The translations under genes and the position numbers were made by a program. The notes under the pieces were generated by a model. That model was not told where the DNA came from and ran no database searches. It was given only the letters and a program-made list of their open reading frames with translations. From a virus: a DNA stretch of 36,971 nt. Position 1 is the stretch's first letter; each line of letters opens with the position of its first letter. Where the stretch lies: IMG/VR virus record IMGVR_UViG_3300045256_000037, positions 1 to 36,971 of that record; one strand, written 5' to 3'. Below, piece after piece: positions 1-36,971 of the stretch.

Positions 1-2
1 CA

Positions 3-209
3 ATGGGATTGGAAGGTATTTCCGTGATCGACGGCCCGCAAACCACTCAAGAGTGGAAAGAGCACTCTGTCTCTTATGACCTATGGTCAATCGAGACAGC
101 GTGTGAACGAATCCTCGCGGCCGGGGCGCGGGCAAGTCTCATGATCCTTTTAGAAAAGATCATTCGCGAGCACAAGCTGGATCGATTTTCGAGAGAGGCG
201 GCGGAATGA
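3..209 (+). CDS. Hypothetical early phage protein, possibly 5'-truncated
   Basis: This 68-residue protein is mostly helical, with an acidic first half and a basic C-terminus. I recognise no domain. Its stop overlaps the start of the nuclease gene by 4 nt (ATGA at 206-209), which argues that it is a real, translationally coupled member of the early operon. The ATG lies 3 nt from the window edge, so the true start may be upstream, or it may be the internal GTG at position 24. Confidence 0.55.
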   Translation: MGLEGISVIDGPQTTQEWKEHSVSYDLWSIETACERILAAGARASLMILLEKIIREHKLDRFSREAAE

Positions 210-994
210 CCCGGATTGTCTCATTCTATGGTGGCGAATGTCACATCGAGTTCGATCCGGCCAAGCATGTCTATGTGTGGAAGGAGAAGGGCCGCAATCT
301 TCCCGGCGTGACCGAAATTCTTAAGGCGTGCTTTCCGAAAGACGCTCTGATGCAATGGGCTGCCAACTTGGCCTCAGAGGCGCGCGGTAATGGAGCGAGT
401 CATGACGATGCGCGTTTTGCTTGGCGCACCGTCTCACGCGATGCGGCCGACAAAGGCTCGCTGGTCCACGCCTTCTGTGAAGGCGCTCCGCACTACACGC
501 CCGATAATATCCCGTGGCCAGAGGATAAGCAGGTTCGCGCCGCCGCCGAAGCATTCTGGGCTTGGTGGACCAGCCGCCATGTCCAGGTCATCGACCAGGA
601 AAAGATCGTGTTCTCCCGGTCGCTGCAATACTGCGGAACGCTCGACCTGCATGCCATGATCGACGGCGAGGTCGCGATCCTGGACTATAAGACCAGTTCG
701 GGTTTCTACCGCGAAATGCCGGTTCAGCTCGCGGCCTACGCGGTCGCGCTCGAAGAAATGACCGGCGAGCGAATCTGCAACGGCTGGATCGTTCGTCTAG
801 ACAAAAAGACGGCGAAATTCGAGCCCCATTACGTGCCCATCAACGACAAGCTCAGACGGACATGGCGCACTTGTCTTGACTGGTATCGGAGCCTGCAATT
901 CGTTGACGATCTGACAGACCAAGTGAAGCAAGCAACCCTGAAAGGAACCCGGCTATGCCAGACATCGATTCCATCTACAGTTCTAATTGGCTGA
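206..994 (+). CDS. PD-(D/E)XK nuclease, RecB/Cas4-like
   Basis: A 262-residue protein likely to cut or resect DNA during phage recombination or replication. The active-site pattern of the RecB/Cas4-type PD-(D/E)XK fold can be read: His88 in GSLVHAF, Asp147 in GTLDL, Asp160 and Lys162 in ILDYKTS, then the QLAAYA motif (174-179). No helicase domain is attached, and I see no four-cysteine cluster of the Cas4 type. The last 40 nt overlap the next gene, an SSB-like protein, so a nuclease plus ssDNA-binding pair is plausible. The substrate is unknown. Confidence 0.8.
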   Translation: MTRIVSFYGGECHIEFDPAKHVYVWKEKGRNLPGVTEILKACFPKDALMQWAANLASEARGNGASHDDARFAWRTVSRDAADKGSLVHAFCEGAPHYTPDNIPWPEDKQVRAAAEAFWAWWTSRHVQVIDQEKIVFSRSLQYCGTLDLHAMIDGEVAILDYKTSSGFYREMPVQLAAYAVALEEMTGERICNGWIVRLDKKTAKFEPHYVPINDKLRRTWRTCLDWYRSLQFVDDLTDQVKQATLKGTRLCQTSIPSTVLIG

Positions 995-1365
995 CCGGCG
1001 ACGAACTCGCCGATAGCGACGATGTAACGCTTACCATCGCGGGCGTCGAAATCAAGAAATTCGACGACGGCAAGATGAAGCCGATTCTTGCTTTCGAGGA
1101 AACGGACAAGCGTCTCGTTGTTAACAAGACCAACGCGCTCATGATCTCGGAAGTATGCGGAACCAAAAACACCGATCATTGGATCGGCAAGTCGATCACG
1201 CTTTACGGCACTAAGGTCGAGTTTGGCGGCAAGCTCACCAACGGCATCCGGGTTCGTCCACCGATGCGCAAATCGACCGGCAAGAAACCGGCATTTCTCG
1301 GCGGCAAGTCGCAACAGTACGACGAGCGCAATCCACCTCCTTTTGACGACGAGGTGCCCTTCTAA
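955..1365 (+). CDS. Probable phage single-stranded DNA-binding (OB-fold) protein
   Basis: The 136-residue protein has a beta-rich body (about residues 20-105) resembling a widespread unnamed phage family, with a conserved centre around LVVNKTNA and IGKSITLYGTKVEFGG. It ends in a disordered, acidic tail finishing DDEVPF. That tip mimics the Asp-Asp-x-(I/V)-Pro-Phe end by which bacterial SSB recruits partners, so ssDNA binding is inferred from the tip and from the adjacent nuclease. It starts inside the nuclease gene, and its stop overlaps the next start (TAATG). SSB activity itself is not demonstrated by the sequence. Confidence 0.6.
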   Translation: MPDIDSIYSSNWLTGDELADSDDVTLTIAGVEIKKFDDGKMKPILAFEETDKRLVVNKTNALMISEVCGTKNTDHWIGKSITLYGTKVEFGGKLTNGIRVRPPMRKSTGKKPAFLGGKSQQYDERNPPPFDDEVPF

Positions 1366-1721
1366 TGAGCGTCGTTACGGATGAAGATGTCGAGAAGGCG
1401 TTGGACTTTTTGCGTGCCAACGCCTTCAAGGCCGCCAAGGCAAGAGCCGAGCGCATTTGGCTTGAGGAGTACCGCAAGTCGAAAAAGGCTCTGCTCATGA
1501 AGTGCGCGCTTGCCGAGCACAACGGCCCCGGCGAGCTTTCGGTCAGCGCCCAAGAGCGCGAAGCCTACGCCCATCCTGAATATTTGCAACTCCTTGAGGG
1601 ACTCAAGGTTGCCGTCGAGGAGGACGAAAAAGCGCGTTTCGGGATGTTGTCGGCACAAGCCGTAATCGATGCTTGGCGAACGGAACAGGCGAACGCGCGA
1701 GCGATGGAGAAGATCGTTTAA
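1365..1721 (+). CDS. Conserved phage protein of unknown function, all-helical
   Basis: The 118-residue protein is highly charged and almost entirely predicted alpha-helix, with a characteristic run QEREAYAHPEY near residue 66. It resembles helical proteins found next to ssDNA-binding proteins in alphaproteobacterial phages, but I know no assigned function. It is coupled to both neighbours by TAATG overlaps (1363-1367 and 1719-1723). No membrane segment, signal peptide or catalytic motif is visible. A role with the neighbouring nuclease and SSB-like proteins is inference from position. Confidence 0.7.
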   Translation: MSVVTDEDVEKALDFLRANAFKAAKARAERIWLEEYRKSKKALLMKCALAEHNGPGELSVSAQEREAYAHPEYLQLLEGLKVAVEEDEKARFGMLSAQAVIDAWRTEQANARAMEKIV

Positions 1722-2101
1722 TGCCGCGCACGGTCAAAGAATGGATCGGCAAAGATGACAACACCCCAATCCCGCCGAGGGTCAAGACCAGGGTGGTCAC
1801 ACGCGCAAATCACTGCTGCGAAAATTGCGGAATTAGAATCCGCTATGGCGGGCAGATCGATCACGTCGTCGCGCTCGTCAACGGCGGAAAAAACAGAGAG
1901 TCGAATCTTCGGTTTCTCTGTGCCAATTGCCACAAGGCAAAGTCACGTCGCGATGTGGCTGAGAAATCGAAGATCGCTCAAACCCAAAGCAGAATGGGAC
2001 CGCTTAAGCGAGAGCGTCGCGGGTTCTGGGCTTGGCGCAAATTCGACGGAACTATGGTCTACAGAAAGGAGATCGAGTGGGACCCTGGGAGGAAGAAATG
2101 A
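1721..2101 (+). CDS. HNH endonuclease
   Basis: A 126-residue protein with a compact HNH nuclease core at about residues 25-75. Cys pairs CENC and CANC form the probable structural zinc site. The catalytic segment QIDHVVALVNGGKN holds the Asp-His pair and is followed by the Asn of ESNLRFLC. The ATG at 1721 overlaps the previous stop (TAATG) and is preferred over upstream in-frame starts. Free-standing HNH proteins in phages range from homing endonucleases to packaging or recombination nucleases. Here it sits in the early recombination cluster, far from the terminase, so a homing or recombination role is more likely. Confidence 0.85.
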   Translation: MPRTVKEWIGKDDNTPIPPRVKTRVVTRANHCCENCGIRIRYGGQIDHVVALVNGGKNRESNLRFLCANCHKAKSRRDVAEKSKIAQTQSRMGPLKRERRGFWAWRKFDGTMVYRKEIEWDPGRKK

Positions 2102-2829
2102 GTCTCATAGCCTATCATAACGATAAAGCGATCAAGTCGGCTATTCTCAAGCAGCTTCGCGCTCACGCCGAAGCCGACGAGATTGTCAAGGGACAATATT
2201 GGGAAGATGGCAAGGGTTGTGCTGTTGGCTGCACTATCCACGGGGCCAATCACGCTGAATATGAGTCTAGCTTCGGCATTCCGCAAATGCTGGCCCATCT
2301 GGAAGATTGTATCTTCGAGGGCCTGCCAAACGTCGAGGCTAAAAAATGGCCAGTGCGCTTCATGTCGGCCATCGAGCCGGGACAAGACCTATCACTCGTT
2401 GGTTGGAAATTTCTGCATTGGCTTCTAACCAATGAAAAAGTCAATCCTAGGATCAATGATCCTCTTGTGCGCGATGCGGTGAAACAATGCGCCGATGTGT
2501 TAGTCCCTCTGACCAAGGGTGAGCCAGTTGATAAGCGCGCGGCGAAGCGCGCGGCGCATGCGGCGTGGAGCGCGGCGGATGCGGCGGAGGATCGCGTCGC
2601 GGGGAGAGCGGCGTGGAGCGCGGCGTGGGGCGCGTGGAGCGCAGCGAAGAGCGCGGATTGTGCGGCGGAGAGCATGGAGTATTCGGCTGAGCGAGCGGCG
2701 TATGCGGCGGAGCGCGTGGCGAGGAGCCCGGCGAGGAGCCCGGCGAGGAGCGCGGCTTACATTCTCATGTCCAAAAAGCTTATCAAGCTAATTAAGGACG
2801 CTAGAGAGAACACCCTCGCAGGAAGATAG
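2098..2829 (+). CDS. Phage protein with alanine-rich repeat C-terminus
   Basis: A 243-residue protein starting at an ATGA overlap with the HNH gene. The first 140 residues are globular, with conserved-looking GQYWEDGKGCAVGC and SFGIPQML segments. Residues about 147-222 are a low-complexity array of Ala-Ala-x-Ser/Glu-Ala-Ala units encoded by degenerate GCGGCG repeats. The last 20 residues are basic and helical. I recognise the type as a recurring phage protein with an expandable alanine-rich helix, but know no function for it. The array is probably one long helix and prone to slippage. Confidence 0.7.
   Translation: MSLIAYHNDKAIKSAILKQLRAHAEADEIVKGQYWEDGKGCAVGCTIHGANHAEYESSFGIPQMLAHLEDCIFEGLPNVEAKKWPVRFMSAIEPGQDLSLVGWKFLHWLLTNEKVNPRINDPLVRDAVKQCADVLVPLTKGEPVDKRAAKRAAHAAWSAADAAEDRVAGRAAWSAAWGAWSAAKSADCAAESMEYSAERAAYAAERVARSPARSPARSAAYILMSKKLIKLIKDARENTLAGR
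2536..2760 (+). repeat. Degenerate GCGGCG-rich repeat encoding Ala-rich helix
   Basis: Imperfect units of the form gcggcg-tggagc or gcggcg-gagcgc recur, including three back-to-back near-identical 12-nt copies of aggagcccggcg around 2722-2755. The frame is kept throughout, so unit gain or loss would lengthen or shorten the helix without disrupting the protein. Confidence 0.7.
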
Positions 2830-2841
2830 AGCGAAAGGGCG

Positions 2842-3684
2842 ATGGGTGAGAACAGCAAAATCGAATGGTGCGATCACACGTTCAATCCGTGGATCGGGTG
2901 CCAGAAAGTATCGCCCGGCTGTGATAACTGCTACGCCGAGGCGATGATGGACCATCGGTATAGCAAAGTGCAATGGGGTCCGCACGGCGAACGGAAGCGC
3001 ACGAGCAAAAACTACTGGAACAAGCCTCGCCAATGGAACAAACAATCAGCGGGCTTCATGGCGACGCATGGCAGGAATCAGCGCGTATTCTGCGCCTCTC
3101 TAGCCGACATATTCGACAATCGCGTGCCGTCAGAGTGGCGTGCCGATCTTTTCGCGCTCATTAGCGAGACTCCGGGGCTCGATTGGCTGTTGCTGACGAA
3201 GCGGCCTGAAAACATGGCTGAAATGCTGCCGAGCGATTGGGGAAGCGGATGGGCGAATGTCTGGCTAGGAGTAACGTGCGAAGATCAGGACCGAGCCAAT
3301 CATCGCATCCCGATCTTGCTTACAACTCCCGCTGTACTCCACTATGTGAGCTACGAGCCTGTGTTGGAGTTGGTGGATTTCTCACGCTGGCTTCCTATCG
3401 CGCCTCGCGGCCAAGGGTGGGCGCCAGTAAAATGCGAAGCCGCCTATGGCGAGAAGCGGCCGCGTCTGAATTGGATAATCGCCGGTGGCGAGTCGGGAAG
3501 GGACGCGCGGCCAGCGCATCCCGATTGGTTCAGGAGCGTGCGCGATCAATGCGCTGCGGCGGGCGTCCCGTTCTTCTTCAAACAATGGGGCGAGGTCAGC
3601 AATAGGCACTCGGGACGCTTGCTCGATGGCGTCGAGCACAACGCCATACCATCATCACGAAAGGAGAAATTAGATGAAAATTAG
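2842..3684 (+). CDS. DUF5131 (phage Gp37/Gp68 family) protein
   Basis: A 280-residue protein matching the phage Gp37/Gp68 (DUF5131) family over its whole length. Diagnostic segments are the N-terminal NSKIEWCDHTFNPWIGC, the cysteine cluster GCDNCYAE, FCASLADIFD, LLLTKRPENM, ISYEP-like VSYEPVLE, WIIAGGESG and the C-terminal PFFFKQWGE. The cysteine arrangement and barrel-like pattern suggest a relation to radical-SAM enzymes, but the biochemical function of the family is not established. A ribosome-binding site (gaaaggg) precedes the ATG. The end overlaps the next gene by 11 nt. Confidence 0.88.
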   Translation: MGENSKIEWCDHTFNPWIGCQKVSPGCDNCYAEAMMDHRYSKVQWGPHGERKRTSKNYWNKPRQWNKQSAGFMATHGRNQRVFCASLADIFDNRVPSEWRADLFALISETPGLDWLLLTKRPENMAEMLPSDWGSGWANVWLGVTCEDQDRANHRIPILLTTPAVLHYVSYEPVLELVDFSRWLPIAPRGQGWAPVKCEAAYGEKRPRLNWIIAGGESGRDARPAHPDWFRSVRDQCAAAGVPFFFKQWGEVSNRHSGRLLDGVEHNAIPSSRKEKLDEN

Positions 3685-4138
3685 GCATTGGAATCCAGAC
3701 GAAGGCGACGCCCGCCAGGGCGACGTATACCTCTTCCGAGTACCGGACGATCTAGCGATCTCGATGGCGCACGAAATCAAGCCGCGCGATGGTCGTCTCG
3801 TTCTCCTCGAAGGAGAGATTACCGGACACCATCACGCTATCGGTCTTCGCCTGCCGGAGCCTGTCGCATTCCGCGACGACGCTATTGCACGCAATCTTTC
3901 GGCCGAGTCTGGTATTGGCACGGCTAGGCTCTATCGCGATGCGGCGGCGGCCAGAAAGTTGGTTCACCGAGGCGAACTCACCCGCGACGATCTCTGCATA
4001 GGGTTTCTCATCGTCGAGGGCGCTGCTGTAGCGCTCAAGCACGAAGAGCACGATGCGATCCATATTCCAGCCGGACGGTATTATGTGGGTCGGCAAATCG
4101 AGAATGCCGGAACAGAGGAGCGCATCGTACGTGATTGA
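3674..4138 (+). CDS. Conserved phage protein with GHHHAI motif
   Basis: The 154-residue protein has the pattern RQGDVYLFRV near its start, EGEITGHHHAI around residue 50, and KHEEHDAIHIPAGRYYV followed by a charged tail near its C-terminus. This layout matches a conserved phage and mobile-element family of unknown function, with probable beta-barrel structure. The clustered histidines could bind metal, but that is conjecture. A strong Shine-Dalgarno (aaggag, 3661-3666) precedes the ATG, which lies inside the end of the DUF5131 gene. Confidence 0.75.
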   Translation: MKIRHWNPDEGDARQGDVYLFRVPDDLAISMAHEIKPRDGRLVLLEGEITGHHHAIGLRLPEPVAFRDDAIARNLSAESGIGTARLYRDAAAARKLVHRGELTRDDLCIGFLIVEGAAVALKHEEHDAIHIPAGRYYVGRQIENAGTEERIVRD

Positions 4139-4141
4139 TCG

Positions 4142-5302
4142 ATGTCCAAGAAAATCAAAACTCTATCTCCTGAGCAGATAGCTAGAATCCCGGAGTGGGT
4201 GGAGAAATGGACAGCCTATGGGCTATCCACGGAGCCCGCTGATTTTGATCGAGCAACCGCTGCCGCGCTAGCTTGCTATGACATAGCGGGCCTACAGCGA
4301 CCTCGCTTCGTGCTTCGCATGGGCTCTCCGTTTGGAGCGACGATTGGTGGCATGTTGGCCATAGTTTTATTGCGTCGTTCCACGCAAATCCAGTCGCACG
4401 TCAGGTCGAACGTCTGGTCGCAAGTCTGGTCGCAAGTCGGGTCGCAAGTTGAGTCGCAAGTCTGGTCGCAAGTCCGGTCGCAAGTTGAGTCGCAAGTCTG
4501 GTCGCAAGTCGGGTCGCAAGTCCGGTCGCAAGTCTGGTCGCAAGTCCGGTCGCAAGTTGAGTCGCAAGTCTGGTCGCAAGTCGGGTCGCAAGTTGGGTCG
4601 CAAGTCGGGTCGCAAGTCTGGTCGCAAGTTGAGTCGCAAGTCGGAACGGCGTGGCTACAATACCGCGCCTGTCAATTTTGGGCGGGATGGTATGCGTATA
4701 TCAGTTTCCTGCGCGACGTTTGTGGTTGGGAAAGTGACTGTTTATCTAATTTCGCGCATGACGAAGCGTTAGCGCTCTCGTGTGGCTGGACGTGGTGGCA
4801 TGAGGATATTGTCGCGATTAGCGACCGACCACGGATTCTAAGACGTGATCAGGCTGGACGACTCCACAACGATTCAGGCCCAGCACTGCAATATCCTGAC
4901 GGATGGTCGTTGTACTGCTGGCATGGTTATTTGCTGCCAGCCTCGCACGAATGGCTTATTAGCAAGCGAGACGACATCACGCCAGAATTTATCGAGCAGG
5001 AGCCGAACGCCGAGTTAAGGCGCATTGCGTTGGAAATATATGGATTCGACCGCTACCTCGAAAAGCGCAAGGCCAAGATAATTGCAGAAGATGTTCTGCA
5101 TGGGCAGACGCGCCGCCTACTCTCTATAGACGTAGGTAAAGAAAGGGTGCGCGTCCTCGAAGTCATCAACGGCAGCGAGGAACCAGACGGCTCGCGGCGC
5201 AAATTTCATCTTGGCGCGATGCCAGGAAATACGCCGCATGAGTGCGTTGCGGCCAGCTTCGGTCGTCCTGCGGACAAATACCGGGAGGCGGTAGGAACAT
5301 GA
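4142..5302 (+). CDS. DUF6745-like protein with 21-copy SQVx tandem repeat
   Basis: A 386-residue protein. The globular C-terminal part (residues 170-340) carries the features I associate with DUF6745 proteins: [17 protein letters not shown], then [21 protein letters not shown]. Residues 85-168 are 21 uninterrupted four-residue units of the form Ser-Gln-Val-(Trp/Gly/Arg/Glu), with the first two diverged (SHVR, SNVW). The repeat sits where relatives have a helical linker. Function is unknown. The start follows the previous stop by 3 nt, and the end overlaps the next gene by ATGA. Confidence 0.75.
4394..4645 (+). repeat. 12-bp tandem repeat array, 21 copies
   Basis: Exactly 252 bp of 12-bp units (consensus tcgcaagtcNGG, with tcgcaagttGAG and tcgcaagtcCGG variants), each coding Ser-Gln-Val-x. 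Because the unit is a multiple of three, every frame on both strands stays open across it, which creates false Arg/Lys-rich or Arg/Pro-rich reading frames. Copy number is expected to vary by slippage or recombination. Confidence 0.95.
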
Positions 5303-5916
5303 GCAATTCGAGCGACTACACCAAGCAGTGTATTTTCTGCGGCATGTGCCATTCAGGAGCGTGCCCACGCGTGAAGGTGATTGAATATCACGATAACGGC
5401 TGCGTCAAGCACGTCGAGTTCTTCCCACTGCCTCTCTTAACGGTGAAGCCAGATGGAACAGTAGAGTTCCTTTCTAAGAATGACGAGGACGACATTAACC
5501 CCGCTATCGTTGCCGAGATACAAAAGCGAGCCGACAAGATTCTAGCCGACGATGAGTACGTCCCTATGGATGATGGCTTACTGGAGGTTCTTAGGAATGT
5601 GGGGCTCCCGCTCCCTCTTGAGCGTAGGCTTGAAGCAGCCGATCTCATCGAGCGCCAAGCCGCCGAACTCAAGAAATGCGGTGGTCTCGCGGAATGGCGG
5701 AGGCTCATGTCTGCGCTTTGTGAATACGAACTCGATTATCAGAAGGACAAAGCCAAAATCGCCGCCCTCACAGAGGAATGTGAGCAGTTGCGCAAGGCGC
5801 TTAGAGAACTGGTCGATGCCGTAAACGCAGAGGTCAACGAGAAGGGTGCCGGTGGCTATTTGCTCGCTCGCTTGAGTGACGCCCGTGCCCTTCTCAGCAT
5901 AGGGAGCGAGGAGTGA
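5299..5916 (+). CDS. Hypothetical protein with N-terminal Cys cluster and coiled coil
   Basis: The 205-residue protein starts at the ATGA overlap at 5299, with a purine-rich site (gggagg) just upstream. Residues 11-24 contain the cysteine run CIFCGMCHSGACP, a likely zinc-binding knuckle. The second half (about 120-195) is strongly heptad-like, with many Glu, Lys and Leu, suggesting a coiled coil. I recognise no family. It belongs to the early operon and ends in a GTGA overlap with the excisionase-like gene. Confidence 0.6.
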   Translation: MSNSSDYTKQCIFCGMCHSGACPRVKVIEYHDNGCVKHVEFFPLPLLTVKPDGTVEFLSKNDEDDINPAIVAEIQKRADKILADDEYVPMDDGLLEVLRNVGLPLPLERRLEAADLIERQAAELKKCGGLAEWRRLMSALCEYELDYQKDKAKIAALTEECEQLRKALRELVDAVNAEVNEKGAGGYLLARLSDARALLSIGSEE

Positions 5917-6152
5917 GTGAGCGGCGCGGCATGAAGCGGGAAGCGGCGGCGGATTATTGCGATCTGTCGCTGTCCGGCTTCGACGATTGGGTTTCCCGTG
6001 GATTGTTGCCGGGGCCGATGCCGGGAACCAAGAGATGGGATCGCAAGGCGATAGATTTGGCTCTGGACCGTCTTTCCAAGATCGAGCACAGTGGGTCCGC
6101 CTATGACAGGTGGAAAAGTGCGGGTTCGCCTGAGACACGTCAAGCCCGTTAG
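5913..6152 (+). CDS. Excisionase/AlpA-like DNA-binding protein
   Basis: A 79-residue protein with a winged-helix pattern typical of MerR/AlpA/Xis proteins. A helix-turn-helix spans about residues 8-30 (EAAADYCDLSLSGFDDWV), followed by the wing LLPGPMPGTKRWDRKAID. It lies directly upstream of, and overlaps, the integrase gene, where a recombination directionality factor is expected. The start is either GTG at 5913 (GTGA overlap with the upstream stop) or ATG at 5931. It could instead be a small regulator of the operon. Confidence 0.65.
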   Translation: MSERRGMKREAAADYCDLSLSGFDDWVSRGLLPGPMPGTKRWDRKAIDLALDRLSKIEHSGSAYDRWKSAGSPETRQAR

Positions 6153-7197
6153 AAAGGTGCTCGCTTCCGGCGAGACTGTCACCTATTATTATCACCGGGT
6201 CACGGGCCGGAGGGTATTTGGCGTTCCGGGCTCCGATGAGTTTCTTAAGAGTTACGAGACCGCCGGCCGCCCTCAAGATCACGTCACGCCGGACACGATA
6301 GCCGAAATCGCCCTTGGGTTCCAATCGTCACCGACATTCTCAAACCTTAGCGAACGAACGCGGCGAGATTATGCGAAGCACCTTAAAGCCATAGTCGCGA
6401 GGTTCGGAGCGGCAGAACTCGAAGTGTTCGAGGACCACCGCATTCGCCGCGACATCATGGAATGGCGCGACGGGCTCGCCAAGAGATCGAAACGGCAAGC
6501 CGACTATGCGCTAGCCGTTCTGAGGCGGATGTTGCAGTGGGCTTACGATCAGGGACGGCTTTCGATCAACCACGCGACCAGAGCCGGGAAGCTATACACG
6601 GCAGATCGCTCCGACAAGATTTGGGAGCCGCACCATATTGACGCCTTCATGCGGGCCGCGAACGAAACCTTGAAGCAAGCCCTTCGTCTCGCGCTCGACA
6701 CCGGGCAGCGGGAAGGCGATCTTCTCAGGCTCACTTGGACCGCATATGACGGTCAGGCACTCACGCTGAGACAGAGGAAGCGTGGCCGCAAGGTCTACGT
6801 GCCGCTCACGCGCGAATTACGGGCGATGCTCGACGCCATGCCGAGACGCGCCGCAACCATCCTCACGAACCAGCATGGGCTTCCGTGGACAGAGAGCGGC
6901 TTCAGGGGGATGTTCGGTAAGGCAAAGGAAAAAGCTGGCATCGAAGATCGCACGTTTCACGATCTTCGCGGGACATTCGTGACCCGCGCTTCGCTGAGAG
7001 ACCTCACGCCGCAACAGATCGCCACCATCACGGGGCAGTCGGTCAAGGACGTGGAGCATATCATTGACACCTACCTTGCGAGGACGCCCGAACTCGCCAA
7101 GCGGGCTATGCGGAAATACGAAGGCAGAACAAAAAATGGAAACCAGAGTGGAAACCGAGCCGGGGCGGGAGGCCGCAAAGAGGACCTAAGTTCTTGA
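6103..7197 (+). CDS. int: Tyrosine-family phage integrase
   Basis: Integrase catalysing site-specific recombination between attP and a host tRNA-Phe gene. Counting from the GTG at 6091, a SAM-like core-binding domain (about 78-160) precedes the catalytic domain. Its pentad is readable: Arg207 (TGQREGDLLRL), His290 and Arg293 (FHDLRG), Gln316 (TGQS, where His or Trp is more usual) and Tyr328 (DTYLAR). I chose ATG 6103. GTG 6118 has a better Shine-Dalgarno (aggtgg) and is a good alternative. The stop lies 7 nt before the att core, and the last codons contain two of the TGGAAACC repeats. Confidence 0.92.
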   Translation: MTGGKVRVRLRHVKPVRKVLASGETVTYYYHRVTGRRVFGVPGSDEFLKSYETAGRPQDHVTPDTIAEIALGFQSSPTFSNLSERTRRDYAKHLKAIVARFGAAELEVFEDHRIRRDIMEWRDGLAKRSKRQADYALAVLRRMLQWAYDQGRLSINHATRAGKLYTADRSDKIWEPHHIDAFMRAANETLKQALRLALDTGQREGDLLRLTWTAYDGQALTLRQRKRGRKVYVPLTRELRAMLDAMPRRAATILTNQHGLPWTESGFRGMFGKAKEKAGIEDRTFHDLRGTFVTRASLRDLTPQQIATITGQSVKDVEHIIDTYLARTPELAKRAMRKYEGRTKNGNQSGNRAGAGGRKEDLSS

Positions 7198-7343
7198 TAA
7201 TAAATGGTGCCCAGGGGCGGAATCGAACCACCGACACGCGGATTTTCAGTCCGAAAGTATGGTAATTCGATCAATGCCTTACCTGGAAACCGGGCTATTT
7301 TACCGCAACAGAGAATCAATGGGTTAGAACCGAAATGGAAACC
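7137..7343 (+). promoter_or_regulatory. Four direct TGGAAACC repeats, candidate integrase arm sites
   Basis: The octamer TGGAAACC occurs at 7137-7144, 7149-7156, 7284-7291 and 7336-7343, all in the same orientation. Two copies lie on each side of the tRNA-derived core. Arm-type sites of tyrosine integrases are short direct repeats placed like this around attP, so I infer that function. Binding has not been shown. Confidence 0.5.
7205..7253 (-). other. attP core: 3' half of tRNA-Phe gene (anticodon loop to CCA)
   Basis: Read on the reverse strand, this is a tRNA 3' half: anticodon arm CGGACTGAAAATCCGC with GAA anticodon, then variable loop, a T-arm whose stem pairs GGTGG with CCGCC around TTCGATT, the acceptor strand CCTGGGC and an encoded CCA. 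No 5' half (acceptor, D-arm) lies upstream; the sequence before the anticodon arm is unrelated. It is therefore not a functional tRNA gene but an integration core that would restore the host gene's 3' end. Phage genes flank it on both sides, as expected of attP rather than attL or attR. Confidence 0.85.
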
Positions 7344-7651
7344 AACGAAACGAGTCACTTAATGCTTCCAGGCGATCTAGCCGAAATCCTTGAGGTTAAA
7401 AGCAGAATCCCTTACATTGCGACTTAGGCGATCTGAACCTAGGCACAACCTAGTAGTAGGATGCCCCGGCGGGTGGGAGACCATCCGCCCTTCTTTTGGC
7501 GATATTATAGTTCACGTACCCAGCTAAATAGCCCTGTATGGGACGGGCGCTCTTTGCAGCTCATTCTGATCGGCGTGGCGCCCTAGCCTTAGGCTGCGCT
7601 TTTGGCCGGAATTATGTAGCAGTCTCACCTACGGTTGAGCGCGAGTCGCAC
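7254..7651. other. Gene-free convergence region next to attP
   Basis: No credible coding sequence was found in these 398 bases. The stretch holds two of the TGGAAACC repeats, the terminator at 7468-7497, and imperfect dyads such as AGCCTTAGGCT near 7584-7595. The forward early module and the reverse late module both run toward it. Confidence 0.6.
7468..7497 (+). terminator. Rho-independent terminator at end of early module
   Basis: GGCGGGTGG (7468-7476), loop GAGA, CCATCCGCC (7481-7489): a nine-pair stem with one G-T wobble, followed by CTTCTTTT. It is placed to stop forward transcription after the integrase and att core. Confidence 0.75.
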
Positions 7652-8236
7652 CTAGGCGGCGGCGCTAGGTTTTAAGCTCGCGGCTTGCTTCTCGATCTTG
7701 ATGATCTGGCGCCCAATAAACTCGGCAATGGGCGGGGCTACTGCGTTGCCAATGAGTCGCCCTCGTCTACCGTCCATCCGTCCGGGAAACCCATCAGTCT
7801 CTCGCACTCTGTCCAGGTCAAGTTTCTGGCCACATAGAATTGGCCGGTCGGTATGGCCTCCCTGATGTCTGCCAGTCTGGGCGCGTATCGTGGGGCTATA
7901 GCTCGTTGCCTTGGTATACCCAAAGCCGCCGCGACGCTGAACCAGAAGCGGAGTGTCTGTGACAAACTCTCCTGGAATACCGGGTCTAGCTCGCGCCCTG
8001 CCCTCTGCTCGCGGCGCATGATTCCCAAGCAATTGGCTGCCGTTAGAATAGAACTGATAGGAAAGTTCCGATCTAAGACTTGCGACAACGAAAACTCTTT
8101 CGCGGTGACGCCTCAAAATCCGCTGACAATGCGGGTCGATCTCGCAGTGAAAGACCGGCTCCATGCCGGCACGCTGGAATCCGAGATCAAAACCGCCTAT
8201 TCCTGCGAAGAAGGAAGCGAAACGCATGTCACACAC
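7652..8236 (-). pseudogene. Decayed DNA cytosine-C5 methyltransferase
   Basis: The N-terminus carries motif I of Dcm-type enzymes (FASFFAGIGGFDLGF) and motif II (CEIDPHC). The chain then jumps from RILRRH straight to RERVFVVA, a motif VIII-like block. The Pro-Cys nucleophile and Glu-Asn-Val motifs between them are missing, implying an in-frame deletion of roughly 100 codons. Near the end, the good match LTWTECERLMGFPDGWT lies in another reverse frame (about 7760-7830), while motif X (RLIGNAVAPPIAEFIG) returns to the first frame, so two compensating frameshifts are present. With the catalytic cysteine gone, it cannot methylate DNA. Confidence 0.8.
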
Positions 8237-8269
8237 CCTGCGCTAGATGGCCCGGGCACGCGCGAGCAA

Positions 8270-8411
8270 GGGGCTTCTTCTGGCCCCAAGGGCTACGCCT
8301 AACTATTCGGGGGAACGCCGAGCCAAGTGGCTCGCGAATGCCGAAGCCAATTTCGTTCAGCCCAGCCCAGCTAGCCAGCGCCCAAAGGCTCTCCCGAAGG
8401 AGGGCCTTTTT
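8270..8411 (+). ncRNA. Candidate structured small RNA ending in a terminator
   Basis: No convincing protein is encoded here. Two simple hairpins (GGGGC/GCCCC at 8270-8287; GAGCC/GGCTC with loop AAGT at 8320-8333) are followed by a strong rho-independent terminator (8386-8411). This is the layout of an intergenic sRNA or of a leader. I see no promoter I would trust. The stretch may simply be the remnant of a transferred intergenic region. Confidence 0.3.
8386..8411 (+). terminator. Rho-independent terminator, possibly bidirectional
   Basis: AGGCTCTCC (8386-8394), loop CGAA, GGAGGGCCT (8399-8407): a nine-pair stem with one T-G wobble, then a T run. On the reverse strand the same stem has the favourable TTCG loop but only a short T run, so it may also end late transcription before the methyltransferase remnant. 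Confidence 0.75.
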
Positions 8412-8423
8412 CATTAGCGCGAT

Positions 8424-8442
8424 GATTCGCCCGTGTCGAATC
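8424..8442. promoter_or_regulatory. Inverted repeat, candidate operator upstream of 8512 gene
   Basis: A perfect GATTCG / CGAATC dyad separated by 7 nt lies between the terminator and the isolated forward gene at 8512. Its size suits a repressor operator, but no regulator for it is known. Confidence 0.3.
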
Positions 8443-8511
8443 TCACATGAACCGACTCGCCCAGCAAGGAGAATTTTGCCAAAATCCTCCAGGCTGGGGT
8501 GATTTCCACAG

Positions 8512-8799
8512 ATGGCAGTTCGTGAGTTTCGCTGGCAATTGTCGGAGCGGCAGTGGGCCTATCTTGGCTGGCTCGTGCGCAATACATGCTTAGGCCGCAC
8601 GGAAAAGGACGTGGCCGCCTACTTGCTGAACCAGAAAATTCAGGAAATGCGGCTCGCAAAATATTCCGAACCGTGCCCTGAGGACATCAACGACGCCGCC
8701 AAGGAAACCCCAAGATTGAGAAGTAGGGCCTTGGTTGCCGAAGTGGACGAAGCCTTGGAAGATGACGCCTCAGAGAAGATCGGGGACCGCCGCACTTGA
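8512..8799 (+). CDS. Small conserved-looking protein, isolated forward gene
   Basis: The 95-residue protein begins with a strand-then-helix pattern (WQLSERQWAYLGWLVRNT) followed by GRTEKDVAAYLL. This resembles small alphaproteobacterial proteins with a ribbon-helix-helix-like N-terminus. The acidic C-terminus looks disordered. It is the only forward gene between the att region and 20 kb. It has its own terminator upstream (8386-8411) and a weak GGGGTGA ribosome site. That independence suggests a moron-type gene or a regulator. I assign no function. Confidence 0.55.
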   Translation: MAVREFRWQLSERQWAYLGWLVRNTCLGRTEKDVAAYLLNQKIQEMRLAKYSEPCPEDINDAAKETPRLRSRALVAEVDEALEDDASEKIGDRRT

Positions 8800-8817
8800 G
8801 CGGTGACCGGTAGTCCA

Positions 8818-9024
8818 CTACAAAGCCATGTTCCGCACGTGGTGCCAGAGCACCTTGCCCGACAAATCGTGCATGCGCTCGATGACAAATAGATCGAGAG
8901 GCACGCGGATAATCACTCCGGGCTTTCCGACCTCGTGCCGCTCATAGAGGCAAAGCGCGAGTTTGCCGGGCGCCTCCTCAATGAGGCTCACGATCCAACG
9001 ATTATCTTGATCGTGGTCGCTCAT
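8818..9024 (-). CDS. Small hypothetical phage protein
   Basis: A 68-residue beta-rich protein with a conserved-looking core (WIVSLIEEAPGKLALCLYERHE and RVPLDLFVIERM). It overlaps the upstream gene by ATGA (9021-9024), so it is translated as part of the late operon tail. There is no signal peptide, membrane segment or known motif. It is the last intact reverse-strand gene before the methyltransferase remnant. Confidence 0.6.
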   Translation of the reverse strand: MSDHDQDNRWIVSLIEEAPGKLALCLYERHEVGKPGVIIRVPLDLFVIERMHDLSGKVLWHHVRNMAL

Positions 9025-9221
9025 TTGGCCTCGCTGTTGAACGAGGCGACGATGACATTGCCGCGCTTTTCGACTTTCGGCTCCCCGTCGTCGATCAGGT
9101 TCAGCATATCGGTTATGTCGTTGGCGATGCGGACGTGCTCCTTTGCGGCCTCTATTTCCGCATCGATTTGTTCAAGAAGCCGCTTGCGCAACGATTGCGG
9201 AATTTTTGATCGCTTAGCCAT
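9021..9221 (-). CDS. Small hypothetical phage protein, helical
   Basis: A 66-residue protein from ATG 9221, which has a GAGGG ribosome site. A TTG start at 9233 would overlap the upstream stop. The N-terminal half is basic, then an amphipathic helix (LRKRLLEQIDAEIEAAKEH) is followed by a short beta-prone tail (VEKRGNVIVASF). It sits between the phosphoesterase and another small gene, with 4-nt coupling on the downstream side. No family recognised. Confidence 0.6.
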   Translation of the reverse strand: MAKRSKIPQSLRKRLLEQIDAEIEAAKEHVRIANDITDMLNLIDDGEPKVEKRGNVIVASFNSEAK

Positions 9222-9229
9222 CGGGACCC

Positions 9230-10291
9230 TCAATCGACCAAGACTTGTTTCTTGTCACCCATCTTGTCTCGCTTCATGCTTAGGAACACAGCCCCCTCTT
9301 CCGCATTCAAGAAGCAGGTGACCGATCGGTTCGCCGGGTCGAACACCGACACCCCCGAGCATCCCTCGCTCTGTTCCTTGCAGCCGTTGTGGCGGGCGTA
9401 ATCGTCCATGAACTTGTAGCCGCGCACGCGCAGGAAATTCTGTATATGCCCGCGCGACGGATTCTCGAAAGAAAATAGCCCCGACGTGTGCTTGTCTCCG
9501 CAGACATAGAGGTCGGCATCTTCCCCGAGCTGGCCTTCGCGCATCGGGCCATGCATCGGGTTCCAGATCGAATTTCCCTTGAAGTTATGCGCCACGTAAA
9601 CCTTGACCTCCCAGCCGTTCGGGAACTCAAGAATGAAGCGCGCCTCCCAGTCGTGACAGACAAGCTTGTGCGTTCCGAAACGCTTGGCCATCTGCATGAG
9701 GATCGCAGAGCCGTCGCCCCATGCGTCGTGGTTGCCGAGAATGAAGAGCAGCCACCTGACCCCGGAATCGAGCATGAACCATTCGGCCAGGCGCCGCGCC
9801 GTTTTGACACTCGTGTCTTGGTTCGCATAGAGTCGCATAAGTCGGCCGGCCCAGTTGTTGGTGGTATCCCCGACGTTGACGCCCCACAGGCCTTCCGTGG
9901 CTTTGCACAGCCCTATGTCGCGCTCAAGGACCGGCCAGTTGCAGCCGTTGTCGTCGAGATGCGGATCACCGAACCAGCACAGCCCGATGGGCGCATTGGA
10001 CTTCACCTTTACCCGAAACCAGGTGTGCGCCTGGTGCGAGGCCATACGCTTGGTGAAGCGTTGCGATTGTAGCCTGATGATCTCTTCGACGGGAATGTCT
10101 TCTTCGGGGAAATCGGGAAGTTGGATTTCGGATTGAGGGGGGGGCGGGGGGATTTCGGCGGCGAGCCGGCCTTGCAGGGTTGATCGCCGGATGCCGAGAT
10201 GCCGGGCGGCGGCTGAGACGTTGCCGCCGAACTTGGCGACTGCATTGTGCGCCTCAATGATCTTTTCTCTGCCGAGAGGTTTTGGCGGCAT
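9230..10291 (-). CDS. Fis-type HTH fused to calcineurin-like metallophosphoesterase
   Basis: A 353-residue fusion. Residues about 5-45 form a Fis-like helix-turn-helix (GGNVSAAARHLGIRRSTLQGRL). After a proline-rich linker, a metallophosphoesterase core follows with its metal ligands in order: GDPHLDD, VGDTTNNW, LGNHDAWGD, VAHN and GDKHTSG. The last replaces the commoner GHxH. The enzyme presumably hydrolyses a phosphodiester or phosphomonoester; the substrate is unknown. The HTH suggests it works on DNA or at a specific DNA site. ATG 10291 is chosen because it follows the upstream stop; an in-frame start at 10324 lies inside the upstream gene. Confidence 0.85.
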   Translation of the reverse strand: MPPKPLGREKIIEAHNAVAKFGGNVSAAARHLGIRRSTLQGRLAAEIPPPPPQSEIQLPDFPEEDIPVEEIIRLQSQRFTKRMASHQAHTWFRVKVKSNAPIGLCWFGDPHLDDNGCNWPVLERDIGLCKATEGLWGVNVGDTTNNWAGRLMRLYANQDTSVKTARRLAEWFMLDSGVRWLLFILGNHDAWGDGSAILMQMAKRFGTHKLVCHDWEARFILEFPNGWEVKVYVAHNFKGNSIWNPMHGPMREGQLGEDADLYVCGDKHTSGLFSFENPSRGHIQNFLRVRGYKFMDDYARHNGCKEQSEGCSGVSVFDPANRSVTCFLNAEEGAVFLSMKRDKMGDKKQVLVD

Positions 10292-10301
10292 CGTATTTCG
10301 C

Positions 10302-10709
10302 CTAGATTGCGCTATCAGTCTCACAAATCACGGTGTCGCGGTGCCCGCAGTCCGGCATGTGGTAGCCGAGGATTTTCCCGGTCGAGAGGTCCACGATCTT
10401 GGATGGGCACCCGACTCGCCAGAAGCGGTAATTGCTAGATCGGTGCGCCATGTCCCATTGGACGCCGATCGGGATGCCGATGCGGGAGCACACAGTCGGA
10501 TCGGTGAGGTCGGGATTGACGGGTTGCGCGCCACTATCTTCGGCCTGATCATAAATCTGGATTTCCTCGCGCCGGCAGATCATCATGGAATGCTCGGTCG
10601 CCCATTTGAGATTTTCGGCCCCCGTCATTGCGGCGTTCTGATCGGGAGGCCCGGCGACCGCGACTTTGCAGAGAATGAGGACAACGGCAGTCGGCGCAAG
10701 GACGCTCAT
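10302..10709 (-). CDS. Hypothetical secreted or membrane-anchored protein
   Basis: The 135-residue protein opens with a short hydrophobic stretch ending AVAG, a plausible signal peptide. The mature part has four cysteines (MICRRE, TVCSRIG, VGCPSK, PDCGHR), an even number that suits periplasmic disulfides. It follows the DUF1353 gene in the accessory tail of the lysis region. No family recognised. The start has a gaaagg ribosome site. Confidence 0.6.
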   Translation of the reverse strand: MSVLAPTAVVLILCKVAVAGPPDQNAAMTGAENLKWATEHSMMICRREEIQIYDQAEDSGAQPVNPDLTDPTVCSRIGIPIGVQWDMAHRSSNYRFWRVGCPSKIVDLSTGKILGYHMPDCGHRDTVICETDSAI

Positions 10710-10746
10710 AGCTATGGCCTTTCTGTGCAGCGACGAGTCATGGGGG

Positions 10747-11190
10747 TTACCTGATTACAAGATTCTTGATCCAGCGGTTCGCGCCTAATGCTCGAACCGC
10801 CACGAACATTCCTAGCCGGACGAGAGGACGCACTCCGGCTCTCCGCATAATTTCGAGAAAGATGTCGTCGGCATGCCGCCTCGTCGGCGCGCACGGGTGG
10901 TAATATCCTTTGCCGAACAGCGAATAGAGATAATCGTGGATCAGCGCCGCTGCTCCATAGTGACCGCCCCATTGCGTTATGAGCACATGGAAGGGGCTGC
11001 TCGCGCCGTCGGTTATGAACCCGGAGGGAACGACGATTTTGCACCCGCCAAGAGTCGTATAGCTGTAGGGCTCTTGGAGAACCCATTCGCCATTCCCAAT
11101 CGGCTTGATCCTCGGGAATGGAATTGCCTCCAAGCTCTTGATCTGGCCGCCGCTCTTCTGGAATGTATCGCTGGTGCGGAAGCCTTTCAT
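10747..11190 (-). CDS. DUF1353 family phage protein
   Basis: A 147-residue protein with the DUF1353 signature: IVVPSGFITDGASSP, then AALIHDYLYS, then RRHADDIFLEIMRRAGV and a closing VRLGMFVAVRALGANRW. The family is common beside endolysin and holin genes of tailed phages of Proteobacteria, and its role is not established. The conserved Asp, His and Asp-Asp positions suggest a metal site (inference). ATG 11190 is preferred because it overlaps the upstream stop by ATGA; an in-frame ATG at 11214 is the alternative. Confidence 0.88.
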   Translation of the reverse strand: MKGFRTSDTFQKSGGQIKSLEAIPFPRIKPIGNGEWVLQEPYSYTTLGGCKIVVPSGFITDGASSPFHVLITQWGGHYGAAALIHDYLYSLFGKGYYHPCAPTRRHADDIFLEIMRRAGVRPLVRLGMFVAVRALGANRWIKNLVIR

Positions 11191-11432
11191 GGCCTGCATC
11201 CGTAGGAACGCCATGCGGCGTTGAACTCCCTGATCTGCCTGATCGTGAGCGGACTATCGTCCTTGCCCGAGTAGGTGATCCGATTGAATGAACCGCACAC
11301 AGCGCGTGAGATGGCGGCATTGACTTGCCGCTTCGATGGGATAACTTGCAGCACGGACGGATGCAGAGCTTGCGGCAAAAGCCAGAAACTCTGCACGACG
11401 GCAAAGACAGTCGCGAGGCAGTAGAGTCTCAT
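11187..11432 (-). CDS. Small exported protein in lysis cassette
   Basis: An 81-residue protein with an N-terminal hydrophobic segment (about residues 3-22) and a short, basic mature part containing two cysteines. It lies between holin-like genes and DUF1353, with ATGA overlaps on both sides. In this place one expects spanins or lysis accessory proteins, but there is no clear lipobox at a proper distance and no coiled coil, so I leave the function open. Confidence 0.6.
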   Translation of the reverse strand: MRLYCLATVFAVVQSFWLLPQALHPSVLQVIPSKRQVNAAISRAVCGSFNRITYSGKDDSPLTIRQIREFNAAWRSYGCRP

Positions 11433-11644
11433 GCGTTGTCCCGATTGTCTGGATCGGTTGAAATAGTATCGTCCTTCACCCCGGAAGCTGCCGCCCTGGC
11501 CCGCCTGATTGCATCATCGACCGTGGAATTGAGCGCCTGAGAGATGAGGTATTCAGCCCTCATCGTCAGGCCGAGTTTCTCAAGTTCGATGATGGCGCGG
11601 AGCAGAGTCGGCAGCAGCCGGATAAAGACGATCAGGCCGGACAC
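11429..11644 (-). CDS. Small membrane protein in lysis cassette, possible i-spanin
   Basis: A 71-residue protein starting with GTG right after the holin-like stop. The first 17 residues are hydrophobic (GLIVFIRLLPTLLRAII) and the rest is a charged helix with an acidic end. The architecture of one N-terminal membrane segment plus a soluble helix resembles inner-membrane spanins, though it is short for that class. The evidence is architecture and location only. Confidence 0.55.
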   Translation of the reverse strand: MSGLIVFIRLLPTLLRAIIELEKLGLTMRAEYLISQALNSTVDDAIRRARAAASGVKDDTISTDPDNRDNA

Positions 11645-11866
11645 CTAGTTGTCCTTGCCGGTGGCCGCTACAGTGTTGACCTTGGCGCCGAGCGCCGTGA
11701 TGCCGAGAGCGATAAGCATATCTGGCACATGCTTGATGAGATCGGTAAGCGTCATGTCGCCAACTAGGTAGGACACGATGAAGCTCACGAAGGCGCTGAC
11801 ACCCAGAACTTGGGTGCGGTAGCCCTTCATGAATCCACCAAGTAGAATCGTCGAGAGAACGTTCAT
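11645..11866 (-). CDS. Holin-like two-segment membrane protein
   Basis: A 73-residue protein with hydrophobic segments at about residues 5-12, 18-38 and 48-62 and a charged C-terminus. This suits a small holin that permeabilises the inner membrane for endolysin release. ATG 11866 has an excellent ribosome site (aaggaga), which settles the start over an in-frame upstream ATG at 12043. It lies downstream of the endolysin, separated by a terminator. A second holin-like gene (13430-13699) lies upstream of the endolysin, so holin and antiholin roles cannot be assigned. Confidence 0.65.
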   Translation of the reverse strand: MNVLSTILLGGFMKGYRTQVLGVSAFVSFIVSYLVGDMTLTDLIKHVPDMLIALGITALGAKVNTVAATGKDN

Positions 11867-11886
11867 TGCAGTCTCCTTCCATAGGG

Positions 11887-11905
11887 AAAAGGCCCCGAAG
11901 GGCCG
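11887..11905 (-). terminator. Rho-independent terminator after endolysin
   Basis: On the reverse strand: GGCCC, loop TTCG, GGGCC, then CTTTTC-like tail (forward-strand 11887-11904). It sits between the endolysin stop and the ribosome site of the downstream holin-like gene. Confidence 0.75.
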
Positions 11906-12049
11906 TTCAGATATCGCGCCACATGGCGCGATCAGATGAGGCGGAATCGCCGCCATTTCTTCCAGACGCCGCGCACCCAGAGGCAGGCTCGGCATGCTGT
12001 CCGATACCGCAGGCAGAGCCTGACTATGCGTCCCCACTGCCACATGGCG

Positions 12050-13366
12050 TCACCATTTCGTTGGCAACTCACCACGATAGATTTGAGCCTCGACTTTGCG
12101 TCGGCGCTTCAGCCCGGCATTCGTCGTCGGCCAATTCTCGATCTGCACGGCCGCTTCGGCGTGCTTCTCGGCGTTCACCAGAGGCCTGACCTTTCCATCC
12201 CGGAAATTACCCGGCCCCTGCTGGAAGATGTGGAGAACCAGGGCATTCACCTGTCCCTGGGTCAGAGGCACGTTGACGTAGCTCTTCAAATAGCGGAGCT
12301 GGAGGTTCAGGTCTTGTCCTAGGATAGAATTGGCCTCAGCCTCCGTGATAGTCATCCCCTGCTTCACCTTCGGGGGCACCCCGGAGCCGTTGTTATGCCC
12401 ATAGCCAATTGCCCAATCGTTGCGATCCCAGTAGGCCGTCAGCATCTTGCCCTCGAACCGCTTGGACCAGGAGACGCAGAAATCGTCGTAAGCATAGTTG
12501 CCGGGAGAGAACATCGCCTCGCCGACTGGCACAACCGGCGAAACGGCTGGGGTTTGCGGTGAAGCAGGCGCAGGCACCGGCACCGGCGCTTTAGGGTCTT
12601 GGACGGCGAGATATTTCTCGAACACCCATCCTATGTATCCGGCCGGCGTCTTGACGCGGTTCCAGGCGCCGGCATCCTCGAGCACCGTAACCTTGGTACC
12701 ATGCGGAATTGTTCCCTTGATCGCGCCGCCTGGCTCGGCGCGGAAATTCAGCGTGTCGCCCGGCGTGTCAACCCATCGAGCGTATCCAGATGGCTCCGTT
12801 GGCGAGTATGGTTCGTCTGGCGATGCCGGTACGCCGCGCGCCGCCTTAACCTTGTCCATGAGCCACGGTTTGGTGACGAGATCGCCGGGGCAGGCGTGCG
12901 TCGTTTCCGGGTCTTCTCGATGCAGTTTGAGATGGGCATCGTCTAGCGGGAAGCCGAGCCAGTCCATGATCTCGGCGAAGCCCCATGCGGCGGTGTTCCA
13001 GGCGACGGCACCATCGCCCGTCTTTGGATCGTGAACGCCATGCCGATAGTCTCCTTCGACCTCGATTCCGAGCCCCTTGCCGTTGAATCCGGGAGAGTTG
13101 GTGCCGGGAAAGGCGAGCGGCGTACCGAGATAAATCTTATCGAGGATCACGATCAGGTTTGGTCCTGTACTCCAGCCTCGGCTCTGGTAGTATGCGCCTA
13201 GATTTTTGATCCGCGTTGATGGCGATACCGGCGGCTTGATGTAAGGAGCCGCCGTATTGTGGGCGACGAGGAATTTCACCCATGACGGTTTCGGTTGCGA
13301 ACGCAACCATGCCCGGAATTCCTCGCGTGTATATCCGTTGCCTTCGAATCCGCCTTTCCAACTCAT
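12050..13366 (-). CDS. Two-enzyme endolysin: amidase, SH3, GH24 lysozyme
   Basis: A 438-residue murein hydrolase. Residues 1-175 are an Amidase_2/PGRP-type N-acetylmuramoyl-L-alanine amidase with zinc ligands around His36 (VAHNTAAP), His149/His157 and Cys159 (HACPGD). Residues about 195-254 are a bacterial SH3 wall-binding domain (LNFRAEP, VTVLEDAGAW, GWVFEKYL). A Pro/Ala linker follows, then a GH24 lysozyme (about 295-438) with catalytic Glu305 (FEG) and Asp314. The usual Thr of the GH24 triad is Ala319 (WAIGYGH). No signal peptide, so release needs a holin. The start has ribosome site taggag, and terminators lie on both sides. Confidence 0.93.
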   Translation of the reverse strand: MSWKGGFEGNGYTREEFRAWLRSQPKPSWVKFLVAHNTAAPYIKPPVSPSTRIKNLGAYYQSRGWSTGPNLIVILDKIYLGTPLAFPGTNSPGFNGKGLGIEVEGDYRHGVHDPKTGDGAVAWNTAAWGFAEIMDWLGFPLDDAHLKLHREDPETTHACPGDLVTKPWLMDKVKAARGVPASPDEPYSPTEPSGYARWVDTPGDTLNFRAEPGGAIKGTIPHGTKVTVLEDAGAWNRVKTPAGYIGWVFEKYLAVQDPKAPVPVPAPASPQTPAVSPVVPVGEAMFSPGNYAYDDFCVSWSKRFEGKMLTAYWDRNDWAIGYGHNNGSGVPPKVKQGMTITEAEANSILGQDLNLQLRYLKSYVNVPLTQGQVNALVLHIFQQGPGNFRDGKVRPLVNAEKHAEAAVQIENWPTTNAGLKRRRKVEAQIYRGELPTKW

Positions 13367-13380
13367 GGCGAGTTCTCCTA

Positions 13381-13405
13381 ATAAAAACCGCCCTTCCCAG
13401 GGCGG
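13381..13405 (-). terminator. Strong terminator immediately upstream of endolysin
   Basis: On the reverse strand: CCGCCCT, loop GGGA, AGGGCGG (13388-13405), then TTTTTAT. The U-run ends only a few nt before the endolysin ribosome site, leaving no room for a separate promoter, so endolysin expression must come from read-through. Confidence 0.88.
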
Positions 13406-13429
13406 TCGTGAATGGTGGTGATTGTCGCG

Positions 13430-13699
13430 CTACAGAGAGGGCTTGTTCCGATTCCGCCACGTAAGAGCGATCTTCAAGGCGAGAAGAGCGACGGACAGGA
13501 TCATGCCGATGAAGCCGCCCGCCGCGGTGAGCATTTGCAGCCATGCATTCGTGGCGGAAAAATCCGGAACAGCGGCCGTCGCGGCTGATATGATCGAACC
13601 GGCCCCGCCGATGGCGGCGACTTGCGTCACGCTCATCTTGTCAACGGCGTGCTCGATGGCCTGCCAAAGATAGGCTAGAATGTCATGGTGTCTGTACAT
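13430..13699 (-). CDS. Holin-like small membrane protein
   Basis: An 89-residue protein with two hydrophobic segments (about 26-46, AAIGGAGSIISAATAA, and 55-77, MLTAAGGFIGMILSVALLAL) and a basic C-terminus (KIALTWRNRNK). Size, topology and the place directly before the endolysin fit a class II-type holin. The start lies 3 nt after the previous stop with a weak AGGG site. The first membrane segment is only moderately hydrophobic. Confidence 0.7.
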   Translation of the reverse strand: MYRHHDILAYLWQAIEHAVDKMSVTQVAAIGGAGSIISAATAAVPDFSATNAWLQMLTAAGGFIGMILSVALLALKIALTWRNRNKPSL

Positions 13700-13702
13700 T
13701 CC

Positions 13703-14218
13703 CTATGCCGCTATTAATGTGATTGTCACTGTCAGGGTATCTCCCAAGGAGATGCCTGGAGACAGTCCCGCGAACGCGGTTTCTCCATGAATGATTCCGC
13801 TCGTTCCCGACGGCGCTGTTGACAGGAATGCGCCATAGAGAGATGCGCTCAGAACGGTGACGGAATAGGACGCCGGAGACGCCGAATTATCGAGTGTCTG
13901 GGCTGAAACCGGTCCAGGGACGAATTGCGGGCGAACGCCGCCGCTGTATCCCGTGAATTCCTTCCATTTGTTCGATCCCCCGATCTGGGCGGCGGTATCG
14001 GATGCGCTGATTGCCGCAAATCCGTCGGCGTCGATCAGCCCGATGTACCACGCCGCGCTATAGCCTGAGCCGGCGAAGTATTTGGCGAGAAGGTTGTCCT
14101 TGCCCTCATTGGTGATCAGGTTTTCGGATTCGATCAGCCATTTTCGTTTGTTCTGCCGCCAGCATGCGATCGTGTAACGCGATCTGAGGCGGGGAAGTGC
14201 GAGCAGCGTCCCGTCCAT
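13703..14218 (-). CDS. Tail-region structural protein, paralogue of 16922-17509
   Basis: A 171-residue protein. Its middle matches the gene at 16922-17509: both have (T/N)EGK(N/D), Y-x-AGS-x-Y, a GLI turn, [16 protein letters not shown] and N-x-WKE, and both end with GAFL and GDTL-V segments. Related proteins are common among tail or virion genes of podoviruses; the precise role is unknown. The start has no good ribosome site and lies 2 nt from the upstream stop, so translation is probably coupled. Confidence 0.65.
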   Translation of the reverse strand: MDGTLLALPRLRSRYTIACWRQNKRKWLIESENLITNEGKDNLLAKYFAGSGYSAAWYIGLIDADGFAAISASDTAAQIGGSNKWKEFTGYSGGVRPQFVPGPVSAQTLDNSASPASYSVTVLSASLYGAFLSTAPSGTSGIIHGETAFAGLSPGISLGDTLTVTITLIAA

Positions 14219-14219
14219 G

Positions 14220-14834
14220 TCAGGTTTTCGGCCACATATCCGATCTGTACGAGCCCTTGGGTCCGATCTTGGCCGATGGCCGCTTGGTGATGTTGATTTG
14301 TGCCATCATGGCGGAAACGATGCGCAAATTTGGCGGTATTCTGATCAAGTCCGCCGTGTTTGTGTCTGTGTCGGAGGCTAGAAGAGATTCGATAATCTCG
14401 CGCGGGAAGATGCAGACGCCAATTTCTGAATCTGATGCCGACGCAAGTTCGGCCATTGTGTTCACGAAAACGGCAAGCGAGCTTTCGCTATCTATAGCCG
14501 AAGCCGCCTCAATTAGCGGATTAGCGAAGATGCCAAGCGAGCTTTCCGTGTCGGCGGCGGTTGCCAGTTCGGAGATGATCCCCGGCAAGACGCGAAGGCC
14601 GGTTTCCGTGTCGTTGGCCGAAATGGATTCGGCAATCGAATTTGGAAAGATGCAAAGTCCAGTGCCCGAATCCGAGGACGATGCCGCCTCACTGACCGCG
14701 CTCGGGAAAATGCCGAGTGAACTGTCTGCATCGGACGCCGATGCGGACTCCGCCACGGCGGCATCGTATGTGTTGTTAGCATCCTCGAAGCGTGCGAGCG
14801 GGCTTCGACCCGGCGAGCCGCGTCCGGGAACCAT
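14220..14834 (-). CDS. Tail fibre-type protein with seven 20-residue repeats
   Basis: A 204-residue protein. Residues 26-165 are seven consecutive 20-residue repeats with pattern (A/S)-x-(A/S)-E-(S/L/A)-x-(S/T)-A-x-D-(S/T)-(E/D)-x-x-L-x-(I/V)-F-x-(N/S). The last repeat is degenerate. A basic C-terminal 39 residues follow. Such Ala/Ser-rich repeats with a spaced Asp-(Ser/Thr)-Glu are typical of extended fibre or surface proteins of phages of Alphaproteobacteria. The location among receptor-binding candidates supports a fibre or spacer role. A ggagg ribosome site precedes the ATG. Confidence 0.65.
   Translation of the reverse strand: MVPGRGSPGRSPLARFEDANNTYDAAVAESASASDADSSLGIFPSAVSEAASSSDSGTGLCIFPNSIAESISANDTETGLRVLPGIISELATAADTESSLGIFANPLIEAASAIDSESSLAVFVNTMAELASASDSEIGVCIFPREIIESLLASDTDTNTADLIRIPPNLRIVSAMMAQINITKRPSAKIGPKGSYRSDMWPKT
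14340..14759 (-). repeat. Seven imperfect 60-bp repeats
   Basis: Seven in-frame units of 60 bp encode the 20-residue repeats of the fibre-type protein. They are diverged at DNA level, so this is an old duplication series rather than a fresh slippage tract. Confidence 0.8.
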
Positions 14835-14866
14835 GTCGCGCCTCCGTGATTAGAATTAGGCAGGCC

Positions 14867-15340
14867 TCACAATTGCGCCGCTTGAAGGAACAGAGCATCG
14901 ACTTGCGCATCGCTCAGACCGATGGCCTGGGCGAGACCCGCAAGCAGCGGGTCATCGCGGCGGATTTCGAGCGCATAGTCCCAAGTAATCTTGGCTGCGG
15001 GACCAGCAGCCTCGACCGCCTTCTCGACCTGCTCTGTCAGTCCGGCCGCTTCGATGGCGAGGCGCGCTTGCCGGGGGGTCACGGACACCGGCACCGGCGG
15101 AGGCGGCGCATCCTCCACGTCGTATTCCTCGCGCCACGCACCGTCCTTGTCCTGCACGTAGCGGGGCGCGCCGACCTTGACCTTGCCGTCAGGAACGGCG
15201 AAGGGCTCGGCTGCGGCAAGCCCGTGCGCGGCAAGGTCGTCCGCGGTCCAAATCCCATCATCGAGATACTGAGCAATCTTGCTCGGGTCGAGAGCAGGGC
15301 TCCAAGCCAGAGGCTGACCGTCTTTGAGGATGATCTTCAT
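14867..15340 (-). CDS. Tail-associated phage protein, possible fibre chaperone
   Basis: A 157-residue protein. ATG 15340 overlaps the upstream stop (ATGA) and is preferred over a longer in-frame start. The N-terminus (KIILKDGQPLAW) is beta-like, and a Pro-rich linker (PPPPVPV) leads to a helical C-terminus: PRQARLAIEAAGL, ITWDYALEIRRDDPLL and GLSDAQVDALFLQAAQL. That C-terminal block is widespread in small tail-fibre-linked phage proteins, often thought to help fibre assembly. The chaperone role is inferred from this and from the adjacent LamG-like protein. Confidence 0.7.
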   Translation of the reverse strand: MKIILKDGQPLAWSPALDPSKIAQYLDDGIWTADDLAAHGLAAAEPFAVPDGKVKVGAPRYVQDKDGAWREEYDVEDAPPPPVPVSVTPRQARLAIEAAGLTEQVEKAVEAAGPAAKITWDYALEIRRDDPLLAGLAQAIGLSDAQVDALFLQAAQL

Positions 15341-16239
15341 ATTCCGAACCTCGCACGCAAAGCATTCCACAGCGCTTGCACATTCGCCTGCGAGAGTGCG
15401 GCGTTCCACATGCAGATGACCGCTACGCGGCCACCAGAGGGCGGCGGAGCACCAGCATTACCCGCTGCAAGCAACTGAAAGGTGAAGGCGGCGTTGCTCG
15501 TGGTCGGGCTCGTATAGGTCCCGTTGAAAGTCTCGACCGTGCCATCAAGAAAGAAGAACGATCCCCCGGCACCAGCAGGTTCGTTCAGGCTTACTGCAAT
15601 CATGTGCCACGCGCCAGCGGTCAGCGTAAGAGTGGACGAGGCTATATTCTGCGTTGTTGTCCCGTTTTTTTGCTGGATAGACATGCTACCGTTAGAACCC
15701 AGGAGCATATCTATCCCCGGCCCTTGGCTGGTTCCGGCATCGCCCATAACCGCGCATAAGGCGATCGAGGCCGGCCGGTAAAACATCAGAAACGTCCAGG
15801 CCGCATTATCCTTGTGCAGGGACTGCATCCAGGTTTCGTTGGTCGTGTCGTAGGTGAAATAATCACCGCCATCGACCGACCAGTACTCGTTGCTGCTGAG
15901 CCCTCCTGCCGTGCCATTGAAGGTCGGCTCGGCAGCATCGCCTGTGGTGGAGGTTCCGCGATAGAAATCATAGCCATTGGCGGTCAGATCAAGCCATTTG
16001 GCCGTCTGCACGCTGGCATTGTAAGAATTTGCATCCCCTGCATCGAGCACGAACTGTAGGCCGCTCGTAAGGCCAAGCCGCTGAATGATTTTATAGGCTG
16101 ACCCGCTTGGGCATGTCAGCGCCGGGGCAAGGCCGGGGATAACCGCTTCGCGCGGAATCTCAGCGCGCTCTAGATGTCCCGCCCGGATAATGGCTGGCTT
16201 CGGCGGCAGCCACAGCTTAGGCGGAAGATCATAGATCAT
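15337..16239 (-). CDS. Concanavalin A/LamG-like tail protein, receptor-binding candidate
   Basis: A 300-residue protein. After a Pro-rich N-terminus, residues about 60-300 have the strand pattern of a jelly-roll concanavalin A/LamG-like domain: FVLDAGDANSY, WLDLTANGYDF, FTFLMFYRPAS, LTLTAGAWHMIAVSLNE, FFLDGTVETFNGTY, and the closing VAVICMWNAALSQANVQALWN, which is a typical LamG ending. Such domains in phage tails bind host glycans, so receptor binding is a reasonable inference. ATGA overlaps link it to both neighbours. Confidence 0.75.
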   Translation of the reverse strand: MIYDLPPKLWLPPKPAIIRAGHLERAEIPREAVIPGLAPALTCPSGSAYKIIQRLGLTSGLQFVLDAGDANSYNASVQTAKWLDLTANGYDFYRGTSTTGDAAEPTFNGTAGGLSSNEYWSVDGGDYFTYDTTNETWMQSLHKDNAAWTFLMFYRPASIALCAVMGDAGTSQGPGIDMLLGSNGSMSIQQKNGTTTQNIASSTLTLTAGAWHMIAVSLNEPAGAGGSFFFLDGTVETFNGTYTSPTTSNAAFTFQLLAAGNAGAPPPSGGRVAVICMWNAALSQANVQALWNALRARFGI

Positions 16240-16922
16240 GTCGTCCTCACCACGCCGGTAATGACGAATCTGGTGGACGTATCGACGAAGCCGACCAGAT
16301 AGACCGTCTCCGTCGTGGAAATGGAAATCGGGAAGCTCTCAACGCCGGTCGCGACCTTGTAGTTGGTGTCGAGCGATAACGTTCTGGTCGAAGTGCTGGC
16401 CGCAACCTTCACCACGAATCCGAACAGCGGTATTGGATTGGTGATATTGGCCAGAGTACGGTTGCCGCCAAGCGTCACCGACCCGTTGTTGCCGTTCGCC
16501 ATGTTGAAGGTGATGGACGCGGCGTCGGCAAGCGCCTGATAGGCAATCGCAGATTGCACGTCGGCGCATCCGACGAGCTTTCCCGCCGTCCCCGCGAGCA
16601 AGGCCGCCGCGCCAGCGGGAGATACATCTACAGCCCGCGCCACCGCCGTCACGTTGACAGAGCCGGTAAAATTCACCGCGCTGCCGCCGTTGCTCGACGC
16701 CGTGACCGTGCGCGATGCGCTCGTTGCACCGGCCCCAAAAGTTATCAGCCCCTGCTCCCAGTTCGCCCCGCCGTCATCGGCACGGTATGGCGTCACATCG
16801 CCATTTACCGCGCCGGCAGCGCCAAAGCTCTGCCAGCCAGTTGGCGCCGAGACGAAGGTGAAATTCCCCGTGCCCGGTGCCGACACCGTCATCCGGGCAT
16901 TGTCGAGAAGCTTGAAGGCCAT
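16236..16922 (-). CDS. Tail fibre/baseplate-type beta-rich protein
   Basis: A 228-residue beta-rich protein. The first half has Gly-Thr-Gly-Asn-Phe and DGGANWEQGLITFG, found in phage virion proteins. The second half carries the common tail motif NGNNGSVTLGGNRTLANITNP and a final module with TRTLSLDTNYKV and VYLVGFVDTSTRFVI. No catalytic residues are evident. Probably part of the adsorption apparatus. Start and stop overlap its neighbours. Confidence 0.7.
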   Translation of the reverse strand: MAFKLLDNARMTVSAPGTGNFTFVSAPTGWQSFGAAGAVNGDVTPYRADDGGANWEQGLITFGAGATSASRTVTASSNGGSAVNFTGSVNVTAVARAVDVSPAGAAALLAGTAGKLVGCADVQSAIAYQALADAASITFNMANGNNGSVTLGGNRTLANITNPIPLFGFVVKVAASTSTRTLSLDTNYKVATGVESFPISISTTETVYLVGFVDTSTRFVITGVVRTT

Positions 16923-17509
16923 TACAGAGATGCCGTATAGCTGACGTTCAGCGTGTCGCCGCTGATAACCGCTCTGTCGCCGCCAGAGAATAGACCTGCG
17001 CTATAAAGCGTTCCGGCCGCATTGTCTTTGGTGGCAACAGCGCCGGAACCGAAGAGAAGGAAAGCGCCCTTCACCGTTCCAGTTCCGGTGATCGCGAAGC
17101 TCAGTGCCGCCGATAGCGATTTTGATCCGCCGGACGCCGCGCTCCATACCGCTGTCTTGCGGTTTCCAGAGTAGGTTGGAGCGTTGGTACCTCCCGCCTC
17201 TTTCCATCCGTTCGTGCCGTTGATCTGCGCCCCTGTGTCGCCAGCCGCAATCTCCGTGAATGAGACGGACGAAATCAGCCCCATATACGGTCCCGTTACC
17301 GTATATGACGATCCGGCAAGATATGTGTCGAGAGCGAGATTCTTGCCCTCCGTCATGACGGTGTTGATAATTTCATCGCGCCAGACGACTTTGCCATTCC
17401 TGACAAGCTCGGCGATATATCGCCCAGAGGCCGTGCATTCCTCGAAAGTAGGGCCGCCCCTTATCAGCGCACCGGACGAAACGTCATTGGCCCGCAAGAT
17501 GTCTCGCAT
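16922..17509 (-). CDS. Tail-region structural protein, paralogue of 13703-14218
   Basis: A 195-residue protein with an excellent ribosome site (taggag). From about residue 50 on it shares an ordered set of motifs with the 13703-14218 product ([47 protein letters not shown]). Its N-terminal 45 residues ([18 protein letters not shown]) are unique and may attach to another virion part. It represents one of two copies of this fold in the tail module. Confidence 0.68.
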
Positions 17510-17511
17510 CG

Positions 17512-18042
17512 TTAGAATCTCCTATACTTGCACCACGATCCCTGCTTGAGCGTGGTGCTCGTTGATGCCGCCGCTGTGGCCTCGGCGAATTGAACCTGAA
17601 CCGTCCCGGCATTGGCTCCATTTAGAACCACGCCATGAATGCGGCTTGCCAAACCATCGACGGTTGCGTTGAGAGTCCCGGCAGGGATCGGGGTGACGGT
17701 TGCGCCGAACGCCGTTGCACCCGCCGCGACGGTAGTGGAATAGGAAAATTGTGAGGCGTACCTAACAGAACTCGGAGACGCAGGCCCCGTCACCGCCACC
17801 GCCAAGCCACTGCCAGAGCTTGCCGTCTCCACCAAGGTGACGTGCAAGACGCACTCAAATTCGTAATTCTCATTCGCGCCGATGATGAACGATAAACCCG
17901 TAGCGTTTACTTTCGTTGTAGAGTTGGTAACGGTTATGTCCGCCGTCGTGTTAACCGTGAACCATGTATCCGGTCCCTGAAAGGCGAACGCACGGGCGAC
18001 GAGCGTGCTCAAGACGAGCGCAGCAATAAGCATTCTGATCAT
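17512..18042 (-). CDS. Signal-peptide-bearing tail-module protein
   Basis: A 176-residue protein with a classical Sec signal peptide: Arg3, a hydrophobic core ([13 protein letters not shown]), and an AxA-type cleavage site after AFA at about residue 20. The mature part is beta-rich, Thr/Ser/Ala-rich, with exactly two cysteines (FECVLHV and the C-terminal GSWCKYRRF), a possible disulfide. Its location among tail genes suggests a virion or surface protein. An exported protein in this place is odd. No family recognised. Confidence 0.65.
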
Positions 18043-18049
18043 TGATGGC

Positions 18050-18589
18050 CTATCCGCTGATGTAGTATCCGATGCCCGTGAAGGGCACGAATTTCAGGCT
18101 CTGGAAGTTGTTGCGCATGACGAAACTCGACGCGCCGTCTATCGTCTCACCGGCCGAAGGCAGGATCGTCACGTTATAGGCGGCAAAGTTTCCCAGTCCG
18201 TCCTTGATCTCAACCGCTCCTACTTTTGCCGATGACGCAGGCATCTGAATGGAGATTGGTGCCGCGCTCGAATTTTCCACTACGACGAACGTGTCCGTCG
18301 CATTTATCACCCAGGGCGATGCTTGGAGCTTATTTGGTGACACAAGAGCGGCCTGAAGGCTCTGCGATAACTGCGTCAGATTGTAAGTCTGATATTGCGC
18401 CGGACTTAGATCGCCGCGATAAACCAGGACAAGAACCTGCGACTGGTTGACAAGCGCCCCGGCCTGCACCACCGACATGTAATCCGGCTGAACGGTGAAG
18501 ATGCCGTTCGACTGCGTGATTTTGAGTCCGTTCGATCCTTGCGCCTGAGACGGGAACGAAGTCACAACCCTAGCAACGAGATTAGCCAT
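18050..18589 (-). CDS. Hypothetical tail-module protein
   Basis: A 179-residue protein starting at ATG 18589, which overlaps the upstream stop (TGATG). The reading frame extends upstream, but that part is out of register with the real neighbour. The sequence has a helical middle (LSPAQYQTYNLTQLSQSLQ) and a beta-rich end with ISIQMPASSAKVGAVEIKDG and TIDGASSFVM, which resembles the jelly-roll ends of tail proteins. Function not assigned; probably baseplate or fibre associated by position. Confidence 0.65.
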   Translation of the reverse strand: MANLVARVVTSFPSQAQGSNGLKITQSNGIFTVQPDYMSVVQAGALVNQSQVLVLVYRGDLSPAQYQTYNLTQLSQSLQAALVSPNKLQASPWVINATDTFVVVENSSAAPISIQMPASSAKVGAVEIKDGLGNFAAYNVTILPSAGETIDGASSFVMRNNFQSLKFVPFTGIGYYISG

Positions 18590-18999
18590 CACAGTCCCCT
18601 CACAAGAGGAAGCATGCCGACAAAGAGTTGAGTCGTTACGCCGTTGATCGTCACTAGACACCCAACGCGGAACTCGATCGCCTTCTGCGCGCCCCAATAA
18701 TCGCGAGACACCATGCCGGAATCCACGTCCCTGTCGAAATAGTCGTCGTTCACGGAACTGGCCAGGCTCGCCATGTCGTTCGGCGAGAAGGCGAAGGTGA
18801 AGAATCCGGGATTGGAAATAGTGATCCTGCCGTTGGCCTGCGTGGCCTGGAGAATCTGATTGCCGAACTTGTCCTCTACCGTAACGGTGATCGTGGCCGC
18901 CGATAGATCGACGGGCGAGCCCGTGTCGTTGTCGATCACGGAAATCGTCTGTTGCCATGTCTCTAAATTCGAGACGGGATCGAAGCGGGCGATCAGCAT
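18589..18999 (-). CDS. Small beta-sandwich tail protein, BppU-N-like
   Basis: A 136-residue protein coupled by TAATG to the tail-collar gene. The pattern FDPVSNLETWQQTISVID, then PVDLSAATITVTVEDKFG, ITISNPGFFTFAFS and AIEFRVGCLVTING is that of an immunoglobulin-like beta-sandwich, as in N-terminal domains of upper baseplate proteins. The similarity is by eye and weak. ATG 18999 is preferred over an in-frame start at 19017. Confidence 0.6.
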   Translation of the reverse strand: MLIARFDPVSNLETWQQTISVIDNDTGSPVDLSAATITVTVEDKFGNQILQATQANGRITISNPGFFTFAFSPNDMASLASSVNDDYFDRDVDSGMVSRDYWGAQKAIEFRVGCLVTINGVTTQLFVGMLPLVRGL

Positions 19000-20009
19000 T
19001 ATATCTTCACATAGCAAGTGACGGGAAGATACGGGGATAGCGTCGTCAGAGGCGTCCCCGAACCGCCAAGAGGAACGAAACCGCTGATCGTGGTTGACGC
19101 CCCGATACTTGATAGATTCGGGCCCGCCACGCCCTGTGTGCCGCTTGACGATGTTTGTGCACTCTGGAAACCCGTTCCATGCACGACATTTCCGTTATTG
19201 CTCAAGCTGGTTGACGCCGAGATATTGGCAACGCTGAGATTGACATTGGGAAGATTGGCTTGCGCTATTGCCTGATTTTGCGCGCCGCCGCCGGCGGCAA
19301 GAACCGTGTTCCCGGTAATCCTGCCCGCCGCAACGTTGCCCATATCATCAAGGCCGATGATCGCCCGGCTTCGCGCGTCGGGAAGCGTGATCGTCTTGTT
19401 GTTGGTGAAGTCTGCCGATGCCGATGCCCCGCGCCCGCCGGACACCGGGCACTGAGCGTCGGCACAACTGTTCCATAGTATGGTGTAGAGATTCTGCGTA
19501 TCGGCATTGGCCCGCTCGCTCGCCCCTGATGTTGCCGATCCGATCGTCTTGCCGTTAAGCCTAACCCATCCCGTCAGGGTTCCTGTCGAGGCCCTGCACT
19601 TGATATCGCCAGTGGCTAGAATGGTTGTCGCATCGACGCCGCCGCCTCCTCCGCCGCCAACGTTTCCTACCGTCTGAATGTTGTCGATGTCGAAGATGAC
19701 ATTCCCGCTCGCATCGACAAGTCGAGCCCTGTAGACGCCATCGGCAAGCCAGAGAGTCGGAATCCTTCCGTTGCCGTCCGTAACGAGAGGATTCGGAGCC
19801 GTCTGCGTGAGCTGATAGTCCGAAAAAATCTGTGCCGGGTTGAGAGTCCCTGCGGTATAAATGGACAACTGGGCACCGACGAGCGGCCTGCCGTTGTTGT
19901 CAACCTGTTGCGAGAGTCCGAGCCCGTACAGCGTACCGGCGGAAAAAGCCGGGGAAATTCCAATGGTTAGCAGAAGCAGCGCCGCTATGGCGCGCCTGAG
20001 CAACGTCAT
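18999..20009 (-). CDS. Tail-collar-domain protein with N-terminal signal peptide
   Basis: A 336-residue protein. Residues 1-23 form a signal peptide (two Arg, core AIAALLLLTIG, cleavage after AFS). Residues about 25-110 are a beta-rich module (YGLGLSQQVDNNGRPLVGAQ, VYRARLVDASGNVIFDID). Residues about 135-230 match the phage tail-collar fold: GWVRLNGKTIGS, NLYTILWNS and ITLPDARSRAIIGLDDMG. A glycine-rich hinge separates the two. Four cysteines lie in the mature part. A tail-tip or fibre role is likely. Ribosome site ggagat. Confidence 0.8.
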   Translation of the reverse strand: MTLLRRAIAALLLLTIGISPAFSAGTLYGLGLSQQVDNNGRPLVGAQLSIYTAGTLNPAQIFSDYQLTQTAPNPLVTDGNGRIPTLWLADGVYRARLVDASGNVIFDIDNIQTVGNVGGGGGGGVDATTILATGDIKCRASTGTLTGWVRLNGKTIGSATSGASERANADTQNLYTILWNSCADAQCPVSGGRGASASADFTNNKTITLPDARSRAIIGLDDMGNVAAGRITGNTVLAAGGGAQNQAIAQANLPNVNLSVANISASTSLSNNGNVVHGTGFQSAQTSSSGTQGVAGPNLSSIGASTTISGFVPLGGSGTPLTTLSPYLPVTCYVKI

Positions 20010-20023
20010 GGTATCATCTCCAG

Positions 20024-20254
20024 ATGGACGAGTTAGTCAGGACGGTGGTTGCTGTCCTTGCGGGTAACGCGATCACGGCCTTAGCCATTTATATTGTAAT
20101 CGCGTACCGTCGCGGGGATAGAGTCGGGGTGGCATTCGTCAACGCTGTCGCCAAGATCACACATCTTGGATGGCGGGCCGTGCAACTCTACATAGCCATA
20201 ATGTTCTTGGGCGCCTTCGCCTATGCCGCGAAGCTCTTATTGTTCGGCGGGTGA
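20024..20254 (+). CDS. Small two-segment membrane protein on opposite strand
   Basis: A 76-residue forward-strand protein in the only sizeable gap of the structural module. It has two clear hydrophobic segments (about 8-27, VVAVLAGNAITALAIYIVIA, and 54-74) around a basic loop (YRRGDRVG). Its 3' end overlaps the large ejection-protein gene tail-to-tail by 18 nt. No strong ribosome site precedes the ATG. The topology resembles a holin or a superinfection-exclusion protein. A chance reading frame cannot be excluded. Confidence 0.45.
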   Translation: MDELVRTVVAVLAGNAITALAIYIVIAYRRGDRVGVAFVNAVAKITHLGWRAVQLYIAIMFLGAFAYAAKLLLFGG

Positions 20255-22474
20255 CGCCATCAATTCGCGATAAATCCGCGCCACCAATTCTGGATGCCCT
20301 AGTTCCTTGCCTATAGACGAGGCCAGAGACTTCGTTGCCGCTTTTATACTTTTGCCGTTCTCGCGGGCATATAGCCACGCCTCATAGGCTCTCTTGGTGT
20401 TGGGATTTTCGGCGATATGCTGAACCACTTGCGGACTAAGCACTTTCTCCGCGTGTTCGATCGAGACCTCTCTTGGCGTTGCCGCTATCACTCCGCGAGA
20501 TAGCGGCCCAGTTACCTTCTCTGCTTCTCCGCCGACTCTGGCCAATCTACCCGCCGCATGGGTAACCTCCCCAACAATACGCGGTGACGATGCTGCAAGA
20601 CCAGCCAGCATGGGGATAAGAACCAGTGGATTGGCAACGACAGCAGCCATGAACCCTCCGGCTCCGCCATGAGCAGCCAATCCAAGGAGTCCCTCCATGC
20701 CGGTTACCAATTTTGCCGGAAGACCTCTGGGCATCCATGTGCTAGCCGATTGACCGGAGAGAGAGGGCATCAACTCGGGAACCTTCTTCTGGACAAGTTC
20801 TGCCAGTTTGGCTCTCGCCGTCCAGTTCGTGAACGCATTATTCCTGAGCACAGATTGCAATTTTCGCAACGCCGTGTCGTAATTGGTTTTAGACCCCTTA
20901 AGCGAGAGAGAATTCTTGAATTCATCCAGAATGTTCGATGCTCGCTCGTATGCCTTCATCACATTGGCATATTCGGGTGCCTGTTTGTTAATCTGCTCCC
21001 GTATTGCGCTCACCACTTCTCCCACCGCCCTGCGCTCGGCAGAACCATAGGGGAATCTCTCGCCGATGTCGGCGATCATCTGCTTGAGAGCATCGAACCC
21101 AGCCGCCGTGTGATATTCCTTAGGATCGAGCTGTTTCCAGAAATGGAGAGTGTCAGCGATTTCTTGGCGAATCCCCTGCGTTGATTTGTTAAGGGAAATC
21201 CCCTTGAATGTCCTAACTTTATTGGCGTTTGCAAAGGCGTCGTCGATAGGCTTGAAATCAAGAACAGTACTATCCGATGCAATCCCTCTCATGCCCTTGG
21301 TATATTCGGCAGCCCTTTCTTTGCGCAGTTCGGTTATGGCTTTATTGGCCATATCAACGGGCGCATTTGGATCGCCATAACCGCGCATCTGTGCGCGAAA
21401 AGCCTCTCCCTCTGTCCCCCCAACCTTTCCTGATCGGTATGCCTCACTGATTGCCTCCGGCCCCATTCCGCTTGTGAGGTGTCCCACTGTTTCCTTGGCA
21501 ACCTTGATAGGAGCCTTGGCGACTGTGCTAGCAGTTTTCCCGGCCAAATAAATAGGATCGGCAACACGTGCAATCTGTCCTATTCTACCTGGCATGCTCT
21601 CGACGGGAGCCGCGATTGTCGAAGCAGTAAGCGCCATCTCGGCCGGCCTTTCGGCCAGATTGCGCTTAAGCTGCTCTTTATCCCAAATGATATTGCCCTT
21701 TTCATCTCGGCGGAATCCGAGATCGTGCGCCAAGTTACGATAAAAAGGATCGGCATACTCGGTTTCGTATTGTTGTTGTCCGGGGACGAGTTCCTCGGCC
21801 ATGCCAATCAGCGTCTTCCCTAGCGCCTTGATTGTCTCGGTAGGATGAGACGCAGCTTCGGCAAATTGCCCAGCAACTTTCTCTGCATTGGCAGGAAGGT
21901 TTTGCAAAGCCGCCCTCGGTACATCGGATAGAGCATAATTGCGTGGCTGCGCAACCCTCGGGATGCCACCCTTCGGGGCAATCGTCTCCTTGCCCGCCAC
22001 TGGCTCGGGAACGATACCTGACGCTTCCTCGAAGGTAATGTAACGTGGCGTCTGGCCGCGCGCGGCCTTGGTATCTCTGTCCGGGATAGATAGCCCTTCC
22101 GTAGGCGCAATGCCCGCGCGAGCGGCCCCGTACCATGGCTTCCATCCTTTCTGCTTGGCCTGATCGAGGGCGAAGTCGATCTGCTGCTTCCAGGTTGCCG
22201 GATCGCGCGCATCTAGCCCGGTTGCCGCCGTGAAGTCGTTGCCCATCCCGGCTTGGGCGAATCCTCTTCCGCCGCTTCCATAGTGGAGTTGGAACGGGCC
22301 GAACGAGGTTCCTGCGTCTCCGGTATACTGGTTCAGCCCTTCGCTCTGCGCCACGCGAACAGCCACATCGGGATCGATCCCGCGCGCCTTGGCGGCTTCC
22401 CTGATATAGGACACGGCCGCATCCGGGCTGTACGCCCCGCCTGAAGCTTCCTCAAAGGTAATATACCTTGCCAC
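20237..22474 (-). CDS. Internal virion/ejection protein with transglycosylase-like domain
   Basis: A 745-residue protein, the largest of the window. Residues about 15-120 resemble a lysozyme-like transglycosylase: the putative catalytic Glu45 (VAQSEGLNQY) is followed by GTSFGPFQLHYG. The rest is mostly helical with long charged segments, a hydrophobic Ala/Gly-rich stretch (about 593-640) and a basic end. This matches internal proteins of podoviruses that cross the cell wall and form a DNA channel. The decapeptide RYITFEEASG occurs at residues 3-12 and again at 144-153. It is last of four ejection genes. Confidence 0.8.
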   Translation of the reverse strand: MARYITFEEASGGAYSPDAAVSYIREAAKARGIDPDVAVRVAQSEGLNQYTGDAGTSFGPFQLHYGSGGRGFAQAGMGNDFTAATGLDARDPATWKQQIDFALDQAKQKGWKPWYGAARAGIAPTEGLSIPDRDTKAARGQTPRYITFEEASGIVPEPVAGKETIAPKGGIPRVAQPRNYALSDVPRAALQNLPANAEKVAGQFAEAASHPTETIKALGKTLIGMAEELVPGQQQYETEYADPFYRNLAHDLGFRRDEKGNIIWDKEQLKRNLAERPAEMALTASTIAAPVESMPGRIGQIARVADPIYLAGKTASTVAKAPIKVAKETVGHLTSGMGPEAISEAYRSGKVGGTEGEAFRAQMRGYGDPNAPVDMANKAITELRKERAAEYTKGMRGIASDSTVLDFKPIDDAFANANKVRTFKGISLNKSTQGIRQEIADTLHFWKQLDPKEYHTAAGFDALKQMIADIGERFPYGSAERRAVGEVVSAIREQINKQAPEYANVMKAYERASNILDEFKNSLSLKGSKTNYDTALRKLQSVLRNNAFTNWTARAKLAELVQKKVPELMPSLSGQSASTWMPRGLPAKLVTGMEGLLGLAAHGGAGGFMAAVVANPLVLIPMLAGLAASSPRIVGEVTHAAGRLARVGGEAEKVTGPLSRGVIAATPREVSIEHAEKVLSPQVVQHIAENPNTKRAYEAWLYARENGKSIKAATKSLASSIGKELGHPELVARIYRELMASPAEQ

Positions 22475-22475
22475 C

Positions 22476-23582
22476 TTATTCCCCGACGACGAGGTGCGAT
22501 CCGTCCCACGTTGCGGTGACGGGTTGCCCGTTCTGCATGAAGGTGTAGGATTGCCCCTTGACTAGATCGCTCTTGTTCTTGGGGAGCGGAGGGGCCGACT
22601 CTGAGTCGTATTGCCCCGACTGCCCACCATATCCTTTTCTGAATTCACTCCTGACTTGACTTGGCGATTTTCTCGCCGCTTCCATTTCTTTGTTAAGCTG
22701 ATCGACACCGGCCTCGATCTGGCCATGAGACCATGCGGCATCGAGGATTTCTCGCGCGTGCTCTTTGTCGCGCACTGTCGGCACGCCGGTTGGGTTCACG
22801 GCACGAGCATAGACGTTGATATAGGAGTTGATCGCGGCACCGAGACGAACCACATTCGGATCGCCAGTATGGAGCAACCCGGCCTCAATGATCTTGTTAA
22901 TGGCCGGATAGTCCGTGCGCGAAACCTTGGACGAGGACTCCACAACAAGAGGAGCAAGGTTTTGCGCCTCCTGAACCGCAAGCTCGACGTTAGCCGAGCG
23001 CGTTCCAAGCGTTCTCTCTCCGGCCTTGAAGCCTTGGTATTCCGCGTTCCGCGCAGCTCTCTCTTCCGGCGTTATCCCCTGATCCTGCCCGATTTCGTCC
23101 ATAAACCTGCGAATCTTGATCCGGTTCTGTGAACCGATATACCCGTAACCGAGACCGGTGAATACGCTGGTATCGCCTGCAAGAGCTTGTCGCGCCATAC
23201 TCTTGGCAGTATCATCATCAATCAAATACTGATCGGCAGAAGGCGACGTAGATTGATCTACCGGCTTCCCCTCGGGGCTGAGAATCGGCTGTCCGGGGCG
23301 CGACGGAATCCACCCCATCTGGCTCGGCATTCCCCATCCGCCTTTGGTAATCTCGCCCCACGTGTATGTAGGCTGAAGCTTCATGGCGTCTTCAATGTCG
23401 CCGGCACCCACCAGCATCTTCGTTGCCACGGACGTGTTGATCGTCCCGTCTGGATTGACGGGGATGCTCTTAACCGCATTGAGAAGAGATTGCTTCTGCC
23501 TCCATTCCTGCGCACGGCGCCATGCCTCCGGCAGATCGCCGAGTGCGGAAAAATCGACGAGAGGCGGCCCTGACTGCGGCAT
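22476..23582 (-). CDS. Putative ejection/internal virion protein
   Basis: A 368-residue, mainly helical protein. Notable blocks are DYPAINKIIEAGL and GAAINSYINVYARAVNPTG, which recur in internal proteins of podoviruses, then a helical segment (GQIEAGVDQLNKEMEAARK) and a beta-like C-terminus. The N-terminus has GPPLVDFSALGDL (residues 5-17), nearly repeated in the upstream 95-residue protein. One nt separates it from the large transglycosylase-like protein. The function is inferred from position and resemblance. Confidence 0.65.
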   Translation of the reverse strand: MPQSGPPLVDFSALGDLPEAWRRAQEWRQKQSLLNAVKSIPVNPDGTINTSVATKMLVGAGDIEDAMKLQPTYTWGEITKGGWGMPSQMGWIPSRPGQPILSPEGKPVDQSTSPSADQYLIDDDTAKSMARQALAGDTSVFTGLGYGYIGSQNRIKIRRFMDEIGQDQGITPEERAARNAEYQGFKAGERTLGTRSANVELAVQEAQNLAPLVVESSSKVSRTDYPAINKIIEAGLLHTGDPNVVRLGAAINSYINVYARAVNPTGVPTVRDKEHAREILDAAWSHGQIEAGVDQLNKEMEAARKSPSQVRSEFRKGYGGQSGQYDSESAPPLPKNKSDLVKGQSYTFMQNGQPVTATWDGSHLVVGE

Positions 23583-23585
23583 GGC

Positions 23586-23873
23586 CTAGACTCCATCCCA
23601 GAGGCGGAAGGCTTGCAGCGCGCGCGCCATGAATCCCGGATTCGCCGGGCTTACCGTCGTTTTCCACGAAGCGGGATCGGCGGGATTTGTGCTTGGCGCT
23701 TGGCGCTGAGGCACAAGAGAACCGAGCGCGCTGAAGTCCATGATCGGAGGCCCGGCCTGCATACCGGCTTGCATCGGAATCATCGGCGCCTGTGATGCAG
23801 GGGGAGCCTGAGTTGGCTGCCTGTTCTGCGCTTGTAGCAGAGCTATCAGTTGGGCAATGTCCATGTCGCTCAC
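23586..23873 (-). CDS. Small Pro/Gln/Met-rich protein in ejection cluster
   Basis: A 95-residue protein that overlaps its upstream neighbour by ATGA. Residues 1-17 are an amphipathic helix (DIAQLIALLQAQN), then a low-complexity Gln/Pro/Met stretch, then GPPIMDFSALGSL (41-53), which closely repeats the N-terminus of the next protein. The C-terminus (FMARALQAFRLWDGV) is an amphipathic helix. It may be a small ejection component or an assembly adaptor. No family recognised. Confidence 0.6.
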   Translation of the reverse strand: MSDMDIAQLIALLQAQNRQPTQAPPASQAPMIPMQAGMQAGPPIMDFSALGSLVPQRQAPSTNPADPASWKTTVSPANPGFMARALQAFRLWDGV

Positions 23874-24532
23874 CTCTGTAGCGAAGCAAGACCGGGAATA
23901 AGCTTGGCTGCGTTCATCAGCGCATTCACCATGTTGGCGGACGCGCTATACGGTGCGAGAGCCGCATTAGCTCGCGCCTGACCAATGGTTGATGCCGTAT
24001 CCTGGGCAATTCCCGCCTTGTTCACCCCTGTGTCGTAATACGTGCCGCCGATGAGATTCTCTTGCCCCGCGATCCCCCCGGCCGCTCCTTGCGCCGCATT
24101 GATGAACGGCGAGAGATTGGAGACGTAGTTCTGCCACTCTTGATTGGCGAGACCCGTCACGAAATCGGCAATATCGGTGTCCGTGTTTCCCGAGGCGAGC
24201 ATGCCTTGCGCCGCGCGGTTGCGATCAATCGACTGAATGCCCTGATCGCGGCTGAATTGATATCCAGGACTCGTCTGGAACGCAGCGAGAGCACGCGCCA
24301 TTCCCGCTGGGCCGTTCGCTCCCGTCGCATCGGCATAGGCATTGTAGCCGCTCTGCGCCGTCGTGAAGAGCGATTGATATGGCGACAATCCCGCCTGATA
24401 GGCTGAGACGGCCTGCTGCGTTCCCGTGTCAAGCTGACTATACGCGTCCTTTTTTCCCTGTTTTGCCGCCTGAATCTGAAGGCGGGATGCCTTCTTCTGC
24501 GGATCGGACGAGAAAATGTCGAAGATGCTCAT
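23870..24532 (-). CDS. DNA transfer/ejection protein
   Basis: A 220-residue Ala/Gly/Gln-rich helical protein with the pattern FQTSPGYQFSRDQGIQSIDR followed by NRAAQGMLASGNTDTDIADF and NEWQNY-like QEWQNYVSNLSPF. This pattern is characteristic of phage proteins annotated as DNA transfer or ejection proteins near P22-type neck genes. The N-terminus (DIFSSDPQKKASRLQIQAA) is basic and helical. It would be packaged in the head and released into the cell envelope on infection. The membership is recognised by motif, not by search. Confidence 0.7.
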   Translation of the reverse strand: MSIFDIFSSDPQKKASRLQIQAAKQGKKDAYSQLDTGTQQAVSAYQAGLSPYQSLFTTAQSGYNAYADATGANGPAGMARALAAFQTSPGYQFSRDQGIQSIDRNRAAQGMLASGNTDTDIADFVTGLANQEWQNYVSNLSPFINAAQGAAGGIAGQENLIGGTYYDTGVNKAGIAQDTASTIGQARANAALAPYSASANMVNALMNAAKLIPGLASLQR

Positions 24533-25141
24533 CTAGCGTATACCTATGACTTCATAGGCCCCTGAGGCGATATTTCCCGATGAGAAAGCAAACTTGAGAG
24601 CATTGACGGATGTCGCGCCTGCAAACGTCCCGCCACCCGATATGACCGCAACCGCTCCTCCGATTTGGTACGCGCTCCATAGCGGACGCGGCGTCTTACT
24701 GACATCGCCGTGATTCAGAAGTTCGAGAGATAGATTGACGCCATATGCGGCCACGTTACTCATCGACGGCACCAGCAGAAATTTGCTGTCGTTACTATTT
24801 CCCGTAAGCGATTGTGTTCCCGCATCAGTTACCGATGAGAACGAATAGTGGTATCCTGTATTCAGATACGTGGCCCCGCCGTCTGCCGAGATCGTAAGCC
24901 ATAGATCAACGACATTGTTAACGGGTACGAATCCGGCCAGCTTGACCTGAATACCCCTATATCCGCCGAGATACGGCGACGATAGTTTGACTTCCAGGGC
25001 CGCAGAGTTGGCGGGCACGGAGCCGGCGATAAGTCTTTCGTAAGCCATGCCGCTCGCAATGGCGTTCAGAAAATCGTACCAGCGCGGCGAAATAAGCTGC
25101 CCAACTACAAGCGGGACGCTCGGATCGGGGATCGGGATCAC
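24533..25141 (-). CDS. Hypothetical virion protein downstream of gp10-like gene
   Basis: A 202-residue protein with a short helical N-terminus (SPRWYDFLNAIASGM) and a beta-rich remainder (LWLTISADGGATYLNTGYHYSF, NLSLELLNHGD). This looks like a tail or needle-type structural component. It overlaps the gp10-like gene by 4 nt and abuts the DNA-transfer gene. No family recognised. In P22-type phages this position holds the tail needle, but there is no coiled-coil shaft here. Confidence 0.6.
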   Translation of the reverse strand: MIPIPDPSVPLVVGQLISPRWYDFLNAIASGMAYERLIAGSVPANSAALEVKLSSPYLGGYRGIQVKLAGFVPVNNVVDLWLTISADGGATYLNTGYHYSFSSVTDAGTQSLTGNSNDSKFLLVPSMSNVAAYGVNLSLELLNHGDVSKTPRPLWSAYQIGGAVAVISGGGTFAGATSVNALKFAFSSGNIASGAYEVIGIR

Positions 25142-26550
25142 GGCCTAAGCTCCGCCTTCTGATCTCCGCCCATCAGCCCGACATAAACCGGATCGTCAAC
25201 CGTTACTCGCCACCTCCGCCCGAACGACGACGTAAGTCCCGTTCGCGTCACCGTGATCTTGTTCTTCCACTGCCCTGGCTGTCCGATCGATCGGAATAGG
25301 GGATTTTTCCATGTCACTCCGCCGTCGTCGCTCCATGCAATCTGGGCCGTGGGATTGACAACCGTTATATCGGTTGAGGTGTAGTCGCCTACGCCAGTGG
25401 CGAGTTGGAAATCCGCCTTCGCCACCAAGGTGCGCGACGGAAATCCGTCAACCGGACCGCTCTCAACGACATAACTCAGATTGTCTGTGTCCTCTTTGAA
25501 TACGGACGGATCGATCGAGAGAATGTTGCCTGACTTGGTGTCGCCGCACAGCCACTTGGAGAAGGCATAGACGCTTCCTTTCATGCGGGAGCGTAAGAGG
25601 CCCAAACTGTTCCGCTCGTGCCACATGCCGTTGTTGACATCGTACACCCACGTCCACGACGGCGACGACAGCTGCCAGAAATGATGACCGCCAGAAATAT
25701 AACTCGACGCTTCAAGCGTGGTCTTATCGCTCACCGCCTGAATGAGTCTGTCGAGATCGGGAGGCGATACCTTATTGAGGCTATAGCCGTCCATGCTGAG
25801 GACGGTGTTGTCGTCACCGACGAATAGCAAGGCGGCACCGAAACCATCCTCCATTCCTGCAACCGCCGTGGCTGAGGCCAGGCCGCGCGGAACCCAATTC
25901 GAGCGAGAGAAGGGAAACGCAACTGGGTTTGCCGTGTTAGAGTACCACTCGATATACGCGGCGCCGAAAGCAACCAAATTATTCTGCCAGGACACAACCC
26001 TTAGCAACCCGCCGGGCTTGGCCTGGCTCTTGGTGCGATCGAGAGTGTTCAGAGAAGTTGAATTAAGTCCGCTCGCCTGGATCGTTCCGTCGCCGTACGA
26101 AAAGAAGAAATAGCCGTCCTGGAACGCCACGCTGTTCGGGTTTCCGACATTGACATCGGGATAGCTGCTGACGGTCGTCGCACTGAGGGTGAAAGCTCCG
26201 GCGTTGCATACTGCGACGATATTCGGCGTCGGCGCCGCATTGTTGCGGGCAAAGAAAACCGGATCGCTTCCGCTCAGGCTACCAGTGAGTTGCGTCACCG
26301 TCCCAGACGATGAAATCGTTACTGCTGTATCCTGGAATGCCGCATACACCGTGCCATTGACAAAGATCGCTCCCCGGAACCCTGTCAAATTCGTGGAGGC
26401 AAATCGTGCAAGGCCGGGAGCGCGTCTGCGCACGGCATCCGATCGCGCCGTGTCTGCAAGCGGCTCTGCAAAAGCATTGATGAGCCTGCCGCCAGATTCC
26501 TGTGGCTTCGCCCCCGGCATCGACGATAGCGGAAAAGGGATCGCCACCAT
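25138..26550 (-). CDS. P22 gp10-like packaged-DNA stabilisation protein
   Basis: A 470-residue protein matching the P22 gp10 neck-protein family, which closes the portal after packaging and builds the tail hub. Readable family features are an N-terminal RLINAFAEPL and APGLARF, propeller-like strands (FRGAIFVNGTVYAAF, FQDGYFFFSYGDGTIQASGL, LVAFGAAYIEWYSN), and the C-terminal AQIAWSDDGGVTWKN and TVTRTGLTSSFGRRWRVTV. Length is close to the P22 protein. The gp4-like gene follows immediately upstream in transcription. Confidence 0.82.
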   Translation of the reverse strand: MVAIPFPLSSMPGAKPQESGGRLINAFAEPLADTARSDAVRRRAPGLARFASTNLTGFRGAIFVNGTVYAAFQDTAVTISSSGTVTQLTGSLSGSDPVFFARNNAAPTPNIVAVCNAGAFTLSATTVSSYPDVNVGNPNSVAFQDGYFFFSYGDGTIQASGLNSTSLNTLDRTKSQAKPGGLLRVVSWQNNLVAFGAAYIEWYSNTANPVAFPFSRSNWVPRGLASATAVAGMEDGFGAALLFVGDDNTVLSMDGYSLNKVSPPDLDRLIQAVSDKTTLEASSYISGGHHFWQLSSPSWTWVYDVNNGMWHERNSLGLLRSRMKGSVYAFSKWLCGDTKSGNILSIDPSVFKEDTDNLSYVVESGPVDGFPSRTLVAKADFQLATGVGDYTSTDITVVNPTAQIAWSDDGGVTWKNPLFRSIGQPGQWKNKITVTRTGLTSSFGRRWRVTVDDPVYVGLMGGDQKAELRP

Positions 26551-26912
26551 CAGAAATACCTAGTTCGAAGCACCTGATATGTCGGCTTGCCCGAGTTCAT
26601 GTAGCGCAGCCTCGCCTCAGCCCCGGCCGGATACGGGGCAAAGCGCGCGTCGGTAAACTGTCCCCTAGCTCCGAATTCCGCACTGGCCGCATCTGCCACG
26701 CAAATCGCCAACGCCTCGAAATATTCGGCGGGAATTGCATTGGGATCGGAAATCGTCACAACCCCCCTTAGCGCAAGCTCATTGATAACCCCATCAATAT
26801 ACTTATCGATGGCAGATACATCATCGGCTTCCGGTGCCTGTCCGGCCTGGATAAGTCCCAGATTGGCAAGGGCCGCCACGATGAGATCGTTGCGCGTGCG
26901 GGTGACGTTCAT
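26550..26912 (-). CDS. P22 gp4-like tail accessory (head-tail adaptor) protein
   Basis: A 120-residue protein, all helical, with the layout of P22 gp4-type adaptors: TRNDLIVAALANLGLI near the start, IDKYIDGVINELALRG in the middle, EYFEALAICVADAASAEFG, and a C-terminal extension ending in aromatic/basic residues (YQVLRTRYF) suited to docking on the portal. It overlaps the gp10-like gene. The start lacks a strong ribosome site. Confidence 0.75.
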   Translation of the reverse strand: MNVTRTRNDLIVAALANLGLIQAGQAPEADDVSAIDKYIDGVINELALRGVVTISDPNAIPAEYFEALAICVADAASAEFGARGQFTDARFAPYPAGAEARLRYMNSGKPTYQVLRTRYF

Positions 26913-26965
26913 GGAGTGTCAAGATCGGTTTTCGTATCGGCAAGGGCGGAAGCGGAGGATCGATT

Positions 26966-27310
26966 CTAAGAACGACCTCCGGCGGTGAATCCCATCGAGG
27001 CGCGGCCAGTAGCGGGATAATCGGAGCTATGACCAGTATTGCCAGGAATCTCCGCAACCACATGCGCATCCTCGATCTCCTGTCTCGGCATGGCAATTGT
27101 GTTCGGCGGAGGGCCGAGAAATCGAGAGAGGCGAGATGCCGCCTTCCCCACAACATCGTTGATGTACTCGGCATGATCGAAGGCCGCATGAGCGTCGGCA
27201 AACGCCTTTACCGTGCCCTGCTTGATCTGCTCGGCGCGATCAGACAAGCGTTTCAATTCGCCTTCGAACGTGCCCAGAACATCTTCAACCGATCTGGCAT
27301 GATCAGCCAT
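26966..27310 (-). CDS. Hypothetical small head-neck region protein
   Basis: A 114-residue protein, helical in the first two thirds (VLGTFEGELKRLSDRAEQIKQG, AFADAHAAFDHAEYI), then with a disordered Pro/Gly/Ser-rich end. It has a good ribosome site (aaggagg) and overlaps the end of the upstream gene. Nothing in it gives a function. It lies between the capsid decoration genes and the adaptor gene. Confidence 0.6.
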   Translation of the reverse strand: MADHARSVEDVLGTFEGELKRLSDRAEQIKQGTVKAFADAHAAFDHAEYINDVVGKAASRLSRFLGPPPNTIAMPRQEIEDAHVVAEIPGNTGHSSDYPATGRASMGFTAGGRS

Positions 27311-27527
27311 TAGATGCCTCCTTGCGTGGACGGCCAGGCCCTCGCTTTATCTCAAGCGGCCTCTCATCTTGGCTCGGCTCCACCAGGAAATACTTGTTTC
27401 GCGACGCCACGGGAATCATCGGGTGATTGTCAGGAACGTCAACCGGATCGCCCACCTTGAAGGTGAAATCGTGCCATTCGACGCCCTCATCGCCGGCATG
27501 CGAGCCGAGATAGGTAATTTTCGCCAT
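27303..27527 (-). CDS. Small protein with basic AT-hook-like tail
   Basis: A 74-residue protein from ATG 27527. The long upstream extension of this frame runs antiparallel in register to another gene and is discarded. The body is beta-rich (WHDFTFKVGDPVDVPDNHPMI, NKYFLVEP), like small head-region proteins of other phages that bear an E-x-E-P strand. The C-terminus KRGPGRPRKEASNG contains the GRP core of an AT-hook, so contact with packaged DNA is possible. It starts just after a perfect hairpin. Confidence 0.65.
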   Translation of the reverse strand: MAKITYLGSHAGDEGVEWHDFTFKVGDPVDVPDNHPMIPVASRNKYFLVEPSQDERPLEIKRGPGRPRKEASNG

Positions 27528-27536
27528 GTGATGATA

Positions 27537-27560
27537 ACGGGGGAGCCGAAGCTCCCCCGT
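27537..27560 (-). terminator. Perfect 10-bp hairpin between capsid-accessory genes
   Basis: On the reverse strand: ACGGGGGAGC, loop TTCG, GCTCCCCCGT (27537-27560), a very stable stem but with only TTATCAT after it. It is more likely an attenuator or mRNA-end stabiliser limiting transcription beyond the capsid and decoration genes than a full terminator. Confidence 0.6.
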
Positions 27561-27571
27561 CTCCTTCTGTC

Positions 27572-27946
27572 TTACCGGAAGCAGGTGTAAGCGATGTTCA
27601 ACGTATTGTTGAACGCCGCCGAGGCGTGGATGTTCTGAACGACAATCGTCAGAGTCCCCGCCGCAGGCGTCACTTTCGTCACAACAGGCGTGCCCGTTCC
27701 GGCCGTCGTCACGGACGCAAAACACACATCCGTGGCCAGAACTGGTGCCGTCACCGCCTCGCTGAACGTCGCACCGGCCGCCGTGGATAGCGACTCAGTC
27801 GTCACTACGCACGTCGTATTGGCGCACGTCGAAGCACCGGATGTTCCGGTGGCGGTGGATGCTCCGAACGAGAACGTCGCCGCCATCGCCACGCCGGGCA
27901 GAAGGATAGCGGCGACAAGGACCGCAATCTTAAACAAGGCCTTCAT
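27572..27946 (-). CDS. Signal-peptide-bearing small protein, decoration candidate
   Basis: A 124-residue protein with a textbook Sec signal peptide: Lys2 and Lys6, core IAVLVAAILLPG, cleavage after AMA at about residue 22. The mature part is a beta-rich Thr/Ser/Ala protein with four cysteines (STCANTTC, DVCFAS and the C-terminal YTCFR), consistent with two disulfides. It follows the capsid gene and another signal-bearing gene, the usual place of head decoration proteins, and has a strong ribosome site (aaggag). It could instead be an infection-time secreted protein. Confidence 0.7.
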   Translation of the reverse strand: MKALFKIAVLVAAILLPGVAMAATFSFGASTATGTSGASTCANTTCVVTTESLSTAAGATFSEAVTAPVLATDVCFASVTTAGTGTPVVTKVTPAAGTLTIVVQNIHASAAFNNTLNIAYTCFR

Positions 27947-27960
27947 CTTTGCTCTCCTTC

Positions 27961-28431
27961 TTACATGTGGTTGGTGTTGACGTAGCCGATCACGACCGTG
28001 GCGGAGCCCGCCGTGGCCGCCGTGCCGCTCTGGGCGTATTTCACATACACCTGAGTGTCGGACGACACGATCGTTCCCACGCCGCGTGTGGCGCTCGTTG
28101 TTCCGACCGCCGTTGCGTTCACGTCGCCCGCCGCAACCAAGTCGTTATACGAGGTTGCATTGGTGCCGATCGTGAGCGTGTTCGACGTTCCGGCATTGAA
28201 CGCAGTTGCCACCTTGACATGGACGGACACGATCATTGCGCCGGCGGGAATACGCGCCGCCAGCGGATGTGCGGAGGCGTCGGCCGAGTTATAGGCAATC
28301 GTGCCGCCGACATAGCTGACGCCGTTCAGATATACGTCGCGCACCGGATTGGCGCTCTGTGCCTCTCCGGTTGCGGCGCACAGGAAGAGAGCGGCAGCAA
28401 GCGCGGCCGCTCTAATGGGCCATCTTTTCAT
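27961..28431 (-). CDS. Capsid-adjacent protein with signal peptide, decoration candidate
   Basis: A 156-residue protein. Residues 1-24 look like a Sec signal peptide (KRWPIR, then core AAALAAALFLCAAT, cleavage after GEA). The mature part is beta-rich with VRDVYLNGVSYVGGTIAYN and VKVATAFNAGTSNTLTIGTN, a style shared by small proteins encoded directly after N4-gp56-type capsid genes. There are no cysteines in the mature part. The ribosome site is excellent (aggagg), suggesting high expression. Signal-peptide calling is by eye; the hydrophobic core is Ala-rich. Confidence 0.7.
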   Translation of the reverse strand: MKRWPIRAAALAAALFLCAATGEAQSANPVRDVYLNGVSYVGGTIAYNSADASAHPLAARIPAGAMIVSVHVKVATAFNAGTSNTLTIGTNATSYNDLVAAGDVNATAVGTTSATRGVGTIVSSDTQVYVKYAQSGTAATAGSATVVIGYVNTNHM

Positions 28432-28443
28432 TGGTTCCTCCTA

Positions 28444-29601
28444 TTACTGATCGGCCGTGGCGGCGAAGTAGCCGACTGCCATGCCCCACATCTTCAAGGC
28501 TCCAGTCGAAGTCTTGAAGAAATTCTTGCCGACGCCGTAGGCCATCTCGATGCCGACACCCTTGCGGAAGCCGTAATCGTTCTCGATGAGTTGCGTCGGT
28601 TTGGGCAACTGGCCCCACACTTGGCTCAACGCGCCCTGTCCGCACAGAAACACAGGAGCGATGTCGATGCCCGAACCGCCGACGCCGGGGATCATGTTGA
28701 ACGCATCAAGCTCGGGCACCTTGGTGATGACCATGCCCTCGTAGATGAGGTCGCCGGAGCGGAACAACGGGTTCTCCTTCCAGCTGTCACCCTCGCGGGC
28801 GCGTGCTTCGCGATTGGCATTCTGGACCGCGGTGTCAGACTCGATATCACGGAACTGACGCGAGCCGACAAACACGACATACCACTCGGCGTTAACGTCA
28901 TCTTCCGTCATGTACGGCGTGATGGCCGGCTGACTCGCCGTAGTGGCCTCCGCGATGCGTTTGAGTAGCATCAGGTTAGACGACGTGAGCTTGCCGTTGG
29001 TTGCATCGACATTCGCCGCCGACGTGGCAAAGTTACCCGAAACCAGGTTAGACTTCAGGTCGCCGAACAAAAGTCTGTCGGCGTTGTCAGTGACATACTG
29101 ATTCTTTTGGGCGGTAGTCGCCTGGTTGAACAGGATGCCATTGACCGTCTGCCCAGAGTCTGAATCGAGTCCAGCCGGAGCGGCCTCCGAAGGGATCGCC
29201 GCCAAAGCCTGACAGATATCGTCACGCTGACGGCGGAGTCCCCACTTGGTAAGTGAGGGACGCGATTCGGCCATAGGATCGAATGACGCCTTCTGAATCT
29301 GGTTCTTCTTCCAGACCACGGCGTTGCGTGCCCAGTCGATCCAGAAGCGGCAGCCATAATTCTGGAACTGCTCCTCATTGCCAACCAGGGTGCCGGAGCC
29401 GACGCCGGTATTCGACAACGTGAGCCCGAGGTTGACGTTGATCTGCTCGCCGCCCGTCTTAAGCTCGTAGTGGCGGCAGATGATAGACATCGCCGAGTTG
29501 CCCATGTACCGCGAGAAGCGGTTCATGCGCTGATAGTCGCTCCAGATGTCTTTACGCCATTTGATTACTCTATTGTTCGATTGGGTGGTGGTTTCGGCCA
29601 T
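28444..29601 (-). CDS. Major capsid protein, N4-gp56 family
   Basis: A 385-residue protein recognisable as the N4-gp56/DUF4043 capsid family: N-terminal KWRKDIWSDYQRMNRFSRYMG, SIICRHYELKTGGEQINVNL, WIDWARNAVVWKKNQIQKASFD, then WYVVFVGSRQFRDIESD, and a closing FLCGQGALSQVWGQLPKP and GFRKGVGIEMAYGVGKNFF. It builds the icosahedral HK97-fold head. Ribosome site aaggag. Upstream is the scaffold gene, and two putative decoration genes follow. No N-terminal extension of prohead-protease type is visible. Confidence 0.92.
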   Translation of the reverse strand: MAETTTQSNNRVIKWRKDIWSDYQRMNRFSRYMGNSAMSIICRHYELKTGGEQINVNLGLTLSNTGVGSGTLVGNEEQFQNYGCRFWIDWARNAVVWKKNQIQKASFDPMAESRPSLTKWGLRRQRDDICQALAAIPSEAAPAGLDSDSGQTVNGILFNQATTAQKNQYVTDNADRLLFGDLKSNLVSGNFATSAANVDATNGKLTSSNLMLLKRIAEATTASQPAITPYMTEDDVNAEWYVVFVGSRQFRDIESDTAVQNANREARAREGDSWKENPLFRSGDLIYEGMVITKVPELDAFNMIPGVGGSGIDIAPVFLCGQGALSQVWGQLPKPTQLIENDYGFRKGVGIEMAYGVGKNFFKTSTGALKMWGMAVGYFAATADQ

Positions 29602-29649
29602 CGCCCAACTCCTTTCTCCTGGCGCGCGCTACCGGCGATGCGCGTCAAT

Positions 29650-30606
29650 TCACGCAGCCGATTTGCGTCGTCGCCTTGTTCCGAATTCGAAGAGTTCCTC
29701 TTCCGTCATCGCGCCGGTTTCGCTGCCGCCTGAGTTGGCCGGCGTTCCTTGAGCGCGTGCAATTGACGGTGGAAGTTGAACCGTTGTGTTTGGCCGGGAC
29801 GGATCGGCCTTCGCCCGCGCCGCTTCGACTGCCTTCGCCAGGAAGGTTTCGTCTTGCAGAGCGGCTTCAAATGCCTTGGCGAGGAATTGCTTGTCGCTAA
29901 GCGCTTCTTCGCGCTTCTTCTGGACGTAGGCATCGAGATCGGGGCCGATTTCGCGCTCCCGCTCCCGCTTCTGATACCAGCGAACGAGATTGGGGCCGAC
30001 GGTGGCCGGCGATTGCATGATGAGATCGTAGTCTTGGCGTCTACCCGCCGCGACTTCGGTCAATATCTCCTCGAACGCCTTGCGAACCGTATCTGGGCCG
30101 AATGTCGCTTGCGCCGTCTCAAGGCTCAATTCCATGAGCCCGGTTGACATCTCGCGTGCGAGTTCGGCTTTCGTCTGGGAAAGCGCCCCCTGAGGATCGG
30201 CAAGCGGATCGATAGGGTCTGGCCTGTGCTGCTCGGATTTTGACGCGAGCAGCCGTTCCATTGCCTGGACGCGGGCCAGAGCTTCTTGCGCCGCACGTGC
30301 TGCGGCCTCTCTCTCTTGCTCCGCTTTCTGCCGGCGTTCCCTCTCATCAAGAAGATCGCGGAGAATACCGCGCGCTTCCGTGCTGAGCGGAGATTCGCCT
30401 TTCGGCTCGTCCTTCGATTCCGCCTTCGCTTCGCCGCCCTCGGCCTTTGTTTCCTCGGCCTTGGGTTCCTCTGCTTTCGGTTCCTCTTGGGATTCCGGTT
30501 TGGCTTCCTCAGTTGGTTCCTTTATCGGCTCCTGATCCTCATCGATTGAGGATGCCGGAGCTTCGGTTCCAGACGCGAACAGTTCTTCCTCCGTGAGAGT
30601 CGTCAT
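29650..30606 (-). CDS. Scaffolding protein
   Basis: A 318-residue protein starting at ATG 30606 with site aaggacgg. The N-terminal 75 residues are extremely acidic and low-complexity (repeated EEPKAEE-type units), followed by long charged coiled-coil helices (about 85-125 and 215-270) and a basic C-terminus RRRRKSAA. This is the layout of capsid scaffolds placed just before the capsid gene. TEEELF occurs at both ends (residues 5-10 and 301-306). The basic tail may bind the capsid, as in other scaffolds. Confidence 0.85.
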   Translation of the reverse strand: MTTLTEEELFASGTEAPASSIDEDQEPIKEPTEEAKPESQEEPKAEEPKAEETKAEGGEAKAESKDEPKGESPLSTEARGILRDLLDERERRQKAEQEREAAARAAQEALARVQAMERLLASKSEQHRPDPIDPLADPQGALSQTKAELAREMSTGLMELSLETAQATFGPDTVRKAFEEILTEVAAGRRQDYDLIMQSPATVGPNLVRWYQKREREREIGPDLDAYVQKKREEALSDKQFLAKAFEAALQDETFLAKAVEAARAKADPSRPNTTVQLPPSIARAQGTPANSGGSETGAMTEEELFEFGTRRRRKSAA

Positions 30607-30719
30607 GACTCTACCGTCCTTTCTCTCGATATCGTTGAGATGCACGAATGCGCCCGTGTTGCGCTGCGGGCGAGTCAGCGAGCGGGACCGTTTAACGCCT
30701 GTCCCGTGCGGCGAACCCG
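30607..30719 (-). other. Gap between ATP-grasp and scaffold genes
   Basis: A 113-nt gap, longest in the head module. It contains two possible reverse-strand hairpins, GGGAC/GTCCC and GCCCG/CGGGC. These may process or stabilise mRNA for the highly expressed scaffold and capsid genes. No promoter is recognisable. Confidence 0.35.
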
Positions 30720-31979
30720 TTATTCCGTTCTAAGCCACTGGCCCTGCTCGGCTAGCGTCTCGATCTCTTCCTTGGCGTCGTCGAGCGCGTCGGCATCGAC
30801 CTTCAGGCCGTAGCATTCGACGCGCGATGCAAGTTCCTTGGCCTGCTCGATCGCCTCGTCCATATTGTCGGCGCACGCGACCACCGATCCAAGTTGCGTC
30901 GCACCAGGCCCCTGCGGGACGACATAATCCTGTCCGTCAATCCGGCACCATCCGATCAGCTTGACGTGATCGATGATTTCCGGCGGATAGTTCACGGCCA
31001 CCCAGTCGGTTTGCACAAGTTCCGACTCCAGGAATACTTGCGCACCCCACTTGGCCTTGTATTCCGGCTCTATCAATTTCCCGCCGGCGCCCTCGTAGAT
31101 GATCTCGGCGATATTCTCGATCATGAGCTGGTAAAGTTCAGACGGCGGGCACCCGGCCCGGCATGTCGGATCGATCAGATAGGGCGTTCCGTCTTCCGTG
31201 ACGCGGATTTCCGTCGAGAAGAACGAGCGATAGCGGTATGATGCCAGCGTCGATGCGAGCTTGCCGTTGACGAACGTCACCGCCTCAGGCAATTCGTCGT
31301 ATAGCGCAGCAGTGCCGAGATAGGCCTGGTTCTTGACTTCGAGTCCCGCCATACCGATCGACGGGAATTCTCCATCGACGCAATAGCCGTCGTATCCAAT
31401 TTCTGTGGCTGGGCGGATCGGCGCCTCAACCACGAATTTCATGATCCTCTTCTTGCCGCCAAGCTTGGATTCGAGACGATCCAGCCATTGCTCAGACAGG
31501 CGCCACGACGGCGAGTGAAACGACTCCATGTCGCCCCGCGTGGCGTCGATCTTGACGTAGCGATCGTCGTGCGTTCGGAGATAGCGCTTGAGTTCCTCGA
31601 ATCCCTTGAGTTCGACATAGGGCGCGATGGGCAGCCCGATGCGCTTGAAATGCTTCTTGGCTGCCGAGCGGTAAAGCTCCAACTCCTCGCCCCGGCGAGC
31701 GCCCCATACCCTCTTGCCAATGGATTCAAGATGCAGTTGCAGTGCTCCCTCGCCCACATCGGGGAACACAAACACATCGGCGTCGTCTATGTAGTCGTAG
31801 ACATTCTCGGCGCGCTCGACGCCGGGAAGGCCGTCACCGAGATGCAAGTCCTCGGATTTCGCCGTCGTCTCCCAGTGCGCATAATAGAGCACCCGTCCGA
31901 AGTCCTTGGCGAGCCGTACGGCCCAGGACGGAAACACCCCATTGTCGATTACAAAGGCGCATTTGGTGGGGTATTTCAT
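30720..31979 (-). CDS. PurD-like ATP-grasp protein in head module
   Basis: A 419-residue protein with the order of an ATP-grasp carboxylate-amine ligase. An N-terminal Rossmann-like pre-grasp domain (about 1-110; IDNGVFPSWAVRLAKDFG, ADVFVFPDVGEGALQL) precedes the ATP-binding lysine block YVKIDATRGD (about 141-150). A strand with Glu (VVEAPI), and the metal/ligand block FFSTEIRVTEDGTPYLID followed by PTCRAGCPPSE, come next. The latter parallels the N-x-R-x-G-D-P-E ending of PurD, with Thr in place of Asn. It likely joins an acid to an amine using ATP; substrates are unknown. It overlaps the LysM gene by ATGA. Confidence 0.8.
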   Translation of the reverse strand: MKYPTKCAFVIDNGVFPSWAVRLAKDFGRVLYYAHWETTAKSEDLHLGDGLPGVERAENVYDYIDDADVFVFPDVGEGALQLHLESIGKRVWGARRGEELELYRSAAKKHFKRIGLPIAPYVELKGFEELKRYLRTHDDRYVKIDATRGDMESFHSPSWRLSEQWLDRLESKLGGKKRIMKFVVEAPIRPATEIGYDGYCVDGEFPSIGMAGLEVKNQAYLGTAALYDELPEAVTFVNGKLASTLASYRYRSFFSTEIRVTEDGTPYLIDPTCRAGCPPSELYQLMIENIAEIIYEGAGGKLIEPEYKAKWGAQVFLESELVQTDWVAVNYPPEIIDHVKLIGWCRIDGQDYVVPQGPGATQLGSVVACADNMDEAIEQAKELASRVECYGLKVDADALDDAKEEIETLAEQGQWLRTE

Positions 31980-32749
31980 CGGAGCGACATAAGAATTCTC
32001 GCCGCTTCTTGCGGCGTCAATAGCTCGATCTCTTTAAAGCCAAAGGGTATCTCTCTGGGCAGATTTCCGGGTATTGACGGTGACCGAGTTGGGGAAACGG
32101 CGGGTACGTTTAGCGGCGGCATACCCTCTTCGTGACCGTACCACAGAGGATCAATGCCAGAGTCGAACGCCGCCCTATTACGGGTCCTTGCTTTTATCGC
32201 TGAGGCTAATCGTCTCGCCATCTCCGGAGTTGGAGAGATATCTCCCGCAAATGTCGGCTCCACCCTTGGTGCGGGGCCTCTGGCCGGAGCCTCTCCGCCC
32301 AATCCCATAATCGCCGTCGAGAGATAGTCGGCGATCGTCGGTTCATCCTTACCGCTTAAGACTCGTACCGGATCGATCATCCGGTGTATCTTCCCAAGCG
32401 GGGTCGACGAGAAGTCGAATCCCTTCGCCTGCGGTTCGTCCGGCGGAGGCGGCGGAGGCGGCGGATCGGGAATGACAACCGCCTGCATCGGAACCTGCCC
32501 AGACCGTTTCATGGCATCGTATTCGGACTGAAACAGAACTGGAGCAGCGGAAAGTCCGCCAGACTCCTTGGGAGTTTCCGGCTTTGAAGCCGGGGGAGTC
32601 TCTTCCTTATCGGGGATTAGGAGAATATTACCTTCTCGGATACGGTTGACATCCCTGATCCCATTCGCGCTCGCCAGCGCCGGAACCGTCGTGCCGAATC
32701 TCTTTGCCAGTCCGCTGAGGGTGTCTCCCCTGCGAATCCGGTATTCCAT
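31976..32749 (-). CDS. LysM-domain protein with proline-rich linker
   Basis: A 257-residue protein. Residues 1-46 are one LysM domain (YRIRRGDTLSGLAKRFG, LASANGIRDVNRIREGNILLIP), which binds peptidoglycan or chitin-like glycan. A Pro-rich linker (eight consecutive Pro around residue 98) and a mixed 150-residue part follow, with a closing segment LLTPQEAARILMSLR. No signal peptide or catalytic domain. It is encoded in the head module rather than the lysis module, so it may be a minor virion protein anchoring the particle or its DNA to the wall. Confidence 0.8.
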   Translation of the reverse strand: MEYRIRRGDTLSGLAKRFGTTVPALASANGIRDVNRIREGNILLIPDKEETPPASKPETPKESGGLSAAPVLFQSEYDAMKRSGQVPMQAVVIPDPPPPPPPPDEPQAKGFDFSSTPLGKIHRMIDPVRVLSGKDEPTIADYLSTAIMGLGGEAPARGPAPRVEPTFAGDISPTPEMARRLASAIKARTRNRAAFDSGIDPLWYGHEEGMPPLNVPAVSPTRSPSIPGNLPREIPFGFKEIELLTPQEAARILMSLR

Positions 32750-32751
32750 CT

Positions 32752-32940
32752 CTATTCCCTGATAGAATGCAGCGCATGCGCCATATGCTTCGCACTGCTC
32801 TTATGAGCAAAGCGTTTGCCCTTGTCAGCTTCGACGAATTCGCGCGCAACCTTCTGCGGAATCCCGGTGCGCTTGGCCGCCGCCGGATCGTGCGCAACCA
32901 TCTCCATGAGCCGGTGCTGCTTGGCTGATTTGGACGGCAT
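32752..32940 (-). CDS. Small basic phage protein (MPSKSxxQ family)
   Basis: A 62-residue basic protein starting MPSKSAKQHRLM, with VAHDPAAAKRTGIPQKVAREFVEADKGKRF. Close patterns occur in small proteins of other tailed phages near portal or head genes; their function is unknown. A longer form from ATG 32979, which overlaps the stop of the SpeD-like gene (TAATG), is possible, but the family normally begins at MPSKS. Confidence 0.75.
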   Translation of the reverse strand: MPSKSAKQHRLMEMVAHDPAAAKRTGIPQKVAREFVEADKGKRFAHKSSAKHMAHALHSIRE

Positions 32941-32978
32941 GACGATAACCCTGTTGTTCGCGTGTGTGACGGAATCCA

Positions 32979-33320
32979 TTACGGCAATTCCAGCATCGAA
33001 TAGTTGGCTCGGTAAACCTTGAGACCCACCTCCTCGATTACGTCGCGAGCCGTACCGTGATCGAAGTCCTTACATGAGGAAATCCTGAGATAGGCGCCGT
33101 GATGCTCAGGCCACGTGTCAACCAGGATCGCGCTATCGGTAAGCGGCAGCACAAGAGTGATCCCAATCTCGGTTCCGGCCCGCCAGCACGCCGGAGCCCC
33201 GGCAGGCGTCATGCCGATCCGCGCCGCCATGTCGAACAGCATCTTGCGCCACTCGAGTTCGTCCTTGTTTCCCCGCAACGAGAACGATAGCTCGTGCATG
33301 CACTTGCCGAACGCTATCAT
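32979..33320 (-). CDS. SpeD-like (S-adenosylmethionine decarboxylase fold) protein
   Basis: A 113-residue homologue of bacterial pyruvoyl AdoMet decarboxylase, which makes the aminopropyl donor for spermidine. The centre SAILVDTWPEHHGAYLRISSC aligns without gaps to the bacterial ES-H-L-x-I-H-TWPE-Y-G-Y-A region. By Thermotoga-style numbering Ser63 (pyruvoyl precursor) and Cys83 are kept, position 55 is Thr rather than Ser, Glu62 is Asp, and the processing His68 is Asp. It may therefore process itself differently or decarboxylate another substrate; phage SpeD relatives acting on ornithine or arginine have been reported, from memory. ATGA overlap with the Zn-knuckle gene. Confidence 0.8.
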   Translation of the reverse strand: MIAFGKCMHELSFSLRGNKDELEWRKMLFDMAARIGMTPAGAPACWRAGTEIGITLVLPLTDSAILVDTWPEHHGAYLRISSCKDFDHGTARDVIEEVGLKVYRANYSMLELP

Positions 33321-33433
33321 TCGTCGTCGTACTCTTCCGGTTCGTCAACCGGATCGGACGCATCCTCGTCATCCTCGGGATCATCCTCAGGGATGTAATC
33401 AGGGCAATCCGGCTGGGGGCATCTGGGGCACAT
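33317..33433 (-). CDS. Tiny Zn-knuckle protein with acidic tail
   Basis: A 38-residue protein starting MCPRCPQPDCPDY, a compact three-cysteine knuckle, followed by an almost purely Asp/Glu/Pro tail (PEDDPEDDEDASD, EPEEYDDE). It starts inside the portal gene in another frame, and its stop overlaps the start of the SpeD-like gene (ATGA at 33317-33320), so ribosomes can pass from one to the next. The 80-nt space has no other candidate. The acidic tail may mimic nucleic acid or bind a basic partner. Confidence 0.5.
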   Translation of the reverse strand: MCPRCPQPDCPDYIPEDDPEDDEDASDPVDEPEEYDDE

Positions 33434-35348
33434 TGCGGATCGAGAACCTTCCGGGGATTGGCGGTTGTCCAGGCAGTTGTCCAGGCGGCATCTGAGGCAT
33501 AGGCGCTGCACCGGCCAAAGCATTGGCCATCACTCCCGGCGGCGGCATCGCATCGGGATTGGCAATCGGCGGCAGAGCCTCCGGCCTTTGTAGATCGGCA
33601 ATCGTCGCGTTCGCCTTGGCGAGGCTCGCAAAGGTGTCGGCGAGCTGCTTGAGCGCCTTGGTTTTCTTCCCGCCAACATCCGCCCGCTTGGACTCGATCT
33701 CAAGCATTGCCACTTGCTGCTTGAGCGGATTCGGCTGTCGCATGCGCTCAAGTATCCTCTGCTTCACGTCGGTTTGCAGCGGCGCAATCTCAAGCAGGAT
33801 ATCCGGAGGCACCCCAGCCACGCCTTTGAGCATCTCGTATGCCTCGGTGTACACCGTCACATTGTCCGGCCCTTCGTCGATCTTGATATCCACGTCGAGC
33901 GAGCCGAGATGGTTCACGATCTGCGGGCGGCCAAGTTCGTCGAGCGTGAGCCCGTTAAGCTGGATGAATTGCGCCACATCGCTGTCATCGGTGACGCGTA
34001 TCCACCGCTCCCCTACCCAATAGCGCTGAATGAGATTCCAGATCGCGCGATACACGCGCAGCTTCCACCCTCGGTAGGCGATCAGATACGGCCCGATATT
34101 GGCTAGCCCAGCCCGCTGCGCCAGCGCCATCGCCCTGCCGCTCTTGATGCCATCCATCCCGGCGAGCGCATTGTTGGGGGCGAAGGCCTGGATGCTCTCC
34201 TTGGCATCCTCCATCAACTTGATGTTGGAGCTATAGTCGAACGCCTGATCGTCGCGCCTCAGCTCGGCGCCCGGATTCTTCTCGATCCACCCGTCGGCTC
34301 GGGCGAATTCCTGACGAGCGCGCTCGACATCATCGACCGCATTCTTGTCAGCGATAATCCGGCGGCTGTTGGCAATGAACAGAGCCTTGGACGCCCGCTG
34401 GTTGATTTCGTCCTGATCAGAGCGCAGCTCGCGGACGAACCCGTATCTGTCGCCCTCGTGATCGACATAGGCCGAATACAGGATCACATTCGGGCGCGTG
34501 CGACCCTTCTCGTCGATCAGAAACGATTTGCCGGACAGAAGCTCAACATCAGCCGCATAAAACGTCCACCACCAATCGCCGTTCGCGTAATAGAGATGAT
34601 AGACGAGCACGACGGTGTCGGAATCGGCGTCGTACCATTTATACTCGCGATCGGAGAATAGCTCGGCGTCAAGCCCGCGCGAGCGGAGCGATCTAATCTT
34701 GTCCGCCTGATCGGGGAACATCTCAGCGACAATCTCGGCATCCATCCACTTGCAGATGCCGAGATAGAGCGCATCCGAGAAATCGGCCCGGAACGAACGA
34801 GGATCGTAGAATACCGTGTCTGGATCGACGATAGCGAGGCCGACATCTGGATCGCCAGCGTCGCCGCGCACAAGGGTAAGCTCGACGCCGCCGATGCCCT
34901 CGATGGCGCCGTTGCGCGCCGATTCGGCGCTGATCTCCTCCCAGCCCTCCGCGTCGAGCACATAATTGAGCGTCGCCGTGGCAATCGAGGCACCCTTGTC
35001 GTTCTTGGGGTGCCTCGGATACGCCTTGGGGTCCTGCCGCATCCGCTCAAGCACGCCGATCACCCCGTTGATGGCACGCGGCAAATAGGGCTTGGTGAGC
35101 GGAGGCTGACCGCGGCGGCGTAGTTCGCGCAGCTCCTCGGCCGTCCACATCACCTTGTGATAGTACCGGCGCGCCCGCCGCGCCTCCCAGCGCTCGGCGT
35201 CCTTGACGCTCTGGTAGGTGAGGAATTGCTTCCTCAGCCTGTCGATTGACAGCGGTCCGGATTCGTCCTGAGGCGGCGGAACCTCAGCCGGGACAAGAGA
35301 CGGCGCAAGATTGGGTCCTGGTTCGGCAAGTCCGATCATAGATTTCAC
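33399..35348 (-). CDS. Portal protein (P22 gp1-like)
   Basis: A 649-residue portal that forms the dodecameric DNA gate of the head. Family-typical blocks: TKPYLPRAINGVIGVLERMR, IEGIGGVELTL, IVDPDTVFYDPRSFRADFSDA, GFVRELRSDQDEINQRASKALF and KSGRAMALAQRAGLANIG. The Pro/Met-rich C-terminus (MPQMPPGQLPGQPP) is low-complexity. Slightly shorter than P22 gp1. Coupled by ATGA to the large terminase. Confidence 0.92.
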   Translation of the reverse strand: MKSMIGLAEPGPNLAPSLVPAEVPPPQDESGPLSIDRLRKQFLTYQSVKDAERWEARRARRYYHKVMWTAEELRELRRRGQPPLTKPYLPRAINGVIGVLERMRQDPKAYPRHPKNDKGASIATATLNYVLDAEGWEEISAESARNGAIEGIGGVELTLVRGDAGDPDVGLAIVDPDTVFYDPRSFRADFSDALYLGICKWMDAEIVAEMFPDQADKIRSLRSRGLDAELFSDREYKWYDADSDTVVLVYHLYYANGDWWWTFYAADVELLSGKSFLIDEKGRTRPNVILYSAYVDHEGDRYGFVRELRSDQDEINQRASKALFIANSRRIIADKNAVDDVERARQEFARADGWIEKNPGAELRRDDQAFDYSSNIKLMEDAKESIQAFAPNNALAGMDGIKSGRAMALAQRAGLANIGPYLIAYRGWKLRVYRAIWNLIQRYWVGERWIRVTDDSDVAQFIQLNGLTLDELGRPQIVNHLGSLDVDIKIDEGPDNVTVYTEAYEMLKGVAGVPPDILLEIAPLQTDVKQRILERMRQPNPLKQQVAMLEIESKRADVGGKKTKALKQLADTFASLAKANATIADLQRPEALPPIANPDAMPPPGVMANALAGAAPMPQMPPGQLPGQPPIPGRFSIRNVPQMPPAGLP

Positions 35349-36826
35349 ATGATGAGAATAGGATTCATCGAGCCGCTATCGTCGAGCGGACGGTAGCCGC
35401 TCTCGCGCTTCGGCTTGGACTGAGGCGGCTTCCGCCCCGTGACCATGTCATCGAGCATCAGCCCGATCAGGGACAATGCGTCCACCTGATCGTCATGGCG
35501 GCCGCCGGGGAAGGTGAGCAGCTCTGACCTGAGTTCGTCGGCCCACGCGGGTTCAGGCGGCAGATAGAGCCCGGACAACGCCATGCGCGCCCGGATCGAC
35601 TGCGCCCGCACCGCCTTTTCCCGCTTCGACGGATACGCCTCGCGTTGCACATAGACTTTTCTCTCGCGCATGCGCCGCTCAAGGAACGGCCCGAGGCTCG
35701 CCTTGATCTGGCCCCTCTCCTCGCCCCACTTGAGCGGCTTCCACTTGGCGATCAGATCGCAGAACGCCTCGATCGACACGTCGGGCCTTGCTTGGCGCCG
35801 CCATACGTCGAGCACGTACATCCGGCCAGACTGATCGAGTCCGACAACGATGTGCGAGGTATAATCGCCTCCGCCCTCGGTGACGGCATAGTCGCTCGCG
35901 CCGTAGACGGCGAGAGTGGCCGTATCGGGCGGAGTTTCGATCCGGAGCCACTCGTCGCGGAAATAGCCGCCCTCGTCTGGCGCCGGCGACTGCTGATACA
36001 GAGCGCTCCACATGCGCGGCATGGTGTTGGCACGGATGCGCTCCAGAGCATCCAGTGGGTAGGCCTCAGGCCACAGCGCCTCGCCGTCGTCGGATATGGC
36101 CTTGAGTTCGACGACTGTCCAGTCGTCAGAGCCGGATCGCAGCACCATGCCGGCGAGATCGTCCTCATGCGTCCGGTGCCCAATCAGGATGATCGCCCCT
36201 CCAGGTAGGAGCCGGTTATAAACGGACCCCTGATACCACTCCCACACACGCTTGCGCTCGGGCGCCGATTGCGCGTCCGCCCACGACCCCATTGGATCGT
36301 CGATGATCGCGATGTCGGCGCCGTGCCCGTAGATTTGCCCGCCGATGCCGAGCGCGTAGAATTGCCCGCCGGCATCCGTGTGCCACCTATTCTTGGCCTG
36401 GCTGTCCTCAGCCAGCCTGACTCCAGGGAACACCGCCCGATAGCGCGACGACTCAATCAGATTGCGCACACTGCGCCCGATATCAGACGCCGTCTCCGCC
36501 GTCGCCGACGCCGTGATGATCTGCCGCCCAGGCCTGCGCCCGAGCGCCCACGCCGGGAACCGACGAGCCGCCAGCTCCGTCTTTCCGTGCCGCGGCGGCA
36601 TCAGCAGGATCAGCCGATCAATCTCTCCGCGCTCGACGCGCTCCAGGTGCGCCGCGATCTCCCGATGGTGCCGCGCCGCCCGGTAATGCCCGCCGAACAG
36701 CCCGGCCGCGCCCTCATAGGTGTACTCAGTGAACGCTATCAGCCCCGTCCCCGCTTGCCAGCGGCGGCACATCTCCATTTGCAGCGCGTCTAATGGCGGC
36801 AATGAGTTCAGCTTGGCTCCATTCAT
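35345..36826 (-). CDS. terL: Terminase large subunit
   Basis: A 493-residue packaging motor and nuclease. Walker A MPPRHGKTE (76-84) and Walker B IAIIDDP (172-178) mark the ATPase, with the coupling block LIGHRTHEDDLAG after it. The RNase H-like nuclease has YGASDYAV, and its final acidic motif in GRHDDQVDALSLIG near residue 451. The start overlaps the small subunit gene by 101 nt. An internal Met (residue 17, at 36778) would shorten that overlap. Neither start has a strong ribosome site. Confidence 0.93.
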   Translation of the reverse strand: MNGAKLNSLPPLDALQMEMCRRWQAGTGLIAFTEYTYEGAAGLFGGHYRAARHHREIAAHLERVERGEIDRLILLMPPRHGKTELAARRFPAWALGRRPGRQIITASATAETASDIGRSVRNLIESSRYRAVFPGVRLAEDSQAKNRWHTDAGGQFYALGIGGQIYGHGADIAIIDDPMGSWADAQSAPERKRVWEWYQGSVYNRLLPGGAIILIGHRTHEDDLAGMVLRSGSDDWTVVELKAISDDGEALWPEAYPLDALERIRANTMPRMWSALYQQSPAPDEGGYFRDEWLRIETPPDTATLAVYGASDYAVTEGGGDYTSHIVVGLDQSGRMYVLDVWRRQARPDVSIEAFCDLIAKWKPLKWGEERGQIKASLGPFLERRMRERKVYVQREAYPSKREKAVRAQSIRARMALSGLYLPPEPAWADELRSELLTFPGGRHDDQVDALSLIGLMLDDMVTGRKPPQSKPKRESGYRPLDDSGSMNPILIM

Positions 36827-36971
36827 GTAGCGGCTTGTTCGTCGTCTCTATCCTGTGCTCTGTCTTGTCCGTGATCAATCCGTGCAGCTTGGCCTTGGCC
36901 ACCACCGCACTCACCGCCGCACTCGCCCCGCGCGGATTGCTCATTCCTAGCAGCCGGGCTTCCTCTAGCTC
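36726..36971 (-). CDS. terS: Terminase small subunit, C-terminal part (runs off window)
   Basis: The frame is open from the right edge (ELEEARLLGMSNPRGAS) to its stop at 36726; the visible part is 81 residues. The pattern NPRGASAAVSAVVAKAKLHGLITDK is typical of small-terminase DNA-binding subunits, where a helix of the AAV-KAKL-GL type precedes a charged tail. The ATG at 36944 is internal rather than the real start, because the sequence upstream is in frame and family-like. It overlaps the large subunit gene. Confidence 0.75.
   Translation of the reverse strand, partial: ELEEARLLGMSNPRGASAAVSAVVAKAKLHGLITDKTEHRIETTNKPLHEWSQAELIAAIRRAANGDVPPLASGDGADSVH

Follow-up and report, generated by a model that had tools for sequence, protein, structure and literature searches.

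What does a member of the S-adenosylmethionine decarboxylase (AdoMetDC, SpeD) family do among the head genes of a phage? The stretch of DNA analyzed here, referred to as the window, is one entire IMG/VR virus record of 36,971 bases, and its late operon encodes a SpeD-like protein of 113 residues. The preliminary description of this locus suggested either that a decarboxylase made together with the head feeds DNA packaging or that the fold has become structural, and it overlooked an ATP-grasp ligase gene in the same operon. Our comparisons reveal a clade of SpeD-fold proteins with Asp at position 68 and invariant Ser63 and Cys83. In dozens of phages this protein has been inherited together with a PurD-like ATP-grasp ligase, often within the head gene cluster or close to it.

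A SpeD-family protein with Asp in place of His68

The SpeD-like protein is matched over residues 20-97 by the Pfam model AdoMet_dc (PF02675) at 36.3 bits (E 7.5e-9), above the curated cut-off of 25, and by PHROG 3125, "S-adenosylmethionine decarboxylase", at E 3.9e-5. Against the NCBIfam equivalog for adenosylmethionine decarboxylase (TIGR03330) it scores 19.6 bits, below the cut-off of 75.65. In searches of solved structures the single sequence found SpeD weakly (E 0.32), and a family profile found the Aquifex enzyme at E 1.4e-5 and the Thermotoga enzyme at E 5.5e-4. The AlphaFold model has a pLDDT of 95.2, and its best solved match is the Thermotoga AdoMetDC 1vr7, with a Z score of 14.2 and an rmsd of 2.7 over 108 residues (Foldseek E 8.5e-7). 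The SpeD homology put forward in the preliminary description is borne out by these matches, as is its gap-free alignment of the core with the Thermotoga enzyme. A check of the codons gave the residues it had named, Thr55, Asp62, Ser63, Ala64, Asp68, and Cys83, and the Thermotoga counterparts in the alignment are Ser55, Glu62-Ser63-His64, His68, and Cys83. The window protein also retains Trp70-Pro71-Glu72.

Like the class 1b AdoMetDC of Thermotoga maritima (PF02675), the protein has the family assignment, fold, length, and Ser63/Cys83 numbering of that enzyme; unlike it, the window protein has Asp68 for His68 and an ATP-grasp partner instead of spermidine synthase. Judged from its sequence, the ORF is a member of the SpeD family by every test but His68, the residue that marks the functional enzyme, in what appears to be a new partnership. 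The sole close relative of the window protein came from an identical 10-kb contig (L002), and a search of cultured phages with this protein returned nothing beyond weak matches to cyanophage SpeD.

Position in the head gene cluster

The tightly spaced late operon runs in the order terminase, P22-like portal, 68-aa ORF, SpeD-like gene, PHROG 16759 gene, LysM gene, 419-aa ligase gene, probable scaffold, and capsid (Table 1). The SpeD-like gene thus lies between portal and scaffold as first described, but the scaffold gene is not adjacent to it: three genes intervene, the last of which encodes the ATP-grasp ligase, third downstream of the SpeD-like gene with two others in between. The ATGA coupling noted earlier holds for the upstream junction with the 68-aa ORF, but the downstream junction is TAATG. 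Family matches to the 68-aa ORF were absent in PHROG and Pfam, and predicted promoters and terminators in the window did not exceed the level seen in shuffled sequences.

Table 1. Features of the late operon and sites within the SpeD-like gene (window positions)
Feature	Position	Strand	Basis or remarks
Terminase large subunit	35345..36826	-	PHROG 38, E 6e-108
P22-like portal protein	33399..35348	-	Pfam P22_portal, E 2.5e-88
68-aa ORF, Cys-rich then acidic; full ORF uncertain	33317..33523	-	ORF list; overlaps portal 3' end and SpeD start (ATGA)
SpeD-like protein of the His68-to-Asp clade, 113 aa	32979..33320	-	Pfam AdoMet_dc, AlphaFold model, 57 distinct homologs aligned
Predicted self-cleavage site Asp62-Ser63 (GAT AGC)	33132..33137	-	Ser63 in 57/57 homologs; codons read
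Asp68 codon (GAC)	33117..33119	-	Asp in 52/57 homologs, His in 5/57
Cys83 codon (TGT), the family's cysteine for catalysis and processing	33072..33074	-	Invariant, 57/57
75-aa protein, PHROG 16759	32752..32979	-	E 1.3e-17; begins within SpeD stop codon (TAATG)
257-aa protein, N-terminal LysM domain	31976..32749	-	Pfam LysM, E 1.5e-12; 4-nt overlap with ATP-grasp start (ATGA)
PurD-like ATP-grasp ligase, 419 aa	30720..31979	-	AlphaFold model, solved-structure match, invariant residues
Probable scaffolding protein	29650..30645	-	Position and acidic, helical composition alone; no PHROG/Pfam match
Major capsid protein	28444..29601	-	Pfam Phage_capsid_3, E 1.4e-31

The preliminary description had asked whether the gene stays beside the portal gene in related phages. 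In general it does not: no AdoMet_dc gene was found in any of 85 records with related portals, made up of 80 viral contigs (35-49% portal identity, mostly partial records) and five cultured relatives. The SpeD-like gene is therefore an accessory gene of this head cluster rather than a head gene of the lineage.

In the early part of the window, a DUF5131 protein (2842-3684; Pfam E 7e-84) is encoded next to nuclease and HNH genes. A gene of the phage integrase family (6091-7197) indicates that the phage is probably temperate. A C5-cytosine methylase-like ORF (7652-8236) matches the first 42 family positions only and is probably truncated; it was the only hit among the early-region proteins scanned for DNA hypermodification, with no base-hypermodifying enzyme among them, and a hypermodification role was set aside.

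Linkage to an ATP-grasp ligase gene

When viral contigs were searched with the 419-aa protein, two relatives of approximately 50% identity were recovered, each adjoining a SpeD-like gene. A profile search for the ATP-grasp protein in viral contigs then gave 80 loci, and an independent DNA pattern, [DE]S....DTW[PS][DE] with Cys83, gave 32 stretches, 31 of which contain a true SpeD-like ORF. The pattern match L089 is not a SpeD, and a bacterial match (L088) was dropped, as it covers 32 residues and the family profile does not match it.

Outside the window the two genes are usually neighbors. The ATP-grasp gene is present in 28 of the 31 records with an Asp68 SpeD. Of 67 distinct ATP-grasp proteins for which 1.6 kb or more of upstream DNA is available, 47 are preceded on the same strand by a SpeD-like gene, in 30 cases at a distance of 90 nt or less (measured between profile edges). 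Wherever both occur they are co-oriented (75/75 loci). Set against the 85 portal-related records, the linkage to the ATP-grasp gene gives a Fisher p of 1e-23, a value that is indicative only, since the rows share ancestry. Of the 62 distinct ATP-grasp loci that exceed 7 kb, 36 have, within the DNA of their records, portal, terminase, or capsid genes with detectable similarity to our queries. The conserved linkage of the SpeD-like gene is to the ATP-grasp gene and not to the portal gene, and head genes lie nearby in many such phages. Our literature search found no report of an ATP-grasp protein paired with S-adenosylmethionine decarboxylase in phages.

The association is incomplete in both directions. 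Twenty of the 67 ATP-grasp loci have no recognizable SpeD upstream or elsewhere in their records, indicating that the ligase can do without SpeD; at these loci it is perhaps supplied from another source, the host for instance. Three records (L090, L091, and L118), possibly fragments, have an Asp68 SpeD and no ATP-grasp gene. In the 22-kb record L090 the Asp68 SpeD-like ORF (L090:3-287) is followed, a few genes downstream, by portal, protease, and capsid genes that belong to another head type. A His68 SpeD gene in Pseudomonas phage ZRG1 (L203:351-740) lies between ParB-like and DUF1441 genes and is possibly another SpeD near a packaging module.

The PurD-like partner

The AlphaFold model of the ligase has a pLDDT of 94.2, and its best solved match, GAR synthetase 2yw2, spans its whole length (Z 31.1, rmsd 3.1, 377 residues; Foldseek E 1.1e-20). 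The NCBIfam purD model matches the protein weakly (E 2e-6, 26.9 bits against a cut-off of 288), and PHROG gave no match. Residues expected in an ATP-grasp active site (K143, R148-G149-D150, E152, E185, E257, D270, and R274) are invariant in 68 ligase relatives. The fold and the conserved Lys, Glu, and Mg-binding acidic residues place the protein in the ATP-grasp superfamily, and the individual roles of these residues are assigned by analogy. The gene is under a median dN/dS of 0.16 (127 pairs). The partner thus resembles GAR synthetase (PurD) in its whole-length fold and intact ATP-grasp residues, and differs from it in sequence, with approximately 18% identity and a purD equivalog score below the cut-off. 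By analogy, it is an intact PurD-like enzyme of an amide-forming ligase type. Relatives of the ligase were not found in cultured phages and plasmids, and a search of 294 genomes from a single phylum, run at E 1e-30 with no positive control, detected no cellular homolog.

Another group of phage ATP-grasp ligases with a proposed amide-forming role is the R2K families of caudate phages, a clade marked by two lysines in the RAGNYA part of the fold and proposed to modify host proteins (PMC4431377). On that model, and considering the linkage to virion genes, the present ligase might modify a phage or host protein, with the SpeD-like enzyme supplying or trimming the tag. We consider this improbable: the family resembles PurD, which is a small-molecule enzyme, and the R2K Pfam model is not among the 25 families listed as matches for any of the 68 ligase family members.

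Conservation and phylogeny of the Asp68 clade

Ser63 and Cys83, on whose conservation the preliminary description had made its reading depend, are present in all of 57 distinct SpeD-like sequences; at position 68, 52 of these have Asp and five have His. The DNA pattern search itself favored these residues, so a fair count comes from the 47 partners found via the ATP-grasp gene alone: Ser63 and Cys83 are each present in all 47, Asp68 in 42, and His68 in five. Most other positions vary among the 57. The typical family motif is ES-F-x-x-x-D-T-W-x-D; Thr55 and Asp68 are features across the whole family, and Asp62 and Ala64 of the window protein are minority states even inside it. The median dN/dS of the SpeD gene is 0.10 (12 pairs), indicating purifying selection. 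In a tree of 64 rows, built on 121 columns and having long branches, 51 of the 52 Asp68 rows share one side of a branch supported at 100/94. The reference phage SpeDs that we inspected (S-PM2, YS40, P2559S, HTVC109P, and ZRG1) all have His68.

These data bear on the suggestion that a SpeD fold devoid of catalysis now serves as a structural, scaffolding, or regulatory head protein. Loss of His68 and the position of the gene within the head cluster would fit such a change of role, and the prozyme of trypanosomes, a catalytically weak AdoMetDC paralog whose structure is listed among the solved matches to our model, would be a precedent. The suggestion is nonetheless disfavored because 57 distinct homologs under purifying selection all keep the catalytic Ser and Cys while most other positions vary; the 85 related head clusters that do without the gene and a partner of metabolic type also speak against it, and we regard it as quite unlikely.

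The same positions argue about a true AdoMet decarboxylase, which would raise host spermidine for translation or packaging. Phages with true AdoMet decarboxylases exist, activity having been verified for the S-PM2, YS40, and P2559S enzymes (PMC9992855), and the window protein is a SpeD family member that has the Trp70-Pro71-Glu72 segment. Of its 57 relatives, however, 44 have Asp at position 72, and Pro71 is retained in just 28 and lost in 29. No spermidine synthase (PF01564) was found in 39 records (the window plus 38 related ones, many of which are fragments), for which a host copy could serve. Plain AdoMet decarboxylation is disfavored because of this absence, the loss of His68, and the changes at positions 71 and 72; with the NCBIfam score also far from its cut-off, we assign it little probability. 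His68 is described as essential to both self-processing and catalysis of the Thermotoga proenzyme (PMC10407285), and Asp68 might block both.

Apparent partner exchange and neighboring genes

A second SpeD lineage is found at six loci, with His68 in five and Asp68 in one, and it groups with the reference His68 SpeDs outside the main clade. The ATP-grasp proteins of these six loci fall inside a clade with 100/100 support that also contains Asp68-partnered ones, which points to an apparent exchange of partners as read from the two sets of sequences. As a SpeD-type enzyme recurs beside it, the ligase may well take the product of such an enzyme as its substrate.

At one locus (L189:3752-4984) an amidinotransferase-superfamily gene (Pfam ADI, E 2.8e-9) replaces SpeD and overlaps the start of the ATP-grasp gene by approximately 4 nt. 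The best solved relatives of its product are HsvA, the best match, and StrB-type inosamine-phosphate amidinotransferase, DDAH, and arginine:glycine amidinotransferase. The hsv operon uses an ATP-grasp ligase as well. As a functional analogy only, the hsvABC phevamine A pathway is an amidinotransferase cluster leading to an amine-type metabolite (PMC13123061); unlike the phage locus, it is a bacterial virulence operon in which SpeD is not reported, and the likeness comes from one phage locus. An amidinotransferase as a general replacement partner was rejected, L189 being the sole case in 45 records.

Two other kinds of gene recur at these loci. A GNAT acetyltransferase gene lies directly 5' of a SpeD-like gene at L110:331-882, and a similar gene is nearby at eight ATP-grasp loci. 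An O-antigen ligase/polymerase-like membrane protein is encoded upstream of the ATP-grasp gene at L161:2985-4190 and at ten similar loci (about eleven in all, the likeness being judged by eye).

A possible two-enzyme pathway

Among the closest described systems are SpeDA and SpeDC, the pyruvoyl arginine and ornithine decarboxylases of phages and bacteria (PMC9992855, PMC10407285), which, like the present protein, include phage SpeD homologs found without spermidine synthase, the substrate of which has likely changed. SpeDA and SpeDC would be expected to have S63, H68, and C83, and SpeDC has diagnostic Gln, Thr, Phe, and Tyr positions; in the present clade S63 and C83 are kept and H68 is replaced. 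Also, SpeDA and SpeDC adjoin polyamine genes (speB, speY, hss, casdh/casdc), whereas here the neighbor is a PurD-like ATP-grasp gene in a phage head cluster. An arginine or ornithine decarboxylase of this type could act by itself, its gene being an auxiliary metabolic gene for increasing agmatine or putrescine, for example to neutralize packaged DNA, and the ATP-grasp gene a mere neighbor. Some phage SpeD homologs do decarboxylate arginine or ornithine, spermidine synthase is absent from the 39 records, and phage particles contain polyamines (PMC7226272), so that a decarboxylase made with the head might feed packaging, as first proposed. As an explanation of the locus, however, a lone decarboxylase is rather unlikely: linkage to the ATP-grasp gene is far stronger than linkage to the portal gene, SpeDA and SpeDC are expected to keep His68 (PMC10407285), and it is retained in pelagiphage HTVC109P, the one pelagiphage SpeD examined.

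An even chance, in our estimate, attaches to a two-enzyme module of which the SpeD-like gene is one half, with a pyruvoyl decarboxylase yielding an amine that the ligase conjugates. By SpeD chemistry (PMC10407285), the proenzyme would cleave itself between Asp62 and Ser63, with Asp68 in place of His68, and Ser63 would thereby become the pyruvoyl group. The mature enzyme would decarboxylate a small amino-acid-type substrate, for which arginine, ornithine, or another amino acid seems likelier than AdoMet. By comparison with PurD, the ATP-grasp enzyme would use ATP to activate a carboxylate as an acyl phosphate and link it by an amide bond to the resulting amine. The product would be an amine conjugate made late in infection; DNA or a target in the host may be what it acts on, or it may serve as a tag.

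A pairing of this kind has been described in bacteria, where PspA operons contain an AdoMet decarboxylase together with an ATP-grasp ligase that is a relative of glutathionylspermidine synthetase (PMC11237479); a polyamine-independent role of AdoMetDC is attributed to Li et al. 2019, as cited in PMC11237479. Like the phage loci, PspA operons combine AdoMet decarboxylase with an ATP-grasp peptide ligase, in what seems to be a role apart from ordinary spermidine synthesis. Compared by description, they differ in belonging to cellular membrane stress, in their other partners, and in having a glutathionylspermidine-synthetase-type ligase rather than the PurD-like one found here.

Conclusions

In conclusion, the interest of this SpeD gene lies in its ligase partner and in the clade-wide Asp68 rather than in its position in a head operon. 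We put forward, as a tentative proposal somewhat less probable than the two-enzyme module in general, that late in infection an Asp68 SpeD-derived pyruvoyl decarboxylase and a PurD-like ligase, a pair found in none of the cultured phages searched, produce a new amine conjugate, which is possibly packaged with the DNA or used against the host. With two genes of about 0.35 and 1.3 kb, the proposal is easily tested, and the Asp68 clade would itself test whether Asp can substitute for His68 in pyruvoyl formation. Phage SpeD homologs are usually interpreted as polyamine boosters; if the proposal is true, the Asp68 clade and its ligase would extend the known functions of SpeD by a new chemical step, and many uncultured phages would make a small amine product late in infection.
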